A stretch of 64,000 nucleotides of DNA from Profundibacter amoris (GTDB lineage Bacteria > Pseudomonadota > Alphaproteobacteria > Rhodobacterales > Rhodobacteraceae): contig NZ_CP032125.1 in assembly GCF_003544895.1 (NCBI RefSeq), positions 2,308,001 through 2,372,000 of the forward strand. Direction: 5' to 3'. The notes beneath the pieces were generated by a model. It made no database searches. It was not told the origin of the DNA and was given only the letters and a program-made list of their open reading frames with translations. A program made the translations under genes and the position numbers. Each line of letters opens with the position of its first letter. Within the stretch, counting starts at the first letter, position 1. Positions 1 through 64,000 of the stretch are shown here, in pieces.

Positions 1-1038
1 AACAATTTTCCATTGTTCGTATTTGTCAGTCGGCAGATTATAGCCGTTTGCGCCACAGCGGATGATCGCGCGACGGGCGGTTTCATAGGCCTGTTTGGCC
101 ACAGCTTCGCTGCCGCCCTCGTATCCGGTCATGCGGATCGAGCCGATATTCGGCTTGCCATCCTTGCCCAGTTCAAAGCGCACAACCACTTTGGCCTGAA
201 GTGCGGCTGTGGACAGCGCGCCAACGTTCCAACAGCGCCGCACCTCAAGCAAAAACGCATCTTTCTGGCCGCGTGACAGCGGCGGGCCTGTTGGCGCGGA
301 CGAGGCCGCAGCGGCGGCTTCTTCGGCCTGCAACTGGCGCAGGGTATCTTCGATTGACGGGCTGGCATCGGGAGTCGCGGGGGGTGTCGCAGGCGGACCG
401 GTCCTTGCGGTTTCAACCGGCGGCGCTGGCCGTCTGGGGCGGGCCGAGGGGCGAACCGAACGGGCCGGCGCCGAGGTTTCCGGCACAATGCGGTCGCTCG
501 ATGCCTCGGGCGCGGCGGGGGGGTCGGGGTCCGGCGGGGTCTGTGCGTCGGGGGCCGGTGTGTTGTCTGGATGCGCCTGATCCGCAATAGCCACATCCGG
601 CGGCGGCGGCGCAACCGGATCGGGTGTCACCCGATCAGAGGGGCGCGGCACAGCCTGCGGAGCGGGTGGTGCATTCACTACGGGGGGCTCCTCGACCGGC
701 GGCTGTGGCGTTTGCGGCGCGGTTTCATCCGGTTCCGCCACAGGTGGGGGCGGTGTGATTTCAGTCACTTCAGGGGCTGTATCTTCCGGCGGTGTTGGCT
801 CTTCGGGTGGGTCCTCGGGCGGGGTTTCGGCCACGGGTTCTTCGGGCGCCGGTGCTGTATCGGGCGCATCCGGCACGGGTTTTGGCGTGCTGAGGGCTGC
901 AAATTCATCTGCCGAAATGATCGACACATTCGCCACCGTCAAATTATCATCAGGCACAGAGGAAAACAGCCCGCCAAGCAAGGCCCAGCCGATCAGGACC
1001 CCATGCCCGATACCGGATATGTAATAACCCGTGTCCAT
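1..1038 (-). CDS. tolA: TolA-like envelope protein, 3' end outside window
   Basis: This leftward gene is cut by the window edge; 346 codons are visible. It begins MDTGYYISG with one N-terminal membrane segment. A long Pro/Glu/Ala-rich linker follows, and then a folded TonB/TolA-type C-terminal part with two Cys residues (RRCWNVG and IIRCGANGY), the usual disulfide pair of TolA domain III. TolA links the inner-membrane TolQR motor to TolB/Pal at the outer membrane and helps the envelope constrict during division. It starts 3 bp after the tolR stop and belongs to the tolQRA operon; tolB and pal would be expected just outside the window. The linker is low complexity, so the identification rests on gene order and the C-terminal motif. 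Confidence 0.88.
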   Translation of the reverse strand, partial: MDTGYYISGIGHGVLIGWALLGGLFSSVPDDNLTVANVSIISADEFAALSTPKPVPDAPDTAPAPEEPVAETPPEDPPEEPTPPEDTAPEVTEITPPPPVAEPDETAPQTPQPPVEEPPVVNAPPAPQAVPRPSDRVTPDPVAPPPPDVAIADQAHPDNTPAPDAQTPPDPDPPAAPEASSDRIVPETSAPARSVRPSARPRRPAPPVETARTGPPATPPATPDASPSIEDTLRQLQAEEAAAAASSAPTGPPLSRGQKDAFLLEVRRCWNVGALSTAALQAKVVVRFELGKDGKPNIGSIRMTGYEGGSEAVAKQAYETARRAIIRCGANGYNLPTDKYEQWKIV

Positions 1039-1041
1039 CCG

Positions 1042-1515
1042 TCAGCCGCCGTTGCCGTCAAGCGTCGGGCCGCCGCTTTCCGTCACCAGACCGATGTTGG
1101 AAAAGCCACCCGCGTTCAGTGCGCCCATGACCTGCACGACCTGCTCGTAGGCGATTGCGCCATCGGCCCGCAGGAACACCTTGTCGCTGTCGCGCTCTGC
1201 TGCAATGGATCGCAGTTTTGGGATCAGTTCATCCATGCCGATTTCGGTTTCCTGCAACATGATCAACCCGTCTGCCGTCAGGGTGATGGTCAGCGGCTCT
1301 TCCTGTTCCGCAGGCAGGGCCGTGGCTGCCGTTTTGGGCAGTTCCACCGGCACCCCGACCGTCACCAGCGGGGCCGCCACCATGAATATGATCAGCAACA
1401 CCAGCATCACATCCACGAACGGCGTGATGTTGATTTCGCTCATCGCTGCCGCGTGACCACTCCGGCGACGTCTGCGACGCCGCCCGCTGTCGTTTTTCTG
1501 AATGACCGATGCCAT
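1042..1515 (-). CDS. tolR: TolR, ExbD/TolR-family proton-channel subunit
   Basis: A 157-residue protein. It has a basic cytoplasmic N-terminus (run of Arg), then SEINITPFVDVMLVLLIIFMV, the single ExbD/TolR transmembrane helix with the conserved proton-path Asp in FVDVML, and a periplasmic domain. With TolQ it forms the proton-driven motor that energises TolA. The start at 1515 (MASVIQKND) is chosen because it lies beside the tolQ stop; a longer open frame upstream is only tolQ read in another frame. The length is normal for the family. Confidence 0.95.
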   Translation of the reverse strand: MASVIQKNDSGRRRRRRRSGHAAAMSEINITPFVDVMLVLLIIFMVAAPLVTVGVPVELPKTAATALPAEQEEPLTITLTADGLIMLQETEIGMDELIPKLRSIAAERDSDKVFLRADGAIAYEQVVQVMGALNAGGFSNIGLVTESGGPTLDGNGG

Positions 1516-1516
1516 A

Positions 1517-2212
1517 TCAGCTATCCAACTGGCGGCTGAGGATAGTGGCGAATTCGTCGGCAAAGGCCTCGTAGCCCGAAATGATCCGGTCACTGTCGGC
1601 TGACAGTTTGTTATAAAACACCACCGCCGGAATAGCGGCCAGCAGGCCCATACCTGTGGCCAGCAGGGCCTCGGCGATACCCGGGGCAACAACGGCCAGA
1701 TTGGTGCTTTGTTGCTGGGCGATCTCGATAAAGGCGTTCATGATGCCCCAGACCGTGCCGAACAACCCGACAAACGGGGCCGTGGATCCGACCGTGGCCA
1801 GAAAGGACATGCCGGAATTCAGCCGCTCGGCCTCTTTGGCAATCGCCACATCCATCGAGCGGTCGATCCGTGCCTGTGCGCCTGCGATCAGCCCGCCATC
1901 CTCGCGGTGGCTGCGGCGCCATTCCATCATCCCGGCCGCGAATATGCGCTCTGCGGGGCCACTCGGGTTGGGGCCTATCTGGTCAAACAATTCGTCCAGC
2001 GGCTCGCCGGACCAGAACTTGCGATCGAACTCCTCGGCCTCGGCCCGGGTTTTGCGGAAGGTGATAATTTTGGTGATAATGATCGACCATGACCAGAACG
2101 AGGCCACAATCAGCAGTATCATCACCAGTTTTACGGTGAGGGTTGCGCGCAAGAAAAGCGCCAGAAACGAGAAATCAATCGCCTGCGCTGCTGCAAGGGT
2201 TTCAGTATCCAT
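1517..2212 (-). CDS. tolQ: TolQ, MotA/TolQ/ExbB proton channel
   Basis: A 231-residue inner-membrane protein. It has an N-terminal helix (about residues 18-45), a cytoplasmic loop and two C-terminal helices carrying the family signature VGSTAPFVGLFGTVWGIM and GIAEALLATGMGLLAAIPAV. TolQ forms the pentameric channel around TolR and uses the proton gradient to drive TolA. It is the first gene of tolQRA. A 125-bp gap separates it from ybgC upstream, so it may have its own promoter as well as read-through from ybgC. Confidence 0.96.
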   Translation of the reverse strand: MDTETLAAAQAIDFSFLALFLRATLTVKLVMILLIVASFWSWSIIITKIITFRKTRAEAEEFDRKFWSGEPLDELFDQIGPNPSGPAERIFAAGMMEWRRSHREDGGLIAGAQARIDRSMDVAIAKEAERLNSGMSFLATVGSTAPFVGLFGTVWGIMNAFIEIAQQQSTNLAVVAPGIAEALLATGMGLLAAIPAVVFYNKLSADSDRIISGYEAFADEFATILSRQLDS

Positions 2213-2337
2213 ATGCCTGCTCTTTTTGTTCGGCCGCTCTGTCGGCGGCTCTGATTAAGGGCAGATATAGGGGATAAACACGGGGAATGCTATCAAATGC
2301 GCGTCATTAAGGGGGAAAACCGGCGGATTTTGAGCGA

Positions 2338-2724
2338 TTAATGCAACAACTGGCGAATATTTGCCGGCATTCGGGCCACCTGACCGCTGTCGGACACCAC
2401 CACAACGGTCACCACAGCGTGAAATATCGCCTCGTCTCCGCGTTTGACCCATTGGTCCATCACCAGCCGCGCACCCGTGACCTGTAAAACATCGGTTTCC
2501 ACCACCAGTTCATCATCCAGATAGGCCGATGACAGGTAATCCGCTTCAACGCGGCGCACCACAAATACCTGCCCCTGTTCCTTCATCGCTTTCTGGTCGA
2601 TCCCCAAACCCCGCACCCAGTCGCTGCGCGCCCGTTCGATATAGCGCAGATAGTTGGCGTAATAGACGATACCGGCCATGTCGGTGTCTTCATAATATAC
2701 GCGTATGTCCAGCTTATGTGTCAT
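2338..2724 (-). CDS. ybgC: YbgC, tol-pal-associated acyl-CoA thioesterase
   Basis: A 128-residue hot-dog-fold protein. The N-terminal motif RVYYEDTDMAGIVYYANYLRYIERAR holds the catalytic Asp of the 4-hydroxybenzoyl-CoA thioesterase group. YbgC hydrolyses short-chain acyl-CoA or acyl-ACP thioesters and is almost always coupled to tol-pal genes; a link to phospholipid synthesis at the membrane has been proposed. The ATG at 2724 overlaps the 3' end of the upstream hypothetical gene by 11 bp, which indicates translational coupling. Length and motif are typical. Confidence 0.93.
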   Translation of the reverse strand: MTHKLDIRVYYEDTDMAGIVYYANYLRYIERARSDWVRGLGIDQKAMKEQGQVFVVRRVEADYLSSAYLDDELVVETDVLQVTGARLVMDQWVKRGDEAIFHAVVTVVVVSDSGQVARMPANIRQLLH

Positions 2725-3349
2725 CCATCGCCCCTATCCGTGCAAACAGCCGCAGCGCATGGGATTTGTCATCCGCCGCGATGGGCATCACAGGATCATA
2801 GGCCGCCTGCACCAGCGCCGCAATCTCGGGGCGCAAAATAACCGCGCCACTGTCGGGCAGCACCGCAAGGGGCGATCGGGTGGCAAAAGCCGCATCGGAC
2901 CACAGCAGGATCGCCTGCACCGCCTGCCCCAGCGCAAGGGTGTCGGCAGGCAACTCCGCCATCGCCCCACCCATACGGATAAACACGAAACAGGCCTGAA
3001 TCCCGCCGTCATTGTCAAAGCGAAAGGCGCGGTATTGCTGCCCGCCCGACGCTTTCAGCCGTTCAACCACCCGTGCCAGACCGGGGATCATCTGATCCAG
3101 TTTGGGCACATCCAGCAATTCATCCCATTCACGGAAAAAGAACATCATCAGGTTGGCGCCCAGCTCGGCGTCGGTTTCGGCCATTTTATGGCCCGCCAAA
3201 GTCACCACCGCCTCGATCGCGCCTTTGACAACGGAAAGGGTTTCATCGCTCACCCCGAACACCACCGGCACAATCGGGCGGCCCCAGCGGGCAAAACGGT
3301 AGGTGCCGTCGGGGCTGGTAAAATGCTGTTCGATTTCGTCGGGAGTCAT
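2714..3349 (-). CDS. Conserved hypothetical protein between ruvB and ybgC
   Basis: A 211-residue soluble protein starting MTPDEIEQHF. No signal peptide or membrane helix is visible and I recognise no catalytic motif. It looks globular, with regions such as PIVPVVFGVSDET and AFRFDNDGGIQACFVF. It overlaps ybgC by 11 bp, so the two are probably co-transcribed and coupled. A perfect 12-bp palindrome lies 18-29 bp upstream of its start and could control it. From general knowledge, an unnamed gene at this spot recurs in Rhodobacterales; its role is unknown to me. The gene call is firm, the function is not. Confidence 0.8.
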   Translation of the reverse strand: MTPDEIEQHFTSPDGTYRFARWGRPIVPVVFGVSDETLSVVKGAIEAVVTLAGHKMAETDAELGANLMMFFFREWDELLDVPKLDQMIPGLARVVERLKASGGQQYRAFRFDNDGGIQACFVFIRMGGAMAELPADTLALGQAVQAILLWSDAAFATRSPLAVLPDSGAVILRPEIAALVQAAYDPVMPIAADDKSHALRLFARIGAMDDT

Positions 3350-3362
3350 ATCGGGGACATTT

Positions 3363-3384
3363 CCATTAAACCGGTTTAGTGGTT
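3363..3384. promoter_or_regulatory. Palindromic operator-like site TAAACCGGTTTA
   Basis: A perfect 12-bp palindrome (3367-3378) sits just upstream of the leftward hypothetical gene. The flanking bases are shared with a second copy at 19040-19067: 22 bp on this core differ by one base. The central CG and AAACCGGTTT core resemble LacI-family operators. Function is inferred; no regulator gene lies beside it. Confidence 0.4.
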
Positions 3385-3442
3385 CTATTAACCATCGTTT
3401 CTCCGCAGTGCAATCGCCCTGTCCCTGCGGATATAACTGTGA

Positions 3443-4462
3443 TCACTCGAACAAATCAGGATCACTTTTCGGTGCTGCCATCCCCAGATGCCGCCACGCC
3501 TTTTGCGCCAGCATCCGCCCGCGCGGGGTGCGCTGGATCAGGCCCTGTTGCAACAGATAAGGCTCGATCACCTCTTCCAGCGCATCGCGGCTTTCGCTAA
3601 GTGCTGCCGACATGGTTTCAATCCCCACCGGTCCGCCCGCGTAATTTTCGGCAATCAGGCGCAGATAGCGGCGGTCGGCTCCGTCCAGCCCCAGGTGGTC
3701 CACCTCCAGACGGGTCAGCGCATTGTCGGCCAAAGCCTGCGAGATCCTGCCGCCGGCCTCGACCGTGGCAAAATCCACCACGCGGCGCAGCAACCGGCCG
3801 GCAATCCGTGGCGTTCCGCGCGCACGGCGCGCAATCTCGCGCGCACCGGTTTCCTCGCATTGCACACCCAGCAGGCGCGCGCCCCGCACGACGATCTCGT
3901 GCAATTCGTCCTCGGAATAAAACTGAAGCCGCACAGGTATCCCGAAGCGGTCGCGCAGCGGCGTCGTCAGCAGCCCCAGCCGCGTTGTCGCCCCGACCAG
4001 CGTAAAGGGCTGGAGTTCGATCCGCACGGTGCGCGCCGCCGGCCCCTCGCCGATCACCAGATCCAGCTCGAAATCCTCGAGCGCAGGGTACAGCACTTCT
4101 TCGACCACCGGATTCAACCGGTGGATCTCGTCGATGAACAGCACATCGCCCCGCTCCAGATTGGTCAGGATCGCCGCCAGATCCCCCGCCTTGGCCAGCA
4201 CGGGACCGGAAGTCATGCGGAAATTCACCCCCAGTTCCCGCGCCATGATCTGCGCCAAAGTGGTCTTGCCCAGTCCGGGCGGGCCGTGGAACAACACATG
4301 ATCCATCGCCTCTTTACGCATCCTGGCGCTTTCAATGAATACCCGCAGGTTCGCCCGCGCCTCGGCCTGGCCGATGAATTCATCCAGCACCTGCGGGCGC
4401 AAGGCGCGATCCGCATCTTCGGGGCGCGGTTCGGGGCGCAATGTGGGGTCGGGTTCAGTCAT
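3443..4462 (-). CDS. ruvB: RuvB, Holliday-junction branch-migration helicase
   Basis: A 339-residue AAA+ ATPase. It has Walker A GPPGLGKT at residues 60-67, Walker B with DEIH at about 111-114, sensor motif [18 protein letters not shown], and a C-terminal winged helix with the RTPRGR motif. RuvB hexamers drive DNA through the RuvA-held junction during recombinational repair. The gene follows ruvA after 4 bp, in the order ruvC-ruvA-ruvB. The length is normal. Confidence 0.98.
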
Positions 4463-4466
4463 TCAA

Positions 4467-5129
4467 TCACCCCATCGGTGCCAGCAGTTTCAGCGCCGCG
4501 CGGATCAGATCCGGCGTGTCGGCATCTGGGTTTTCCCCCGCCGCCTGCGCCACCGCCATTGAGGCATCCGCAGGCGCATAGCCAAGGTTGCCCAAGGCCG
4601 ACAAGGCTTCGCTCTGGGCCGCCGCCGATGTTGGCGCGGCACCCGTAACCACGGGCGTTTCGATCACCTCAACCTCGGCCACCACATCGCCCTGTGCGGC
4701 CGCCATTGTGCCCCCCATCGCCATCACGGCGGGGGCTTTGTCTTTCAGTTCCAGCACCACACGTTGCGCGGTTTTCGGACCGACACCTTTGGCCGCCTTC
4801 ACCGCGTTTATATCGCCCAGGGCAATCGCGCGGCTGACGCCTTCGGCGCCCAATGTGCCCAGAATGGCCATCGAGGCCTTGGCACCGATCCCCTGAACGC
4901 CCATCAGCAAGCGGTGCCATTCCTTTTCCAGCAAGGTGGTGAAGCCGAACAGTTGCAGGTTATCCTCGCGCACCAGCAGATCGGTGAATAGCGCCAGTGC
5001 CTCGCCATTGGCGGGCAGGGTCGCCATCGTGCGATCCGATACATAAACGATATAGCCAACCCCGCGCACATCGATCAGCACATGGTCGCCTGCGCGATAT
5101 TCCAGCCGCCCCGAAATCTTGCCGATCAT
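4467..5129 (-). CDS. ruvA: RuvA, Holliday-junction DNA-binding subunit
   Basis: A 220-residue protein beginning [20 protein letters not shown], the canonical RuvA N-terminal OB fold. Helix-hairpin-helix motifs are at [17 protein letters not shown] and [18 protein letters not shown]. The C-terminal domain that contacts RuvB is present after an Ala/Val-rich linker. RuvA tetramers bind four-way junctions and recruit RuvB. The start at 5129 overlaps the ruvC stop by 4 bp; the upstream extension of the frame lacks RuvA-like sequence. Confidence 0.97.
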
Positions 5130-5632
5130 GCGCTTGCCCTCTTTAGTGCTGCCTCGTAATGCCCCGCCGATTGCACATGATGCGCATGGCATATCGCAAT
5201 CGCCAAAGCATCCGCAGCATCCGGTCCGGCCAACTCCACACCGGGCAGTTGCAAGCGCACCATATGCGCCACCTGCCCTTTGTCGGCATGGCCCACACCG
5301 ACAACCGTCTTTTTAACCTTGTTGGGCGCGTATTCCCCGACACTCAAACCCGCCTGCGCCGGAACCAGCATGGCAATCCCGCGCGCCTGCCCCAGTTTCA
5401 GGGTGCCCGCGCCATCCTTGTTGACAAAGGTCTGCTCGACCGCCGCCGTATCGGGGGAAAACCGCGCCATGATTTCGCTAAGCTGCGTGTGCAACGATAA
5501 CAGGCGCGCGGCCAGATCATCGCCTGCGGAATGGCAAACGCCATTGCCCACATGCCCCAAACGGGAACCGGCAACATCAATCACCCCCCAGCCAAGGTTT
5601 CGCAACCCCGGATCAATCCCGATAACGCGCAT
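5126..5632 (-). CDS. ruvC: RuvC, Holliday-junction resolvase
   Basis: A 168-residue endonuclease. [17 protein letters not shown] contains the first catalytic Asp (residue 7), the acidic residue of [11 protein letters not shown] follows, and the C-terminal acidic cluster is in [14 protein letters not shown]. RuvC cuts the junction held by RuvAB. It is the first gene of ruvCAB. The start at 5632 is chosen because the family begins exactly at [10 protein letters not shown] saw no GAAC-N7-GAAC or GTTC-N7-GTTC LexA-type box in the upstream region. Confidence 0.97.
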
Positions 5633-5975
5633 ACTGCTCCTCGCTGCCGCCGGCTTTTGTTGCCTTTGCGCAACGTCTAGCACGAAAGGGGAACATTTGC
5701 CAAATGGAAAGCTGTCTGAACAAAGAATTAATATTCTGCCCGATTTGCCGGATTTACAGCGGAATTCGACGCCTCACAGGTCAAATGCGACCTTTGCGCA
5801 TCTTGTTTTTGCCTTATTTTACAACCCTTTAACCCCCTTTTAAGCCATGCGCAAAACGCATATTGGGTATGCGGTTTCACCGGCTTGTTTGGTCAAGGTC
5901 CAAGGCCTAGATGCAATTTTAGTAATTACCAACAGCACATCGCTGCATCCAACACCCGAAAAAAGGAAGACGAAC
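5633..5975. other. Intergenic region, divergent promoters of ruvCAB and a DUF1127 gene
   Basis: These 343 bp hold no convincing gene. The stretch is more AT-rich than its surroundings and must contain the leftward ruvC promoter and the rightward promoter for the small DUF1127 gene. An inverted repeat AGGTC-N6-GACCT lies at 5778-5793 and could bind a regulator. A ribosome-binding site (AAAAGGAAGA) precedes the ATG at 5976. Confidence 0.5.
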
Positions 5976-6209
5976 ATGACTGCCTATAACAACACCCGTC
6001 TGCTGGTCGACGGTGCACGCGGTTCCGATCTGGGCATTTCCCGCGCAGTATACCGCCTGACCACATTCATTGCCGACCTTGGCACATCATTTGTCAACTG
6101 GAACAGTGCCCGCAAAACCCGCGCCGAATTGTCCAAGCTTTCGGACCATGCGCTGGAAGATATCGGCCTGACCCGTGGTGACATTCCCTACCTGACAATC
6201 CACAGATAG
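5976..6209 (+). CDS. Small DUF1127 protein
   Basis: A 77-residue basic protein. Its C-terminus carries the DUF1127 signature: NSARKTRAELSKLSDHALEDIGLTRGDI, an Arg-rich helix followed by LSD..L.DIGL.R.D. Short DUF1127 proteins in alphaproteobacteria have been linked to phosphate/carbon metabolism and RNA turnover; this particular copy has no assigned role. It starts at 5976 with a good AAGGAAG ribosome-binding site and is followed 22 bp later by a strong terminator, so it is probably a one-gene transcript. Confidence 0.88.
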   Translation: MTAYNNTRLLVDGARGSDLGISRAVYRLTTFIADLGTSFVNWNSARKTRAELSKLSDHALEDIGLTRGDIPYLTIHR

Positions 6210-6231
6210 GTTTTGGCACATTAGCAATACC

Positions 6232-6265
6232 AAAAAAGCCGCGCTGATCACAGCGCGGCTTTTTC
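6232..6265. terminator. Bidirectional intrinsic terminator
   Basis: A 10-bp perfect GC-rich stem, AGCCGCGCTG / CAGCGCGGCT (6237-6246 and 6251-6260), has a 4-base loop. It is flanked by an A-run on the left and TTTTT on the right. It lies between two convergent genes and can stop transcription from both sides. Confidence 0.93.
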
Positions 6266-6284
6266 GTATTACTGGTCGCTTGTC

Positions 6285-6632
6285 TTAGCGGATCAGTGAA
6301 CTGATCTGGCCAGCAATCCATTTTGTCAAAGGATCGGCAGACATGGCATACGCCCCGGCCTGCTCGACAACTGTGCCTGATTGCAGTTTTTCAACACGAT
6401 CATTGAAGGTTGCTTCACCCAGTTGAACCAGCAAGAACCCTTTGAAGATAAAGAAGGCAACAAAGCACAGCGCTACACCCTTCCAGGGAAAGCGCGGGCC
6501 GCTACGCCGAACCTTGGCTACAATCAAGCCATCGTGGTTCACCGATGCGACATATCCATTTGCAAGTTTCCGGTGACGCTTATCGATACGTTTCACCCGC
6601 TTGCCGAAATCTTTCATATTTGGGTCAGCCAT
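6285..6632 (-). CDS. Hypothetical single-span membrane protein
   Basis: A 115-residue protein beginning MADPNMKDFGKRVKRID. The N-terminal half is strongly basic and cytoplasmic, one transmembrane helix follows (about residues 56-75, WKGVALCFVAFFIFKGFLLV), and the C-terminal part is short. I know no characterised relative. The start at 6632 is chosen over farther upstream codons because the upstream sequence is AT-rich and promoter-like. The gene is preceded by prmA on the same strand after 95 bp and shares the terminator at 6232-6265. Confidence 0.72.
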   Translation of the reverse strand: MADPNMKDFGKRVKRIDKRHRKLANGYVASVNHDGLIVAKVRRSGPRFPWKGVALCFVAFFIFKGFLLVQLGEATFNDRVEKLQSGTVVEQAGAYAMSADPLTKWIAGQISSLIR

Positions 6633-6727
6633 AATAGCCTCACTATTTATCCAAGAATTTTTATAAGAACGCCTAATTATGGCGTAATTTGGACGATTAT
6701 GGCGTTTTACGCTGTAATATACAATGG

Positions 6728-7603
6728 TTAAGCGGGTTTCCGCCGCAATAATAACGTTGTCCATTCGCCATTTTCGCGTTTATCGACCAAATCAAACCCG
6801 TTATGCGTGTAAACAGTAACAACTTCTTGTGCCTGTTCGTTCAAAATACCCGAAAGGATCGCATATCCGTCATTTTTGACCGAATCGTCCATATCCGGCG
6901 CTAAACTGATCAACGGGCCTTTCAGAATGTTGGCAAAGACCAGATCAAAGGGGGCGGCCTGTTTCAATTCCGGCGCGTCAAATCCGGCCGCCTCGACACA
7001 GATCACCCGCCCGTCCAGATCATTGCCGGCCACATTGGCGCGGGCCACATCCACCGCTTGCGCGTCAATATCACTGGCCAGAACCGGATTGGGCCAGATT
7101 TTCGCCGCCGCCATCGCCAATACCGCTGTGCCACAGCCGATGTCGGCAACGTTTTCGCCGACAAAGCCGTCATTCGCCAACTGGTCCAGCACCTGCAAAC
7201 AGCCCAGCGTGGTGCCGTGGTGGCCGGTGCCAAAGGCCATCGCCGCCTCGATCAGCAACGCAACCGATCCTTCGGGCACTTTGTCGGCATCGTGGCTGCC
7301 GTAGACAAAGAACCGCCCCGCCTGCACCGGCGACAGTTCGCGCCGCACATGCGCCACCCAGTCGACCTCGGGCAGTTCCGACACCACAAAGGGTTTGGCC
7401 CCGAATGCGACCGCCAACAGTGCCAGCCCCGCCTCGTCCGGTTTTTCGACGAAATAGCCGCCAACCTCCCAGATACCCGAGCCATCTTCGACCTCGAACA
7501 CCCCGACGCCCGTGGGTTCGGGCACCAGCCGCTCCAGCGCCTCGCCCAGCGCCTCGGCCGGTTGCGGCCCGTTTAATGTGGTCAGGGCTGTAAATGTGGG
7601 CAT
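6728..7603 (-). CDS. prmA: PrmA, ribosomal protein L11 methyltransferase
   Basis: A 291-residue SAM-dependent methyltransferase. The PrmA hallmarks are AMAFGTGHHGTTLGCL, the SAM motif VADIGCGTAVLAMAA, ASDID as motif II and FANILKGPL as the N-[IV]-L active-site motif. It trimethylates ribosomal protein L11. The start at 7603 gives MPTFTALTT and the usual small N-terminal substrate-recognition domain; the longer upstream frame is not PrmA-like. It is transcribed leftward and separated from msrA by about 70 bp. Confidence 0.93.
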   Translation of the reverse strand: MPTFTALTTLNGPQPAEALGEALERLVPEPTGVGVFEVEDGSGIWEVGGYFVEKPDEAGLALLAVAFGAKPFVVSELPEVDWVAHVRRELSPVQAGRFFVYGSHDADKVPEGSVALLIEAAMAFGTGHHGTTLGCLQVLDQLANDGFVGENVADIGCGTAVLAMAAAKIWPNPVLASDIDAQAVDVARANVAGNDLDGRVICVEAAGFDAPELKQAAPFDLVFANILKGPLISLAPDMDDSVKNDGYAILSGILNEQAQEVVTVYTHNGFDLVDKRENGEWTTLLLRRKPA

Positions 7604-7664
7604 GGGGTTCTCCGAAAATAATTCTGTTGCGCAAGTAGGCCCTGCCCACAGCCGGGTCAAGCCC

Positions 7665-7685
7665 GTAGGGCGGGGTTCACCCCGC
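7665..7685. repeat. Short extragenic palindrome, GTAGGGCGGGGTT family
   Basis: This hairpin (GCGGGGT-TC-ACCCCGC core) overlaps the last codons of msrA. A nearly identical element lies on the opposite strand at 56618-56638 after the second cold-shock gene. The two share GTAGGGCGGGGTT followed by ACCCCGC. A dispersed terminator-like repeat is likely. Confidence 0.55.
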
Positions 7686-8330
7686 AACCACGCCAATCGG
7701 GCAACTGACCCCTGTGCCGCCAATGCCGCAATACCCCGCAGGGTTCTTGGCCAGATATTGCTGGTGGTAATCCTCGGCATAATAAAATTCCGGCGCCAGC
7801 AGGATTTCGGTTGAAACCGCCCCGTACCCTGCCTCTTCCAGTCTGGGCGCAAAGGCGATGCGGCTGGCTTCGGCCTGTGCCAGCTGTTCGCCGGTATAGG
7901 TATAGACACCCGACCGATACTGCGTGCCGCGATCATTGCCCTGCCGCATGCCCTGGGTCGGATCGTGCCCCTCCCAAAAGGTTTTCAGCAGGGTTTCATA
8001 ACTGACCACCGCCGGATCAAATATAATCCGAACCACTTCGTTATGGCCGGTACGGCCGCTGCAAACCTCGTCATAGGTCGGATTTGGCGTATAGCCCCCC
8101 GCATAGCCCACCATCGTCAGCCAGACACCTTCGATCTGCCAGAATATCCGCTCTACCCCCCAGAAACAGCCCATGCCGAACATCGCCTGTTCCATGCCGT
8201 CGGGCACAGCGGATTTTAGTGGACGGGCCGTCAGGAAATGGGTTTCGGCGGTCGGGACCGGATCGGGCCGGCCCGGCAGGGCGTCTTCGGGGGCAACCAT
8301 CGCGGATTTCTTTTGCAGCATGGAAAACAT
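7677..8330 (-). CDS. msrA: MsrA, peptide-methionine (S)-S-oxide reductase
   Basis: A 217-residue enzyme with the catalytic motif [13 protein letters not shown] (nucleophilic Cys), [26 protein letters not shown], and the C-terminal [12 protein letters not shown] with candidate resolving cysteines. It repairs oxidised methionine in proteins using thioredoxin. The start at 8330 (MFSMLQKKS) is supported by an AGGAGCG ribosome-binding site. The N-terminal extension of about 45 residues before the domain is common in bacterial MsrA. Confidence 0.95.
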
Positions 8331-8381
8331 AAGCGCTCCTTTGTTCGATACCGCGAATATAGGCACAAAATACCGCTGGCG

Positions 8382-9623
8382 CTACTGCGCAGGGGCCACA
8401 ACTTTGCGTGAGAACATTGTTTCATAGCCCTTTTCAGGGTGGCGCGGGATCATCAGGGCAAGCGCCAGAGACACCATCGCCATCCCCGCTGCAAGGACAA
8501 ACACCCCGCCGGGTGCCGTGACCCATAGATACCCCAGCAAGGCGGGCAAAAATACTGCCGAGATGTGGTTGATGGTGAAAGCAACAGCCGCCGTGGGGGC
8601 AATATCCTGCGGGTCGGCGATTTTCTGGAAATAGGTTTTCAACGCAAAGGCCAGCGCGAAAAACATGTGGTCGATCACATAAAGCGTCGCCGCCAGCACC
8701 ACGCCCCAGCCAAAATAGAAGATGCCGCCGTATAGCGAGAACACGATCACCAGTCCGACGTATTCGAAAATCAGCGTGTTGCGTTCGCCATAGCGCCCCA
8801 CAGCGCGGCCCATCAAGGGGGCAAACAGCATGTTGGCGATCAGGTTGATCAGGTACAGCGCCGTGATCTCGTGCACCTTGAAGCCGAATTTTTCGACCAT
8901 CATGAAACCGGCGAATACCACGAATATCTGCCGCCGCGCACCGGCCATGAATTGCAGGGCGTAATACAGCCAATAGCGCCGTTTCAGAACGAATTTCTTG
9001 ACCTGCGGATGCGGGGCCTCGAATTGCGGATAGGCCAGCAGGGCGAATATGGCGACCAAAGCGGTGAACCCGCCCGAAACCATATAGACAAAGTTATAGC
9101 TAAGGTCGAAAGCCTGCCAAGTCAGCACGATCAGCACATAGGCAATCAATGTCGCCGCCGATCCAGCCGCCACAATCCAGCCCAGCACATGCGGCGCGCG
9201 GGCCTTGTCGATCCATTGCAATTGCAGCGACTGGTTGACGGTTTCATAGTAGTGAAACCCGATCGAGGACAGCATGGTGATGGTCAGGATCCCGCCCAGT
9301 GACGGAAATTGCGCGGTCAGCGCCGTAGCCACCCCCAGCATCAGCAGCGCCACCGCCCCCAACACCTGTTCGCGGATAAAGATGATCAGCGCGATCACCC
9401 CGATCGCCAAAAAACCGGGTATTTCGCGCACCGAATGCAGCCAGCCGATTTCGACACCGGTAAACCCCGCCACTTCAATCACGAAATTATTCAGCAGCGC
9501 GCTCCAGGTGGCAAAGGCCACGGGCATTGCCGCCGACATCAAAAACAGCAAAAATATCGGCCGCCGCCAAAAGGGCAGTGATTGTGCCTGTTCCAGTGTG
9601 ACCAATTTCATGCGCGTTTTCAT
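8382..9623 (-). CDS. MFS-type membrane transporter
   Basis: A 413-residue protein with about 12 predicted hydrophobic segments, a central cytoplasmic loop (PQFEAPHPQVKKFVLKRRYW) and a charged C-terminus, as in the major facilitator superfamily. No substrate-specific motif is evident. It is transcribed divergently from the YeeE/YedE gene with 117 bp between the starts, so the two may share control, but a joint function is only a guess. The start at 9623 has GGGTGGGG upstream; MKLVTLEQ, four residues later, is an alternative start. Confidence 0.8.
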   Translation of the reverse strand: MKTRMKLVTLEQAQSLPFWRRPIFLLFLMSAAMPVAFATWSALLNNFVIEVAGFTGVEIGWLHSVREIPGFLAIGVIALIIFIREQVLGAVALLMLGVATALTAQFPSLGGILTITMLSSIGFHYYETVNQSLQLQWIDKARAPHVLGWIVAAGSAATLIAYVLIVLTWQAFDLSYNFVYMVSGGFTALVAIFALLAYPQFEAPHPQVKKFVLKRRYWLYYALQFMAGARRQIFVVFAGFMMVEKFGFKVHEITALYLINLIANMLFAPLMGRAVGRYGERNTLIFEYVGLVIVFSLYGGIFYFGWGVVLAATLYVIDHMFFALAFALKTYFQKIADPQDIAPTAAVAFTINHISAVFLPALLGYLWVTAPGGVFVLAAGMAMVSLALALMIPRHPEKGYETMFSRKVVAPAQ

Positions 9624-9740
9624 GCCCCACCCTTAGGCGCATTGGTCTCAAGACTCCAGCCTTGCAATCGTGATCTATATCAAGGATCATAATCACAAAT
9701 TAGAATATGTAGCCGATAACGCAGCGACTCCGAGGACAAA

Positions 9741-10802
9741 ATGGACATTCTGCCCCTTGTTGAATGGCTGGGCGAAAACCCCACAGCCGCCCTGTTCGGC
9801 CTGATCACCGGCGTGATTTTCGGCGTCGCCGGTCAGCGCTCGCGGTTTTGTCTGCGGGCCGCCACGATCGAATTTGCCCGCGGCCAGATCGGGCCAAGCG
9901 TTACCGTCTGGCTGCTGACCTTTTCCACAGCCCTGTTCTGGGTGCAGGGCGCGGACCTGCTGGGCTGGATGCGGGTAGAAGAGGCGCGGATCATGGCCGT
10001 GCCCGGATCATGGTCGGGTGCCATCATCGGCGGTTTGATCTTTGGCGTTGGCATGGTTTTGTCACGCGGCTGTTCCGGCCGGTTGCTGGTGCTGGCGGCC
10101 ACAGGTAACCTGCGCAGTATGGTTTCAGGACTGATTTTTGCCGTGGTTGCACAGATGAGCCTGCACAGCTGGCTGGCCCCCTTGCGCAACTGGCTGGCGG
10201 CACTCTGGACCACCAAAGGCGGGCAAAACATGGACCTGCTGGCCGAATTCCATCTGCCCGACTGGGGCGGGTTTGCCTTGGGCATCGTGCTGGCCGGTTA
10301 CGCCATCTATCAGGCGCGGCGCAACCAGATGAGCACCATGCGGCTGGTGTTTGCCTCGGGCGTCGGCTTTGCGGTGGCGGTTGGCTATCTGCTGACCTTC
10401 TCGCTCTCGGAAGTCAGCTTTGATCCGATCACCGTCACCAGCGCCACCTTTACCGGCCCCTCGGCCAACACGCTGATGTTCGCGCTGGACAGCACTTCGA
10501 TCCTGAAATTCGATATCGGGCTGGTGCCCGGCGTTTTCCTTGGCTCGTTCTTGGCGTCCGTGATCGCGCGGGATTTCAAATTTCAGGGGTTCGAGAACGA
10601 AGCCAACATGCGCCGCTCGATGTTCGGCGCGGTACTGATGGGGTTCGGCGGGATGCTTGCGGGGGGCTGTGCGATTGGCAACGGCGTGACCGGCACATCA
10701 ATCATGGCCGGCACCGCATGGCTGGCGCTGTTCTTTATGTGGGTCGGGGCAATGACCACCGATTACCTGTTGGACCAGCGGCGAGTTGCCCTGCCCGCCT
10801 GA
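9741..10802 (+). CDS. YeeE/YedE (TsuA-like) sulfur-compound transporter
   Basis: A 353-residue integral membrane protein. It has the three conserved cysteine motifs of the YeeE/YedE family: QRSRFCLRAATIEF near the N-terminus, LSRGCSGRLLVLAATGN in the first half and LAGGCAIGNGVTGTS near the C-terminus. In the characterised member these cysteines line a thiosulfate uptake path. A double-length fused form with two pseudo-symmetric halves fits this size. The start at 9741 has GAGGAC upstream. The stop is immediately followed, with no gap, by the stop of the convergent proline dehydrogenase gene. The exact substrate (thiosulfate or another sulfur species) is not proven. Confidence 0.88.
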   Translation: MDILPLVEWLGENPTAALFGLITGVIFGVAGQRSRFCLRAATIEFARGQIGPSVTVWLLTFSTALFWVQGADLLGWMRVEEARIMAVPGSWSGAIIGGLIFGVGMVLSRGCSGRLLVLAATGNLRSMVSGLIFAVVAQMSLHSWLAPLRNWLAALWTTKGGQNMDLLAEFHLPDWGGFALGIVLAGYAIYQARRNQMSTMRLVFASGVGFAVAVGYLLTFSLSEVSFDPITVTSATFTGPSANTLMFALDSTSILKFDIGLVPGVFLGSFLASVIARDFKFQGFENEANMRRSMFGAVLMGFGGMLAGGCAIGNGVTGTSIMAGTAWLALFFMWVGAMTTDYLLDQRRVALPA

Positions 10803-11759
10803 TCAGGAAAACAGCGACCGCATCAACAACATTGCATTGGCCGGATTTTCCCCGATCCGACGCGCCGCATGGGGCCACCAGTCGCGCCCGAAGGGCACAT
10901 ACAGGCGCACCCGCTCGCCCTTGGCGGCCAGCGCCTTGGCCACATCCTCGCGCACGCCCAGCAGCATTTCGAATTCGTAGTCGCCGGCGGCCCAGCCATT
11001 GGCCCGCGCGGTTTCAATGGTGAAATCCTGCAATGCCGTGTCATGGGTGGCGATGATCGGATAGAACCCGTTTTCCCGCGCCTGTTGCGACAGCATATCG
11101 CCGATCAAGGCCCGCGAATTGGCCTTTATGTCGGCCCGTTTGGTAAAGGCAATATCCGGGGGCGCGGCAAACGCCCCCTTGACCAGCCGCACCCGACTGC
11201 CGCGTGCGATCTGCGCCTGCAAATCCTGCCGCGTGCGCCGCAAATAGGCCTGCAAGGTCAGCGCCACGGGCAGGCCCATATCCTGCATCCGGTTATGCAC
11301 CGCGATGGTGGGATCATTCAGGCTGGCGTCCTCCATGTCGAACATCAGGCAATTCACACCGCCCTTGTTTCCCACCGCCGCCTGCACCGCCTTGGCGATC
11401 CGTTCGGCATGGCCCGCCACCACGTCGGGGTCCAGATGATGGCCAATCTGGGTGGGGTCAACCGACACATGCACATCCAGCCCCGCCTGCCCCAGTCTGG
11501 CGGCAACATCCAGTTTGTTGTCGATGTTCTGCGTCACCAGATCCCAGTCATCCACATATTCGCCCATGTAGAACAGGGAACTGCGGATGCCGTTTCCCGC
11601 CAGCAATTCCTGTGCCCGCTTGATCCCCGCTGCAGGCGTTTCGCCCGACACATATTTACCCGACAGAAAACTGGTTGCCCGCGAATGCTGGGCGAAATTC
11701 CGAACCCGTCTGGAGCGCGCCAATGCAATCATCCCCGATTGCCACAATTTACGAAACAT
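10803..11759 (-). CDS. Proline dehydrogenase (single-domain)
   Basis: A 318-residue FAD enzyme of the PutA proline dehydrogenase fold. Conserved barrel elements include VNCLMFDMEDASLND, LTLQAYLRRTRQDL, SRVRLVKGAF, ATHDTALQDF and FEMLLGVREDVAKAL. The C-terminal YVPFGRDWWPHAARRIGENPAN carries the Arg pair that binds the proline carboxylate. It oxidises proline to pyrroline-5-carboxylate and passes electrons to quinone. It lacks the aldehyde dehydrogenase half of PutA. The start at 11759 (MFRKLWQSG) is preferred over a longer Arg-rich extension that looks non-coding. Confidence 0.93.
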   Translation of the reverse strand: MFRKLWQSGMIALARSRRVRNFAQHSRATSFLSGKYVSGETPAAGIKRAQELLAGNGIRSSLFYMGEYVDDWDLVTQNIDNKLDVAARLGQAGLDVHVSVDPTQIGHHLDPDVVAGHAERIAKAVQAAVGNKGGVNCLMFDMEDASLNDPTIAVHNRMQDMGLPVALTLQAYLRRTRQDLQAQIARGSRVRLVKGAFAAPPDIAFTKRADIKANSRALIGDMLSQQARENGFYPIIATHDTALQDFTIETARANGWAAGDYEFEMLLGVREDVAKALAAKGERVRLYVPFGRDWWPHAARRIGENPANAMLLMRSLFS

Positions 11760-11781
11760 GCCCGACACCCCTTTTGCACAG

Positions 11782-12081
11782 TTACTTTTTACCGAACCGC
11801 CATCCCGCCAGCAGAACATAGAAGAACAGCACCCCGAACACCACGGTCCCGACCACGCCAACCGCAACCATCGTATCGGCCACCGCCGCCTGTTGCGGCG
11901 AAGCGGGGTTGTCGTAGCGGCCAAAGGTCAGCACCTCGAGCGTGCCGCGCCCGATCATGCCAAAGGCATCGCGCACCCGCCACCAAAAGGCGAACAGGCC
12001 CGACCCCAAAGAGCCGCAGAATGTCAGCCCCAGCAGGGTGGATCGGTTGCGGGCAATAAACCCTTTTGATTGCTGTTTCAT
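11782..12081 (-). CDS. Small two-span membrane protein
   Basis: About 99 residues if started at MKQQSKGF (12081); a start five codons upstream is also open. It has two hydrophobic segments, around LLGLTFCGSLGSGLFAFWW and MVAVGVVGTVVFGVLFFYVLLAGW, with a polar loop between. I do not recognise a family. It lies between priA and proline dehydrogenase on the same strand, 22 bp upstream of the latter, so it may be co-transcribed. The hydrophobic pattern supports a real gene. Confidence 0.65.
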   Translation of the reverse strand: MKQQSKGFIARNRSTLLGLTFCGSLGSGLFAFWWRVRDAFGMIGRGTLEVLTFGRYDNPASPQQAAVADTMVAVGVVGTVVFGVLFFYVLLAGWRFGKK

Positions 12082-12117
12082 CGACACATCACCCACGCCG
12101 GAAGGGCGCTGCGCGGA

Positions 12118-14313
12118 TCATAAGAAGCTTTGCGGATCAATATCAATAGCCAGACGCACGGAATTCGGCACCCGCAACTGCCCGACCCAGGCCTTTAGCG
12201 CGCCTTGCAACGGCACCCCTTTGGCGGCCTTCACCAGCAAGCGCACCCGATGCCGTCCCCTGATCCGCGCGATCGGGGCCGGTGCGGGGCCGAAGACCTG
12301 TGCCGAAACCTGCCGCAACGGGCCGTCGCGGCGGGCCAGCTCGGTCGCGAAATCGAACACCTCGGCGGCGTTTTCCGAACTCAGGATAATCCCCGCCATC
12401 CGCCCGTAGGGGGGCACCCCCGCCGCCTCGCGCTCGCGCGCTTCGGCCTGCCAGAAGGCCTCTTCGTCCCCTGACAGAATGGCGCGGATCACGGGGTGTT
12501 CGGGCTGTGTGGTCTGCAACAGCGCCAGCCCCTTCTTTTCCACCCGGCCGGCCCGCCCCGCCACCTGCCGCATCAATTGAAACGTGCGTTCCGCCGCACG
12601 CAGGTCCGAGCCTTGCAGGCCCAGATCGGCATCAATCACCCCGACCAAAGTCAGCAGCGGAAAGTTGTGCCCCTTGGCCACCATCTGTGTGCCGATGATG
12701 ATGTCACAGGCCCCCGCCGCGATCTCCTCGATCTTTTCCTTCAGTGCGCGGGCCGAGCCGAACAAATCCGACGACAACACCGCCACGCGGGCGTCGGGAA
12801 ACAGCGCGCGCACCTCCTCGTCCAGCCGCTCGACGCCCGGGCCAACGGGGGCCAATCGCCCCTCGGCCTCGCAGGAGGGGCATTTGTCCGGCATCGGTTT
12901 GGTTTCGCCGCACTGGTGGCACATCAGCCGTTTCTGGAAACGGTGCTCCACCATCCGCGCATCGCAATGGTCACAACCGATCTGGTGCCCGCAGGCCCGA
13001 CAAACCGTTGTCGGCGCATAGCCACGGCGGTTGATGAACAGCAGCGATTGTTCCCCCAGCGCCACCCGCGCCGCCACCGCATCGCGCAGGGACGGAGAAA
13101 TCCAGCGGCTGGGAGGAATATCCTCGGCCCGCAGATCAATGGCGCGCATGTCCGGCATTTGTGCGGCCCCGAAACGCGAGGTCAGTTCCACCCGCCTATA
13201 CTTGCCGGCCTGCGCATTGGCCCATGTTTCCAGCGATGGCGTGGCCGAGGCCAGCACCACTTGTGCCGAACACAGCGACGCGCGCAAAACCACCATGTCG
13301 CGGGCGTTATACAAAACGCCTTCTTCCTGTTTGTAGGAGGTGTCGTGTTCCTCATCCACCACCACCAGCCCCAGATCGCGGAACGGCAGGAACAGCGCGG
13401 ATCGTGCGCCGACCACCAGCCCGACATTGCCCTCGCCGGCCATTTTCCACAGGCGGCGGCGTTCGGTCATGGTGACGCCGGAATGCCATTCACCGGCACA
13501 TGCGCCAAAGCGGTCCTCGACCCGTTTCAGGAATTCCGATGTCAGGGCGATTTCGGGCAACAGCACCAGTGCTTGCCGTCCCTTGCGCAGGCATTCGGCC
13601 ACGGCCTCCAGATAGACCTCGGTCTTGCCCGATCCGGTGACCCCTTTCAATAGGGTGGTGCCATAGGTGCCACTGGCCACCCCGTCGCGCAATACCTCTG
13701 CCGCTGTGGCCTGGTCCGGCGTCAGGTCCACGCCGTTATAATCAGGGTCCAGCGGCGGATAGGGCAGATCGCGCGGGCTGTCCTCTTCCCTCACCACGCC
13801 CTGTTTCACCAGCCCCTTGACCACCGAAGACGACACCCCCGCCTGTTCCGCCAACTCGCCCAAAGTGAACGACAGGCCGCTGTAATCCGACAGCACCTTC
13901 AGCACACGGCGCCGCGCGTCTGTTTCACGATCAGGCGCCCCGCTGCCCAGCCGGAACACCTTACGCATCGCAGGGGCATCTCCCAGCCCCGGCGCGCGGG
14001 TCGCCAGCCGCAGCATCATGGACAGCGGCGTCATGGTGTATTCCGCCGCCCGCGTCAGGAATTCGCGCATTTCCCCGCGCATCGGAGCCACATCCAGCAC
14101 CCGGATCACACTGCGCGCTTTCTTCAGATCAAACCCGCCGCGCCCCCTGCCCCAGACCACACCAATCACCTTGCGCGGGCCCAGCGGCACCTCTACAAAG
14201 GCCCCAGTCATGCAACCGCCTTCGGGGGCCTTGTAATCCAGCAGCCGGTCAATCGGTTGTGCGGTTAGAACAGCCACCAGCGTGCCTGCATCAAAGAATG
14301 ATTGATCAGACAT
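12118..14313 (-). CDS. priA: PriA, primosomal replication-restart helicase
   Basis: A 731-residue superfamily 2 helicase. It has an N-terminal 3'-end-binding domain, Walker [18 protein letters not shown] and Walker [17 protein letters not shown]. Eight zinc-binding cysteines lie in [13 protein letters not shown] and in CHQCGETKP with KCPSCEAEG, and motif VI is QVAGRAGR. PriA reloads the replisome at stalled forks. The start at 14313 ([10 protein letters not shown]) lies near the divergent transaldolase-like gene. The adjoining upstream frame is not part of the domain. The length is typical. Confidence 0.97.
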
Positions 14314-14402
14314 GCGTGACCTCGAATTTTTGGGCTTTCTGCCCGCCATTGTTTGCGCTAACAGTGCTTGAAAGCCGCAACATAACTGCAAGGAAACTGC
14401 AC

Positions 14403-15056
14403 ATGCAATTTTTCATTGATACCGCCGAAGTCGAAGACATCAAGGAACTGAATGATCTGGGCATGGCCGATGGCGTCACCACCAACCCGTCGCTGATTCT
14501 GAAATCGGGCCGCGACATTCTGGAAGTGACCAAGGAAATCTGTGGCATCGTAGATGGCCCCGTTTCCGCCGAAGTCGTCGCACTGGACGCCGACGAAATG
14601 CTGAAAGAGGGCCGCAAACTGGCCAAGATCGCCGACAACATTGCGGTGAAGGTGCCGCTGACATGGGCCGGTTTGAAAACCTGCAAGGCGTTGTCGGCGG
14701 ACGGCATCATGGTCAACGTCACCCTGTGCTTTTCGGCCAACCAGGCATTGCTGGCTGCCAAGGCAGGGGCGACATTCATTTCGCCGTTTATCGGACGTCT
14801 GGACGACATTAACATTGATGGCATGGACCTGATCGCCGACATTCGCACGATCTATGACAATTACGGTTTCGAGACCCGCATCTTGGCCGCCTCGATCCGC
14901 TCCGTCAACCACATGACGCAAGCCGCCCTGATCGGCGCCGACGTGGCCACCGCCCCGCCTGCCGTGATCAAGAAAATGGCCGACCATGTTCTGACCGACA
15001 AAGGGTTGGAAGGGTTCATGAAGGATTGGGCCAAAACCGGCCAGAAAATCCTGTAA
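14403..15056 (+). CDS. Fructose-6-phosphate aldolase / small transaldolase
   Basis: A 217-residue member of the short transaldolase (TalC/FSA) group. It begins [20 protein letters not shown], then [13 protein letters not shown], and the Schiff-base lysine is in [12 protein letters not shown]. Then [31 protein letters not shown] and [11 protein letters not shown] follow. The family either transfers dihydroxyacetone units (transaldolase, pentose phosphate pathway) or cleaves fructose-6-P; sequence alone does not settle which. It is a single gene, divergent from priA, and is followed by a strong hairpin. Confidence 0.92.
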
Positions 15057-15082
15057 GGCGCACATATAACCACGACACGAAA

Positions 15083-15128
15083 GCCCCCCATCTGCCAAAG
15101 TATCAAAACCCATTGGCAGGTGGGGGGC
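15083..15128. terminator. Long GC-rich hairpin between convergent genes
   Basis: Two 16-base arms (15083-15098 and 15113-15128) pair with a single G-U wobble around a 14-base loop. The hairpin lies after the transaldolase-like gene and 9 bp before the stop of the convergent hypothetical. No T-run follows on the + strand, so it may act as a 3' barrier rather than a classical intrinsic terminator. Confidence 0.7.
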
Positions 15129-15137
15129 GAGACCGGC

Positions 15138-16181
15138 TTAATCAACAACCGTTTTCGGGCTTACCAGCGCGTAGTATCGGCCGATTTTGCTTGCCAGCAG
15201 GATAAACCCGGAGGCGGGATCGCTATAAAGTTTCGTGCGCGCGCGTTGGAGGTGTGGCCAAACAAACTTGAGTGCCTTGCCCCCTGTTTCAAGCGTGTAA
15301 AACGCCTGACCGGACCATGCCTCGGACAGGGAGCCACCGGTCGGGCTTCCCCAGACTGGTCCACGCCCTTTGTAAAATTTCTCTTTTAGAAAATGATCCA
15401 GCGTTATACCGGCCAGCCCACCGTTCAATGATGCGCTCTTTTCTTCGTCACCGTAACGCGGGGCTAATAATTCCACATATCTACCGGTTTCGTTTGCCGC
15501 CAGATCATCCTGACCTTTGTTGGAAAAACCCGTTTCCAGATCACGATCGGCCCTGATTTCCAGCCAGCGCCCGTCAACATAGAAAACATGCGCCTTGACG
15601 CTTCCGGTTCTGGCTTGCCGTTCATTCAATATGGCGTATTCATCGTAACGGTAATACAGGCTATTCTCGTACAGCCCGCGGATCACCTCTTCGGTGACGG
15701 GGCCATCCGGTGTGTATACCTCATATGGAATCAGGGCCGTGCTGCCGTCCATCAGAAACGTGTAATACCCCTCTGGTCGCAGGATGTAGTTGTTGAAAAT
15801 GCGCAAGCGTTCACCGGTTTGGGTGACCAGCATCTGCGCAAGGGTTTTGTCCAGAATGACGCTGGTCCAGTCCCGCTCGGACCGTATGTTCGACGAATTG
15901 AAAAATGACAGGATGACGTGTTTGTCGGGGCCAATGACGGTAATATCCCTGAAATCGCCATACTCGGTGTTGCTCAGATCCCGAATATTGAATTCATCGT
16001 TTGAGGACATATCCCTTAGGGGCACATAATCGGATGCGGGCAGTCTGGCCAACACCTCTCTGGATATTGCGATTTCCTTGGCGATCTTTCTATCGGCCAG
16101 ATAATCGCGACCCTTTACAAATCCGACGCCCAAAACAATGGCGGCAAGGCCAAGCAGGGCAAGTTTGGCAAATACATTCAT
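15138..16181 (-). CDS. Hypothetical membrane-anchored protein
   Basis: A 347-residue protein with one N-terminal membrane segment or uncleaved signal (LALLGLAAIVLGVGFV). A large soluble domain rich in Tyr, Asp and aromatic residues follows. I recognise no family or catalytic motif. Its codon use and AT content differ slightly from the neighbours, and no operon partner lies on the same strand. The long consistent frame, N-terminal anchor and adjacent terminator support a real gene. Its role is unknown; a periplasmic or surface-facing domain is inferred from the anchor. Confidence 0.75.
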   Translation of the reverse strand: MNVFAKLALLGLAAIVLGVGFVKGRDYLADRKIAKEIAISREVLARLPASDYVPLRDMSSNDEFNIRDLSNTEYGDFRDITVIGPDKHVILSFFNSSNIRSERDWTSVILDKTLAQMLVTQTGERLRIFNNYILRPEGYYTFLMDGSTALIPYEVYTPDGPVTEEVIRGLYENSLYYRYDEYAILNERQARTGSVKAHVFYVDGRWLEIRADRDLETGFSNKGQDDLAANETGRYVELLAPRYGDEEKSASLNGGLAGITLDHFLKEKFYKGRGPVWGSPTGGSLSEAWSGQAFYTLETGGKALKFVWPHLQRARTKLYSDPASGFILLASKIGRYYALVSPKTVVD

Positions 16182-16492
16182 CTGAAATTTCCACTCCGGA
16201 TAATCCCCGCGACAACATCGGGGAAACCATTAAGAAACCGTAAATCGGTTCCGATACAGAACCTATTGGTAGACGATTGTTGCACGAGGGGAAAGCGGGT
16301 GGGTGCGGCCAACCGAAATGCCCATATCAGCCCGCCCCGCTTTGGCTACCGGAAATTCATGCGCCCGAATTTCCCCTGTTGTTGTCAAAACACGATCTTT
16401 CCCCCACTCGGCCTTGCCCCAAAAACCCCATGACTTGGCTTAGGAAATTGGTCTATAGTGCAGAAAATCAAAACAAATACGGCAAGGCAGGC
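16182..16492. other. Intergenic region between divergent genes
   Basis: These 311 bp separate the leftward hypothetical gene from the rightward DUF484-xerC operon. No convincing gene is present. A sigma70-like promoter is visible at 16431-16459 (separate entry). The rest shows nothing I can assign. Confidence 0.5.
16431..16459 (+). promoter_or_regulatory. Candidate sigma70 promoter for DUF484-xerC
   Basis: A TGACTT hexamer (16431-16436) and a TATAGT hexamer (16454-16459) are separated by 17 bp. The pair lies 34 bp upstream of the DUF484 start. It matches the housekeeping consensus reasonably, but was judged by eye. Confidence 0.4.
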
Positions 16493-17200
16493 ATGACAGA
16501 CACAGCAAAACAGTTGGGAAAACTGCGCGACAAGCTGATCGCGGAGCCGCAGGTTATTCTGGACGATCCGGATCTGATGCAGGCCCTGATCGACGCCAAA
16601 GAATCCAGAATGGGCGAAAATGTCGTGGATCTGCGCGGGCTGGCGATGGAGCGGCTCGAGGCGCGGCTGGACCGACTGGAGGATACCCACCGTTCGGTGA
16701 TTGCCGCCGCTTATGACAATCTGGCGGGGATGCAACAGGTGCACCGCGCGATTTTGCGGATGCTGGACCCTGTCGAATTCGAGGACTTCCTGCGCAATCT
16801 GGATGGCGAGGTTGCCGATATCCTGAACGTCCATTGCATCCGGCTGGTGCTGGAAACCGCACAGGACGAAAAAGGCGCGGCCCTCAAACAGCTGGGCGAT
16901 GTGTTAAGCGTCGCCGAACCCGGCTTTGTCGAGGCCTATCTGACCGGCGGCAAAAGCAGCCATTCGCGGCAAGTCACCCTGCGCCAGATCCAGCCCGACA
17001 ATACCGCCGTTTATGGCAAAGCCGCCGGCAGCATCAAATCCGAAGCCGCGCTAAAGCTGGATTTCGGCCATGGCCGCCTGCCCGGCCTGCTGGTCATGGG
17101 GGCGGATGATCCGCAGCAATTCAAACCCAGTCAGGGCACCGACCTGCTGGCGTTCTTTGCCGGTGTTTTTGAGCAAACCATGCGGCGCTGGTTGTCATGA
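16493..17200 (+). CDS. DUF484 family protein upstream of xerC
   Basis: A 235-residue protein beginning MTDTAKQLGKLRDKLIAEPQVILDDPDLM, typical of DUF484, a GAF-like fold commonly encoded directly upstream of xerC in proteobacteria. The biochemical role is unknown; conservation next to the Xer recombinase suggests a chromosome-maintenance or regulatory link. The ATG at 17197 of xerC overlaps its stop by 4 bp, so translation is coupled. A start 21 codons upstream (MTWLRKLVYS) is open but overlaps the promoter-like hexamers. Confidence 0.88.
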   Translation: MTDTAKQLGKLRDKLIAEPQVILDDPDLMQALIDAKESRMGENVVDLRGLAMERLEARLDRLEDTHRSVIAAAYDNLAGMQQVHRAILRMLDPVEFEDFLRNLDGEVADILNVHCIRLVLETAQDEKGAALKQLGDVLSVAEPGFVEAYLTGGKSSHSRQVTLRQIQPDNTAVYGKAAGSIKSEAALKLDFGHGRLPGLLVMGADDPQQFKPSQGTDLLAFFAGVFEQTMRRWLS

Positions 17201-18126
17201 CCCTGACCGCCATATCCCCTGCCGCGACGGATACGCTGGCGGAATGGCTGACCTCGATCAAGGCGCTGAACAGTGCCGCCGACAACACCATTGCCGCCTA
17301 CCAGACCGATGTTCTGGGCTATCTGGCCTTTATCACACAACATTTTGGCGAGGAAACCGGCCTTGCCCCACTGAAACGGGTGCAGGTGCGCGATATGCGG
17401 GCGTGGATGGCGCATGAACGGGGGCGTGGTGTGTCGGCGCGATCCCTGGCGCGGTCCCTGTCGGCAGTGAAATCCTTTTACCGCTGGCTGGCCGAGCGCG
17501 AAGGGTTCGATCCCACCGTGATCCTGTCCGCCCGCGCGCCGCGTTTCCAGAAAAAGCTGCCCCGTCCACTGGCAATCGACGCCGCCAAGGCGCTGATCGA
17601 TACAGTGGAAATGCAGTCGGGCAAGGAATGGGTCGCGGCCCGCGATGTGGCCGTGATCACCCTGTTATACGGCTGCGGCTTGCGCATATCCGAGGCCCTG
17701 TCCCTGACCGGCGCCGACGCCCCCCTGCCCGAGGTGCTGCGCATCACCGGCAAGGGCAACAAGGAACGCATCGTGCCGGTGATTGACGCAGCACGCGTGG
17801 CCGTCAACCGCTACTTGCGCGCCTGCCCGCACCCGCCGGAACCCGACGCCCCGCTGTTTTGCGCCATCCGTGGCGGCCCCTTGCGCCCGCGTGCGATCCA
17901 GAAGGTAATGGAGGCCACCCGCCTGCAACTGGGTCTGCCCGCCACCGCCACCCCGCACGCCCTGCGCCATTCCTTTGCCACCCATCTGCTGGGGGCTGGC
18001 GGGGATCTTCGCGCCATTCAGGAACTGCTGGGCCATGCCTCGTTATCCACCACGCAGGCCTATACCTCGGTCGATACCGCGCGGTTGATGGAAGTGTACG
18101 AGAAGGCGCATCCAAAGGCACGGTAG
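17197..18126 (+). CDS. xerC: XerC, tyrosine recombinase
   Basis: A 309-residue site-specific recombinase. The N-terminal SAM-like core-binding domain runs to about residue 100. The catalytic domain has Arg in YGCGLRISEALSL, Lys in ITGKGNKERIVPV, HxxR in TPHALRHSFATHLL, His in LGHASLSTTQ and the nucleophilic Tyr in AYTSVD. With XerD it resolves chromosome dimers at dif near FtsK. Its place after DUF484 supports XerC rather than a phage integrase. The length is normal. Confidence 0.93.
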   Translation: MTLTAISPAATDTLAEWLTSIKALNSAADNTIAAYQTDVLGYLAFITQHFGEETGLAPLKRVQVRDMRAWMAHERGRGVSARSLARSLSAVKSFYRWLAEREGFDPTVILSARAPRFQKKLPRPLAIDAAKALIDTVEMQSGKEWVAARDVAVITLLYGCGLRISEALSLTGADAPLPEVLRITGKGNKERIVPVIDAARVAVNRYLRACPHPPEPDAPLFCAIRGGPLRPRAIQKVMEATRLQLGLPATATPHALRHSFATHLLGAGGDLRAIQELLGHASLSTTQAYTSVDTARLMEVYEKAHPKAR

Positions 18127-18195
18127 GGTCAGGAATCCCCGACCTGATCCAGTTAACTATTTACACCCCCCCGCTTTTTCGTCCATGACGGTTTC

Positions 18196-18888
18196 ATGAC
18201 CACACGTTTAAGCGCCATATTCGTCCACATGTTCACCGCCACCGGTGCGGTGCTGGCCATGTTGGCCATGTTGGCGGCTGTAGACCAGAAATGGGATCTG
18301 ATGTTCCTTTGGCTGGTGGTGGCGTTTTTCGTGGACGGGATCGACGGGCCATTGGCACGCAAGTTCGATGTGAAAACCAACGCCCCGGAAATCGACGGGG
18401 TGCTGCTGGATCTGATCATCGACTATCTGACCTATGTGTTCATCCCCGCTTTTGCCCTGTTCAAATCGGGCCTTTTGCCCAACTGGACCGGCTGGACGAT
18501 CATCATTATCATCACCTTTGCCAGTGCTTTGTATTTCGCCGATACCCGCATGAAGACCAAGGACAATTCCTTTTCCGGCTTTCCGGGATGCTGGAATATG
18601 GTGGTGCTGGTTCTATTCGCGCTACAGCCGAATTACTGGCTGATGCTGGCGCTGGTGGTGGGGCTGTCGATCACCATGTTCATCCCGCTGAAATTCGTCC
18701 ACCCCGTGCGCACCGAACGCTGGCGCATGCTGACATTGCCGATGTCGCTGGCGTGGACATTCTTTGCCGGCTGGGCTGCCTGGGTCGATTTCCATCCACA
18801 AAGCTGGGCACATTGGGGGTTGGTTGTAACAAGTGTCTATCTGATAAGCGCAGGTATCCTGCAACAGATAGTCCCCGCAAGGGGATAG
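18196..18888 (+). CDS. pcs: Phosphatidylcholine synthase (CDP-alcohol phosphatidyltransferase)
   Basis: A 230-residue integral membrane enzyme. The CDP-alcohol phosphotransferase motif is present as DGIDGPLARKFD followed by GVLLDLIIDYLTY, in the arrangement found in bacterial Pcs. About eight hydrophobic helices are visible. Pcs condenses choline with CDP-diacylglycerol to make phosphatidylcholine in one step. It stands alone, 69 bp after xerC. The symbol rests on the Pcs-like motif and length. Confidence 0.88.
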   Translation: MTTRLSAIFVHMFTATGAVLAMLAMLAAVDQKWDLMFLWLVVAFFVDGIDGPLARKFDVKTNAPEIDGVLLDLIIDYLTYVFIPAFALFKSGLLPNWTGWTIIIIITFASALYFADTRMKTKDNSFSGFPGCWNMVVLVLFALQPNYWLMLALVVGLSITMFIPLKFVHPVRTERWRMLTLPMSLAWTFFAGWAAWVDFHPQSWAHWGLVVTSVYLISAGILQQIVPARG

Positions 18889-19039
18889 GTGCAGGGCACA
18901 GTATACCGGCTTTGTGATGCGCTTGGATTCCTTTCTTCTACTGATGCGGCCGGTTTTTTGAAGTCAGAAAAAACGCATATTATGCCGGGGCAATTTCCTG
19001 ACAGTGGATTGATACCAAACACTAAATATATGCCCCAAA

Positions 19040-19067
19040 AGAACCATTAAACCGGTTTAGTAGTTCT
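19040..19067. promoter_or_regulatory. 28-bp interrupted palindrome with TAAACCGGTTTA core
   Basis: The same 12-bp core as at 3367-3378 is extended by outer AGAAC/GTTCT arms into a 28-bp interrupted palindrome. It sits in the 230-bp gap between the 3' ends of pcs and the convergent DMT transporter, where no start codon of a clear gene is near. It may be an operator for an unannotated small transcript or a relic. No convincing gene was seen in 18889-19118. Confidence 0.4.
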
Positions 19068-19118
19068 GTTTTCAAAGCAGGCCTGTTTACCACCAAAACC
19101 CCACTATCGGCTCAACAC

Positions 19119-19955
19119 CTAAATCCGCGTCAGCATAACACCCGCCACGATCAACACCGCTGACAGCGCCTTGACCCGCCCCAGCCTTTCGCCAAACAAC
19201 AACCAGCCGATCAGCACCGCAAACAGGATCGAGGTTTCGCGCAATGCCGCCACCAGTGCAATCGGTGCCTGCGTCATCGCCCAGACCGCAATCGCATAAG
19301 CCCCGTAAGAGGCCAGAGCCGCCACCGCGCCCAGCCCCCAAGACCGCCGGTTGGCGATGAAAACCTGACGACCGCGTAGCGCATAGGCCATGGGCACAAA
19401 CCCCAGCACATCGAACACGAACAGCCACGCCACGAACATCACCGCATCCCCGGCCACCCGTGCGCCCATACCATCGACCAGCGAATAGGCCGCCGTGGCC
19501 ATGGCCGAACACAGCGCCATTGGCACCAGACGGCGGGATTCCCCGTCGGTGAACACCCCGCGCGCCATCATCAGAATACCGACGCCCAACAGTGCGATGC
19601 CAAGGGTTTCATATCCGCTGATCACATCGGACAAAAACAACAGGCTGACCAGCATCACAATCATCGGCGCCGTGCCACGGGCAATCGGGTAGACGCGGCT
19701 AAGATCGCCGTGTTCATAGGCGAAGGCCAAAAAGAACTTATAGGCCGAATGCAGCACGCCCGAGCCGATCACCCAGAACCAGACCTCGCCTTGTGGCAGA
19801 TTTCGGGTCATCGCCACCACGGCCCCTACTACCCCCTCGATGATGGTCATGATCAGCATCGCGGTAAGCTTGTTGCCACCGGTTTTGATCAGGGCATTCC
19901 AAGTGGCATGCAGCAGGGCTGCGCCCATGACGGCAAGGAAAATAAAGGTGCTCAA
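19119..19955 (-). CDS. EamA/DMT-family transporter
   Basis: A 278-residue protein with ten hydrophobic segments and an internal duplication typical of the drug/metabolite transporter superfamily (EamA). It begins MSTFIFLAVMGAALLHATWNALIKTGG, with the usual HATWN-type first-helix motif. It ends with FAVLIGWLLFGERLGRVKALSAVLIVAGVML, another EamA hallmark. The substrate is unknown; many relatives export amino acids or metabolites. The start appears to be TTG at 19955, overlapping the ogt stop by 4 bp; an ATG nine codons in is possible. Confidence 0.86.
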   Translation of the reverse strand: MSTFIFLAVMGAALLHATWNALIKTGGNKLTAMLIMTIIEGVVGAVVAMTRNLPQGEVWFWVIGSGVLHSAYKFFLAFAYEHGDLSRVYPIARGTAPMIVMLVSLLFLSDVISGYETLGIALLGVGILMMARGVFTDGESRRLVPMALCSAMATAAYSLVDGMGARVAGDAVMFVAWLFVFDVLGFVPMAYALRGRQVFIANRRSWGLGAVAALASYGAYAIAVWAMTQAPIALVAALRETSILFAVLIGWLLFGERLGRVKALSAVLIVAGVMLTRI

Positions 19956-20419
19956 ATCAGCAACCCGGCCGCACCCTCATGGCGCAACAGTTGCACTTTC
20001 AGTTCAACTCCGGCCATGCCACCGCCATCACCGGAAAACCCGCCCAAGCCATTCGCGCCCAACACCCGATGGCACGGAATGATCAGCGGGATCGGGTTGC
20101 CACCGCAAGCCTGCCCCACGGCCTGTGCAGGCACATTCAACTGTTTGGCAATATCGCCGTAGGTCACGGTTTCACCATATGGGATGGCCAGCATCGCATC
20201 GCAAACCGCTTGCTGAAACTCCGAGCCATTCACCCGCAAAGGCAGGTCAAATCCGGTGCGGGTACCTGCGAAATACTCCCCGATCTGCGTGGCGGCGCCG
20301 CGCAGCAACGGGGTGTCATCCTCTCCCTTTGGCCCGCCCCACATCGCAGCCGTGATTGCCCCGTTTTCTTCGGTCAGGGTCATCGGGCCGGTGGGGGTGT
20401 CTATGGTTGCAACGGACAT
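19952..20419 (-). CDS. ogt: Methylated-DNA--protein-cysteine methyltransferase
   Basis: A 155-residue suicide repair protein. It has the C-terminal active-site motif GNPIPLIIPCHRVLGANG with the acceptor Cys, and the preceding TYGDIAKQLNVPAQAVGQACG winged helix. It removes O6-alkyl groups from guanine. It has the short Ogt-type architecture without an AdaA domain. The ATG at 20419 follows an AAGGG site; a TTG two codons earlier is also in frame. It is coupled to the downstream transporter by a 4-bp overlap, though no functional link is obvious. Confidence 0.94.
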   Translation of the reverse strand: MSVATIDTPTGPMTLTEENGAITAAMWGGPKGEDDTPLLRGAATQIGEYFAGTRTGFDLPLRVNGSEFQQAVCDAMLAIPYGETVTYGDIAKQLNVPAQAVGQACGGNPIPLIIPCHRVLGANGLGGFSGDGGGMAGVELKVQLLRHEGAAGLLI

Positions 20420-20434
20420 AGACAACCCTTGCGC

Positions 20435-20464
20435 AAACGCGGGCCCTTCGCAAGGCCCGCGTTT
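20435..20464. terminator. Hairpin between ileS and ogt
   Basis: A perfect 11-bp stem, AAACGCGGGCC / GGCCCGCGTTT, has an 8-base loop. It lies just after the ogt start on the + side and 9 bp downstream of the ileS stop on the minus strand, so it falls in the ileS-ogt gap. No T-run is present, so termination is inferred from position and stability. Confidence 0.6.
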
Positions 20465-20472
20465 GATTTGCT

Positions 20473-23367
20473 TTAGCCTAGCGCTGCATCACAACGTCCA
20501 CAGACATCGGCATGGCTGTGCTTGCCAACATCGGGCAGGATTTTCCAGCACCGCTGGCATTTCCGCCCTTCGGCGCGTTCAAACTCTACGCCCACGCCCT
20601 CGACTTCCGGCAGGCGGAAGGCCGCGTCCGAGATCGGATCATCGGTCAGGCGCACGCCCGAAGTGATGCAAACATCGGCAAAATCCACCGATTTCACCGC
20701 TGCCAGCATATCGGCATCGCGCACATGCACGGTCGGCGCGGCCTCGAGGCTGGCCCCGATCACCTTTTCCCGCCGCTGGATTTCGATCGCCCCCGTCACC
20801 ACACGGCGCACGCGGCGGATGGCGTCCCATTTGGCGGCCAGATCATCGTCTTGCCAATCTGCGGGTGTTTCGGGGAAATCCTCAAGATGCACGGAAACAT
20901 CGTCGCCTTCGTGGCGCTCCAGCCAGACCTCCTCCATGGTGAAGGTCAGGATCGGCGCCAGCCATGTGGTCAACCGCTGGTGCAGCATATCCAGCACCGT
21001 CAGGGCGGCGCGCCGGTTCAGGCTGTCGCCATCGCAATAAAGCGCATCCTTGCGGATATCGAAATAGAACGCCGAAAGGTCCAGCGTGGCAAATTCGAAC
21101 AGCGCGCGGAACACGCCCTGGAAATCATAGGCGGCGTAACCTTCGCGCACGACCTGATCCAGTTCGGCCAGACGATGCAACACCCAGCGTTCCAGTTCCG
21201 GCATATCCGCCGGTGCCACCGCGTCTTCGGCTTTGAATTCGCCCAAGGATCCCAGCATAAACCGCATGGTGTTGCGCAACCGGCGATAGCTGTCGGCGAC
21301 ACCTTTCAGAATCTCGGGTCCGATCCGCTGGTCGGCGGTGAAATCGACCTGCGCCACCCAAAGGCGCAGAATATCCGCGCCGTATTGTTTGACCACGGTT
21401 TCCGGCACGATGGTATTGCCCAATGATTTGGACATCTTCATGCCCTTTTCATCCAGCGTAAACCCGTGCGTCAGCACCCCGCGATAAGGCGCATGTCCGG
21501 TGGTGCCGACCGATTGCAGCAACGAGGAATGGAACCAGCCGCGATGCTGATCGGTGCCTTCCAGATAAAGGTCGGCAATGCCGTCCGGGCTGCCATCTTC
21601 GCGATCCCGCAGCACAAAGGCGTGGGTGGAACCGGAGTCAAACCATACATCCAGAATATCGGTGACCAGTTCCCAGCTGTCGGCATCCGCCACGCCTTCG
21701 AGGAACCGTTCGCGGGCCCCATCGGCGAACCACGCATCGGCGCCTTCAGCACGAAACGCCTCGGCGATCCGTGCGTTCACGGCCGGATCGCGCAGGATTT
21801 CCACCTGCCCTTGCCCTGCGTCACGAATGAAACAGGTCAGTGGCACGCCCCAGGCGCGTTGACGGCTCAGCACCCAGTCGGGGCGGTTTTCCATCATGGC
21901 AAACAGACGGTTGCGGCCCGATTGCGGGGTGAATTTAACGTGGTCGATTTCGGTCAGGGCGCGTTCACGGATGGTTTTGCCGTTTGCATCCATCCCGTCG
22001 TTCAGCTCCTTGTCAATCGCCACAAACCACTGCGGGGTATTGCGGAAAATGACAGGCGCCTTGGAGCGCCAGCTGTGCGGATAGCTGTGCTTGACCCGCC
22101 CGCGCGCAATCAGCGCACCAGCCTCGACCAGCTTGTTGATCACGGCGGTGTTGGCCTTGCCTTCCTTGCCCTTGCGATCAAACACTTGCAGACCGGCAAA
22201 GAAGGGCACGAAATCCTCGAACGCGGAATCCTCGTTGACGTTGTGGGTCAAACGATCGGTCCAGCCGCGTTTGACGAAACATTCATAGTCATCCGCGCCG
22301 TGGCTGGGCGCGGTGTGAACAAAGCCGGTGCCGGCCTCGTCTGTGACGTGATCACCGTCGATCATTGGCACGCCTTCGGCATAATCCCAAAAGGCATCCA
22401 GTCCGGCAAAAGGATGTTTGCAGACCAGCGGCGCCAGTTCATCGGCTGTCACATCGCGCAGGCGGGTGAATTTGGTGACACGGGATTTTTCCAGCGTTTC
22501 AGCGGCCAGTGTGTCGGCCAGAACCAGCTTGTCCCCTGCCGCAGTCCAGCTTTCTTCCTCGGTCGCGTCCACTTTATACAGGCCATAGGCAATCTTGGGG
22601 TTATAGGCCACGGCCTTGTTCTGCGGGATGGTCCAGGGGGTGGTGGTCCAGATCACGGCTGCCGCGCCGTCCAGATCGCCACTGGCATTGGTGAAATAGA
22701 ACTTCACCCAGATCGTATGGCTCTGGTGATCATGGTATTCGATCTCGGCCTCGGCCAGCGCGGTTTTTTCCACCGGCGACCACATCACGGGTTTAGAGCC
22801 GCGATAAAGCGAGCCGTTCATCACGAACTTCATGAATTCTTCGGCGATCACCGCTTCGGAACTGTAATCCATCGTCAGATAGGGGTTTTCCCAGTTGCCG
22901 GTCACGCCCAGCCGCTTGAATTCCTCGCGCTGGATATCGACCCAACCTTCGGCAAACTTGCGGCACTCGCCGCGCAGCTCGTTGATCGGCACATCGTCCT
23001 TGTTCTTGCCCTTGCTGCGATACTTCTCCTCGATCTTCCATTCGATCGGCAGGCCGTGGCAATCCCAGCCAGGGATATAACGCGCATCCTTGCCCATCAT
23101 TTGCTGGGAACGCACCACCATATCCTTCAGGATCTTGTTCAGCGCATGACCGATGTGCAGATGGCCGTTCGCATAGGGGGGGCCATCGTGCAGGGTAAAC
23201 ACCTCGCGCCCCTGCTTTTCGCGCAGGCGGTCGTAAACGCCGATCCGCGCCCAGCGTTCCAGCCAGCCGGGTTCGCGTTTGGGCAGACCGGCCCGCATCG
23301 GGAAATCGGTTTTCGGCAGGTGCAGGGTGGATTTGTAATCGGGGGTTTCAGGGGTATCGGCGCACAT
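20473..23367 (-). CDS. ileS: Isoleucyl-tRNA synthetase
   Basis: A 964-residue class I synthetase. The HIGH motif is in PYANGHLHIGHALNKIL and KMSKS in GMKMSKSLGNTI. The editing (CP1) domain contains the conserved FWTTTPWT-like segment VIWTTTPWTIP. The C-terminal zinc knuckle has CQRCWKIL and CGRCDAALG. It charges isoleucine to tRNA-Ile and edits valine. The start at 23367 follows an AAGGAAG site. The zinc-containing C-terminus suggests the mupirocin-sensitive IleS class. Confidence 0.98.
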   Translation of the reverse strand: MCADTPETPDYKSTLHLPKTDFPMRAGLPKREPGWLERWARIGVYDRLREKQGREVFTLHDGPPYANGHLHIGHALNKILKDMVVRSQQMMGKDARYIPGWDCHGLPIEWKIEEKYRSKGKNKDDVPINELRGECRKFAEGWVDIQREEFKRLGVTGNWENPYLTMDYSSEAVIAEEFMKFVMNGSLYRGSKPVMWSPVEKTALAEAEIEYHDHQSHTIWVKFYFTNASGDLDGAAAVIWTTTPWTIPQNKAVAYNPKIAYGLYKVDATEEESWTAAGDKLVLADTLAAETLEKSRVTKFTRLRDVTADELAPLVCKHPFAGLDAFWDYAEGVPMIDGDHVTDEAGTGFVHTAPSHGADDYECFVKRGWTDRLTHNVNEDSAFEDFVPFFAGLQVFDRKGKEGKANTAVINKLVEAGALIARGRVKHSYPHSWRSKAPVIFRNTPQWFVAIDKELNDGMDANGKTIRERALTEIDHVKFTPQSGRNRLFAMMENRPDWVLSRQRAWGVPLTCFIRDAGQGQVEILRDPAVNARIAEAFRAEGADAWFADGARERFLEGVADADSWELVTDILDVWFDSGSTHAFVLRDREDGSPDGIADLYLEGTDQHRGWFHSSLLQSVGTTGHAPYRGVLTHGFTLDEKGMKMSKSLGNTIVPETVVKQYGADILRLWVAQVDFTADQRIGPEILKGVADSYRRLRNTMRFMLGSLGEFKAEDAVAPADMPELERWVLHRLAELDQVVREGYAAYDFQGVFRALFEFATLDLSAFYFDIRKDALYCDGDSLNRRAALTVLDMLHQRLTTWLAPILTFTMEEVWLERHEGDDVSVHLEDFPETPADWQDDDLAAKWDAIRRVRRVVTGAIEIQRREKVIGASLEAAPTVHVRDADMLAAVKSVDFADVCITSGVRLTDDPISDAAFRLPEVEGVGVEFERAEGRKCQRCWKILPDVGKHSHADVCGRCDAALG

Positions 23368-23633
23368 TTGCGGCTTCCTTGGAATTGGGAATTCTATGGG
23401 ATGAGGGCGGCGCGATCATATCAGACGCCTTTAACCCGGCGGCTCGTCAATGCTCAGAGCGCCGGGCAGGTAATTCGAATAATGATCGCGAATATTCTGT
23501 CCATAGGCGCGGTTATAGGGGGGGAATGCACAATGGTCCAGTGCGCCCGCATCCCCTTGCGACAAACCGGTCCCTTTTGTTTTGGTTATGCGCACCCTAT
23601 CTATACGCCTATAACCATGAATGAAGGCCCATT

Positions 23634-24041
23634 ATGAACACCATGCCCCCCCGTTTTCCGATCACACCGGAACAGATCGAACTGGTGATGACCCATTTCT
23701 ATGCCAATGTGCGCAAGGATCCCGTGCTGGGTCCGATCTTTAACGGCCATGTCAAAAACTGGCCCGAGCATGAGGCAAAAATTGCCCGTTTCTGGCGCAA
23801 CGCCATCCTGTTTGAACGCAGCTATGACGGCAATCCGATGATGGCGCATATGCGGGCCGGTGACGTGCGGGCCGAGCATTTCGACATCTGGCTGGCGCTG
23901 TTTGACAAGGTGCTGGAGGAAAACCTGCCCGCCGAGACCGCCGCCGCATGGTCGGCACTGGTACATCGCATCGGTCGCGGTTTGCGGATGGGGGTGCAGG
24001 ATGTGCAGAAGCCTACTGATGAAGTGCCGATTTTGGGCTAG
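23634..24041 (+). CDS. Group III truncated haemoglobin
   Basis: A 135-residue globin. The sequence PITPEQIELVMTHFYANVRKDPVLGPIFNGHVKNWPEHEAKIARFW matches group III (P) truncated haemoglobins, with the proximal His in RAEHFDIWLALFDKVL. It should bind haem and O2 or NO; physiological roles of this group are poorly defined and NO or oxygen chemistry is usually suggested. It stands alone, divergent from ileS with 266 bp between the starts, and is followed by two tandem palindromes. Confidence 0.92.
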   Translation: MNTMPPRFPITPEQIELVMTHFYANVRKDPVLGPIFNGHVKNWPEHEAKIARFWRNAILFERSYDGNPMMAHMRAGDVRAEHFDIWLALFDKVLEENLPAETAAAWSALVHRIGRGLRMGVQDVQKPTDEVPILG

Positions 24042-24044
24042 GCG

Positions 24045-24091
24045 CTGTTTTCTTTCAAAGAAAACAGACCGAAATCTTTTAAAGATTTCGG
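24045..24091. terminator. Two tandem 23-bp palindromes
   Basis: Two back-to-back palindromes of equal size, each with 11-bp arms around one central base: 24045-24067 (CTGTTTTCTTT arm) and 24069-24091 (CCGAAATCTTT arm). They share AAAG/CTTT inner sequence but differ at the outer ends. They lie between convergent genes and probably form successive terminator hairpins. Confidence 0.6.
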
Positions 24092-24106
24092 GGCAGCAAC
24101 CGAAAA

Positions 24107-26839
24107 TCAGCTCTCCGCCTCTTCGCCCGCCCCTTTGTCCCACTGTAACGTCATCCGCCGGCTGACCCACGCCAGCCCCGACAGCGACAGACCCAGGCCA
24201 AGGAAAGACGCCACCCGCGTCAATCCGGTCAGCCCCGACATGTCGATCAGGAACACTTTGGCAATGGTCAGCCCGATCCCCGCCATCGCCGCCTTGCGGA
24301 TCAGGTCCGAGCGTTTGCTGAAAGCAAAGAACAGCAACCCGACCGATATCAGCAGCATGGCAATGGTATAGCTGTACAACTCGCCATCCGATGTATCACG
24401 GTAGGCAACGATCTTGTCCCCCTGCCAGAACCGCCGGATCTCCAGCGCCACATAGAATGCCGCCAGCGCCGAGGCCACAGCCCCCAGCAGGATGCGGAAC
24501 CAGCGAAACAGATGGGTAAACCGCAGCGCCACAAAACCGAACAACAGCGCGGGCATCAGGTAGGCCAGCATCAACGAGTCAAACACCATCGGCCCATGCA
24601 CATTTTCCGATCCCTCAAGCAACGGGTTGGCAAATGTCAGGTTTGCCGCCAGTGCCATCAGCCCGATCACGCCGAACACAACGGCCAGCCCCAGACGCAC
24701 CCGCCGCATCCAACCGCCGATCTTCATACGATACAACTGGTTTGCGGCCGAGATCAGCCAGATCAGCCCAAAGCTTGCAATCAGCGGATTGGCATCGCTG
24801 ACATACTCGAACCGGCGCAGCAATTCGATGCTGGCAAACACCCCGATCAGCGTAAATACCGCCGATTCCATCACCACAATCGCCGCCATCCGCTTGCGGG
24901 CTTTCAACAGGAACCATGTGGCCGAAAACAACAGGATCGCCCCGCCATAGCCCAGCAACAAGTCCGCTTGCGCCGCGTCATAGGCCCAGATCACGCCCGG
25001 ATCGACCACCAGCCGATAGCCGACAACCACACCACCAACCTGCATGAACACCGACAACAGCCGCAGATTCAACTGCCGGTCAATCAGCGCCGCCAGCAGC
25101 ACCATCACCGCAATCGCCAGCGTCAGGGCGACATCCGACAGCATCACCACCAGCGCAAAGGTGATCATCACCATCACCGCCAGCGCGAATATCGCCACCC
25201 GCCGCCGGTCCTGACCGTCCGCTTTGGCACAGCGCAGCGCAAACAGCACCATCACGATGGCCACAGCCATCCCGTGCCAGGCCCACAATGCCTGCCCCAG
25301 CACCGGCACAGGTCTCCACCAGATATCCAGCGTGGCCACGACCAAAGGCGCAAACAACGCCGCCCCGCCGGCCCAGACCAGCCGGTATTCCCTTTCCCGC
25401 ATCCCGCGCCAGAACATCAGCGCCGATCCCAACGCTGCCAGCGCAACCAGCCACGTCACATCCCATGGCGGCGAGGTTTCCGGCAGCCTGTCGCGCCCCG
25501 CTGCAAACAGACGATACAAATCGCCATGCCCTTGGCCTTGCGCAAACAAGGTGAACAGAAACGCCAGCGGCGGCAAAACCACCAGATCGCGCAACGCAGG
25601 TGCGCCTTTGAACCAGATCACCGCGAGGCCCAGCAAGACCATGGATGTGACCAGCGCCTGCCAAACTTCGACGGCGTCTATTGCAACCGGTACTGTCGCC
25701 AGAACCGCCGCCGCAAATCCGCCAGCCGCCACCCGTGTGGGAAACTCCGGCCAGCCCGCCTTGCCCTGCCGAAACAGCGACAGCGAAACCATCTGCCCTG
25801 CGTGTGCCGGCCAGAACCGCAATGGCGGCACCATTGCCGACACCACCGCCGCTATCAGGGCAAAGCCAAGGAAATGTTCCCCGCCGGCCCCCATGTTGAA
25901 AACCATCGCCGCACCGCCAAAGGCAAAGATCAGCGTCAACGCCGAGACCCAGGCCCAGCGTTTGATCGCATCCACCAGCATCCCCGCTGCGAGGATCAGC
26001 GCGAAATAGTAGTAGAACAGCCAGCCGTTTTCGCTGCTGCCCCCCACCAGAAACGGCGCAGCCGTGGCACCGACAATGCCGACCATTGCCAGCAACGGGC
26101 CGTAAAACCACCCCAGCACCACCGCCAGCGCCGACACAGCCACCAGCCCGACCAGCGCCATTTCTGGCCCGATCAGCCCATACATCTGCCGCGCGGCCAG
26201 CACACCGGCAAACAGCGCCACCAGTCCCGCACCGGAAAAGGTCGAGGGCAGATAGGCCGCATGCCCGTCCTCGTCCCCTGCCCGCCGCCGGATCCATTCG
26301 CCCGCCGCGATCAGGGCAACACCCAGCGCAAGCGCCCCCATCACCCGCCAGAACGGGGTCAGATAGCCGTTTTCAATGCCGTATTGCACGAAAAACACCC
26401 CCGCCAGCGCCATCGACAGCGCGGCAACGGCCAAGAACCAGTTGGCCTGCAACCAGTCCAGAAAGGCGGCTGTTTTTTCACGGTTGAACACAAAGGCGCG
26501 GGGCTGGGCGGATTCCGACACCGGTTCGGGCCGGTCTGTTTTCGCGGGCTTCCACGGGGTGCTTTTCGGGGCCACATCCTTGATTGTCACCGGCCCCTGC
26601 TCCGGCACATTTTCCGCAACGGGTCGGGGTTCCTCTGGTGGCACAGCCACACCTTCGGGCATCTCGCCGGCCTGCAGCCCGTCCACACGGCGTTGCAGTT
26701 CAGTCACCTTTTTCTTCAGCTTCAGATGGCTGAACAGCAGATAAAGCGCCAATAATAACGTCGGGATAACCAGTTCCAAAACGAACCCCCAATAAACAAA
26801 CAATTGCTCCAGCCTACCCGCGCCCGAACAACCCCGCAA
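24107..26839 (-). CDS. DUF2339 large polytopic membrane protein
   Basis: Up to 910 residues. A membrane-anchored N-terminus is followed by a short coiled coil (LKLKKKVTELQRRVDGLQ) and a Pro-rich linker of about 90 residues. More than 20 transmembrane helices then fill the rest, as in DUF2339. The function is unknown. It overlaps the YcjF-like gene upstream by 26 bp if the first in-frame TTG (26839) is used. A TTG at 26779 (MELVIPTLLL) after a G-rich stretch is an equally plausible start, so the first 20 residues are uncertain. Context with YcjX/YcjF suggests an envelope-stress or membrane role, but this is inference. Confidence 0.83.
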   Translation of the reverse strand: MRGCSGAGRLEQLFVYWGFVLELVIPTLLLALYLLFSHLKLKKKVTELQRRVDGLQAGEMPEGVAVPPEEPRPVAENVPEQGPVTIKDVAPKSTPWKPAKTDRPEPVSESAQPRAFVFNREKTAAFLDWLQANWFLAVAALSMALAGVFFVQYGIENGYLTPFWRVMGALALGVALIAAGEWIRRRAGDEDGHAAYLPSTFSGAGLVALFAGVLAARQMYGLIGPEMALVGLVAVSALAVVLGWFYGPLLAMVGIVGATAAPFLVGGSSENGWLFYYYFALILAAGMLVDAIKRWAWVSALTLIFAFGGAAMVFNMGAGGEHFLGFALIAAVVSAMVPPLRFWPAHAGQMVSLSLFRQGKAGWPEFPTRVAAGGFAAAVLATVPVAIDAVEVWQALVTSMVLLGLAVIWFKGAPALRDLVVLPPLAFLFTLFAQGQGHGDLYRLFAAGRDRLPETSPPWDVTWLVALAALGSALMFWRGMREREYRLVWAGGAALFAPLVVATLDIWWRPVPVLGQALWAWHGMAVAIVMVLFALRCAKADGQDRRRVAIFALAVMVMITFALVVMLSDVALTLAIAVMVLLAALIDRQLNLRLLSVFMQVGGVVVGYRLVVDPGVIWAYDAAQADLLLGYGGAILLFSATWFLLKARKRMAAIVVMESAVFTLIGVFASIELLRRFEYVSDANPLIASFGLIWLISAANQLYRMKIGGWMRRVRLGLAVVFGVIGLMALAANLTFANPLLEGSENVHGPMVFDSLMLAYLMPALLFGFVALRFTHLFRWFRILLGAVASALAAFYVALEIRRFWQGDKIVAYRDTSDGELYSYTIAMLLISVGLLFFAFSKRSDLIRKAAMAGIGLTIAKVFLIDMSGLTGLTRVASFLGLGLSLSGLAWVSRRMTLQWDKGAGEEAES

Positions 26840-27809
26840 GCGCCCGTTTGACCAGCCCCGTCACCGCTGGGCGTTTGGCGTTGATGAACGGCAGCGGGCG
26901 GCAGACTTCCATCGCCGCCACCCCGACCCGAGCGGTCAGCGCGCCGTTGATCACCCCCTCGCCAAACCGGCGCGATATTTTCGACAACACCCCGCCCCCC
27001 GCGATTGAATGGATCAGGTCATCGCCCACCGCCACCGCGCCGGTGGCGACCAGATGGGTCAGCACGCTGCGGGTCAGCCGCCAGTTGCCAATCACGCCGG
27101 AACGCCCGCCGTAGACCTCGGCAATGCGACGGATCATCCGCAAGTTCGCCGTCAACGCCACGGCCACATCGGCCAGCGCCAGCGGGACAATCGCCGTTAC
27201 GGTGGCAACCGACCGCGCGGCGGCCTCGATCTCTTTCACCGCTTGGGCATCCAGCGGCTTTATCACCTCGGATTCAGCCAGTGCCAGCAAGCCGTCGGCG
27301 TCAAACACATCGCCCTTGCGCTCGCTGAAATTCGCCCGCCCCCAGTCGGTGTCCGCCCGCCCAGCATAAAGCGCCATCAGCCGGTCCGTCACATCCCTTG
27401 CGGCCTCCAGATCACCCGAGGCCATTGCCACCCCCGCCGCCCTATGCACCCGATCCAGTCGTTTCAGACGCATGAACCCAAGGGCTTCGCGCAGGGCCAT
27501 GACCGCCAGCACGATCAACAGCAATACCGTCAACCCCAGCGCCAGATAGCCCAGATAGCTGTTGCGCGCGATCATGCCCGTGACGAAATCCCAGACGGCC
27601 ACCGACAGGACGAACCCGCCCAGCGCCACCACCAGCGACCAGAACCAGCGGGCCAGCCGCGACGGTTTGCGCGCCGCGATCTGCGCCAGCGTCTGCATCG
27701 CCTGCCCCGTTGGCGCGGGGGCATCGGGCACCGGCGGGGCGGTTGCGGGGGTGATGTCCGCGTCCTGTTCCAGTTCGATCAGCACGGGGCCGTTTGGTTT
27801 ATCACTCAT
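26814..27809 (-). CDS. YcjF-like membrane protein (TIGR01620/DUF697 type)
   Basis: A 331-residue protein. It has an acidic Pro-rich N-terminus, two transmembrane helices (about residues 55-105) and a C-terminal DUF697-like domain (TAIVPLALADVAVALTANLRMIRRIAEVYGGR). YcjF proteins are encoded next to the GTPase YcjX. The stop of the ycjX-like gene overlaps its start by 4 bp, so the pair is translationally coupled. Function is unknown; a membrane partner of the GTPase is inferred. Confidence 0.87.
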   Translation of the reverse strand: MSDKPNGPVLIELEQDADITPATAPPVPDAPAPTGQAMQTLAQIAARKPSRLARWFWSLVVALGGFVLSVAVWDFVTGMIARNSYLGYLALGLTVLLLIVLAVMALREALGFMRLKRLDRVHRAAGVAMASGDLEAARDVTDRLMALYAGRADTDWGRANFSERKGDVFDADGLLALAESEVIKPLDAQAVKEIEAAARSVATVTAIVPLALADVAVALTANLRMIRRIAEVYGGRSGVIGNWRLTRSVLTHLVATGAVAVGDDLIHSIAGGGVLSKISRRFGEGVINGALTARVGVAAMEVCRPLPFINAKRPAVTGLVKRALAGLFGRG

Positions 27810-29191
27810 CTCAAATAATCCCCGATCAGAAATTCCGCCGCCTTGTCCAGCCGGATATGCGGCGGCCCCTCGCCCGGTTTCAGATGCAGGGCTGCCGGCG
27901 CAAAGCTCATGATTTTGTAATCCTCGCCCAGCCAGTTTTGCGCCCCTTCGCGGGCCGGCGACAGCAGTTTCGCCGGATCATCGGGCAATTCGCCGGGGTA
28001 AAACGCGGCCTGTTTGCCGCTGTCCAGCAGGGTGCCGCGCACGCAGTCCAGCCGCTTGCCGTCATGCTCGATCGTTTCCTCGACCGTGGCGCGCAGGGCG
28101 GCGATCGACATGGCCGAGGTCAGCGCACCGGAAAAATCCGCCCGATCCCGCGCATCGCGCAGCATGGCGGTGATGATCGCCGTCAGACGCGGGTGCTGAC
28201 GGTGGTGCAGATGATCCGCCTTGGTGGCGGCAAACAGGATACGTTCAACCCGATGCACCCCGAACAGAGACGCCAGAAACCCCACCTTACCGGGGCGAAA
28301 GGCCCTCAGAACATCCCCCATCGCGCGGCGCATATCCTCGACCGCCTGCGGGCCACGATGAATGGCACCCAGTGCGTCAAGCAACACCACTTGCCGGTCT
28401 ATTTTGGCGAAATGGTCGCGGAAAAACGGCTGCACCACCTGTTTCTTGTAGGCCTCAAAGCGGCGCTCCATCTCGCGCCACATCGAGCCGCGTTTGGGGC
28501 TGTCAGGTTGCGGGATCGGGGCAAAGGTCAACACCGGCGAGCCTTCCATTTCGCCGGGCAACAGGAACCGCCCCGGTGTGCAGTCGGAAAACCCCGCCGC
28601 GCGCGCGGCGTGCAGATAGGTGGTGTAAACGGCGGCCAGTTCCTGCGCCCGCACCTCGTCAAATGCGGCTGCGGGGTTCACATCCTGCGCCAGAAACTCT
28701 GCTGCACATTTTCGCCCCCTGATCCCCTCCAGAACGCCCGCAGACCATTGGGCATAGGATTTGTCCAGCAGACCAAGGTCCAGCAGCCATTCACCGGGGT
28801 AGTCGACAATATCCAGATGCACCACACGCGGACCGGACAGGTTGCCCAGCAAGCCCGTCGGCTGCACCTTCAGCGACACCCGCAGTTGTGAAACGTTGCG
28901 CGTGCTTTGCGGCCAATGCGGCTGATCCGCCGTCAACGCCGCCAGATGTGTTTCATATTCAAACCGCGGCACGGTATCATCCGGCTGCGGCTGCAAATAG
29001 GCCGCCTGCACAGCGCCCGAGGCCGCGCCCAGCAATTGCGGCATCCGCCCGCGATCCAGCAGGTTGGCCACCAGCGAGGTGATAAACACCGTCTTGCCCG
29101 CGCGGCTCAGACCAGTCACCCCCAACCGCACAGTTACATCCGAGCCGATCCAGCCCCCTGTCAAACCACTTACAACCTCGGAAATCCGCAA
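27806..29191 (-). CDS. YcjX-like P-loop GTPase
   Basis: About 461 residues starting at a TTG (LRISEVVSG) preceded by GGGGAAG; a longer frame reaches 29233. Walker A is VTGLSRAGKTVFITSL and the switch region is VHLDIVDYPGEWLLDL. The DUF463/YcjX hallmark GLLDKSYAQWS and the C-terminal IRLDKAAEFLIGDYL are also present. YcjX-type GTPases are stress-associated (phage-shock regulon in enterobacteria) with an undefined cellular role. It is the first gene of ycjX-ycjF-DUF2339. Confidence 0.9.
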   Translation of the reverse strand: MRISEVVSGLTGGWIGSDVTVRLGVTGLSRAGKTVFITSLVANLLDRGRMPQLLGAASGAVQAAYLQPQPDDTVPRFEYETHLAALTADQPHWPQSTRNVSQLRVSLKVQPTGLLGNLSGPRVVHLDIVDYPGEWLLDLGLLDKSYAQWSAGVLEGIRGRKCAAEFLAQDVNPAAAFDEVRAQELAAVYTTYLHAARAAGFSDCTPGRFLLPGEMEGSPVLTFAPIPQPDSPKRGSMWREMERRFEAYKKQVVQPFFRDHFAKIDRQVVLLDALGAIHRGPQAVEDMRRAMGDVLRAFRPGKVGFLASLFGVHRVERILFAATKADHLHHRQHPRLTAIITAMLRDARDRADFSGALTSAMSIAALRATVEETIEHDGKRLDCVRGTLLDSGKQAAFYPGELPDDPAKLLSPAREGAQNWLGEDYKIMSFAPAALHLKPGEGPPHIRLDKAAEFLIGDYLR

Positions 29192-29260
29192 AATCTTCCC
29201 CTTGCTTTGCCCATAAGATAGGCCCCCGAGCACCCGCTGCCTAGGGCATAAAAGTTTTCT

Positions 29261-29294
29261 TGCCTGCGGCGCAGGTATTTACAGCAAGAAGAAG
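29261..29294. repeat. Short extragenic repeat, TGCCTGCGGCGCAGG family
   Basis: A 34-bp element with an internal CCTGCGGCGCAGG inverted repeat and an AGCAAGAAGAAG tail. A copy differing at one base lies at 36802-36835; shorter relatives are at 50081-50100 and 54932-54965. All are outside genes. Confidence 0.65.
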
Positions 29295-29338
29295 CCAGCC
29301 CGATTGCCAATCCGCCCCCGCCGCGCTACCCAAGGCTC

Positions 29339-30109
29339 ATGCCACGTTATGCTTTGAAAATCGAATACAACGGCGCGCCGTTTTCAGGATGGCAACGCCA
29401 AAAGGGTCTGCCGACCGTGCAACTGGCCGTCGAAGAGGCTCTGCGCAAGCTGCAACCGGATTTCGACGGTATTCAGGCGGCGGGGCGCACGGATACCGGC
29501 GTGCATGCGACTGGACAGGTGGCCCATTGCGATATGACGCGAGAATGGGAGACGTTCCGCCTGATGGAGGCGTTGAATTATCACCTGAAACCCGACCCCG
29601 TGGCGATTGTCGATGTGGCTGCGGTTGCGGATGATTTCCACGCCCGTTTCTCGGCCCGCGAGCGGCGTTACCTGTTCCGGCTTATCAGCCGTCGTGCGCC
29701 CTTGGTGCATGACAGGGGGCTGGTGTGGCAGGTCAGGCACCCGCTGGATCTGGCCGCGATGCAGCGGGGCGCGAATTATCTGCTGGGGCAGCATGATTTC
29801 ACCACCTTCCGTTCCGCCGGCTGTCAGGCGCAATCCCCCGTCAAAACGCTGGACGAATTGCGCATCGAGCGGGTCGATTACCCGCATGGAAGCGAAGTCC
29901 GTTTCCATGTGCGTGCCCGCAGTTTTCTGCACAATCAGGTGCGCAGTTTCGTCGGCACGCTGGAACGGGTCGGCGCTGGTGCATGGGAGCCGGAAGATGT
30001 GCGCGAGGTCCTAGAGGCCCGCGACCGCACCGCCTGTGGTCCGGTCAGCCCACCGCAGGGACTGTATCTGGCGCATGTGCATTACCCTGAACGGCCCTTT
30101 GGCGCATAG
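29339..30109 (+). CDS. truA: TruA, tRNA pseudouridine(38-40) synthase
   Basis: A 256-residue enzyme. It begins [21 protein letters not shown], and the catalytic Asp lies in [17 protein letters not shown]. Then RRYLFRLI and [24 protein letters not shown] follow, all TruA hallmarks. It makes pseudouridine at positions 38-40 of tRNA anticodon arms. Its 3' end overlaps the convergent deaminase gene by 28 bp, which leaves no room for a terminator between them. Confidence 0.96.
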
Positions 30110-31380
30110 TTTGACGCCTCCAGCGTCATCGGCCTGCCGGGCATATCCAATACATGTTCCACACAAGGTGCGCTGGCGATAATCCTGCCGCCGCGCACTG
30201 TGTTCAGACGGTGCGCCCGCAGGCGGATCGCCTCGATCGGGTCATCGGCCTGAAGGCGGATAAAGTTGGCGTGACATCCCACCTTCAGCCCGTAGCCCTG
30301 CAACCCCATAATCGCCGCCGAATTCACCGTCACCGCATCAAAACACCAGCGCATGTCGGCGCGCGACGACAATTGCCCCACATGCAACCCCATGAACGCG
30401 ACATCCAGCATGTCGGCCTTGCCCAGTGAATACCACGGGTCCATCACACAGTCCGAACCAAAGCCGACCGTGATCCCCGCATCGCGCAATTCGCGCACCC
30501 GCGTTTGCCCGCGGCGTTTGGGGTAGGTATCGTGCCGCCCCTGCAGCATGATGTTGATCAGCGGGTTGGGGATGGCATGCAATCCGGCCTCGGCCATCAA
30601 GGGGATCAGTTTGGAGACATAGTAATTGTCCATCGAGTGCATCGAGGTCAGGTGCGATCCGGCAACCCGCCCCTGCAAGCCCAACCGCGTTGTTTCATAG
30701 GCCAGCGTTTCCACATGGCGGCTAACGGGATCATCGCTTTCGTCGCAATGCATGTCCACCATCAGCCCGCGCTTTTCGGCAATTTCACACAGCAGGCGCA
30801 CGGATTCAGCTCCGTCCTGCATGGTGCGTTCAAAATGCGGGATACCGCCCACCACATCGACCCCGCGATCCAGTGCGCGGGTCAGGTTTTCCAGCGCCTT
30901 GGGGTCACGCAAAACACCATCCTGCGGAAAGGCGACCAGCTGCAGGTCCAGATAGGGCGCGACCCGTTTGCGCACCTCGATCAACGCATCCACGCCTTTC
31001 AACTCATCATCGCAAATGTCCACATGACTGCGGATCGCGCCGATCCCCATCGCCACGGCCAGATCGCAATAGCGCAAGGCCCGCTCGATGATTTCGTCCA
31101 CCGTTTGCTGCGGCTTCAACTCGCCCCACAGCGCAATTCCTTCCAGCAAAGTGCCCGAGGTGTTCATGCGGGGCCGCCCCAGCGAAAGTGTTGCGTCCAT
31201 GTGGAAATGCGGGTCCACAAAGGGCGGGCAGACCAGTTGCGATTCCGCGTCCAGCACCCTGTTAGCCTCGGCTTTGATGTTGCGTTCAATCGCAACGATT
31301 TTGCCGTCCTTGCAGGCGATGCAATGTCCCTTGCGGCCATCCGGCAGGGTGGCGTTGGTGACAAGCAGGTCAAATTGCAT
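30082..31380 (-). CDS. Cytosine-deaminase-like amidohydrolase
   Basis: A 432-residue amidohydrolase of the CodA group. Metal ligands are in [15 protein letters not shown] and DMHCDESDD, with the metal Asp in [20 protein letters not shown]. CodA of E. coli has GHDD where this protein has GSDC: the metal Asp is kept but the following Asp, which contacts the pyrimidine, is Cys here. The reaction is probably hydrolytic deamination of a nucleobase or related heterocycle, but cytosine itself is uncertain. It is the last gene after a BMP-type importer, 11 bp downstream of the permease, which suggests its substrate is imported. The start at 31380 follows GGAGAAT. Confidence 0.85.
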
Positions 31381-31391
31381 GGGGTATTCTC

Positions 31392-32336
31392 CTATCGGTG
31401 GCCCTTGAACCACGGGTGCAGCAGGGCGCGGGGGTATTCGGCTTTTCTGGCAACAATGACCAGCGCGATAATCGACAAAACATAGGGCGCCATCAGGAAA
31501 ATCTGCGAAGGCACTATCGCACCTGCCTCGGTTTGCAGGCGCACCTGAAAAGCGTCGAACATACCAAATAACAATGCGCCCAACAGCGCCTTGCCCGGTC
31601 GCCAACTGGCAAAAATGACCAAGGCAATACAAATCCAGCCCCGCCCGTTTACCATACCAAAGAAGAACGCGTCAAACGCCGACATGGTCAGGAACGCCCC
31701 GCCCAGCGCCATCAGCGCCGATCCGGCCATCACCGCGCCGATGCGCAGCTTGTAAACCGACAGACCTTGCGCGTTTACCGCATCGGGGTTGTCCCCCACC
31801 GCTTGCAGGGCCACGCCCAATGGTGTGCGGTTGATCACCCACCAGACCACGCCAACCATGATCAGCGCCAGCCATGTCAGCGCGGTTTGCTGGAACACCA
31901 CGGGGCCAAGGAAGGGGATGTCGGACAGGAATGGCACATCCATCGGCTGAAACGCTGTGATGCGCGGTGGCGAGGACACATCGGGCAGGATGGTGCGATA
32001 GAGGAACGACGCCACCGATGTGGCGAACAGCGTAATCCCCAACCCAGACACATGTTGCGACAGGCCCAGCGGCACGGTCAGAATGGCGTGGAACAGACCG
32101 AACAACCCGCCCGCAGCAGCAGCGGCAATCACCCCCAGCCACAGCGGCGCACCGGCGTAGACCGACATCCAGCCAACCATGGCGCCGACCACAAAGATGC
32201 CCTCGATCCCCAGGTTCAGCACGCCCGCACGTTCGCACAGCAACGCGCCCAACACACCGAAAATCAGCGGGGTGGCGATGCGCAGACTTGCGACCCAGAA
32301 GCTCTCGTTCAGGAATATTTGCAGCATGTCCATCAT
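31392..32336 (-). CDS. BMP-type ABC importer, permease 2
   Basis: A 314-residue membrane protein with about eight helices and the BPD_transp_2 hallmark region GVLNLGIEGIFVVGAMVGW. It corresponds to NupQ/YufQ-type permeases of nucleoside and nucleobase importers. Its start overlaps the stop of permease 1 by 4 bp. It ends 11 bp before the deaminase gene, so the whole set is one operon. The substrate is inferred from the deaminase. Confidence 0.9.
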   Translation of the reverse strand: MMDMLQIFLNESFWVASLRIATPLIFGVLGALLCERAGVLNLGIEGIFVVGAMVGWMSVYAGAPLWLGVIAAAAAGGLFGLFHAILTVPLGLSQHVSGLGITLFATSVASFLYRTILPDVSSPPRITAFQPMDVPFLSDIPFLGPVVFQQTALTWLALIMVGVVWWVINRTPLGVALQAVGDNPDAVNAQGLSVYKLRIGAVMAGSALMALGGAFLTMSAFDAFFFGMVNGRGWICIALVIFASWRPGKALLGALLFGMFDAFQVRLQTEAGAIVPSQIFLMAPYVLSIIALVIVARKAEYPRALLHPWFKGHR

Positions 32337-33406
32337 CGGCCTGCCCCCGCTTTGCCCGCAAACCGGATGCGGTAACGGGCGAAAAACCCGCCCACCAGAA
32401 CCGAGATCAGCGACATCGACACCACCAGATCGGCCAGAAAACTGGACACGCCCATGGCGCGGCTCATGCTGTCGGCCCCGACAAATACGCTGGCGACATA
32501 AAGCGCGGCGATCACCACCCCCATCGGCGACAGCCCTGCCAACATCGCCACCACGATGCCGGAATAGCCGTATCCGGGGGATAGATCGGTGGTCAGGTAA
32601 CCTTTCAGCCCCGCAACCTCGCTAACCCCTGCCAATCCGGCCAAAACGCCGGAAATACAGGCGACCCCCAGCAGGGTGCGGTTCACGTTGATCCCGGCGT
32701 GCCGCGCGGCGGCGGCGTTTTCACCGACGGCGCGGATTTTGAAACCCCATGTGGTTTTGGTCAGCGCGATCTGCGCAATCACCGCCGCCACCAGCGCCAC
32801 TACCAGCCCCGCATGGATTCGCATCCGCGGAACCAGTTGCGGCAGGGCGGCATTGTCAAGGATCGGTTCGGATTGCGGCCAGCCCATGCTCATTGGGTCT
32901 TTTAACGGGCCTTCCAGCATCATTTGCACAAAGATCAGGATGATGAAATTCAGCAAAAGCGAGGTCACCACCTCGTCCGCGCCAAAGCGGGTTTTCAGGA
33001 TTGCGGGGCCAAGCATCCCTGCCGCACCCGCCGCAGCCCCCGCAACCATCACCAGCGGGATCATCAGCACTGCCGGACCATCAATCAGGCCAGTGCCAAC
33101 CGCCACCGCCCCCATCGCGCCAAGGTATAACTGCCCCTCGGCCCCGATGTTCCACAACCGCGCCTTGAACGCCAATGCCGCCGCCAGACCGGTGAAAATC
33201 AGCGGCGTGGCGCGGGTCAGCATTTCGGTAAAGGAAAACACCGAACCAAAAACGCCGATGAACATCTGCTTGTAGGCGTGCAGAACCGGCGCACCCGCAA
33301 AACCCAGCGGCAAGGCCGCCAGCCCCAGCGCCACCAATGCCGCGATCACCGGAATGGCCATCTGCACCCCGCGTGAAATATTGCCCCGTGGCTCGATCAC
33401 CATCAT
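32333..33406 (-). CDS. BMP-type ABC importer, permease 1
   Basis: A 357-residue membrane protein of the same branched-chain-type permease family (NupP/YufP group). It shows LWNIGAEGQLYLGAMGAVAVG, the paired EG motif, and a C-terminal LVVSMSLISVLVGGFFARYRIRF. It forms the channel with permease 2. A 4-bp overlap with the ATPase gene upstream indicates coupled translation. Confidence 0.9.
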   Translation of the reverse strand: MMVIEPRGNISRGVQMAIPVIAALVALGLAALPLGFAGAPVLHAYKQMFIGVFGSVFSFTEMLTRATPLIFTGLAAALAFKARLWNIGAEGQLYLGAMGAVAVGTGLIDGPAVLMIPLVMVAGAAAGAAGMLGPAILKTRFGADEVVTSLLLNFIILIFVQMMLEGPLKDPMSMGWPQSEPILDNAALPQLVPRMRIHAGLVVALVAAVIAQIALTKTTWGFKIRAVGENAAAARHAGINVNRTLLGVACISGVLAGLAGVSEVAGLKGYLTTDLSPGYGYSGIVVAMLAGLSPMGVVIAALYVASVFVGADSMSRAMGVSSFLADLVVSMSLISVLVGGFFARYRIRFAGKAGAGR

Positions 33407-34920
33407 GCCGCCTGCCCCGCCATTAACAATCCTATTGCCGCACGATCGCGGGTGTCGGCCTCGATCAACTGTCCGTCGTGCATCACCACAATCCGGTCCG
33501 CAAGGCTGAGCACCTCGTCCAGATCCTCGGAAATCAGCACCACACCGGCCCCGCGTTTGCGGGCCTCCATCAAACGGCGCGCCACTTCGCCCGCCGCGCC
33601 GAAATCCAGCCCGCGCGTGGGCTGGTTGGCAAGGATCACCAGCGGTTCCTGCTCCAGCACCCGCGCCAGAATGAGTTTCTGGATATTTCCGCCCGACAAA
33701 AGGGCCGCGCGGGCATCAATACCCGGGCCGCGCACGTCAAAGGCTTGCAGCAATTCCTCGGCATGTTCAGCAATCCTGCGCTTGCGCAGAAACCCGCGTG
33801 CCTGCACATCCGGCGCATCCAGCCGCTCGATAATCAGGTTTTCGGCCACCGTCATGCTGCCGACCACACCGTCATGGTGCCGGTCCTCGGGGATGCGGCC
33901 CACATGCGCCTTGATCATGCCCTTGGGCGTTGGCGCGGGCATCACCTGCCCCGCCACGGCGATGCTGCCCTGATCAGGGCGTTCCAGTCCTGAAATGACC
34001 TGCGCCAAGGCAGATTGGCCGTTGCCGGACACACCGGCCACGCCGACAATCTCGCCGGCCCGCACACAGAGCGACACATCGTTCAGCGAATTGCGGGTGT
34101 TTTCGCGGCGCAGGGTGACGGATTTCAGCTCCAGCACCGGATCACCCACTGCGCAGGCCTCGCGATCGGGCAGCGCTGTTTCCTCGCCCACCATCAAGGT
34201 GGCGATCTGGTTTTTGTCCGCGTCCGCGGTGGTCAGTTCGCCCACCTTTTTACCGTGGCGCAGCACGGCGATGCGGTCGGAAAAGGCCAGAACCTCGTGC
34301 AGTTTGTGGGAAATAAAGATCACCGACAGGCCCCGGTCAACCATCTTGCGCAGGGACACAAACAGGCTGTCGGCCTCTTGCGGGGTCAGAACGGCGGTGG
34401 GTTCGTCCAGAACCAGCACGCGGGCGTCGTGAAACAGGGCCTTCAGAATTTCGACCCGCTGGCGTTCGCCAACGGACAGGGCACCGATCTTTTCATCCAG
34501 TGGCGCGATCAGGCCGGAGTCCTGCATCAAGCCTTCGATCTTGGCCCGCGCGGGGCGGCGATGGCGGCGCAGGGACAGCAGGCTTTCGGACCCCAGCAGG
34601 ATGTTGTCCAGCGCGGTCAGGTTTTCGGCCAGCGTGAAATGCTGGTGCACCATGCCGATGCGCGCATCAATCGCTGCCTGTGGCTGACCCGGCGGCAGAC
34701 GCAGCGGCGTGCCATCCTCGCAGATGATTTCGACATACCCCGCGTCCGGCGTGTAATGGCCAAACAGCATGTTCATCAGCGTGGTTTTGCCCGCACCGTT
34801 TTCGCCCAGCAGGGCCAGAACCTCGCCCTGAAGCAGGGTCAGGTCGATGGCGTCATTGGCAATGACATCGCCAAAACGTTTGGTCAGACCGGCAAGGGTC
34901 AGGATAAGGGGTTTGTTCAT
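33403..34920 (-). CDS. BMP-type ABC importer, duplicated ATPase
   Basis: A 505-residue protein with two fused nucleotide-binding domains, as usual for sugar/nucleoside importers of this class. Domain 1 has Walker A GENGAGKTTLMN, signature LSVGERQRVEIL and DEPTAVLTP. Domain 2 has the degenerate Walker A GVSGNGQSAL and signature LSGGNIQKLIL. The second site is therefore likely weak or inactive. It lies 46 bp after the binding-protein gene, behind a stem-loop at 34933-34957. Confidence 0.93.
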   Translation of the reverse strand: MNKPLILTLAGLTKRFGDVIANDAIDLTLLQGEVLALLGENGAGKTTLMNMLFGHYTPDAGYVEIICEDGTPLRLPPGQPQAAIDARIGMVHQHFTLAENLTALDNILLGSESLLSLRRHRRPARAKIEGLMQDSGLIAPLDEKIGALSVGERQRVEILKALFHDARVLVLDEPTAVLTPQEADSLFVSLRKMVDRGLSVIFISHKLHEVLAFSDRIAVLRHGKKVGELTTADADKNQIATLMVGEETALPDREACAVGDPVLELKSVTLRRENTRNSLNDVSLCVRAGEIVGVAGVSGNGQSALAQVISGLERPDQGSIAVAGQVMPAPTPKGMIKAHVGRIPEDRHHDGVVGSMTVAENLIIERLDAPDVQARGFLRKRRIAEHAEELLQAFDVRGPGIDARAALLSGGNIQKLILARVLEQEPLVILANQPTRGLDFGAAGEVARRLMEARKRGAGVVLISEDLDEVLSLADRIVVMHDGQLIEADTRDRAAIGLLMAGQAA

Positions 34921-34932
34921 GATAGGGGGGTG

Positions 34933-34957
34933 AGGTGCCGGATTAACTCCGGCACCT
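34933..34957 (-). other. Intercistronic stem-loop after the BMP binding-protein gene
   Basis: A perfect 9-bp stem, AGGTGCCGG / CCGGCACCT, with a 7-base loop lies between the binding-protein stop and the ATPase start. There is no U-run on the minus strand. Such hairpins commonly protect the binding-protein mRNA and reduce downstream expression. Confidence 0.6.
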
Positions 34958-34966
34958 GCGGCCTTT

Positions 34967-35959
34967 TTATTTGTCGGAAACGGGTTCGTCGTTGTTCACT
35001 TTCACAACGAAGGATCCATCCAGAATTGCGGCTTCTTTGGCCTTGATGGCTTCTACCACGTCCGTCGGTACAAGGTTTTCATCCACCACAACGGACCCAC
35101 CGCCATATTTCATATAGCTGTATTGGCCGTAATCCTCGGCCTTGTAGGACCCGTCTGCAACCGCAGCGATTGCCTTGTCTATGGTTGGCTCCATATGCCA
35201 AAGGGCCGACGACAGGATTGTATTCGGATAATCACCGGATGTGTCAATCACGTTGCCAATCGCCTTCACGCCCCGTTCAACCGCGGCATCGGAAACGCCG
35301 AAGCGTTCGGCATACATCACGTCGGCACCGGCATCCATCATCGCGAATGCGCTTTCCTTGGCTTTGGGCGGATCGTACCAGCTGCCGATAAAGTTCACGA
35401 GGAATTTGACATCCGGATTGGTTTCCCGCGCACCGTCCATAAAGGCGTTCATCAGGCGGTTCACCTCGGGGATGGCATAGCCCCCGACCATACCGATCAC
35501 ATTGGATTTGCTGGCAGCCCCCGCCGCCATGCCCGACAGATAGGCAGGTTCATGGATCCAGTTGTCGAACACCGACAGGTTGTCGCCCGCCGGCTCGAAC
35601 GACGAGCCCATAAGGAAAGCGGTTTCGGGGTAATCGGCGGCCACCTTGCGAGCCGCGCGTTCCAGACCGAAGATTTCGCCAACGATCAGCTGCTGGCCGC
35701 CTTCGGCATATTCGCGCATCACACGTTCATAATCGGTGTTGGCAACGTTTTCGGAATAGACATATTCGATATCGCCCCGTTCCTCGGCGGCAACCAGTGC
35801 TTTGTGAATCCGGCTGATCCATTGCTGTTCAACCGGCAGGGTGAATATCCCTGCGACCTTGATCTTTTCGGCCAGGGCTGCGCCGGCAGACATCATTGTC
35901 CCTGCGGCAATAAATGACGCCAGAACCGTGCGCCTGCTCCATGTTTTCAAAATTCCCAT
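34967..35959 (-). CDS. BMP-family substrate-binding protein
   Basis: A 330-residue periplasmic protein of the basic membrane protein (Med/BMP) family. The N-terminus carries a twin-arginine-like signal, with SRRTVLASF followed by a hydrophobic stretch ending in AALA. The mature part begins EKIKVAGIFTLPVEQQWISR. Known relatives bind purine nucleosides or related nucleobases. The start at 35959 follows GGGAGGT; the longer frame upstream is not needed. It is the first gene of the importer-deaminase operon. Confidence 0.9.
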   Translation of the reverse strand: MGILKTWSRRTVLASFIAAGTMMSAGAALAEKIKVAGIFTLPVEQQWISRIHKALVAAEERGDIEYVYSENVANTDYERVMREYAEGGQQLIVGEIFGLERAARKVAADYPETAFLMGSSFEPAGDNLSVFDNWIHEPAYLSGMAAGAASKSNVIGMVGGYAIPEVNRLMNAFMDGARETNPDVKFLVNFIGSWYDPPKAKESAFAMMDAGADVMYAERFGVSDAAVERGVKAIGNVIDTSGDYPNTILSSALWHMEPTIDKAIAAVADGSYKAEDYGQYSYMKYGGGSVVVDENLVPTDVVEAIKAKEAAILDGSFVVKVNNDEPVSDK

Positions 35960-36158
35960 TGTAACCTCCCAAGTGGCAATGTGTCGCAAGGGTGGCGGTG
36001 TTTTATCAACCGGTCAAGAAATTACTTGGATTCAAGTTGAAAAATCTGCCCGTTCCCTCACCATTTTGTGATCACCGCCGCCCTTTACCTGCCAGCGCTG
36101 GAAGCCCCTATGTGCGCATGAGGCAATCCCGTAACGGGTGAAATAACAGGAGAAACGA

Positions 36159-36731
36159 ATGAGCAACGACAAACCTGAAAACAAGTCACGGCGCAAAGTG
36201 CTGCTTGGGGCGGCAGCCCTGAGCATATTTCCGGCACCGGCATTGCTGGCACAGGCAAGCGGCGGGACACGGCGCAATATTTCATCCTTTCGGGTTCCGC
36301 GCTGGCAGGACCATTTCGACAATCTGAAAAACGGCGCGATTCTGTCGGATACGGTATCGCGCATGGTGCAGTTCTGGTCCGAGGACGAAAGCGTCTATAA
36401 ACTGTATCCCAGTTCCGTGCCGATGACCGATGATTTGACCCGCCGTGGCTATACCCGGATTATCCGCAAGGTCGTTGGCCCGTCGTGGCGGCCGACCGCA
36501 TCGATGAAACGGCGCAACCCCGAGTGGCCCGATTATGTCGGCCCGGGGCCGGACAACCCGCTGGGGACACATGCGCTGTATTTAAGCTGGCAATATTACC
36601 GGATCCACGGCACCAATGACACGCGCAAGATCGGGCGGCGCTCGTCCAACGGGTGTATCGGGCTGTATAACAACCAGATTGCCGAATTGTTCGATCTGGC
36701 CAAGGTCGGCACGCAGGTTAAATTGATTTAG
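36159..36731 (+). CDS. L,D-transpeptidase (YkuD domain), Tat-exported
   Basis: A 190-residue exported protein. The N-terminus has a twin-arginine motif (KSRRKVLLGAAAL) and a hydrophobic core ending in ALLAQA. The YkuD catalytic motif is clear: YRIHGTN, then RRSSNGCIGLYN with the nucleophilic Cys. Such enzymes make 3-3 peptidoglycan crosslinks or attach proteins to peptidoglycan. It stands alone, with an AGGAGAAAC ribosome-binding site, and is followed by a strong terminator. Confidence 0.92.
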   Translation: MSNDKPENKSRRKVLLGAAALSIFPAPALLAQASGGTRRNISSFRVPRWQDHFDNLKNGAILSDTVSRMVQFWSEDESVYKLYPSSVPMTDDLTRRGYTRIIRKVVGPSWRPTASMKRRNPEWPDYVGPGPDNPLGTHALYLSWQYYRIHGTNDTRKIGRRSSNGCIGLYNNQIAELFDLAKVGTQVKLI

Positions 36732-36775
36732 AGCATATCCGAGGAGATTGTGCCGCGCTGACGCGCGTCACCCCG

Positions 36776-36802
36776 AGCGCGCCCCTGACGGGGCGCGCTT
36801 TT
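36776..36802 (+). terminator. Intrinsic terminator after the L,D-transpeptidase gene
   Basis: A perfect 10-bp stem, AGCGCGCCCC / GGGGCGCGCT, with a 4-base loop is followed by TTTT. It is immediately followed by the 34-bp extragenic repeat. Confidence 0.85.
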
Positions 36803-36835
36803 GCCTGCGGCGCAGGTATTTGCAGCAAGAAGAAG
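36802..36835. repeat. Short extragenic repeat, TGCCTGCGGCGCAGG family
   Basis: A 34-bp copy identical to 29261-29294 except for one base. It lies directly after the terminator and 3 bp before the stop of the leftward ABC ATPase gene. Confidence 0.65.
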
Positions 36836-36837
36836 GG

Positions 36838-37836
36838 TCAGCGGATGCGCTGGCCGTTTTCGTCAAAGAACAGCGCGTTGGCATCGTCAAAATCAACCCC
36901 GAGTTTTTGCCCGACATCGAAGGAATACTGGCCAAACAGGCGCACCGTCAGCACATCGTCGGTATCGAGGGCCACCAACAGGTTGGTTTCCGCCCCTAGC
37001 CGTTCAATATGTGTCACCACCCCGGACAGGCGCCCGCCATCAACAATCGTCAGATATTCAGGCCGGATGCCCAGCACCGCGCCCTTGTCAAACCCGTAGG
37101 CAGCGGCTTTGACGAAATTCATCGCCGGCGAGCCGATAAAACTGGCCACAAACTGATTGTCGGGGTCGTTGTAGATATCCATCGGGCTGCCGACCTGTTC
37201 CACCCGCCCGTCACGCAGCACCACGATACGGTCGGCCAGTGTCATTGCCTCGATCTGGTCGTGGGTGACATAGACCATGGCGCTGTCAATCGTGCGGTGC
37301 AGGTTGGCGATTTCGATACGGGTGTTCATCCGCAGGGCGGCGTCCAGATTGGACAGGGGTTCGTCAAACAAAAACAGGTCCGGCTCGCGGGTGATGGCGC
37401 GGCCAATCGCGACCCGCTGGCGTTGCCCGCCGGACAGTTCGGCCGGGCGGCGATCCAGATAGTCGTCCAGTGACAACATGCGGCTGGCCTCGGTCACACG
37501 CTCGGCAATTTCGGCTTTGGCCATCTTTGCCTGTTTCAGTCCAAGTTCCATATTGCCGCGCACCGTCAAGTGGGGATAGAGCGCGTAGGACTGGAACACC
37601 ATTGCGATCCCGCGTTTGGATGGCGGGGTGGTGGTGACATCGCGGCCCACAATTTCCACGCTGCCCGATGTCGCATCCTCAAGCCCTGCAATCACCCGCA
37701 ACAGGGTGGATTTGCCACAGCCAGAGGGACCGACAAACACCACGAATTCACCATCCTCGACGGTCAGGTCAATGTCGTGCAGCACTTTGACCGGGCCAAA
37801 GGATTTGCAGACTTTTTCCAGTTTCAAAGCGCTCAT
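36838..37836 (-). CDS. MalK/UgpC-type ABC ATPase of the amino-sugar importer
   Basis: A 332-residue ATPase. Walker A is GPSGCGKSTLLRV, the signature LSGGQRQRVAIGRAI and Walker B region LFLFDEPLSNLDAALR. A C-terminal regulatory OB domain follows (about residue 235 on), typical of CUT1 sugar importers. It energises the two permeases encoded upstream. It is the last gene of the leftward murQ-importer operon. Confidence 0.94.
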   Translation of the reverse strand: MSALKLEKVCKSFGPVKVLHDIDLTVEDGEFVVFVGPSGCGKSTLLRVIAGLEDATSGSVEIVGRDVTTTPPSKRGIAMVFQSYALYPHLTVRGNMELGLKQAKMAKAEIAERVTEASRMLSLDDYLDRRPAELSGGQRQRVAIGRAITREPDLFLFDEPLSNLDAALRMNTRIEIANLHRTIDSAMVYVTHDQIEAMTLADRIVVLRDGRVEQVGSPMDIYNDPDNQFVASFIGSPAMNFVKAAAYGFDKGAVLGIRPEYLTIVDGGRLSGVVTHIERLGAETNLLVALDTDDVLTVRLFGQYSFDVGQKLGVDFDDANALFFDENGQRIR

Positions 37837-37876
37837 TTCGTATCCTTCATCAAATCACATTCACGGGTGGTGTTAC

Positions 37877-38716
37877 TCATTTTACCGCCCCCGAGGTAAT
37901 GCCACGGATCAGTTGCCGCGAGAAAATCACATAAAGCACCAGCACCGGAATGATCGCCATCGACAGCGCCGCCAGCACAGCGTTCCAGTTGGTGACGAAC
38001 TGGCCGATAAACACCTGACTGCCCAGTGTCAGGGTTTTGGTGGCCTCGCTTGGGGCAAGGATCAGCGGGAACCACAGATCGTTCCAGATCGGGATCATGT
38101 TGAACACCGCCACGGTTGCCATGGCGGGGCGCACCAGCGGCAACACCAGCCTAAAAAAGATCGCGTATTCGCTAAGCCCGTCAATCCGGCCTGCGTTTTT
38201 CAGATCCTCGGACACCTGTTTCATGAATTCGGTCAGGATGAACACCGCCAGTGGCAGCCCTTGTGCGGTATAGACAAGGATCAGCGCCGTCAGCGTATTC
38301 ACCAGCCCGCTGGCCACCATCATTTTCAGGATGGCGACGGTACCGATGCGGATCGGGATCATGATGCCCAGCGCCAGAAAAAGCCCCAGCAACGCATTCC
38401 CCTTGAACCGGTATTCCGCCAGTGCAAAGGCGGCCATTGCCCCGAACAGCAATACAAAGAACAGCGACACCACAGTAACGATCAGCGAATTCTGGAAATA
38501 GAGAAAGAAATCCCCCTGTTTCAGCACAGTGTCATAGCCGATGGTCGAAAACGTATCGGGACCTGGCAGTTGTAGCGGGTTGCGAAAGATGGCCTTGCGG
38601 GTTTTGAAACTGTTGATCAGGATCACGAATACCGGAAACAGGGCCAACACGGTGTAGCTTAGCAAAATCCCGTGGGCGGCGATGGAATGCCAGATATTGC
38701 GGCGTGCTTTGTTCAT
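37877..38716 (-). CDS. Sugar ABC importer permease (MalG-like)
   Basis: A 279-residue membrane protein with six helices and the EAA loop GRIDGLSEYAIFFRLVLPLVRPAM that contacts the ATPase. It begins MNKARRNIWHSIAAHG and has the MalG-type long first periplasmic loop. The start at 38716 lies 13 bp after the partner permease; a longer upstream frame is just that gene in another frame. Confidence 0.93.
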   Translation of the reverse strand: MNKARRNIWHSIAAHGILLSYTVLALFPVFVILINSFKTRKAIFRNPLQLPGPDTFSTIGYDTVLKQGDFFLYFQNSLIVTVVSLFFVLLFGAMAAFALAEYRFKGNALLGLFLALGIMIPIRIGTVAILKMMVASGLVNTLTALILVYTAQGLPLAVFILTEFMKQVSEDLKNAGRIDGLSEYAIFFRLVLPLVRPAMATVAVFNMIPIWNDLWFPLILAPSEATKTLTLGSQVFIGQFVTNWNAVLAALSMAIIPVLVLYVIFSRQLIRGITSGAVK

Positions 38717-38729
38717 CTTTCCGCCCCCC

Positions 38730-39656
38730 CTAGAACTGATACCGGCGCAGGCGGCGCTGGATGGCGAACAGGTACAGGCAAACCCCGACCAGAATGATGG
38801 CGAACATAGCGCTGGCGATGGTCGCGCCCATGTTGATATCGCCCAATTGCAACTGGTTGCCAAAGAAGGTGCGATACATAAAGGTGCCCAGAATATCGGT
38901 GGCATAATGCGGCCCTGCCAGCGCCCCCTGCGCGGCATAGATCAGGTCGAACGCATTGAAATTGCCAACGAATGTCAGGATTGAAATGATGCCGATGCTG
39001 GGCAAAATCAGCGGCAGTTTGATTTTCCAGAAGGCGGAAAACCCTGTCAGCCCGTCACATTCACCGGCTTCCAGCACCTCTTCGGGGGTCGACAGCAGAG
39101 CAGCGTAAATCAGCAGCATCGGGATGCCGATAAACTGCCAGACGGAAATCAGCGACAGGGTGGTCAGGGCGTATTCCTCAAGGCCGAGCCACGGGGCGAA
39201 AAGCGATTTCAACCCGACACTGTCCAGCAGCCAAGGTGCGATGCCCCAAAGCGGCGACAGGATTAGTTTCCAGGCGAAACCGACAATCACAAAGGACAGG
39301 ATTGCCGGAATAATCACCACCGTGCGATAAGCCGCCGCAAAGCGCAATTTGGGCGAGGACAGGATCGCCGCCAACAAAATGCCGACCGGATTTTGCACCA
39401 GCATATGGATCATGAAAAACCAAGTATTATTCTTTAACGCGTTCCAGAAATGCCAAGCCCAGCGTTCATCCCCGAACAGGGTGTTGAAATTCTGCCAGCC
39501 GACAAAAACCTGCCGGTTGTCCACATCGGTAAAGAACGACATGCCCAGAGTGTTGAAAATGGGGATGATCATGATGGTGGTGTAGATCAGCACGGCGGGT
39601 GCCAGAAATACAACGATATGCCACTTGAAACGCGGCTTGGTTTTTACGTCTTGCAT
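38730..39656 (-). CDS. Sugar ABC importer permease (MalF/UgpA-like)
   Basis: A 308-residue membrane protein with six main helices and the EAA loop AGECDGLTGFSAFWKIKLPLILPSI. It pairs with the MalG-like permease to form the CUT1-type channel. The start at 39656 (MQDVKTKPRF) follows AGGGGAAC. It comes 64 bp after the binding-protein gene, with a hairpin in the gap. Confidence 0.93.
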   Translation of the reverse strand: MQDVKTKPRFKWHIVVFLAPAVLIYTTIMIIPIFNTLGMSFFTDVDNRQVFVGWQNFNTLFGDERWAWHFWNALKNNTWFFMIHMLVQNPVGILLAAILSSPKLRFAAAYRTVVIIPAILSFVIVGFAWKLILSPLWGIAPWLLDSVGLKSLFAPWLGLEEYALTTLSLISVWQFIGIPMLLIYAALLSTPEEVLEAGECDGLTGFSAFWKIKLPLILPSIGIISILTFVGNFNAFDLIYAAQGALAGPHYATDILGTFMYRTFFGNQLQLGDINMGATIASAMFAIILVGVCLYLFAIQRRLRRYQF

Positions 39657-39673
39657 GATGTTCCCCTGTGGAT

Positions 39674-39701
39674 GCTCCGGCCGATCTGCGCCGGCCGGAG
39701 C
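39674..39701 (-). other. Intercistronic stem-loop after the sugar-binding-protein gene
   Basis: A perfect 9-bp stem, GCTCCGGCC / GGCCGGAGC, with a 10-base loop lies between the binding-protein stop and the first permease. No U-run is present. It is comparable to the hairpin at 34933-34957. Confidence 0.6.
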
Positions 39702-39720
39702 CTTGGTCATTTACACCGGC

Positions 39721-40977
39721 TTATTGCTGTGGTGCATACCAGCTGGCCAGACCTTTTTGCAGACGTTCTGCGGCGGCCTCGGGTGTTTCGGTGCCTTTGA
39801 TCACATTGGCCGAAGCATTACCCATTTCCGTTTCCAGATTAGGCGTGCCGCGCGACAGGATCTGGTAGGTCGGGCGGATGGTCGAATGACAATCCTTGCG
39901 CCAGCTTACAAATTCCTGTGCCAGCGGGTCTTCCAATGTGACCGGCTCGTTTGACAGCGAAAAGAAACCCGGCAACGCATTGGAATAGAGCGATGCAAAT
40001 TCGGGCGAACCGACCCAGTTCAGGAAGGCTTTGGTTTCTTCCGGATGTTTGGAGGCGGCGTTCATGCCCATGCCGATGTCGGTGTGATCCGAGATATAGC
40101 AGTCATTGCCCGCGACCGGCACTGGCGGCTTGAAGGCGCCCATTTCGAAATCGGCCTGCGTGTTAAAGCCGCTGATTTCCCAGGACCCGGCAGGATAGAT
40201 CGCCGCGCGGCCAAGGGTGAACAGGTTCTGGCTGTCGGGATATGTCTGGGCCTCGTAACCGTCGCCCAGATAGGCCCCCCATTTGGCCAGCGATTTGAAC
40301 GCGTCGACCCAGGGTTTGTCGGTCAGCTTTTGCGTGCCGTTGATGATGGCCAGACGGCCCTCTTCGCCTTTCCAGTAGTTGGAACCGATGTTGTAATAGC
40401 CCATGGTGTTGGCTTCCCATTCGTCATGGGTGCCCATGGCCATCGGGATATAGGTGCCGTCTGCCTTGATCTTGTCCAGCACGGCAAAGAATTCATCTTC
40501 GGTTTGCGGCACTTCCAGCCCCAGTTCCTTGAAGGCGTCCTTGTTATAGATGAACCCGTGGATCACCGAGGCCATCGGCACACAGAAGGTTTGCGAGCCG
40601 TCATCCGTGCTCCAGGCCGATTTGGCCACAGCGGCAAAGTTTTTCATCGCCTCCAGATCGGTCAGGTCGGCCAGCTGGCCTTTTTCAAAGATCAGCAGGG
40701 ACTGGTCAAACGGGCGGCAGGTGATCATGTCACCGGCAAGACCGCCTTCCAGTTTACTATTCAGCGCGGCGTTGTATTCGGCCGGGGCGGTGGGGGTGAA
40801 TTTCACCTTGATGCCGGGGTGGGTGGCCTCGAACGCCGGAATGATCTTGTCCTGCCAGATCGACAGGTCTTCGGAACGCCAGCTTTCGATCGTGATGGTC
40901 ACATCCTCGGCTGTGGCGGCAAATGCCGAGCCAAGAATAGTGGTCGCCATCAGCGCCATACCTAGTTTCAGTTTCAT
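39721..40977 (-). CDS. Periplasmic sugar-binding protein (CUT1 family)
   Basis: A 418-residue solute-binding protein (bacterial extracellular family 1). A Sec signal peptide of about 23 residues (MKLKLGMALMATTILGSAFA) is followed by VTITIESWRSEDLSIWQDKIIPAFEATHPGIKV. The context of murQ, nagA and a BadF-type kinase suggests it captures GlcNAc, MurNAc or small cell-wall/chitin fragments. The exact ligand is not visible in the sequence. It lies 35 bp after murQ. Confidence 0.9.
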   Translation of the reverse strand: MKLKLGMALMATTILGSAFAATAEDVTITIESWRSEDLSIWQDKIIPAFEATHPGIKVKFTPTAPAEYNAALNSKLEGGLAGDMITCRPFDQSLLIFEKGQLADLTDLEAMKNFAAVAKSAWSTDDGSQTFCVPMASVIHGFIYNKDAFKELGLEVPQTEDEFFAVLDKIKADGTYIPMAMGTHDEWEANTMGYYNIGSNYWKGEEGRLAIINGTQKLTDKPWVDAFKSLAKWGAYLGDGYEAQTYPDSQNLFTLGRAAIYPAGSWEISGFNTQADFEMGAFKPPVPVAGNDCYISDHTDIGMGMNAASKHPEETKAFLNWVGSPEFASLYSNALPGFFSLSNEPVTLEDPLAQEFVSWRKDCHSTIRPTYQILSRGTPNLETEMGNASANVIKGTETPEAAAERLQKGLASWYAPQQ

Positions 40978-41012
40978 ATTTTTTCTCCCTTGGTTAATAG
41001 TATTTCGCGTCG

Positions 41013-41909
41013 TTATTCGTAAAATCCGTGGGCCGTCAGGGCCGCCCGCAGGTTGCCCTGTGCGGTGTCCAGCATGGCCTCGGCATTCTCTGCCCCCTCC
41101 ACGCCAACCGCCAACAGCACGGCCGTTTTCACCACCCCGCCGCTGGCTTGCAAACAGGCCTGGGCACGCGCAACATCCACACCGGCGATGGTCGCAACCA
41201 TCCCCGCCGCACGTTTGCGCAGCTTGGCATTGTCGGCCAGCAGGTTCACCATCATGCCGTCATGCACATGGCCCAGTTTGATCCCCATCAGGGTGGACAT
41301 CATGTTCAACGCCGCCTTTTGCGCCGTGGCAGCGCCCAGTCGGGTTGACCCGCCGATCACCTCGGGCGGGGTGGGCAGGTGGATGGCAATATCCGATGTG
41401 GCAAACAGCGGTGCCTCTGCGTTATTGGCAATACCGATGGTGCGCGCGCCCGCCTTTTTGGCCAGATCGGAAATGGTGCAGGGGTATGGTGTGCTGCCGC
41501 TGGCCGTCACCGCGATCACCACATCACCGTGCCGGATGTGTTTTGCCGCCTGTTCGGCCTCGGAAACGTTGTCTTCGGTGTGACCGGGCATTGCGGCATC
41601 CACCGGCAAACCGCCCGCCATCAACAGGCGGATCCGGTCCGGCGCGATGCCGAATGTTCCACCCAGTTCCAAACCGTCGGCAATTGCCATCAGCGCCGAG
41701 GAGCCGGCGGCAGCATAGATCAGCCGCCCGCCATTGCGCATCGCATCGGCCATCATATCCGCCGCATCAGCAATCGGAACCATCGCGGATTCCACCGCCG
41801 CAACCGCCGCCTTTTGCCCTGCCAGAACCCGCGCCAGAACAGCGACCTCCGGCATGGTATCAATACCGGAACACTCTGTTGCAACAGCTTCGGTTTGCGG
41901 CAGCGCCAT
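41013..41909 (-). CDS. murQ: MurQ-like N-acetylmuramic acid 6-phosphate etherase
   Basis: A 298-residue SIS-domain protein. MurQ features include GGRLIYAAAGSSALMAIADGLELGGTFGIAP (one candidate catalytic Glu in LELGG) and GHTEDNVSEAEQAA (the second in HTEDN). Then ASGSTPYP follows, with TPPEVIGGSTRLGAATAQKAALNMMSTLMGI and a C-terminal UBA-like helix region. MurQ removes D-lactate from MurNAc-6-P to give GlcNAc-6-P. The usual GAGTSGR phosphosugar loop reads AAGSSAL here, so the family call is firm but the precise substrate may differ. It leads the leftward importer operon; the start at 41909 has TGGGGGA upstream. Confidence 0.85.
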   Translation of the reverse strand: MALPQTEAVATECSGIDTMPEVAVLARVLAGQKAAVAAVESAMVPIADAADMMADAMRNGGRLIYAAAGSSALMAIADGLELGGTFGIAPDRIRLLMAGGLPVDAAMPGHTEDNVSEAEQAAKHIRHGDVVIAVTASGSTPYPCTISDLAKKAGARTIGIANNAEAPLFATSDIAIHLPTPPEVIGGSTRLGAATAQKAALNMMSTLMGIKLGHVHDGMMVNLLADNAKLRKRAAGMVATIAGVDVARAQACLQASGGVVKTAVLLAVGVEGAENAEAMLDTAQGNLRAALTAHGFYE

Positions 41910-41938
41910 ATGATTCCCCCAAGGACTCTTTTCCAAAG

Positions 41939-41960
41939 AATACCTTTTTAATACCTTTTG
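41939..41960. promoter_or_regulatory. Tandem 11-bp repeats upstream of murQ
   Basis: Two direct copies of AATACCTTTT lie at exactly 11-bp spacing, 30 bp upstream of the murQ start. They are the mirror image of the repeats at 42049-42070. A regulator binding one helical face is likely; the linked GntR protein is the obvious candidate. Confidence 0.6.
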
Positions 41961-41974
41961 TCTATCCCCATTGT

Positions 41975-41986
41975 TTTAGCGCTAAA
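41975..41986. promoter_or_regulatory. 12-bp palindrome TTTAGCGCTAAA in the divergent intergenic region
   Basis: A perfect palindrome lies near the middle of the 160-bp region between murQ and the kinase gene. Its form (central GC, AT arms) resembles LacI-type operators, but no LacI gene is adjacent. It may be a second regulatory site. Confidence 0.45.
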
Positions 41987-42048
41987 TCCCGATGTTTTTC
42001 AAATAATTCCTGTAAATGGCATATTTTCCAGCCTTTCAATTTCGCAAG

Positions 42049-42070
42049 AGGTATTATAAAGGTATTATCA
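42049..42070. promoter_or_regulatory. Tandem 11-bp repeats at the kinase start
   Basis: Two direct copies of AGGTATTAT lie at 11-bp spacing and end on the A of the kinase ATG at 42070, so they overlap the ribosome-binding site. Together with 41939-41960 they form inward-facing tandem repeats. Binding here could block translation initiation as well as transcription. Confidence 0.6.
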
Positions 42071-42951
42071 TGTCTGACCAAAACAGCACCATTCTTGTGG
42101 GAATCGATGGCGGCGGCACGGGGTGCCGTGTGGCGATTGCCGATGCGGATCGCAATATCATTGGAACGGCCAAGGGTGGCCCCGCCAATCCGACCTACAC
42201 CCCGCAACAGGCCCGCGACAATATTCTGGCCGCAATTGATGCCGCCCGCCTTGACGCTGGGCTGGAGCAGACAGCCATAAACTCTGCCCGTGCCTATGTC
42301 GGCCTTGCGGGCATCCGCAATGACACCGACGCCGAATTCATCGCCGAAATCCTGCCCTTCGCACAGGCCAGAGTGGTCGAGGATCGCGCAACCACCGTCA
42401 CCGGCGCATTGGCTGGCGGGGACGGGGCCGTTGCCGCCATCGGCACCGGTTCCTTTGTCGCCCGCAGCAAGGGGGGCAAAACCGGCTATCTGGGCGGTTG
42501 GGGGTTCCGGCTGGGCGATCAGGCTTCGGGTGCGTGGCTGGGCCGTAATCTGCTGGAACGGGTGATCCTGTGCGCCGAAGGGATCGAACCCCACAGCGAT
42601 CTGACCCGGGAAACCCTGGCGCGCTATGATGATGACCCCCATGCGATTTACGAATTCGGCAACGCGGCCACACCGGCAGAATTCGGCAAACTGGCCCCGC
42701 TGGTGGTAGACGCCGCCAACAAGGGCGACCCGACCGCCACCGCCATGATGCGCGACGGGGCGGATTACATCGTCAAGGCGCTGAACACGCTGGGTTACAG
42801 ACCGGACGAACCCCTGTGCCTGACCGGTGGTCTGGGGCCGCATTATACAAATTTCCTGCAGGCCTCCTTTGCCAGACAGGTGATGATGCCCAAGGGCAGC
42901 GCCCTTGATGGCGCCTTGTTGCTGGCATCGCGGATGGGGGATGCGCCATGA
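42070..42951 (+). CDS. BadF/NagK-type amino-sugar kinase
   Basis: A 293-residue actin-like ATPase-fold kinase of the BadF/BadG/BcrA/BcrD family. The phosphate-1 motif VGIDGGGTGCRVAIAD is near the N-terminus; then GAVAAIGTGSFVARS, LGGWGFRLGDQASGAWLG and LCLTGGLGPHY. Family members include GlcNAc and MurNAc kinases. Context with murQ and nagA makes GlcNAc/MurNAc 6-kinase the likely role; it would supply the phosphate that a PTS normally provides. It is the first gene of the rightward operon and overlaps the GntR gene by 4 bp. Confidence 0.88.
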   Translation: MSDQNSTILVGIDGGGTGCRVAIADADRNIIGTAKGGPANPTYTPQQARDNILAAIDAARLDAGLEQTAINSARAYVGLAGIRNDTDAEFIAEILPFAQARVVEDRATTVTGALAGGDGAVAAIGTGSFVARSKGGKTGYLGGWGFRLGDQASGAWLGRNLLERVILCAEGIEPHSDLTRETLARYDDDPHAIYEFGNAATPAEFGKLAPLVVDAANKGDPTATAMMRDGADYIVKALNTLGYRPDEPLCLTGGLGPHYTNFLQASFARQVMMPKGSALDGALLLASRMGDAP

Positions 42952-43715
42952 AGATGGAGGAATTCCTGAAGCCGGAAAACTGGCTGGCCCCTGCCTCCGG
43001 CCCGCGATACCTGCAATTGCGCCGCCGTCTGGATCAGGCGATCGACAGTGGCTTGCTGCAACCCGGAACCCCCCTGCCCTCGGAACGCGAAATCGCGGCA
43101 CTGGCCGACCTTTCGCGCGTCACCGTGCGCAAGGCCATTCAGGCGTTGGCCGATGATGGCGCGGTGGTGCAGCGGCACGGCTCGGGATCTTTCGTCGCCT
43201 CGCGCCCGCCGCGGGTGGAGCAATCACTGTCGCAACTGACATCCTTTACCGAAGACATGTCGCGCCGCGGGATGGAAACCAAAGCCCTGTGGCTGGAACG
43301 CGGGCTGTTCCTGCCCTCGCCCCAAGAGGTGGTCGCACTGGGGCTGAGTGCGGGCGATTCCGTTTCCCGCCTTGCCCGCCTGCGCATGGCCAATGAACGG
43401 CCGATGGCGATCGAGCGCGCGTCATTGCCGGTCGATGTGTTGCCCAATCCGACGCTGGTGCAGGAGTCCCTTTACGCCGCGCTGGATGCCAGCGGCCACC
43501 GCCCCGTGCGCGCGATCCAGAAGATCACCGCGATCAATCTGGATGACCGCGACGCCGATCTTCTGGATGTCGAACCCCACACCGCCGGATTGAAGATCGA
43601 GCGCACCTCGTATCTGCCCGAAGGGCGCGTTGTCGAATTTACCCGATCCATTTATCGCAGCGATGCCTATGATTTCGTAGCCGAACTGCGCCTGTCAAAC
43701 AGCAAGGGCACCTGA
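42948..43715 (+). CDS. GntR-family regulator, HutC/UTRA type
   Basis: A 255-residue repressor. The N-terminal winged helix-turn-helix (PLPSEREIAALADLSRVTVRKAIQALADDGAVVQRHGSGSFVA) is followed by a C-terminal UTRA effector domain (about residue 95 on). UTRA regulators of amino-sugar loci usually sense GlcNAc-6-P or GlcN-6-P. It probably controls this divergent locus through the tandem repeats at 41939-41960 and 42049-42070. Overlaps on both sides (ATGA with the kinase, TGATG with the next gene) tie it into the operon. Confidence 0.92.
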   Translation: MKMEEFLKPENWLAPASGPRYLQLRRRLDQAIDSGLLQPGTPLPSEREIAALADLSRVTVRKAIQALADDGAVVQRHGSGSFVASRPPRVEQSLSQLTSFTEDMSRRGMETKALWLERGLFLPSPQEVVALGLSAGDSVSRLARLRMANERPMAIERASLPVDVLPNPTLVQESLYAALDASGHRPVRAIQKITAINLDDRDADLLDVEPHTAGLKIERTSYLPEGRVVEFTRSIYRSDAYDFVAELRLSNSKGT

Positions 43716-44746
43716 TGCAAGAACCCATGAGCAATATGCGCCGCGAGGTGCTGGAAATTCCCGATGCGGTGGACCGCCTGCTGACCCGCGATCTGGGGAC
43801 GATTGACGCCGCCGCAGACACCCTGCGCCAATCCAGCCCCGCCTTTCTGGCCACGGTCGCGCGCGGTTCGTCCGACCATGTGGCAACCTATCTGAAATAC
43901 GCCAGCGAATTGCTGTTGGGGGTGCCGGTGGCCTCGTTAGGGCCGTCCATCGCCTCGATCTATGACACGCCGCTGAAACTGAAACAGGCGGCCTGCATCT
44001 CGATCTCGCAATCGGGCAAAAGCCCCGATATCGTCGCCATGGCCCAATCGGCCACGGATCAGGGGGCGCTGACACTGGCGATCACCAATGACCCTGTGTC
44101 GCCTTTGGCCGAGGCCAGCCAGCACACCATCGACATCCACGCCGGACCGGAATTAAGCGTGGCAGCGACGAAAACTTTCGTCAATTCCGCCGTTGCCGCC
44201 CTGTTATTGTTGGCCCGCTGGAAGGGGGATGTCGAACTGATGGCCGCCATCCATACCCTGCCCGACCAACTGGCGCAGGCCTGTCAAACCCATTGGCCCA
44301 ACCTGCGCGATGCCTTGGATGGTCATTCCTCGATCTTTACCCTTGGGCGCGGGCCGTCTTGGGCCATGTCGAACGAAGCGGCGCTGAAATTCAAGGAAAC
44401 CTGCCAGATCCACGCCGAATCCTATTCCTCGGCCGAGGTGCTGCATGGCCCCGTTTCCATCGTTGGCGCGGATTTCCCCGTGCTGGGCCTGACCGCTGCG
44501 GATGCCGCCGAAGATGCTTTGGTTGAAGTCGCCGATGCCATCGCCGCCAAGGGGGCAAAGGTGTTCGTGACCTCGGACAAATGCAAAACCGCCGAGCGGC
44601 TGGAGCATATCCGCACGGACCATCCGCTGACCGACCCGATTTCGCTGATCACCTCGTTTTATGCGATGGTGGAACGCCTTGCCACCGCGCGCGGGATCAA
44701 TCCCGACACCCCGCGCCATTTGAAAAAAGTGACGCAAACCCGATGA
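43715..44746 (+). CDS. SIS-domain glucosamine-6-phosphate deaminase (NagB-II type)
   Basis: A 343-residue protein with two SIS domains, resembling the isomerase half of GlmS without the glutaminase. Key motifs are ATVARGSSDHVATYLKYASE, CISISQSGKSPDIV, ELSVAATKTFVNS, FTLGRGPSWAMSNEAALKFKE and HAESYSSAEVLHGPVSIV. The family deaminates GlcN-6-P to fructose-6-P. It replaces the unrelated NagB. The MQEPMSNM start allows two ATGs. Coupled to nagA by a 4-bp overlap. Confidence 0.9.
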   Translation: MQEPMSNMRREVLEIPDAVDRLLTRDLGTIDAAADTLRQSSPAFLATVARGSSDHVATYLKYASELLLGVPVASLGPSIASIYDTPLKLKQAACISISQSGKSPDIVAMAQSATDQGALTLAITNDPVSPLAEASQHTIDIHAGPELSVAATKTFVNSAVAALLLLARWKGDVELMAAIHTLPDQLAQACQTHWPNLRDALDGHSSIFTLGRGPSWAMSNEAALKFKETCQIHAESYSSAEVLHGPVSIVGADFPVLGLTAADAAEDALVEVADAIAAKGAKVFVTSDKCKTAERLEHIRTDHPLTDPISLITSFYAMVERLATARGINPDTPRHLKKVTQTR

Positions 44747-45909
44747 CCCTGACCGCCTATACCGGTGCCGATATTTTCGACGGCCATATCCGCCACAGGA
44801 ATTCCGCCCTTTTGGTAGATGGTGATCGCATTGGCGGTATTGTTCTGGAAGGGGACATTCCGGCAAATGCCGATATCCACCCGATGCCCGGCGGCACCAT
44901 CGCCCCCGGGTTTGTCGATCTGCAAGTGAACGGCGGCGGCGGGGTGTTGTTCAATGATGCCCAATGGGTCGGTACCCTGCGCACCATCGCACAGGCCCAT
45001 GCCCGTTGCGGCACCACATCCCTTTTGCCCACCCTGATCACCGACACGCCCGAACATGTCCGCGCCGCGATTGACGCCGTGGAGCAGGCGATTGCCGCCC
45101 ATGTCCCCGGGATTATCGGATTGCACATCGAAGGCCCGCATCTGTCCGTTGCCCGCAAAGGCGCGCACAACCCCGCCCTGATCCGCAAGATGGAGCCGGC
45201 AGACATGGCTCTGCTGCTGGATGCTGTGAAACGCCTGCCGATATTGCTGGTGACGGTGGCGCCTGAAAATGTGACACCCGAGCAGATTAAAACCCTGACG
45301 GATGCAGGTGTGCTCATCTCGCTTGGCCATACAGATGCACCCTATGACAATTGCAAAACCGCCGCCGCCCACGGGGCCACCTGCGCCACCCATTTGTTCA
45401 ACGCGATGAGCCAGTTCACCGGCCGCGAACCCGGCCTTGTCGGTGCCGCGCTGGACACCCCCACATTGCACGCCGGTCTGATTGCCGACGGCATCCATGT
45501 TTGCGCCGCCAGTATCCGCACCGCTTTAGCTGCAAAACAGGGACCGGCGGCGGTGTTTCTGGTGACAGATGCCATGTCCACCGTTGGCTCGGACATCACC
45601 GAATTCACTTTGGACGGTCGCACGATATACCGGCGCGACGGGCGGTTGACGCTGGAGGACGGCACCTTGGCCGGCGCTGATCTCAATATACCGAAGGCCT
45701 TGAGGTTTATCACAACCGAGGTTGGATTATCACAGGACGAGGCCCTGAAAATGGCCACTTCGAGACCTGCAAAGATGTTGCATAACGTGCATGTCGGTCA
45801 ACTGGTTGCGGATGGGGCGGCCGATTTCGTCCATCTGGACGATGATCTGTATCTGACCGCTGTCTGGCAAAACGGCGCACCGGTTTCCGACGTTATTTCA
45901 AAACCTTAA
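44743..45909 (+). CDS. nagA: N-acetylglucosamine-6-phosphate deacetylase
   Basis: A 388-residue amidohydrolase. The motif APGFVDLQVNGGGGVLFNDA replaces the HxH of other amidohydrolases, as is normal in NagA. The other landmarks are GLHIEGPHLS (metal Glu), ISLGHTDA (His), ATHLFNAMSQF (His) and FLVTDAMSTVG (catalytic Asp). It deacetylates GlcNAc-6-P to GlcN-6-P. It ends the rightward operon; its 3' end overlaps the convergent LysR gene by 17 bp. Confidence 0.95.
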   Translation: MTLTAYTGADIFDGHIRHRNSALLVDGDRIGGIVLEGDIPANADIHPMPGGTIAPGFVDLQVNGGGGVLFNDAQWVGTLRTIAQAHARCGTTSLLPTLITDTPEHVRAAIDAVEQAIAAHVPGIIGLHIEGPHLSVARKGAHNPALIRKMEPADMALLLDAVKRLPILLVTVAPENVTPEQIKTLTDAGVLISLGHTDAPYDNCKTAAAHGATCATHLFNAMSQFTGREPGLVGAALDTPTLHAGLIADGIHVCAASIRTALAAKQGPAAVFLVTDAMSTVGSDITEFTLDGRTIYRRDGRLTLEDGTLAGADLNIPKALRFITTEVGLSQDEALKMATSRPAKMLHNVHVGQLVADGAADFVHLDDDLYLTAVWQNGAPVSDVISKP

Positions 45910-46861
45910 GGTCACGCGCGATCCACGGCAATGCCTTGATTGCCGGATCGACAATCATTTCCTGCAACAGCAAACGCAGCCGTGCCGCCACGTCCTGCGG
46001 CATGTCCTGCAACACGTCCCGACGCGCGGTCAGCGATATGCTGCGGGTCAGCGGATCAAACGGCAGTTCGATCATTTCCACCGCATCATGGAACCGCCGC
46101 GCGCGCAAATATCCCAGCGGCGTCAGGATGGTCCAGCCCGCCTGCGCCGCCACCATCGCCATGATCGCGTGATAGCTGTCCAACTCGAACCGCTGGGCCA
46201 GTTTCAGGTTCTGCCGCACCAGATGCGCCGCGATCTGGCGGCCCATGTGGTGGCGCTGTGTATACTGGATCAGGGGCAGCGATTTCAACTGCGCCAGCAC
46301 ATCCCCGCCCATGTCGATCATCCCCTTGGGCACCGCGGCGACAAACGGCTCCACCAGCAGGGGGTGCACCTCCATCCCGTCCGCCGTGGCCCCCATATCC
46401 GCCGCCACCACCACATCCAGCGCACGACTGTCCAGCAGATCGAACAATCTGTGGCTGGCGCCGGTTTCCAGCAAAAACTGGCAGCCCTGCAATTCCACCG
46501 CCATATCCGACAACAAACGCGGAGTAACGTCGGCGTCAAAATCCTCGATCATCCCCAGCCTGAACCGCGTCAGGGCCGACATATCCGGCATCAAAAGTTC
46601 GGCCTGCGCCTGCAAGGCCTCGTCCATGATCACCTGCGCCCGTTTGCGAAAAATCTCGCCCGAGGGGGTTAATGTCACCGGACGGGCATTGCGGTTCAGC
46701 AATATGGCACCCAGCGCGGTTTCAAGATTGGTCAATTGCTGGCTGACAGCTGACGGGCTTGCCTCGAGCCGCCGTGCCGCCGACGAGATTGAACCTTCAT
46801 CCGCCGTGGCGATGAAAACCTCTATTCCCCAAAGGGTTATCCGGCCTGTGGTGGCAACCAT
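45893..46861 (-). CDS. LysR-family transcriptional regulator
   Basis: A 322-residue regulator. The N-terminal helix-turn-helix is IEVFIATADEGSISSAARRLEASPSAVSQQLTNLETALGAILLNR. A periplasmic-binding-like effector domain follows. The target is unknown. It is convergent with nagA and lies 50 bp downstream of an alpha/beta hydrolase gene on the same strand, so a shared transcript or a link to that hydrolase is possible. Nothing connects it directly to amino-sugar control. Confidence 0.92.
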   Translation of the reverse strand: MVATTGRITLWGIEVFIATADEGSISSAARRLEASPSAVSQQLTNLETALGAILLNRNARPVTLTPSGEIFRKRAQVIMDEALQAQAELLMPDMSALTRFRLGMIEDFDADVTPRLLSDMAVELQGCQFLLETGASHRLFDLLDSRALDVVVAADMGATADGMEVHPLLVEPFVAAVPKGMIDMGGDVLAQLKSLPLIQYTQRHHMGRQIAAHLVRQNLKLAQRFELDSYHAIMAMVAAQAGWTILTPLGYLRARRFHDAVEMIELPFDPLTRSISLTARRDVLQDMPQDVAARLRLLLQEMIVDPAIKALPWIARDLKVLK

Positions 46862-46911
46862 AATTGGTTATTATCCCCTGTTAATGTTGTCAGCCTAGGC
46901 GCTGACCGCCC

Positions 46912-47622
46912 TCAGCGCAACACCAGCGGCGCATCCAGCCATTCATGCAGCGCCGCATTGGTGGCCTCGGGGGCTTCCAGTGTCGGGATATGGCCCGCCC
47001 CCTCGATCAGCCGCAAAGTGCCATAGGGGATCAGTTCCGACATGAATTCGTGGCGGCGCGGCAGGGTCAGCGTATCTTCGGCCCCGCACAGCACCAGCGC
47101 CGGCATCCGTATCTTGCGCAGGGTTTTCTGCTGGTCGGGGCGGCGCTGCAAGGCGCGTGACTGGCGCACAAATTCGCCTTCGCCCACCGCCAGCGCCATG
47201 TTGCGCAGCAGCGTCAGAATATCGCCCCGCCGCGGCCCTTCGGCCAGATATTCGGGACGCATCACATCCTGCATCACCTCGTCCAGACGTCCGGCCATCA
47301 CACCGACAATCTGCGGTTCGCGCTCGGCTGCAATCGAGGGCGGCTCGGCCTGTGAATTGGTGCTCATCAAAGCCACCCGCGTTACCCGTTCGGGCGCGCG
47401 GCGCACAACTTCCATCGCCACCATGCCGCCCATCGAATGGCCTGCAAGTGCAAAATGCTCCGGCGCGGTCGCCAACACGGCCTGCGCCATTTCCTCGATC
47501 GATTCACATTTTTGCAAACAGGCAACATGCACCGGCCGTTCACGCGAAAATTCGGTCAGTTGCGGCGCATAAATCCGCGCGTCACACATCATTCCGGGGA
47601 TCAAAAGCAGGGGTTCGGCCAT
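46912..47622 (-). CDS. Alpha/beta hydrolase
   Basis: A 236-residue alpha/beta-fold enzyme. The nucleophile elbow is LAGHSMGGMVAMEV. The acid is probably in LVLCGAEDTLTLP and the catalytic His in EGAGHIPTLEAPEA. An N-terminal PLLLIPGMMCDARIY oxyanion region is typical of esterases and related carboxylic-ester hydrolases. The substrate is unknown. It lies upstream of the LysR gene on the same strand. Confidence 0.9.
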   Translation of the reverse strand: MAEPLLLIPGMMCDARIYAPQLTEFSRERPVHVACLQKCESIEEMAQAVLATAPEHFALAGHSMGGMVAMEVVRRAPERVTRVALMSTNSQAEPPSIAAEREPQIVGVMAGRLDEVMQDVMRPEYLAEGPRRGDILTLLRNMALAVGEGEFVRQSRALQRRPDQQKTLRKIRMPALVLCGAEDTLTLPRRHEFMSELIPYGTLRLIEGAGHIPTLEAPEATNAALHEWLDAPLVLR

Positions 47623-47715
47623 GGTCTCTCGCTCGATTTATTGTTTTTTGGCACGATAGGCGATTGTCGCGCGTTTGCCTATAGGGGAACCAAAGCCCAA
47701 AGCGCGGTTTTCTGC

Positions 47716-48468
47716 CTAGCTCGCCGCCGCAATCACCTGTTCAACACTTTCCCCGATCAGGGTCAGACATTCAGGCGTTGAAAACCGGTGATCCGCCCCT
47801 TTGACCAACGTCAGACGAATGTCATCACCCGTGGCATGATCCAGCAGGCGCAGCGCCACCGACAGGTCCACATCCGCATCCGCAGTCCCTTGCAACAGGC
47901 GCACCGGAAACGGAAAATCCAGCGGATCGCGCAGCACCAGATGCTCGCGCCCGTCCTCGATCAGCCTTCGGGTAATGATATAGGGTTCGCCATACTCCGA
48001 GGGCAGCGCCACCCGCCCCTCGCCAATCAATTCCGCCCGCTGCGCGGTGCTGAAATTGCCCCACATGCTGTCCTCGGTAAAATCCGGCGCTGCTGCTATT
48101 CCAACAATCCCGGCGATTTTTTGCGGTATTTCACGGGCAAGAATTGCACTTATCCAACCTCCCATGCTGGAACCAACCAAAACCTGCGGCCCCTCGCAAC
48201 AGGCCTCGATCACGGCGCGCGCATCCTCGGCCCATTCGCTAATGCACCCTTCTTCGAACACACCTGACGATTGCCCGTGGCCGGAATAGTCCAGCCGCAG
48301 AAACGCCCGCCCCTGTGCCTTGGCCCAATCCTGCAGCCAGATCGCCTTGGTGCCCTCCATGTCGGATTTGAACCCGCCCAGAAACACCACACCGGGGGTT
48401 TTACCTGCCGTTTGGTGATAGGCAATCCGCCGCCCGTTTCCACAGTCCAGATAGCTTGGCTCGCGCAT
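47716..48468 (-). CDS. Alpha/beta hydrolase (palmitoyl-thioesterase-like)
   Basis: A 250-residue alpha/beta hydrolase. It has VVFLGGFKSDMEGTKA near the N-terminus, DYSGHGQSSG, nucleophile elbow VLVGSSMGGWISAIL, acid in LLQGTADADVDLS and His in KGADHRFSTPE. The arrangement resembles the ABHD10-type mitochondrial/bacterial hydrolases. The substrate is not determined. The start at 48468 has GGGGGGC upstream; the frame continues farther but into the neighbouring gene. Confidence 0.88.
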   Translation of the reverse strand: MREPSYLDCGNGRRIAYHQTAGKTPGVVFLGGFKSDMEGTKAIWLQDWAKAQGRAFLRLDYSGHGQSSGVFEEGCISEWAEDARAVIEACCEGPQVLVGSSMGGWISAILAREIPQKIAGIVGIAAAPDFTEDSMWGNFSTAQRAELIGEGRVALPSEYGEPYIITRRLIEDGREHLVLRDPLDFPFPVRLLQGTADADVDLSVALRLLDHATGDDIRLTLVKGADHRFSTPECLTLIGESVEQVIAAAS

Positions 48469-48514
48469 CTCTATGCCCCCCGTTACCAGTCTCAAGGAGC
48501 ATAGCGCGCAGCCG

Positions 48515-49066
48515 CTAGCCCTGCAATCGGGCAATCACCTGATCCGTCGGCAATAACGCGCCATAACCGGCGGCCAATGCGGCCATAAATCCGGCATGAA
48601 CCTGCGCGGCAGGCACCGCTACCCCGTCAAATTCCAGATCGCGGGTGGCACAGGCATCATGGGCCACGGTGCAGCGATACCCCAGATCCGCCGCCGCGCG
48701 TGTGGTGGCATCAATGCAGAAATGGCTCATCGCGCCGATGATCACCAGATCGCTTATGCCCAGCGCCTGCAACCGGTCCTGTAAGTCCGTTTCGCGAAAG
48801 CTGTTGGGGAAATTTTTGGTGACCACCGGCTCATCCCCTTCGGGCAAAACCGTTTCATTAATTTCGGCCCCCTCGCTGCCCTGGGCGAAAAACGGCGCCG
48901 GTTCGCGCAAAATCTCGTGGCGGATGTGGATCACCGGCAATCCCTGCACCCGAAACGCCGCCAAAACCCGCGCCGCTTTTTCTGCTGCTGCATCTATCCC
49001 GACCAATGGAAATTTCCCGCCGTCAAAGTAATCATTCTGCAAATCCACAATCAACAAGGCCTGCAT
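48515..49066 (-). CDS. Isochorismatase-family cysteine hydrolase
   Basis: A 183-residue hydrolase. The catalytic triad is visible: Asp in LLIVDLQNDYF, Lys in VVTKNFPNSF and Cys in IIGAMSHFCIDATTRAA. Family members act on nicotinamide, N-carbamoyl compounds or isochorismate; the sequence does not fix which. It starts at 49066 after AAGGAGCG, 102 bp from the divergent GlxA-type regulator, a common partner of such genes. Confidence 0.9.
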   Translation of the reverse strand: MQALLIVDLQNDYFDGGKFPLVGIDAAAEKAARVLAAFRVQGLPVIHIRHEILREPAPFFAQGSEGAEINETVLPEGDEPVVTKNFPNSFRETDLQDRLQALGISDLVIIGAMSHFCIDATTRAAADLGYRCTVAHDACATRDLEFDGVAVPAAQVHAGFMAALAAGYGALLPTDQVIARLQG

Positions 49067-49168
49067 CTTTTCGCTCCTTTTCATATCAACCTGCCCCCAT
49101 GCTTGCCCTGCCTGATGATTCCCCGTTAGTGTCAAATCTGACATAAACCGCGCCATTTAGGACAACCC

Positions 49169-50065
49169 ATGCCCAACCTCGCCCTACTCGACTATCCCGG
49201 CGCATCAATCGCCGCCGTTGCGGGCTTGCAGGAAATGTTCATCTATACAGCAAGACTGCATCAACGTGACGGTCTGCCGGACATCACCCTGACCACCGGC
49301 CAGACTCTGAAAGCCACCCCCGACGCGGCGATCCTGCCCCCTGCCTTTGGCAATGACGCCTACCTGACCCCGCCGCAGCCCATTATCGACTGGCTGCGCG
49401 CCCTGCCCGACACCTGCCTGATCGCTTCCACCTGTGCCGGTGCCTTCTACCTTGGCGCGGCGGGCCTGCTGGACGGGCGCGAAGTCACCACCCACTGGGT
49501 GCTGGAACATGACCTGCAATCGCGATTTCCCAAAGCCAAAGTCGACACCGGCGAAATTCTGATCCGCGACGGGCGGATCATTACGGCTGGCGGGTTGCTG
49601 TCATGGATCGACCTTGCGCTGGAACTGATCGCGCATTTCTCAGGCCCCGCGATCATGCGCGAGGTCGGGCGTCACTTTGTCACCGACACGGGCCGACGCG
49701 ACCAGCGTCCCTACCGCGCCTTCAACCCGCCAATGAACCACGGCGACCACCAGATCGAACAGGCCCAATCCCTGATCGAACGCACCTTCGCCGCCCCGAT
49801 CCGCATTGCCGAACTGGCCAGAACCGTCGCGCTGACCGAACGCACCTTCCTGCGCCGTTTTGAGCGCGCCACCGGCTTAACGCCGCTGACCTATGTGCAG
49901 CACCTGCGCATCCAGTCCGCACAGCGCGCCCTTGAAAGCACCCCCGCCCCGATCGACCAGATCGCCTATTCCGTCGGCTATGAAAACGCCAATGCCTTTC
50001 GCAAACTGTTCAAACGCCACACCGGCCTGTCCCCGTCCCAGTATCGCCAACGCCTGAAACGCTGA
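49169..50065 (+). CDS. GlxA-type AraC-family regulator
   Basis: A 298-residue two-domain regulator. An N-terminal DJ-1/PfpI-like domain (residues 1-170, with TCLIASTCAGAFYLGAAGLLDGREVTTHW) is followed by a C-terminal AraC helix-turn-helix pair (IRIAELARTVALTERTFLRRFERATG and IDQIAYSVGYENANAFRKLFKRHTGLSPSQYRQRL). It is divergent from the cysteine hydrolase, which it may regulate. Ligand unknown. Confidence 0.92.
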   Translation: MPNLALLDYPGASIAAVAGLQEMFIYTARLHQRDGLPDITLTTGQTLKATPDAAILPPAFGNDAYLTPPQPIIDWLRALPDTCLIASTCAGAFYLGAAGLLDGREVTTHWVLEHDLQSRFPKAKVDTGEILIRDGRIITAGGLLSWIDLALELIAHFSGPAIMREVGRHFVTDTGRRDQRPYRAFNPPMNHGDHQIEQAQSLIERTFAAPIRIAELARTVALTERTFLRRFERATGLTPLTYVQHLRIQSAQRALESTPAPIDQIAYSVGYENANAFRKLFKRHTGLSPSQYRQRLKR

Positions 50066-50080
50066 TCCCTTACCGTTCCC

Positions 50081-50100
50081 AAATATCCGCGCCGCAGGCA
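50081..50100. repeat. Partial copy of the TGCCTGCGGCGC extragenic repeat
   Basis: On the minus strand this reads TGCCTGCGGCGC then GGATATTT, matching the core of the 29261 and 36802 copies. It lies just after the GlxA-type gene and is followed by a small GGCCCC/GGGGCC hairpin (about 50108-50123). Confidence 0.5.
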
Positions 50101-50251
50101 AACCCGAGGCCCCCTTGCGGGGCCGAGATATAAAGCGTTGCGCAGTAACTCCTTTGTGTTGACATCCCCGCCCATTAGCGCGAAACACACCCCGAACCAT
50201 ACCCGCAACCGGGCGCTTGGTAGGCGCCAAACCGACGAGGAGCGCCAGACC

Positions 50252-52198
50252 ATGGCCCAGATCCAACTCACCTTCCCCGATGGCAACAAACGCGAATTCG
50301 ACGCCGGTATCACGCCCGCCGAAATCGCCGCCGGTATTTCCAATTCGCTGCGCAAAAAGGCCATCTCGGCCACGGTGAACGGCCAGCACTGGGATTTGCA
50401 GTGGCCCATCAATGATGACGCCGAAATCGCCATCAACACCATGAAAGACGCAGAACCGGCGCTGGAACTGATCCGCCACGACTGCGCCCACATCATGGCC
50501 CGCGCGGTGCAGGAAATCTGGCCCGACACCAAAGTCACCATCGGCCCGGTGATCAAGGATGGCTGGTATTACGACTTTGACCGCGAAGAACCCTTCGTGC
50601 CCGAAGACCTTGCCCTGATCGAAAAGAAGATGAAGGAAATCATCAACAAACGCGACGAGGTGCGCACCGAAATCTGGGATCGCGACCGCGCGGTGCAGTT
50701 CTACAAAGACAATAACGAACCCTATAAGGTCGAGCTGATCGAGGCCATTCCGGGTGACGAACCTTTGCGCATGTACTGGCACGGCGACTGGCAGGACCTG
50801 TGCCGCGGCCCGCATTTGCAAAACACAGGGCAAGTGCCTGCTGACGCCTTCAAACTGATGTCGATCGCCGGTGCCTATTGGCGCGGTGATTCCGACCGCG
50901 CCATGTTGCAGCGGATTTACGGGATCGGCTTCCAGAACAAGAACGATCTGAAAAAGCACCTGCACATGCTGGAAGAGGCCGCCAAACGCGACCACCGCAA
51001 GCTGGGCCGCGAGATGGACCTGTTCCACATGCAGGAAGAGGCCCCGGGCCAGATTTTCTGGCACCCGAACGGCTGGCGTATCTACACCGAATTGCAGGAC
51101 TACATGCGCCGCCGCCAGAACGAAGCGGGCTATGTCGAGGTGAACACACCGCAAGTGGTGGATCGCAAACTGTGGGTGGCCTCGGGCCACTGGGAAAAAT
51201 ATCAGGAGCATATGTTCATCGTCGAGGTAGACGAGGAACACGCGCGGGAAAAATCGGTGAACGCGCTGAAACCGATGAACTGCCCCTGCCACGTTCAGAT
51301 CTTCAATCAGGGTCTGAAATCCTACCGCGACCTGCCGCTGCGCATGGCCGAATTCGGATCCTGCAACCGGTACGAGCCATCGGGCGCGCTACATGGCATC
51401 ATGCGGGTGCGCGGTTTCGTTCAGGATGACGCGCATATCTTCTGCACCGAAGCCCAGATCGAAGAAGAAACCAAACGCTTTATCGACTTCCTGTCGCTGA
51501 TCTACAAAGACCTCGGCTTTGAAGAATTCAGCGTCAAGTTTTCCGACCGCCCCGAAACCCGCGCCGGCTCGGACGAAGTCTGGGACAAGGCCGAAGCCGC
51601 CCTGATCGCCGCGACCGAAGCCGCCGGTTCCGAATACACCCTGAATCCGGGCGAAGGCGCGTTTTACGGCCCTAAACTGGAATTCGTGCTGACCGATGCG
51701 ATCGGCCGTGACTGGCAATGCGGCACCCTGCAAGTGGACTTCGTGCTGCCCGAACGTCTGGACGCCACCTATATCGGCGAGGACGGCGCCAAACACCGCC
51801 CCGTCATGCTGCACCGCGCCACGCTGGGCAGTTTCGAGCGCTTCATCGGCATCCTGATCGAAAGCTTTGCCGGCAAACTGCCCTTCTGGCTAGCCCCGCG
51901 TCAGGTTGTCGTGGCCTCGATCATATCGGATGCGGATGACTATGTGCATGAAGTCGTTGCCGCCCTTCAGGCCGCCGGTGTGCGTGCCGAGGCCGACATC
52001 CGCAATGAAAAGATCAACTACAAGGTCCGCGAACACAGCCTTGGCAAAGTGCCCGCCATTCTGGCCATCGGCATGCGCGAGGTCGAGGAACGCACGGTGT
52101 CCATCCGCCGCCTTGGCGAAAAACAAACCAAGGTGGACACATTGGACGAAGCCGTCGCCAGTCTGTCACAAGAGGCCAAGGCCCCCGATTTGGCATAG
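50252..52198 (+). CDS. thrS: Threonyl-tRNA synthetase
   Basis: A 648-residue class II synthetase. An N-terminal TGS domain ([19 protein letters not shown]) is followed by the SAD editing domain ([16 protein letters not shown]). The catalytic core has zinc-binding Cys in [10 protein letters not shown], motif 2 [28 protein letters not shown] and motif 3 [13 protein letters not shown]. The C-terminal anticodon-binding domain completes it. The start at 50252 follows GAGGAGCG. The upstream region has a TTGACA hexamer at 50159-50164 but no good -10 partner. Confidence 0.98.
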
Positions 52199-52215
52199 GC
52201 CCGAAACTGTAACAA

Positions 52216-52257
52216 TTCACCCTCCTGCGTTGTAACATTCCAGCGCAGGAGGGTGAA
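52216..52257. terminator. Strong hairpin after thrS
   Basis: A perfect 14-bp stem (52216-52229 and 52244-52257; arm TTCACCCTCCTGCG) with a 14-base loop lies 18 bp after the thrS stop. No T-run follows, but stem strength and position suggest a terminator that separates thrS from the peptide operon. Confidence 0.75.
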
Positions 52258-52405
52258 AACCGGCATTTTCCGCCCAAAACCCCTGACATTTCATAACGCA
52301 CCCGTGACACACGCCGATGTGAGTGGCCTGTGTGCCCCTTCTTTCGCTAGCCTTTCCCCATCGCCACCATGCGATCAAATGGAAACGTAACAAAGGAACT
52401 TCTAA

Positions 52406-52696
52406 ATGTCATACCACGTAAAATCCCTCGCTGTTGCCGGTGCTATTGCTGCTGCTCTGACCGCCCAGATGACCACACCCGCCGCCGCCGCCGCCAAGGA
52501 AAAATGCTATGGTGTTGCGCTGGCTGGCCAGAATGATTGCAAAGCAGGCGCTGGCACAACATGCGCCGGCACCTCGAAAGTCGACTATCAGGGCAACGCA
52601 TTCTCGCTGGTTCCCGCAGGCACATGCGCCTCGATCAAACTGCCCGAAGGCCGCATGGGTTCGCTCGAAGAACTGGACCGCGACATCCCGTCCTAA
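52406..52696 (+). CDS. bufA: DUF2282 secreted four-Cys peptide (BufA/bufferin precursor)
   Basis: A 96-residue precursor. A Sec signal peptide of about 28-30 residues (hydrophobic [13 protein letters not shown], cleavage near PAAAAA) is followed by a small mature peptide with four cysteines at 34, 45, 53 and 74. The DUF2282 pattern is [14 protein letters not shown], then [10 protein letters not shown] and VPAGTC. In the described bufferins some of these cysteines are oxidised by the adjacent MNIO enzyme into copper-binding thiooxazole groups. It is the first gene of an operon with DUF692, DUF2063 and DoxX genes. The AAAGGAACTT ribosome-binding site is strong. Confidence 0.9.
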
Positions 52697-52703
52697 ACCG
52701 ACC

Positions 52704-52741
52704 AAAGGCGCCTTTGCAGGACATGCGAAGGCGCCCTTTTT
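52704..52741 (+). terminator. Hairpin/attenuator between the peptide gene and its modification genes
   Basis: An AAAGGCGCCTT arm pairs with AAGGCGCCCTTT (one bulge) and is followed by a T-run (52736-52741). It lies 8 bp after the bufA stop. As a partial terminator it would give excess precursor over modification enzymes. Confidence 0.75.
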
Positions 52742-52777
52742 ACATCCGGAATTCCCAATTCAAGTCAGGGCCGCTTC

Positions 52778-53638
52778 ATGCTCGATACGCCAGGCACATC
52801 GCCCCCAATCCTGCCCAATGCCCCCGGTGTAGGTTATAAACCCCAACATTTCGCCCAGATCATGGAGAATCCAGCGCCGGTTGAATGGCTGGAAATCCAC
52901 GCCGAGAACTATATGGGTGACGGTGGCCGCCCGATAGCGCAATTGCGCCATCTGGCCGAACGGTTTCCTATTTCCGTGCATGGCGTTGGCCTGTCGATCG
53001 GCGGGGCCGACCCGCTGGACAATGATCACCTGAAACGTCTGAAACATCTTTGCGACTGGCTGAATCCGGCCAGTTTTTCCGAACATCTGGCTTGGTCCAC
53101 CCACGAAGGGACTTACCTGAACGATCTGATCGCCCTGCCCTATACCGAAGAAACCCTGACCCGCGTGGCCGATCATGTCGCGCAGGTGCAGGACGTGCTG
53201 GGCCGCAAAATGCTGCTGGAAAACCCCTCGTCCTATCTGGCCTTTGCCGAATCCACCTATTCCGAGACCGATTTTCTGGCCGAAGTGGTGGCGCGCACCG
53301 GCTGTGGCCTGCTGCTGGACATCAACAACGTCTTTATTTCTGCCACCAACCAGAAAACCGGTGCGATCGACTATATCGATGCCTTCCCGCTGGACCATGT
53401 CGGAGAATTTCACCTTGGCGGCCATGATCAGGATACCGATGATACCGGCGCGCCGCTGCTGATCGACAGCCACGGGCGCGAGGTGGCCGATCCAGTCTGG
53501 GCGCTGTTTGACTACACTCTGGGCAAAACCGGCGCGCGCCCTTCATTGATCGAATGGGACGCCAATGTGCCCGAATGGCCCGAGCTGGCCGCCGAGGCCG
53601 CCCGCGCGGCGAACATTCTGGAAAAGGCCCCCGCATGA
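52778..53638 (+). CDS. bufB: DUF692 multinuclear non-haem iron oxidase (MNIO, BufB-like)
   Basis: A 286-residue TIM-barrel protein of the DUF692/MNIO family. Candidate iron ligands are arranged as expected: Glu43 in EIHAENY, His68 in VHGVGLSIGG, Glu102/His103 in SEHLAW, Glu148 in LLENPSSY, Asp181-Asn184 in LDINNV, His216-Asp217 in LGGHDQD, Asp230/His232 in IDSHG, and Glu259-Asp261 in LIEWDAN. MNIO enzymes oxidise cysteines in ribosomally made peptides. With the DUF2282 gene 81 bp upstream this should be the peptide-modifying enzyme. The 4-bp overlap with the next gene shows coupling. Confidence 0.92.
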   Translation: MLDTPGTSPPILPNAPGVGYKPQHFAQIMENPAPVEWLEIHAENYMGDGGRPIAQLRHLAERFPISVHGVGLSIGGADPLDNDHLKRLKHLCDWLNPASFSEHLAWSTHEGTYLNDLIALPYTEETLTRVADHVAQVQDVLGRKMLLENPSSYLAFAESTYSETDFLAEVVARTGCGLLLDINNVFISATNQKTGAIDYIDAFPLDHVGEFHLGGHDQDTDDTGAPLLIDSHGREVADPVWALFDYTLGKTGARPSLIEWDANVPEWPELAAEAARAANILEKAPA

Positions 53639-54387
53639 GCCGCCAATCCGATTTCGCACAAGCCATCCTGAACCCGGATCAGCCCAACCCCGAAGGGCTG
53701 CGCGATCCTGAAGGTGCCCCCGCCGGTAAACGCTTTTCCGTCTACCGCAACAACGTCGCCGTCAGCCTGTCCGAAGCGCTCGAAGTCACATTCCCCGTCA
53801 TCCGCCAACTTGTCGGTGACGAATTCTTCAAGGCGATGGCGGGCGTGTTCCTGCGCCAGCATCAACCAAACAGCCCCGTGCTGATGTTTTACGGCACCGA
53901 AATGCCGGTATTTCTGCAAGGGTTTGAACCCGTCACCCACCTTGGCTATCTGCCGGATGTCGCGCGGATCGAACTGGCCCTGTGCCGCAGTTACCACGCC
54001 GCCGACACCCCGCCGCTGGACCCGACGGCCCTGCAAACCATCGACCCCGACGACCTGCTGAAAACCCGCCTGCATCTGGCCCCTCCGGTGCATCTGATCC
54101 GCTCGAAATGGCCCGCTGGTTCGATTTTCCATGCCAACAGTTCGGGGGACACCCCGCCGACGGAACTGCACCCCGAAGAGATATTGATCACCCGCCCCGA
54201 ATTCGACCCGCAAGTTACCGTACTGCCCGCCGGCGCAGGGGCCTTCATCGCTGCCCTGATTGAGAACGCACCATTGGGTGAGGCCCTGAAACAAGCCACA
54301 ATCACCTCGGGCGATTTTGATCTGACCCAAACACTCGGGCTGCTGCTAAGCACCTGTGCAATAACAAAAATATCCAAAGGGACATAA
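53635..54387 (+). CDS. bufC: DUF2063 partner protein (BufC-like)
   Basis: A 250-residue soluble protein. The N-terminal DUF2063 domain shows KRFSVYRNNVAVSLSEALEVTFPVIRQLVGDEFF and FLRQHQPNSPVLMFYGTEMPVFLQGF. The C-terminal half is alpha/beta. In other MNIO pathways the DUF2063 partner binds the precursor and presents it to the enzyme (the RRE-like role of TglI or HvfC types); that role is inferred here. Its ATG overlaps the MNIO stop. Confidence 0.9.
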   Translation: MSRQSDFAQAILNPDQPNPEGLRDPEGAPAGKRFSVYRNNVAVSLSEALEVTFPVIRQLVGDEFFKAMAGVFLRQHQPNSPVLMFYGTEMPVFLQGFEPVTHLGYLPDVARIELALCRSYHAADTPPLDPTALQTIDPDDLLKTRLHLAPPVHLIRSKWPAGSIFHANSSGDTPPTELHPEEILITRPEFDPQVTVLPAGAGAFIAALIENAPLGEALKQATITSGDFDLTQTLGLLLSTCAITKISKGT

Positions 54388-54389
54388 CA

Positions 54390-54929
54390 ATGAACGCGCT
54401 GATTTCTCTGCATAACTCGTTTTTCCGAAAACTCGAATCCACGCTTGGACCGTGGCTCTTGCCCACTCTGGCGCGCTTCACCTTTGCCGCCACCCTGTTG
54501 ATCTATTTCTGGAACTCCGCCAGCCTGAAAATCGGCGACGGGCTGTTTGGTATCTTTGACATCAGCAACGCCTATGGCCAGATCTACCCCCGCGCCTTCG
54601 AGGCCGCAGGTTACGACAGCGACGCCATGTCCACCTTCCAGTGGCTTGTCACGCTCACGGGCACTTGGGCCGAATTCATCCTACCACTGCTGATCGTAAT
54701 CGGCCTGCTTACCCGCCTCGCGGCCCTTGGCATGATCGGCTTCACCATCCTGCAAAGCCTGACCGACATCTACGGCCATATGGCCACCGAATACGGCACA
54801 TGGTTCGATCGCGCACCGGATGGCACCATCATGGATCAACGCCTGTTCTGGATCACCATCCTGATGATCCTCGTGATCCGCGGGGCCGGTCCGCTCTCGC
54901 TCGACCGGTTACTGGGACGAGTGACCTGA
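54390..54929 (+). CDS. DoxX-family membrane protein of the bufferin operon
   Basis: A 179-residue protein with four to five hydrophobic segments of the DoxX type (LPTLARFTFAATLLIYFWNSA; WAEFILPLLIVIGLLTRLAALGMIGFTILQS). It starts 3 bp after the DUF2063 stop. DoxX genes often end DUF2282/DUF692 operons; the protein may handle electron transfer, quinones or export for the peptide pathway, but no experiment-based role is known to me. It is followed by a short extragenic repeat. Confidence 0.88.
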   Translation: MNALISLHNSFFRKLESTLGPWLLPTLARFTFAATLLIYFWNSASLKIGDGLFGIFDISNAYGQIYPRAFEAAGYDSDAMSTFQWLVTLTGTWAEFILPLLIVIGLLTRLAALGMIGFTILQSLTDIYGHMATEYGTWFDRAPDGTIMDQRLFWITILMILVIRGAGPLSLDRLLGRVT

Positions 54930-54931
54930 CC

Positions 54932-54965
54932 CTTCTTCTTGCCCGAAATACCTCCGCCGGAGGCA
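54932..54965. repeat. Divergent copy of the CTTCTTCTTG / CGCCG extragenic repeat
   Basis: CTTCTTCTTG is followed by AAATACCTCCGCCGGAGGCA. This is the reverse orientation and a variant of the 29261/36802 repeats, with its own CCTCCG/CGGAGG hairpin. It lies after the DoxX gene. Confidence 0.5.
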
Positions 54966-55016
54966 TCGCGCCCGGACTGGGCGCGCGGGGCGGCGCCGTC
55001 AGGCGGCGCAACCGCT

Positions 55017-55391
55017 TCAGTGTTCGTCCGGATTCACCGCCGCAATCGCCAACACTCCGCCCAGCGCGCACATGGCAATCGGAAACATGGTGAACGCATT
55101 AAAATGGAACGCGTAATACATCCCCGCCGCCGAGGCCAGCATCAGCCCGCCGCCAATCCGCGCCCTTGAGCGCGCCATTGCGCCGCCCGCAATCGCCAGC
55201 AAAGGGGCAAACAATGCCATGAACCGGATCAATCCGACATTATCAACCTGCTCCAGAACCCCTTGTTCCAGCACTTCCGGCGCCTTTTCACCAATAATAT
55301 CAACCGCCTGGGTATAGGCATAACTAAAGAACCCGACGATCATACCTATAATCCCGCCGATCACCCCTAACATTAACGCCGCGTTACGCAT
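55017..55391 (-). CDS. Small four-span membrane protein
   Basis: A 124-residue protein with about four hydrophobic segments, beginning MRNAALMLGVIGGIIGMIVGFFSYAY. The next segments are FMALFAPLLAIAGGAMA, IGGGLMLASAAGMYYAF and FPIAMCALGGVLAIAA. It resembles DUF4064-type membrane proteins, though I am not certain. Its start overlaps the 3' end of the ArsC-like gene by 8 bp, so it is co-transcribed with it. Confidence 0.78.
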   Translation of the reverse strand: MRNAALMLGVIGGIIGMIVGFFSYAYTQAVDIIGEKAPEVLEQGVLEQVDNVGLIRFMALFAPLLAIAGGAMARSRARIGGGLMLASAAGMYYAFHFNAFTMFPIAMCALGGVLAIAAVNPDEH

Positions 55392-55722
55392 CTTTCACTC
55401 CCCAATGCTTTTGCTCATCCTTACCCCAGCCAAGGGTCAGCAATCCACCCTCTTCCAGAATAACCGGCCGCTTCATCAGGGTCGGGTGTTTGATCATCAA
55501 TGCCACCGCCCCCTCTTTGCGCTCCTCTTCACTCAGCTTGCGCCAGGTGGTCGAGCGCCGGTTCAGCAAATCCTGCCCGAACACCAGATACAACCGCTCC
55601 AGCTCCTCGGGGCTGATCATGTCCTTGCGCACGTCCACCAGCTCCACCTCATGCCCCGCCGCCTTCAGCGCCTTAAACGCCCGGCGCGAGGTGTCACAGT
55701 TCTTTAACCCGTATAATTTCAT
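55384..55722 (-). CDS. ArsC/Spx-like thioredoxin-fold protein
   Basis: A 112-residue protein. MKLYGLKNCDTSRRAFKALKAAGHEVELVDVRKD shows the ArsC/Spx/YffB fold with a single Cys in NCDT. Arg residues of a real arsenate reductase site are only partly evident, so a YffB-like reductase of unknown substrate is as likely as arsenate reductase. The start at 55722 follows GCGAGGA. First of a two-gene leftward unit. Confidence 0.88.
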   Translation of the reverse strand: MKLYGLKNCDTSRRAFKALKAAGHEVELVDVRKDMISPEELERLYLVFGQDLLNRRSTTWRKLSEEERKEGAVALMIKHPTLMKRPVILEEGGLLTLGWGKDEQKHWGVKDA

Positions 55723-55939
55723 CTTATCCTCGCAAATATTTCCCATCACTATAAGCGGAGCGCTGCCGAGTGCGAGCGCATTTTTCTTGCCTTTTGTCAA
55801 AATCCCCCTACGATTTTACCCGTGACAACAGGTTTCTTGACGACGCCACCCGCTCGGGTGCGGCTGAAAGACTGGAGAACTGGCTGCACGACCTGTCCGC
55901 AATTTCGCGGGTGGGGGGCTAAATTGACGGAGAAGATGG

Positions 55940-56149
55940 ATGGCGACAGGCATCGTAAAATGGTTCAACACAACAAAAGGGTTTGGTTTTATCGCGCCCG
56001 ATGACGGCGGAAATGACGTATTTGTGCATATTTCCGCAGTCGAAGCGGCAGGGATGACAGGCCTCGCCGACAACCAGAAGATCAGCTATGAAATGATCGA
56101 GGGGCGCGACGGGCGTTCCAGCGCGGGCGAACTGAAACTGCTCGACTAG
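55940..56149 (+). CDS. Cold-shock protein, CspA family (copy 1)
   Basis: A 69-residue OB-fold protein with RNP1 KGFGFI and RNP2 VFVHI. It begins [20 protein letters not shown]. Such proteins bind single-stranded RNA and DNA and act as RNA chaperones. The second copy begins 252 bp downstream and shares most of the first 50 residues, which indicates local duplication. An ACGGAGAAG site precedes the start. Confidence 0.95.
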   Translation: MATGIVKWFNTTKGFGFIAPDDGGNDVFVHISAVEAAGMTGLADNQKISYEMIEGRDGRSSAGELKLLD

Positions 56150-56173
56150 AAACAACAGCGCGAACGAAAACTT

Positions 56174-56199
56174 GGGTGGCCTGCCGTTGCGGGCCACCC
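56174..56199 (+). terminator. Hairpin after cold-shock gene 1
   Basis: An 8-bp stem, GGGTGGCC / GGCCACCC, with a 10-base loop lies 24 bp after the stop. It is followed by TTGG rather than a T-run. Confidence 0.55.
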
Positions 56200-56349
56200 T
56201 TGGTGGTGCGCAAAAAACCGCCACAATCAATTAATTGAAAAGAAATGCTTGTATCTTGGGATGAATACCCCCATGTGTCCCCTGTGACGACAGACTTTTT
56301 CTACCCGCTACCTTATCCAAGAGCAGCCGGACGAAGACTAAGAGACTGC

Positions 56350-56382
56350 AACACCAAGCCGCCGCATAACGCGGGCGGTGTT
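56350..56382 (+). other. 5'-leader hairpin of cold-shock gene 2
   Basis: A GC-rich imperfect hairpin (AACACC...GCGGGCGGTGTT) ends in TTTT 5 bp before the AAGGAG ribosome-binding site. It lies in a 252-bp leader without a gene. It may be an RNA thermosensor, an attenuator or a terminator-like element. Confidence 0.45.
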
Positions 56383-56401
56383 TTGATAAGGAGATACGGG
56401 T

Positions 56402-56611
56402 ATGGCTACTGGCACCGTAAAATGGTTTAACACTACTAAAGGCTTCGGCTTCATCGCACCTGACGAAGGCGGCAAAGACGTGTTTGTACACATCTCGGCT
56501 GTCGAGCGCGCAGGTCTGACCGGCCTTGCTGACAACCAGAAAGTCGAATTCGAGCTGGAAGAGGGCCGTGACGGCCGTCAGTCCGCCGGTGCGATTTCGC
56601 TGGTTGACTAA
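56402..56611 (+). CDS. Cold-shock protein, CspA family (copy 2)
   Basis: A 69-residue paralogue of the upstream copy: [35 protein letters not shown], with RNP1 and RNP2 intact. It has a strong AAGGAG ribosome-binding site and its own long leader, so it can be expressed separately. It ends with a classical terminator. The two copies differ mainly in the C-terminal 25 residues. Confidence 0.96.
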
Positions 56612-56617
56612 GCTTTC

Positions 56618-56638
56618 GGCGGGGTAACCCCGCCCTAC
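56618..56638. repeat. Short extragenic palindrome, GTAGGGCGGGGTT family (reverse)
   Basis: The reverse complement matches the element at 7665-7685. GGCGGGG/CCCCGCC forms a hairpin. It lies between the cold-shock stop and its terminator. Confidence 0.55.
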
Positions 56639-56644
56639 AGTTTG

Positions 56645-56680
56645 AAACACCCCGTTGCCATTGGCAGCGGGGTGTTTTCG
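56645..56680 (+). terminator. Intrinsic terminator after cold-shock gene 2
   Basis: A 16-bp stem with one G-U pair (arms 56645-56660 and 56662-56677, CACCCCGTTGCCA / TGGCAGCGGGGTG) is followed by TTTTCGTTT. Confidence 0.9.
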
Positions 56681-56727
56681 TTTGGAAAGGTGTGTATTTA
56701 CGACACGCCTGAACCTTGCAATCATCG

Positions 56728-57030
56728 CTATTTGCGAAGCTCGTGCTCCAGCGCGTGCGACAGTTTGGTCGCAGCACCACGTATTGCGGCAGGTATGTCT
56801 GCGGCAAAATTCTTAACACCGACCGGCTTTCTGCCTTTGGGGTGCGCTTCCATAGAGCAACGCTTGTCATCTGCCCCGCCCTTATGCGAATTCTCGTCAG
56901 ATATCCAGATTTCCACCCGTGTCAGCTTGTCCGACTTACCCTTCAATGCCCGCCCGAGAACATCTTCCGCGAATTCCTGGGCGCTTTCAAACCCGTGGAC
57001 GGCATCGTGATTGTGCAGGATTACTTGCAT
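56728..57030 (-). CDS. HPF/RaiA-like ribosome-associated protein
   Basis: A 100-residue protein beginning MQVILHNHDAVHGFESAQEFAEDVLGRALKGKSDKLTRVEIWISDENSHKGG. This resembles the HPF/RaiA (sigma-54 modulation) fold, which binds ribosomes and slows translation in stress. The ending KLSHALEHELRK is consistent. The start at 57030 has AAGGGGA seven bases upstream; a second ATG two codons before it is too close to the site. It lies after thyX on the same strand and converges with the cold-shock gene. Confidence 0.82.
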   Translation of the reverse strand: MQVILHNHDAVHGFESAQEFAEDVLGRALKGKSDKLTRVEIWISDENSHKGGADDKRCSMEAHPKGRKPVGVKNFAADIPAAIRGAATKLSHALEHELRK

Positions 57031-57101
57031 GACCATTTCCCCTTTTTCTATTGTTAACATATAGATAAGGGGTATTATCGGGCTTTCAAGGGCTGAACAG
57101 A

Positions 57102-58010
57102 CTAACCCTCTAATTCTGCCTGAAATTCGCGCCATTCCCCGGCACTCATTCCGGAATTTTCCTGCGTCACCTCTTCGCCCTTCAGCATCCGGCGGATGCA
57201 ATCCATCGCCTTGCCCGACAGGTTGGCGCCGCCCATGCGGTAATCCTCGAAGGCGCCATAAGCAGCAGGCACCCAATCGGCGACCACCTTACAGATCGCA
57301 TCGGCATAGACGCGGATTTCGTATTGGGCGTGACTGTCGGCGCGCAGGCGCAGGAAATGGAACAGGTTGTGCAGGTCCACCTTCCAGTACCATTGGGTAT
57401 AGATGTTCATCGGCAGGTTCATCCGCGCCAGTTCACGCGCCAGCCCCGCCTGCCCCTCGTCCGAGATCATCGCCTCGTAATTGTCATAGGCGCGGTTGCT
57501 GTCGGATTTCAAAATTTCCAGCACGCGCACGGCCTCTTCCCCTTCCAGCGCCACACCGCGGCCCTGATTGTTGACCACCGATTGCGCCGCCAACTGGTCC
57601 GGCGCGGGGATATAGAATTCGCGGTCCAGTATCGAATAGCGGGCAGAATATTCGTTCACATTGGCAGTGCGGTGGCGGATCCATTGCCGTGCAACGAACA
57701 CCGGCAGTTTCACATGCAGCTTGATTTCGCACATCTCGAACGGGGTGCTGTGCCAGTGGCGCATCAGATACCGGATCAGGCCTTCATCATTCTGCACCGA
57801 TTTCGTGCCCTTGCCATAAGACACCCGCGCTGCCTGACAAATCGCGGCGTCATCCCCCATATAGTCGATAACGCGGATAAACCCGTGGTCCAGCACTTCG
57901 TGCGCCTTGTACAAATGCGCTTCCATCCCTTCGCTGACCGCGCGCAATGTCGGGCGCGGGTTGGCGCGTTGGGCTTCAATTTCGGCGATCTGTTCAGGCG
58001 TCAGCGGCAT
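57102..58010 (-). CDS. thyX: ThyX, FAD-dependent thymidylate synthase
   Basis: A 302-residue flavoenzyme with the ThyX motif [21 protein letters not shown] (RHR-x7-S). Also present are [19 protein letters not shown] and the C-terminal [19 protein letters not shown]. It methylates dUMP to dTMP with methylenetetrahydrofolate and FAD and leaves tetrahydrofolate. The start at 58010 gives [10 protein letters not shown]. The 3' end is 71 bp before the HPF-like gene. Confidence 0.96.
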
Positions 58011-58198
58011 TTGGCGTCCCTTCTGGGCAAAAACTTAAACAACGAGTCAGGGTAACTATATCTATGCAGCCAGATTCGGAAAGCACCTATATAAAGCAAT
58101 GTGCATATCCGCAGAGACGATTGTTCACCCTCCCCCCTTGCGCCGCTTGTGTTTGAAGGGTCTTTTAGGGCAAAGCCCCTAATCCGAAAGGAAATCGA

Positions 58199-58627
58199 AT
58201 GAAGATCAAATATCTGCACACAATGATACGGGTTCTGGATCTGGAAAAAACAATGGCGTTCTTTGCCCTGCTGGGCCTGAAAGAAACCAAACGCTACGAC
58301 AGCGAAGAAGGCCGCTTTACCCTGCTTTATATGGCCCCCGAGGATCAACCCGAATGCCCGATCGAACTGACCTGGAACTGGGATGGTGACGATGGCCTGC
58401 CTTCGGACAGTCGCCATTTCGGCCATCTGGCCTTCGGTGTCGAGAATATCTACGAAATGTGCCAGAAATTGCAGGACGCCGGCATCACCATTAACCGTCC
58501 GCCACGCGACGGTCATATGGCCTTTGTGCGCACCCCTGACAATATTTCGGTCGAACTGTTGCAGATGGGGGACCGGTTAGAGCCACAAGAACCCTGGGCC
58601 AGTATGGAAAGCACCGGCCACTGGTAG
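58199..58627 (+). CDS. VOC-family protein (lactoylglutathione lyase-like)
   Basis: A 142-residue vicinal-oxygen-chelate protein: KIKYLHTMIRVLDLEKTMAFFALLGLKETKRYD, ELTWNWD, HFGHLAFGVENIYEMCQKLQDAG and DNISVELLQMG. Metal ligands of glyoxalase I (His, Glu) appear in place. Methylglyoxal detoxification is likely but other VOC activities are possible. The AAAGGAAAT ribosome-binding site is clear. Confidence 0.88.
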   Translation: MKIKYLHTMIRVLDLEKTMAFFALLGLKETKRYDSEEGRFTLLYMAPEDQPECPIELTWNWDGDDGLPSDSRHFGHLAFGVENIYEMCQKLQDAGITINRPPRDGHMAFVRTPDNISVELLQMGDRLEPQEPWASMESTGHW

Positions 58628-58634
58628 GATCAAA

Positions 58635-58670
58635 CCGGACCGGCAACCCAGATCAGGGCCGCCGGTCCGG
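58635..58670 (+). terminator. Hairpin after the VOC gene
   Basis: A perfect 10-bp stem, CCGGACCGGC / GCCGGTCCGG, with a 16-base loop lies 8 bp after the stop. There is no T-run. Confidence 0.6.
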
Positions 58671-58685
58671 ATGCTGCATCGCTAG

Positions 58686-58796
58686 GGCGTTTCGACTTGA
58701 GTTTGAAACATGCCCTGCCAACGAACGCCATTGCTGCGCAATCGCTGCCTCGCTGGCAGGACATGTTTCACAGATTCAATGAAAAGCCGGAACGCT
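58686..58796 (+). mobile_element. MITE-like 111-bp element, copy 1
   Basis: A 111-bp non-coding element bounded by GCGTTTCGACTT and an imperfect complement AAGCCGGAACGCT. An internal 16-bp inverted repeat (GAAACATG(C/T)CCTGCCA) surrounds an ATTGCTGCGCAATCGC centre. It is almost identical, in reverse orientation, to 59360-59470. It ends 1 bp before the MarR stop codon region. No transposase is present. Confidence 0.75.
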
Positions 58797-58797
58797 T

Positions 58798-59298
58798 TTA
58801 GTAAATATACCTGATCTGATCGCTCCAGTAGCGTTCCATCCGGCGCAGGGATGTGTTGATCGCCTCAATCCCGTCATGCCCCAGCACCCCCTTGGCCTCG
58901 AGCCCGTCTGCATGGCGCGCAAACAGCCCTGCCACAACGTCGCGAATATGGCGCCCTTTTTCCGTCAGGCGCACCCGAACCGACCGGCGGTCGATTTCAC
59001 ACCGCTGGTGGTGCATATATTCCATTTCAACCAGTTTCTTCAGGTTATAGGACACGTTCGAGCCCTGATAATAACCGCGCGATTTCAATTCGCCCGCTGT
59101 CACCTCGTTGTCGCCGATATTGAACAGCAACAGCGCCTGAACCGCGTTGATTTCCAACACGCCGACCCGTTCGAATTCATCCTTGATCACGTCCAGCAAC
59201 AGGCGGTGTAATCGTTCCACCATCGCAAGGGTTTCCAGATAGCCCGAAATAAATCCCTGCTGGGACTGGGTCATCACGCTTGTGTGCATACTCATCAT
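58798..59298 (-). CDS. MarR-family regulator (LdtR-like)
   Basis: A 166-residue winged-helix regulator. EINAVQALLLFNIGDNEVTAGELKSRGYYQGSNVSYNLKKLVEMEYMHHQRCEIDRRSVRVRLTEKG matches the MarR fold and resembles LdtR of alphaproteobacteria, which controls L,D-transpeptidase and envelope genes; that resemblance is from memory. The start at 59298 follows CGGAGAG. The stop codon abuts MITE-like copy 1, and copy 2 lies 61 bp upstream of the start, so the insertion may affect its promoter. Confidence 0.87.
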   Translation of the reverse strand: MMSMHTSVMTQSQQGFISGYLETLAMVERLHRLLLDVIKDEFERVGVLEINAVQALLLFNIGDNEVTAGELKSRGYYQGSNVSYNLKKLVEMEYMHHQRCEIDRRSVRVRLTEKGRHIRDVVAGLFARHADGLEAKGVLGHDGIEAINTSLRRMERYWSDQIRYIY

Positions 59299-59359
59299 GT
59301 CTCTCCGCCGAAAACTGCCTGGCGCCGACACTGACCAATAAACACAAACATTCCGTTAA

Positions 59360-59470
59360 AGCGTTTCGACTTTTCATTGAATCTGTGAAACATGTCCTGC
59401 CAGCGAGGCAGCGATTGCGCAGCAATGGCGTTCGTTGGCAGGACATGTTTCAAACTTAAGTCGAAACGCT
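59360..59470 (-). mobile_element. MITE-like 111-bp element, copy 2
   Basis: A 111-bp element with perfect 13-bp terminal inverted repeats, AGCGTTTCGACTT and AAGTCGAAACGCT. It has a large internal palindrome (GAAACATGTCCTGCCA / TGGCAGGACATGTTTC). The reverse complement matches copy 1 with only a few changes, concentrated at one end. Confidence 0.8.
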
Positions 59471-59495
59471 ACAAACTGCGAAAAAACTTCGCCAG

Positions 59496-61062
<1,567 letters not shown>

Positions 61063-61073
61063 CGAGGGTTTGA

Positions 61074-61487
61074 ATGGGTAACGAGCTTCCAGACTACTAT
61101 TTCCGGGTCCGTGAAAACGGGGCGGTGGTGTTTCGAATTGATACAAACAACCGCCAGCGCCGGATCGACATGGACCAGATCGCGGTTATCAACATCAAGA
61201 ACGGCGAATACAAACCGCATGGCGACCGAACCCTGTCGGGCGATGACCGCACCGCGATTGAAAACTGGATGGAGCAGCGCAAGGCCCTGCTGGCCAGACG
61301 CGACATCGACGATATCCACCGCGCGGTGGACTATCTGAATATCACCACCCAATGGGTGCAATCCAAAGCCGGCGACGAACAGCTGGAGGATATAACAGAC
61401 GCGCTGCTTTTGGCGATGCATGATCTGCGCACGGTTCTGGTGCGCAAGAAAGCAGACCGACTGATGCGCAAAGACAGGGGCGATTAA
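61074..61487 (+). CDS. Hypothetical soluble protein
   Basis: A 137-residue charged protein beginning MGNELPDYYFRVRENGAVVFRIDTNNRQRRIDMDQIAVINIKNGEYKPHG. I recognise no family. The C-terminal half is predicted helical (LEDITDALLLAMHDLRTVLVRKKADRLM). It lies 11 bp after the aminotransferase and 6 bp before the rhodanese gene, so it is part of that operon. Function unknown. Confidence 0.82.
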   Translation: MGNELPDYYFRVRENGAVVFRIDTNNRQRRIDMDQIAVINIKNGEYKPHGDRTLSGDDRTAIENWMEQRKALLARRDIDDIHRAVDYLNITTQWVQSKAGDEQLEDITDALLLAMHDLRTVLVRKKADRLMRKDRGD

Positions 61488-61493
61488 AACACC

Positions 61494-61898
61494 ATGAAAA
61501 AGACCGCACAGCAGCTGATTGACGAGGCAAACGCCATCGTCGATCAGATCACCCCGACCGACGCCAACGCCCTGCTGGGCAAGGAGGGCGTTTTGTTCGT
61601 CGATCTGCGCGACATCCGCGAGCTATGGCGCGAAGGCACCATCCCGGGTGCCATGTCCGCCCCGCGCGGGATGCTGGAATTCTGGGTCGACCCGGAGTGC
61701 AAATACCACCGCAAAGCTTTTGATGACGCCGAAAAACTGGTGCTGTTCTGCGCGTCCGCATGGCGATCAGCCCTTGCCACCCGCGCCCTACAGGAAATGG
61801 GCATGGACAATGTCTGTCACCTTAAAGGCGGCTTTACCGCGTGGCGCGACAGCGGGCTGGAAATCGCCCCCGTCAAAAACCCATATTTACAGGGTTAA
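61494..61898 (+). CDS. Rhodanese-like domain protein
   Basis: A 134-residue single rhodanese domain. The N-terminal landmark is LFVDLRDIRELWREGTIPGA, the active-site loop is LVLFCASAWRSALATRAL with the persulfide Cys, and the C-terminal motif is NVCHLKGGFTAWRDSG. Such proteins carry sulfane sulfur between proteins or to cyanide/thiols. Partner unknown. Last of the aminotransferase operon. Confidence 0.92.
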   Translation: MKKTAQQLIDEANAIVDQITPTDANALLGKEGVLFVDLRDIRELWREGTIPGAMSAPRGMLEFWVDPECKYHRKAFDDAEKLVLFCASAWRSALATRALQEMGMDNVCHLKGGFTAWRDSGLEIAPVKNPYLQG

Positions 61899-61906
61899 CC
61901 CGACCA

Positions 61907-62104
61907 TCAAAACATTAGGGTCATTCCGGACAAGCCCATCAGAAATGCAGCAATAGCCAAACCTGCAGATACCAATATTGCACCCAATGACAAGAGAGAG
62001 GCACCATTTTGCCGAAGCTGTACCACGCCCCAGATCAATACCCCCACGGCGAGCAAGCTGAACATTCCGGTGGCAAACACGATGCCTGTATCTGCAAGTT
62101 TCAT
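61907..62104 (-). CDS. Small two-span membrane protein
   Basis: A 65-residue protein with two hydrophobic segments (ATGMFSLLAVGVLIWGVVQL and LGAILVSAGLAIAAFLMGLSG). No family recognised. AAGAAGGAT precedes the ATG at 62104, which supports it. It is convergent with the rhodanese gene (8 bp gap) and lies after the MATE gene on the same strand. Confidence 0.6.
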   Translation of the reverse strand: MKLADTGIVFATGMFSLLAVGVLIWGVVQLRQNGASLLSLGAILVSAGLAIAAFLMGLSGMTLMF

Positions 62105-62135
62105 TGCAATCCTTCTTTTTAATACCGATTTTGAT

Positions 62136-63482
62136 CTAAATCCGAACGCCCGACGTCCAGAAGCGATACATCATCAATGCCCCCGCCACCCCAAGGCCAA
62201 CCACCAGCCCCAGCCAGACGCCAACCGCGCCCATGCCAAGGATAAAGCCGAACAGATAACTGGCGCTTAACCCCAGCGGCCAATAGGCAATCGCGGCAAT
62301 CACCATCGGCACGCGGGTGTCATGCACCCCGCGCAACAGACCCAGCGCCACCACCTGTGCACTGTCGGCAAACTGGAATAGGGCGGCCACCGCCATCAGG
62401 CTAACCCCGATGCCGATAATCGCCGCCCGCTCGGGATCATCTGGCGCCAGAAACGCCCCGACCAGCGGTTCGGGCACCGTCAGGAAGGTTGCAATCACAG
62501 CGATCGTCACCACCCCCGACATCCCCATCACCACCAGCGCCCCGCGCTTCAGGTTCACGGCATCCTTGCGGCCAAAGGCCTGCCCCGCCCGCACCGTGGC
62601 GGCGTTGGAGAACCCGACCTGTATCATAAACGTCATCGCCGTAAGTTGCAGCGCGATCCCGTGCGCGGCCAGCGGCATCGTTCCGACCCAGCCCACCATC
62701 ACCGCCGAGGCCGTGAACAGCCCGCTCTCGGCCAAATTTGTCAACCCGATCGGCCAGCCCATGCGGTAAACCGCGCCAAAGGCCTCGCGATCCGGCCGCC
62801 AGAACCGCGAGAACAGCGCGTGTTCCGGCAGTTTGCGCATGATGTAAATGGCCAGCGCCACAAACGACAGGCTGTGTAACAGTAACGATGCAATCGCCGC
62901 GCCGCGCGCGCCCAGTTCCGGCGCGCCCCAGTTGCCGAAAATCAGCGCGTAGTTCAGCAGCGCATTCAAACCAACGGCAATCAGGGTGATCCACAACACA
63001 ATCGCCGCTCGCTCAAGTCCGGCCAGATAGTTCTTCAACACCATCACCATCAGCGCGGGCAAAGTGCCCCAGCACAATATCCGCAGATAATCCTGCGCGA
63101 TCCAGGCGATTTCCGGTTCCTGCCCCATCCATTGCAGCACCGTGCCGGACCACCACATCGGCGGTAACACGACCACCCCGTAGATCAGCGAAACCCACAT
63201 CCCCATCCGCGTCACCCGCCGCACCTCGCGCCCCTGCCCGCTGGCCTCAAAGCTGGCCACCATCGGTGACACCGCAAAGGCAAAACCAGACCCCATGATG
63301 AACAGCAAGAACCAGAACGACCCCGCCAGCGTCACCGCGGCCAACGCCTGCACATCATACCAGCCCAGCATCAAAGTGTCGGTCATGGTGATGGCAAACT
63401 GCGCCAAATGGCTGCCGATCAACGGCAGACCCAGCAAAAGCGTGGCGCGGGCATGCGCGCGGTATGTCATTTCTGCTGCCAT
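62136..63482 (-). CDS. MATE-family efflux transporter (NorM-like)
   Basis: A 448-residue membrane protein with 12 helices of the MATE superfamily. It shows LGLPLIGSHLAQFAITMTDTLMLGWYD in helix 1, GWPIGLTNLAESGLFTASAVMVGW at the start of the second half, and VGFSNAATVRAGQAFGRKD, all NorM-type. It exports cationic drugs or metabolites with Na+ or H+; the substrate is not visible. It begins at 63482 (MAAEMTYRAHARATLLL). Confidence 0.94.
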   Translation of the reverse strand: MAAEMTYRAHARATLLLGLPLIGSHLAQFAITMTDTLMLGWYDVQALAAVTLAGSFWFLLFIMGSGFAFAVSPMVASFEASGQGREVRRVTRMGMWVSLIYGVVVLPPMWWSGTVLQWMGQEPEIAWIAQDYLRILCWGTLPALMVMVLKNYLAGLERAAIVLWITLIAVGLNALLNYALIFGNWGAPELGARGAAIASLLLHSLSFVALAIYIMRKLPEHALFSRFWRPDREAFGAVYRMGWPIGLTNLAESGLFTASAVMVGWVGTMPLAAHGIALQLTAMTFMIQVGFSNAATVRAGQAFGRKDAVNLKRGALVVMGMSGVVTIAVIATFLTVPEPLVGAFLAPDDPERAAIIGIGVSLMAVAALFQFADSAQVVALGLLRGVHDTRVPMVIAAIAYWPLGLSASYLFGFILGMGAVGVWLGLVVGLGVAGALMMYRFWTSGVRI

Positions 63483-63657
63483 AGAGCTGGCTTAGGGTAG
63501 AAATATAGCGGTGGCAAGCGGCTGTGTGGACGTCCACCGACCAGCTCTGTGCCCGAACTGGCGTGCGCTCATGCAGATTTCGAGGAAATGGGCCAGGCAA
63601 AACCTATAGGTCTACGCCCTAACCTTCTCCACGGTCCCAATCGAACCCTATTAGGGA

Positions 63658-64000
63658 TTATTCCGCCAGAACAGCCTTGATCTTGTTTTGCCCCGTAATC
63701 CTCGAGCCGTTTGGTAGCCCCAGGATTTGGAGATTGGGCAAACTTCGCAGAGCGGATAAATCCGAAACCCCTGTGCCGTTAAGATAGAGTGCCTCCAAAT
63801 TCGGAAGCCCCGCAAGTGCGGATATATCCGACACCGGTGTATCCTGCAATTGCAAAACCCGAAGGCTATGCAGATTGGCAAGCGGGGCTAGATCATTGAT
63901 ATCGGTATCAAATGCAGTCAGGCTTTCAAGCTTTGGTAAATTGCCCAGCGCTGATAAATTGGTAATGTTGTTCTCGGAGATATCAAGTTCGATCAAAGCC
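63658..64000 (-). CDS. Leucine-rich-repeat protein, 5' end outside window
   Basis: The last 113 codons of a leftward gene. Internalin-like repeats of about 21-22 residues follow one another (LPKLESLTAFDTDINDLAPLANL; LHSLRVLQLQDTPVSDISALAGL; LPNLEALYLNGTGVSDLSALRSL). The C-terminus is short, ending IKAVLAE. LRR domains bind proteins; secretion or surface location cannot be judged without the N-terminus. The gene is more AT-rich than its neighbours, which is compatible with horizontal gain. The 175-bp gap to the MATE gene shows no other gene. Confidence 0.85.
   Translation of the reverse strand, partial: ALIELDISENNITNLSALGNLPKLESLTAFDTDINDLAPLANLHSLRVLQLQDTPVSDISALAGLPNLEALYLNGTGVSDLSALRSLPNLQILGLPNGSRITGQNKIKAVLAE

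Follow-up and report, generated by a model that had tools for sequence, protein, structure and literature searches.

We found that the window (the whole stretch of 64,000 nucleotides analysed here, C1:2308001-2372000 of a complete 3.56 Mb chromosome) carries a four-gene Buf1 bufferin operon, the product of which is very probably a periplasmic peptide that binds copper. Taken as a whole, the data are best explained by an operon of this type in which a hairpin behind the first gene would set dosage and a tandem dyad in front of it probably controls transcription; we give this reading a probability of roughly 0.85. The four-gene set is ordinary, widespread and of a known kind, since it is the core of published Buf1 clusters, while its putatively dyad-controlled form is apparently an undescribed regulatory variant of the bufferin operon.

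Gene layout, protein families and known relatives

The genes bufA, bufB, bufC and doxX form a single tight run on one strand (52406-54929; Table 1), and the genome contains one MNIO gene and one DUF2282 gene. An earlier note, made from the letters of this DNA, had listed DUF2282, DUF692 MNIO, DUF2063 and DoxX genes in the same direction, and its coordinates and order were correct. Its range of 3-81 bp for the gaps and overlaps was right in the 81 bp between bufA and bufB and wrong at the lower end: bufC starts with an ATG at 53635 that overlaps the bufB stop by 4 bp, and bufC and doxX are 2 bp apart.

Table 1. Features of the bufferin locus (positions in the window; scores are Pfam bits against the cut-off unless another source is named)
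Feature	Position	Strand	Description
thrS	50252..52198	+	Frequent upstream neighbour; synteny marker, outside the system
Putative operator	52283..52324	+	Core tandem dyad at 52296-52322
Proposed -10 element, TAGCCT	52348..52353	+	Inferred from its place relative to the operator in aligned loci
bufA	52406..52696	+	DUF2282 (Buf1) precursor, 96 aa; 88.8 against 22.4
Terminator-like hairpin with T tail	52707..52735	+	Between bufA and bufB; z -4.63
bufB	52778..53638	+	DUF692/MNIO peptide-modifying enzyme, 286 aa; MbnB_TglH_ChrH (PF05114), 347.3 against 25
bufC	53635..54387	+	DUF2063 partner (PME type 1), 250 aa; PF09836, 91.9 against 27.2
doxX	54390..54929	+	Divergent DoxX membrane protein, 179 aa, no Cys; PF07681, 25.9 against 23.6 (marginal)
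LdtR-like MarR regulator	58798..59331	-	NCBIfam LdtR, 233.8 bits, just under the cut-off of 250

Several other genes of the neighbourhood should be mentioned. An ArsC/Spx-like gene lies downstream of doxX on the opposite strand (55384-55800) and was a neighbour in 18 of 21 loci, as often as thrS. At 48515-50065 there is a divergent pair, made up of an ORF named by eye as isochorismatase-like and of an AraC regulator that carries a DJ-1/PfpI domain, and two closely similar short cold-shock-like genes, also named by eye, stand in tandem at 55940-56149 and 56402-56611. A PADLOC scan gave no matches.

The assignments made by eye in the earlier note hold in profile searches: BufA, BufB and BufC all exceeded the Pfam cut-offs for DUF2282, DUF692 and DUF2063, and the DoxX partner did so marginally. 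BufB also scored 379 bits with the NCBIfam model MNIO_BufB, over the curated cut-off of 310. Its closest named relatives, the nearest at 94% identity, came from Marinosulfonomonas and from further genomes of the Rhodobacteraceae, including many MAGs; a roseobacter-type alphaproteobacterium therefore fits the marine-type host that had been guessed.

Conservation was studied in a first family sample of 61 genomes, including the window's own, 40 of which had an MNIO gene; the best 30 of these 40 loci were analysed. A larger sample of 159 family genomes, the first 61 among them, had an MNIO gene in 112. The genes bufA, bufB and bufC were present in the same order in all 30 loci, the window's own included, and doxX in 28 of them, so the grouping is not due to chance.

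All four cysteines of BufA (C34, C45, C53 and C74) were invariant in the 30 loci and belong to a total of 21 invariant residues. The four-Cys part of the precursor proposed in the earlier note is thus confirmed, while its putative Sec-type signal peptide was read by eye, from a basic start, a hydrophobic core and an Ala-rich cleavage region. BufA ends in a C-terminal tail, of which 14 residues were noted, that may serve in recognition or export. A tail of this kind (window 52640-52693), described by a 12-residue sequence, occurs in most BufA proteins of the family and is absent from several whose genes have sigma-F-like promoters. Two loci (L011, 750-1485, and L090, 9403-10033) contain two tandem bufA genes before a single bufB, with a hairpin after the second copy.

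The candidate iron ligands of BufB mentioned in the earlier note were likewise all found. H68, H103, E148, D181, N183, N184, H212, D230 and H232, assigned by alignment with 3bww and with the residues described in the accessible text of PMC13419390 rather than by coordinates, were invariant in 30 of 30 loci; the candidate ligands stayed invariant in another set, of 20 sequences with the window's included, down to 41% identity. The predicted model of BufB (mean pLDDT 87) had DUF692/MNIO entries as its nine best PDB matches, 3bww being the first. In two genomes the MNIO gene is seemingly interrupted, as two overlapping pieces in G149 (C1:525482-526265) and by one internal TAA in G100 (C45:4536-5327).

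The profile of BufC gave no match among solved structures at E 1. The predicted DoxX model is mostly helical (mean pLDDT 82), and a fold search with it gave no PDB match up to an E value of 0.001. Six DoxX residues (D126, G129, H130, D149, Q150 and R151) were conserved in at least 90% of 21 sequences, and the stretch that holds them is largely absent from the shorter Alloalcanivorax homologue. The role of DoxX had been called little studied, which agrees with the accessible part of PMC13419390, where HvfX is termed uncharacterised.

Genes for a precursor, an MNIO, a DUF2063 protein and DoxX make up the core of bufferin clusters (PMC12452194, as far as accessible). An example of this core is known from Pseudomonas, where Pep1 lists the same four families by description (PMC8719888), and the Caulobacter Buf1 operon CC3254-CC3257 has the same families in the same order, when compared by family and not by alignment. 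Related clusters, compared by description, are the gig operons of Cupriavidus metallidurans and Legionella, which are metal-induced or predicted (PMC8224329, PMC5413113). The earlier view of both host and system as little studied thus overestimated the novelty: the core is published, Caulobacter is a studied host, and the MNIO gene is present in most genomes of the larger sample.

Bufferins are grouped among the captophorins (PMC13097082). The oxazolin and fontiphorin captophorins (HvfABC, FonABC) likewise use an MNIO and a DUF2063 partner to form 5-thiooxazoles on a Cys-rich peptide, as described in PMC13097082 and PMC13419390, but their precursors have EGKCG repeats, unlike BufA here. An oxazolin system was rejected, as the equivalog cut-offs were missed for HvfB (240.6 bits against 360), HvfC (46 against 142) and HvfX (27.5 against 80). 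A Buf2 bufferin was rejected too, the BufA2 precursor model giving 19.5 bits against 60. The methanobactin enzymes MbnB/MbnC and the TglH/TglI pair have the MNIO fold in common with BufB, but differ in precursors and partners, and the MbnB model gave BufB 63.2 bits against 325.

Hairpin between bufA and bufB

Directly 3' of bufA there is a stem of 12 pairs followed by a T tail. To describe it across the family, we calculated z-scores of folding stability for the 60 nt from the bufA stop in the 30 loci. The mean z at the bufA/bufB junction was -3.00, with 24 of 30 loci below -2. At the bufB/bufC and bufC/doxX junctions the means were -0.21 and +0.24, each with a single locus of the 30 below -2. 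Two coding controls gave -0.44 and -0.06 (4/30 and 3/30 below -2). A repeat in 38 named loci (40 minus two without a bufA match) gave a mean of -2.66, with 22 of 38 below -2; it should be mentioned that the two sets share at least two genomes (L121 is the same as G003, and L138 agrees in length with a contig of G039).

The stability and the position of the hairpin are conserved between loci, while its sequence differs. A stem of at least seven pairs was present in 29 of 30 loci and a strong T run in only six, so that simple termination cannot be general. Partial termination and protection of the 3' end are both possible at this site. The hairpin may set the dosage of peptide over enzyme: as judged from the computed structure, it would leave the peptide message in excess of the enzyme messages.

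The alternative in which RNA processing leaves the hairpin behind to stabilise the 3' end, and it is not a partial terminator, has in our opinion only slightly less than an even chance of being true. The rarity of strong T runs and the conservation of position without sequence both point this way, whereas the window's own hairpin does carry a T tail. In the window as a whole, terminator-like sites were fewer than in shuffled sequences (2 versus 3.9).

Tandem dyad upstream of bufA

According to the accessible texts, the Caulobacter operon is induced by copper, a sigF mutant is copper-sensitive (PMC8224329), and the operon is controlled by sigma-F with NrsF as negative regulator (PMC3511200). 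Caulobacter has sigF/nrsF and GTAACC-N16-CGAA promoters. Control of this type was rejected here on two of its markers, NrsF and the promoter: the genome has no NrsF match, and no GTAAC-N16-CGAA-type promoter lies within 300 nt upstream of bufA. The region contains instead a tandem dyad, ACGN4YGTGAN3ACGN4YGTGA (Table 1). No sigma-70 consensus promoter was revealed in the window scan. A link of the gig promoter to RpoS is described for another host, Legionella (PMC5413113, in part accessible).

Seven of the 30 loci had a sigma-F-like promoter and came from genomes with NrsF; L008, which matched a loose sigma-F pattern (ending CGTT) in a genome without NrsF, was excluded from the seven. Among the other 23 loci, 16 matched the dyad at 14 or more of 16 positions within 300 nt upstream of bufA and seven fell below 14, while none of the seven sigma-F loci had a dyad of this quality. 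Over all positions on both strands of the loci, a score of at least 14 was reached at 24 of 226,098. In the 38 named loci, 16 of which are thrS-linked, a dyad of at least 14 was present in 13, all thrS-linked, a sigma-F-like site in 12, and both in none; here L124 was masked, L127 had no upstream sequence, and the sigma-F pattern was slightly stricter than for the 30 loci. A Ruegeria and a Phaeobacter locus matched at 16 of 16 positions.

Since the pattern was read off the same 30 loci, a search of the 159 genomes is the fairer test. The perfect dyad was found in 32 of them, once in each; the reversed pattern, used as control, gave one match. Twenty-six of the 32 lay immediately upstream of the MNIO operon and in its orientation (eight of these come from the first 61 genomes), and one more, in G155, lies upstream of the operon on the opposite strand. 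The remaining five (G112, G134, G124, G071 and G118) are elsewhere. Positions were taken from coordinates for all and checked by tblastn for 30 of the 32, G123 and G118 being placed by coordinates alone. With a tolerance of one mismatch, 18 genomes gave 25 matches, 11 of them away from buf.

A profile of the operator, built from 30 sites, was searched in 23 genomes, 19 chosen as operator carriers and four without an operator at buf. In all 19 carriers the bufA promoter was the best match (27.8-40.1 bits); 17 of these were in the training set, and the other two scored 29.9 and 34.5 bits. Away from bufA, the best match (21.6 bits) falls within an ORF of 275 aa, and another (18.0 bits) overlaps long ORFs. 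In the four genomes lacking an operator at buf, the best scores were 18.2, 15.6, 15.1 and 13.8 bits. As 150 first-look candidates per genome were scored, weaker operator targets may have been missed.

Judging from the sequence, the most likely role of the dyad is that of a protein-binding site beside a weak promoter. We consider it unlikely that the dyad is no protein operator at all, being instead part of a transcribed leader (an RNA switch) or simply inherited at the thrS locus from a common ancestor. Its half-sites are indeed mutually complementary, and most matches occur at the thrS-linked locus. Against this, half-site positions outside the search pattern are conserved as well: in 24 aligned perfect sites, position -2 is T in all 24, -1 is G in 21, +14 is C in 22 and +28 is T in 21, with another conserved element, TSAC, at -12, while the flanks have only about 0.2 bit per column. 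The dyad also precedes bufA in L117 and L118, where the 20 kb taken contained no thrS match and bufA lies about 9 kb from their start, and Rfam revealed no family in 49000-58000.

As a protein operator, the dyad can be set against NrsF over the larger sample. NrsF was present in 18 of the 112 MNIO genomes (below the cut-off in G129 and weak in G118), and none of these had the operator in place. Among the 94 MNIO genomes without NrsF, 26 had it in place (Fisher p 0.012, uncorrected for relatedness) and 68 had no perfect dyad at the operon. The BufA of G010 shows 79% identity; in that genome thrS and bufA are separated by NrsF, and the promoter resembles the sigma-F type. This arrangement suggests that control was swapped at one locus, in either direction. 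The dyad seems to take the place of the regulator that relatives are known to use, and transcription is probably controlled through it, upstream of the promoter, instead of by sigma-F/NrsF. Further, we tentatively propose, at somewhat worse than even odds, that in roseobacter-type bufferin operons sigma-F/NrsF was replaced by another metal-responsive regulator reading a tandem dyad that is nearly restricted to this operon.

Neither operator nor hairpin is described in the accessible DUF2282 literature searched, which mostly does not extend to subscription journals. The words "promoter", "operator" and "hairpin" are absent from the main text of PMC12452194.

Candidate regulators and the copper-buffering role

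ORF families present within about 10 kb in at least four of 21 loci were collected as neighbours, and 26 were left after overlapped ORFs were dropped. Pfam was run on representatives of ten of the 26 and recognised regulator domains in three. One of these is MarR/LdtR-like and was present 5-9 kb downstream in 9 of 21 loci; the other two, an XRE-type and an ArsR-HTH/AHSA1 gene, were neighbours in six and four loci. None of these three families adjoins buf. No regulator was seen by eye among the ORFs of L117 and L118, two loci without a nearby thrS; in the genome of L117 (G092), bufB is followed, about 8 kb downstream, by the MarR gene.

It is improbable that the dyad is read by the LdtR-like MarR protein, acting as a general regulator of the family and not a dedicated one. 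In its favour, all nine loci with the MarR-type gene nearby carry the operator, zinc binds Liberibacter LdtR (PMC5892913, accessible part), and a perfect operator (L094, 1501-1527) of G112, a genome with no MNIO, precedes a YkuD L,D-transpeptidase gene, the kind of target that Liberibacter LdtR has. On the other hand, an LdtR-like gene was found in all 31 genomes tested, including eight sigma-F and 11 MNIO-less ones, and so does not track the operator, and the LdtR sites described in PMC3999280 and PMC5481520, as far as accessible, are AT-rich, unlike the dyad. For both reasons it is a weak candidate. This gene is highly conserved across the family.

As to the products, a secreted copper-buffering peptide had been proposed in the earlier note. 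By homology, this proposal is supported: family assignment, residue conservation, fold and the copper induction of the Caulobacter homologue together make a periplasmic copper-buffering peptide the best inference. In Buf1 the central cysteines are modified and the first and last form a disulphide (PMC12452194, in part accessible). By analogy with the family, the multi-iron MNIO BufB and its partner BufC would oxidise C45 and C53 of BufA to thiooxazoles in the cytoplasm; the precursor would be exported by Sec, a C34-C74 disulphide would form, and the mature peptide would sequester excess periplasmic copper, with DoxX as a probable accessory membrane protein.

It is very improbable that a modified BufA serves mainly another metal, gold, or sulphur or oxidative stress (DoxX pointing to sulphur/redox), since, although chromate and cadmium elicit a response of the sigma-F genes in Caulobacter (PMC3511200), the promoter of the Legionella homologue answers gold besides copper (PMC5413113) and other metals and stresses have been suggested as roles (PMC12452194), loss of sigF impairs the growth of Caulobacter in copper while its chromate and cadmium sensitivity is reported as similar (PMC8224329), all four sources being accessible in part.

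For a copper-buffering operon of this kind, the bufA hairpin offers a mechanism, open to testing, by which peptide could be produced in excess of enzyme, and the nearly operon-specific operator is a direct bait for its regulator in marine roseobacters.
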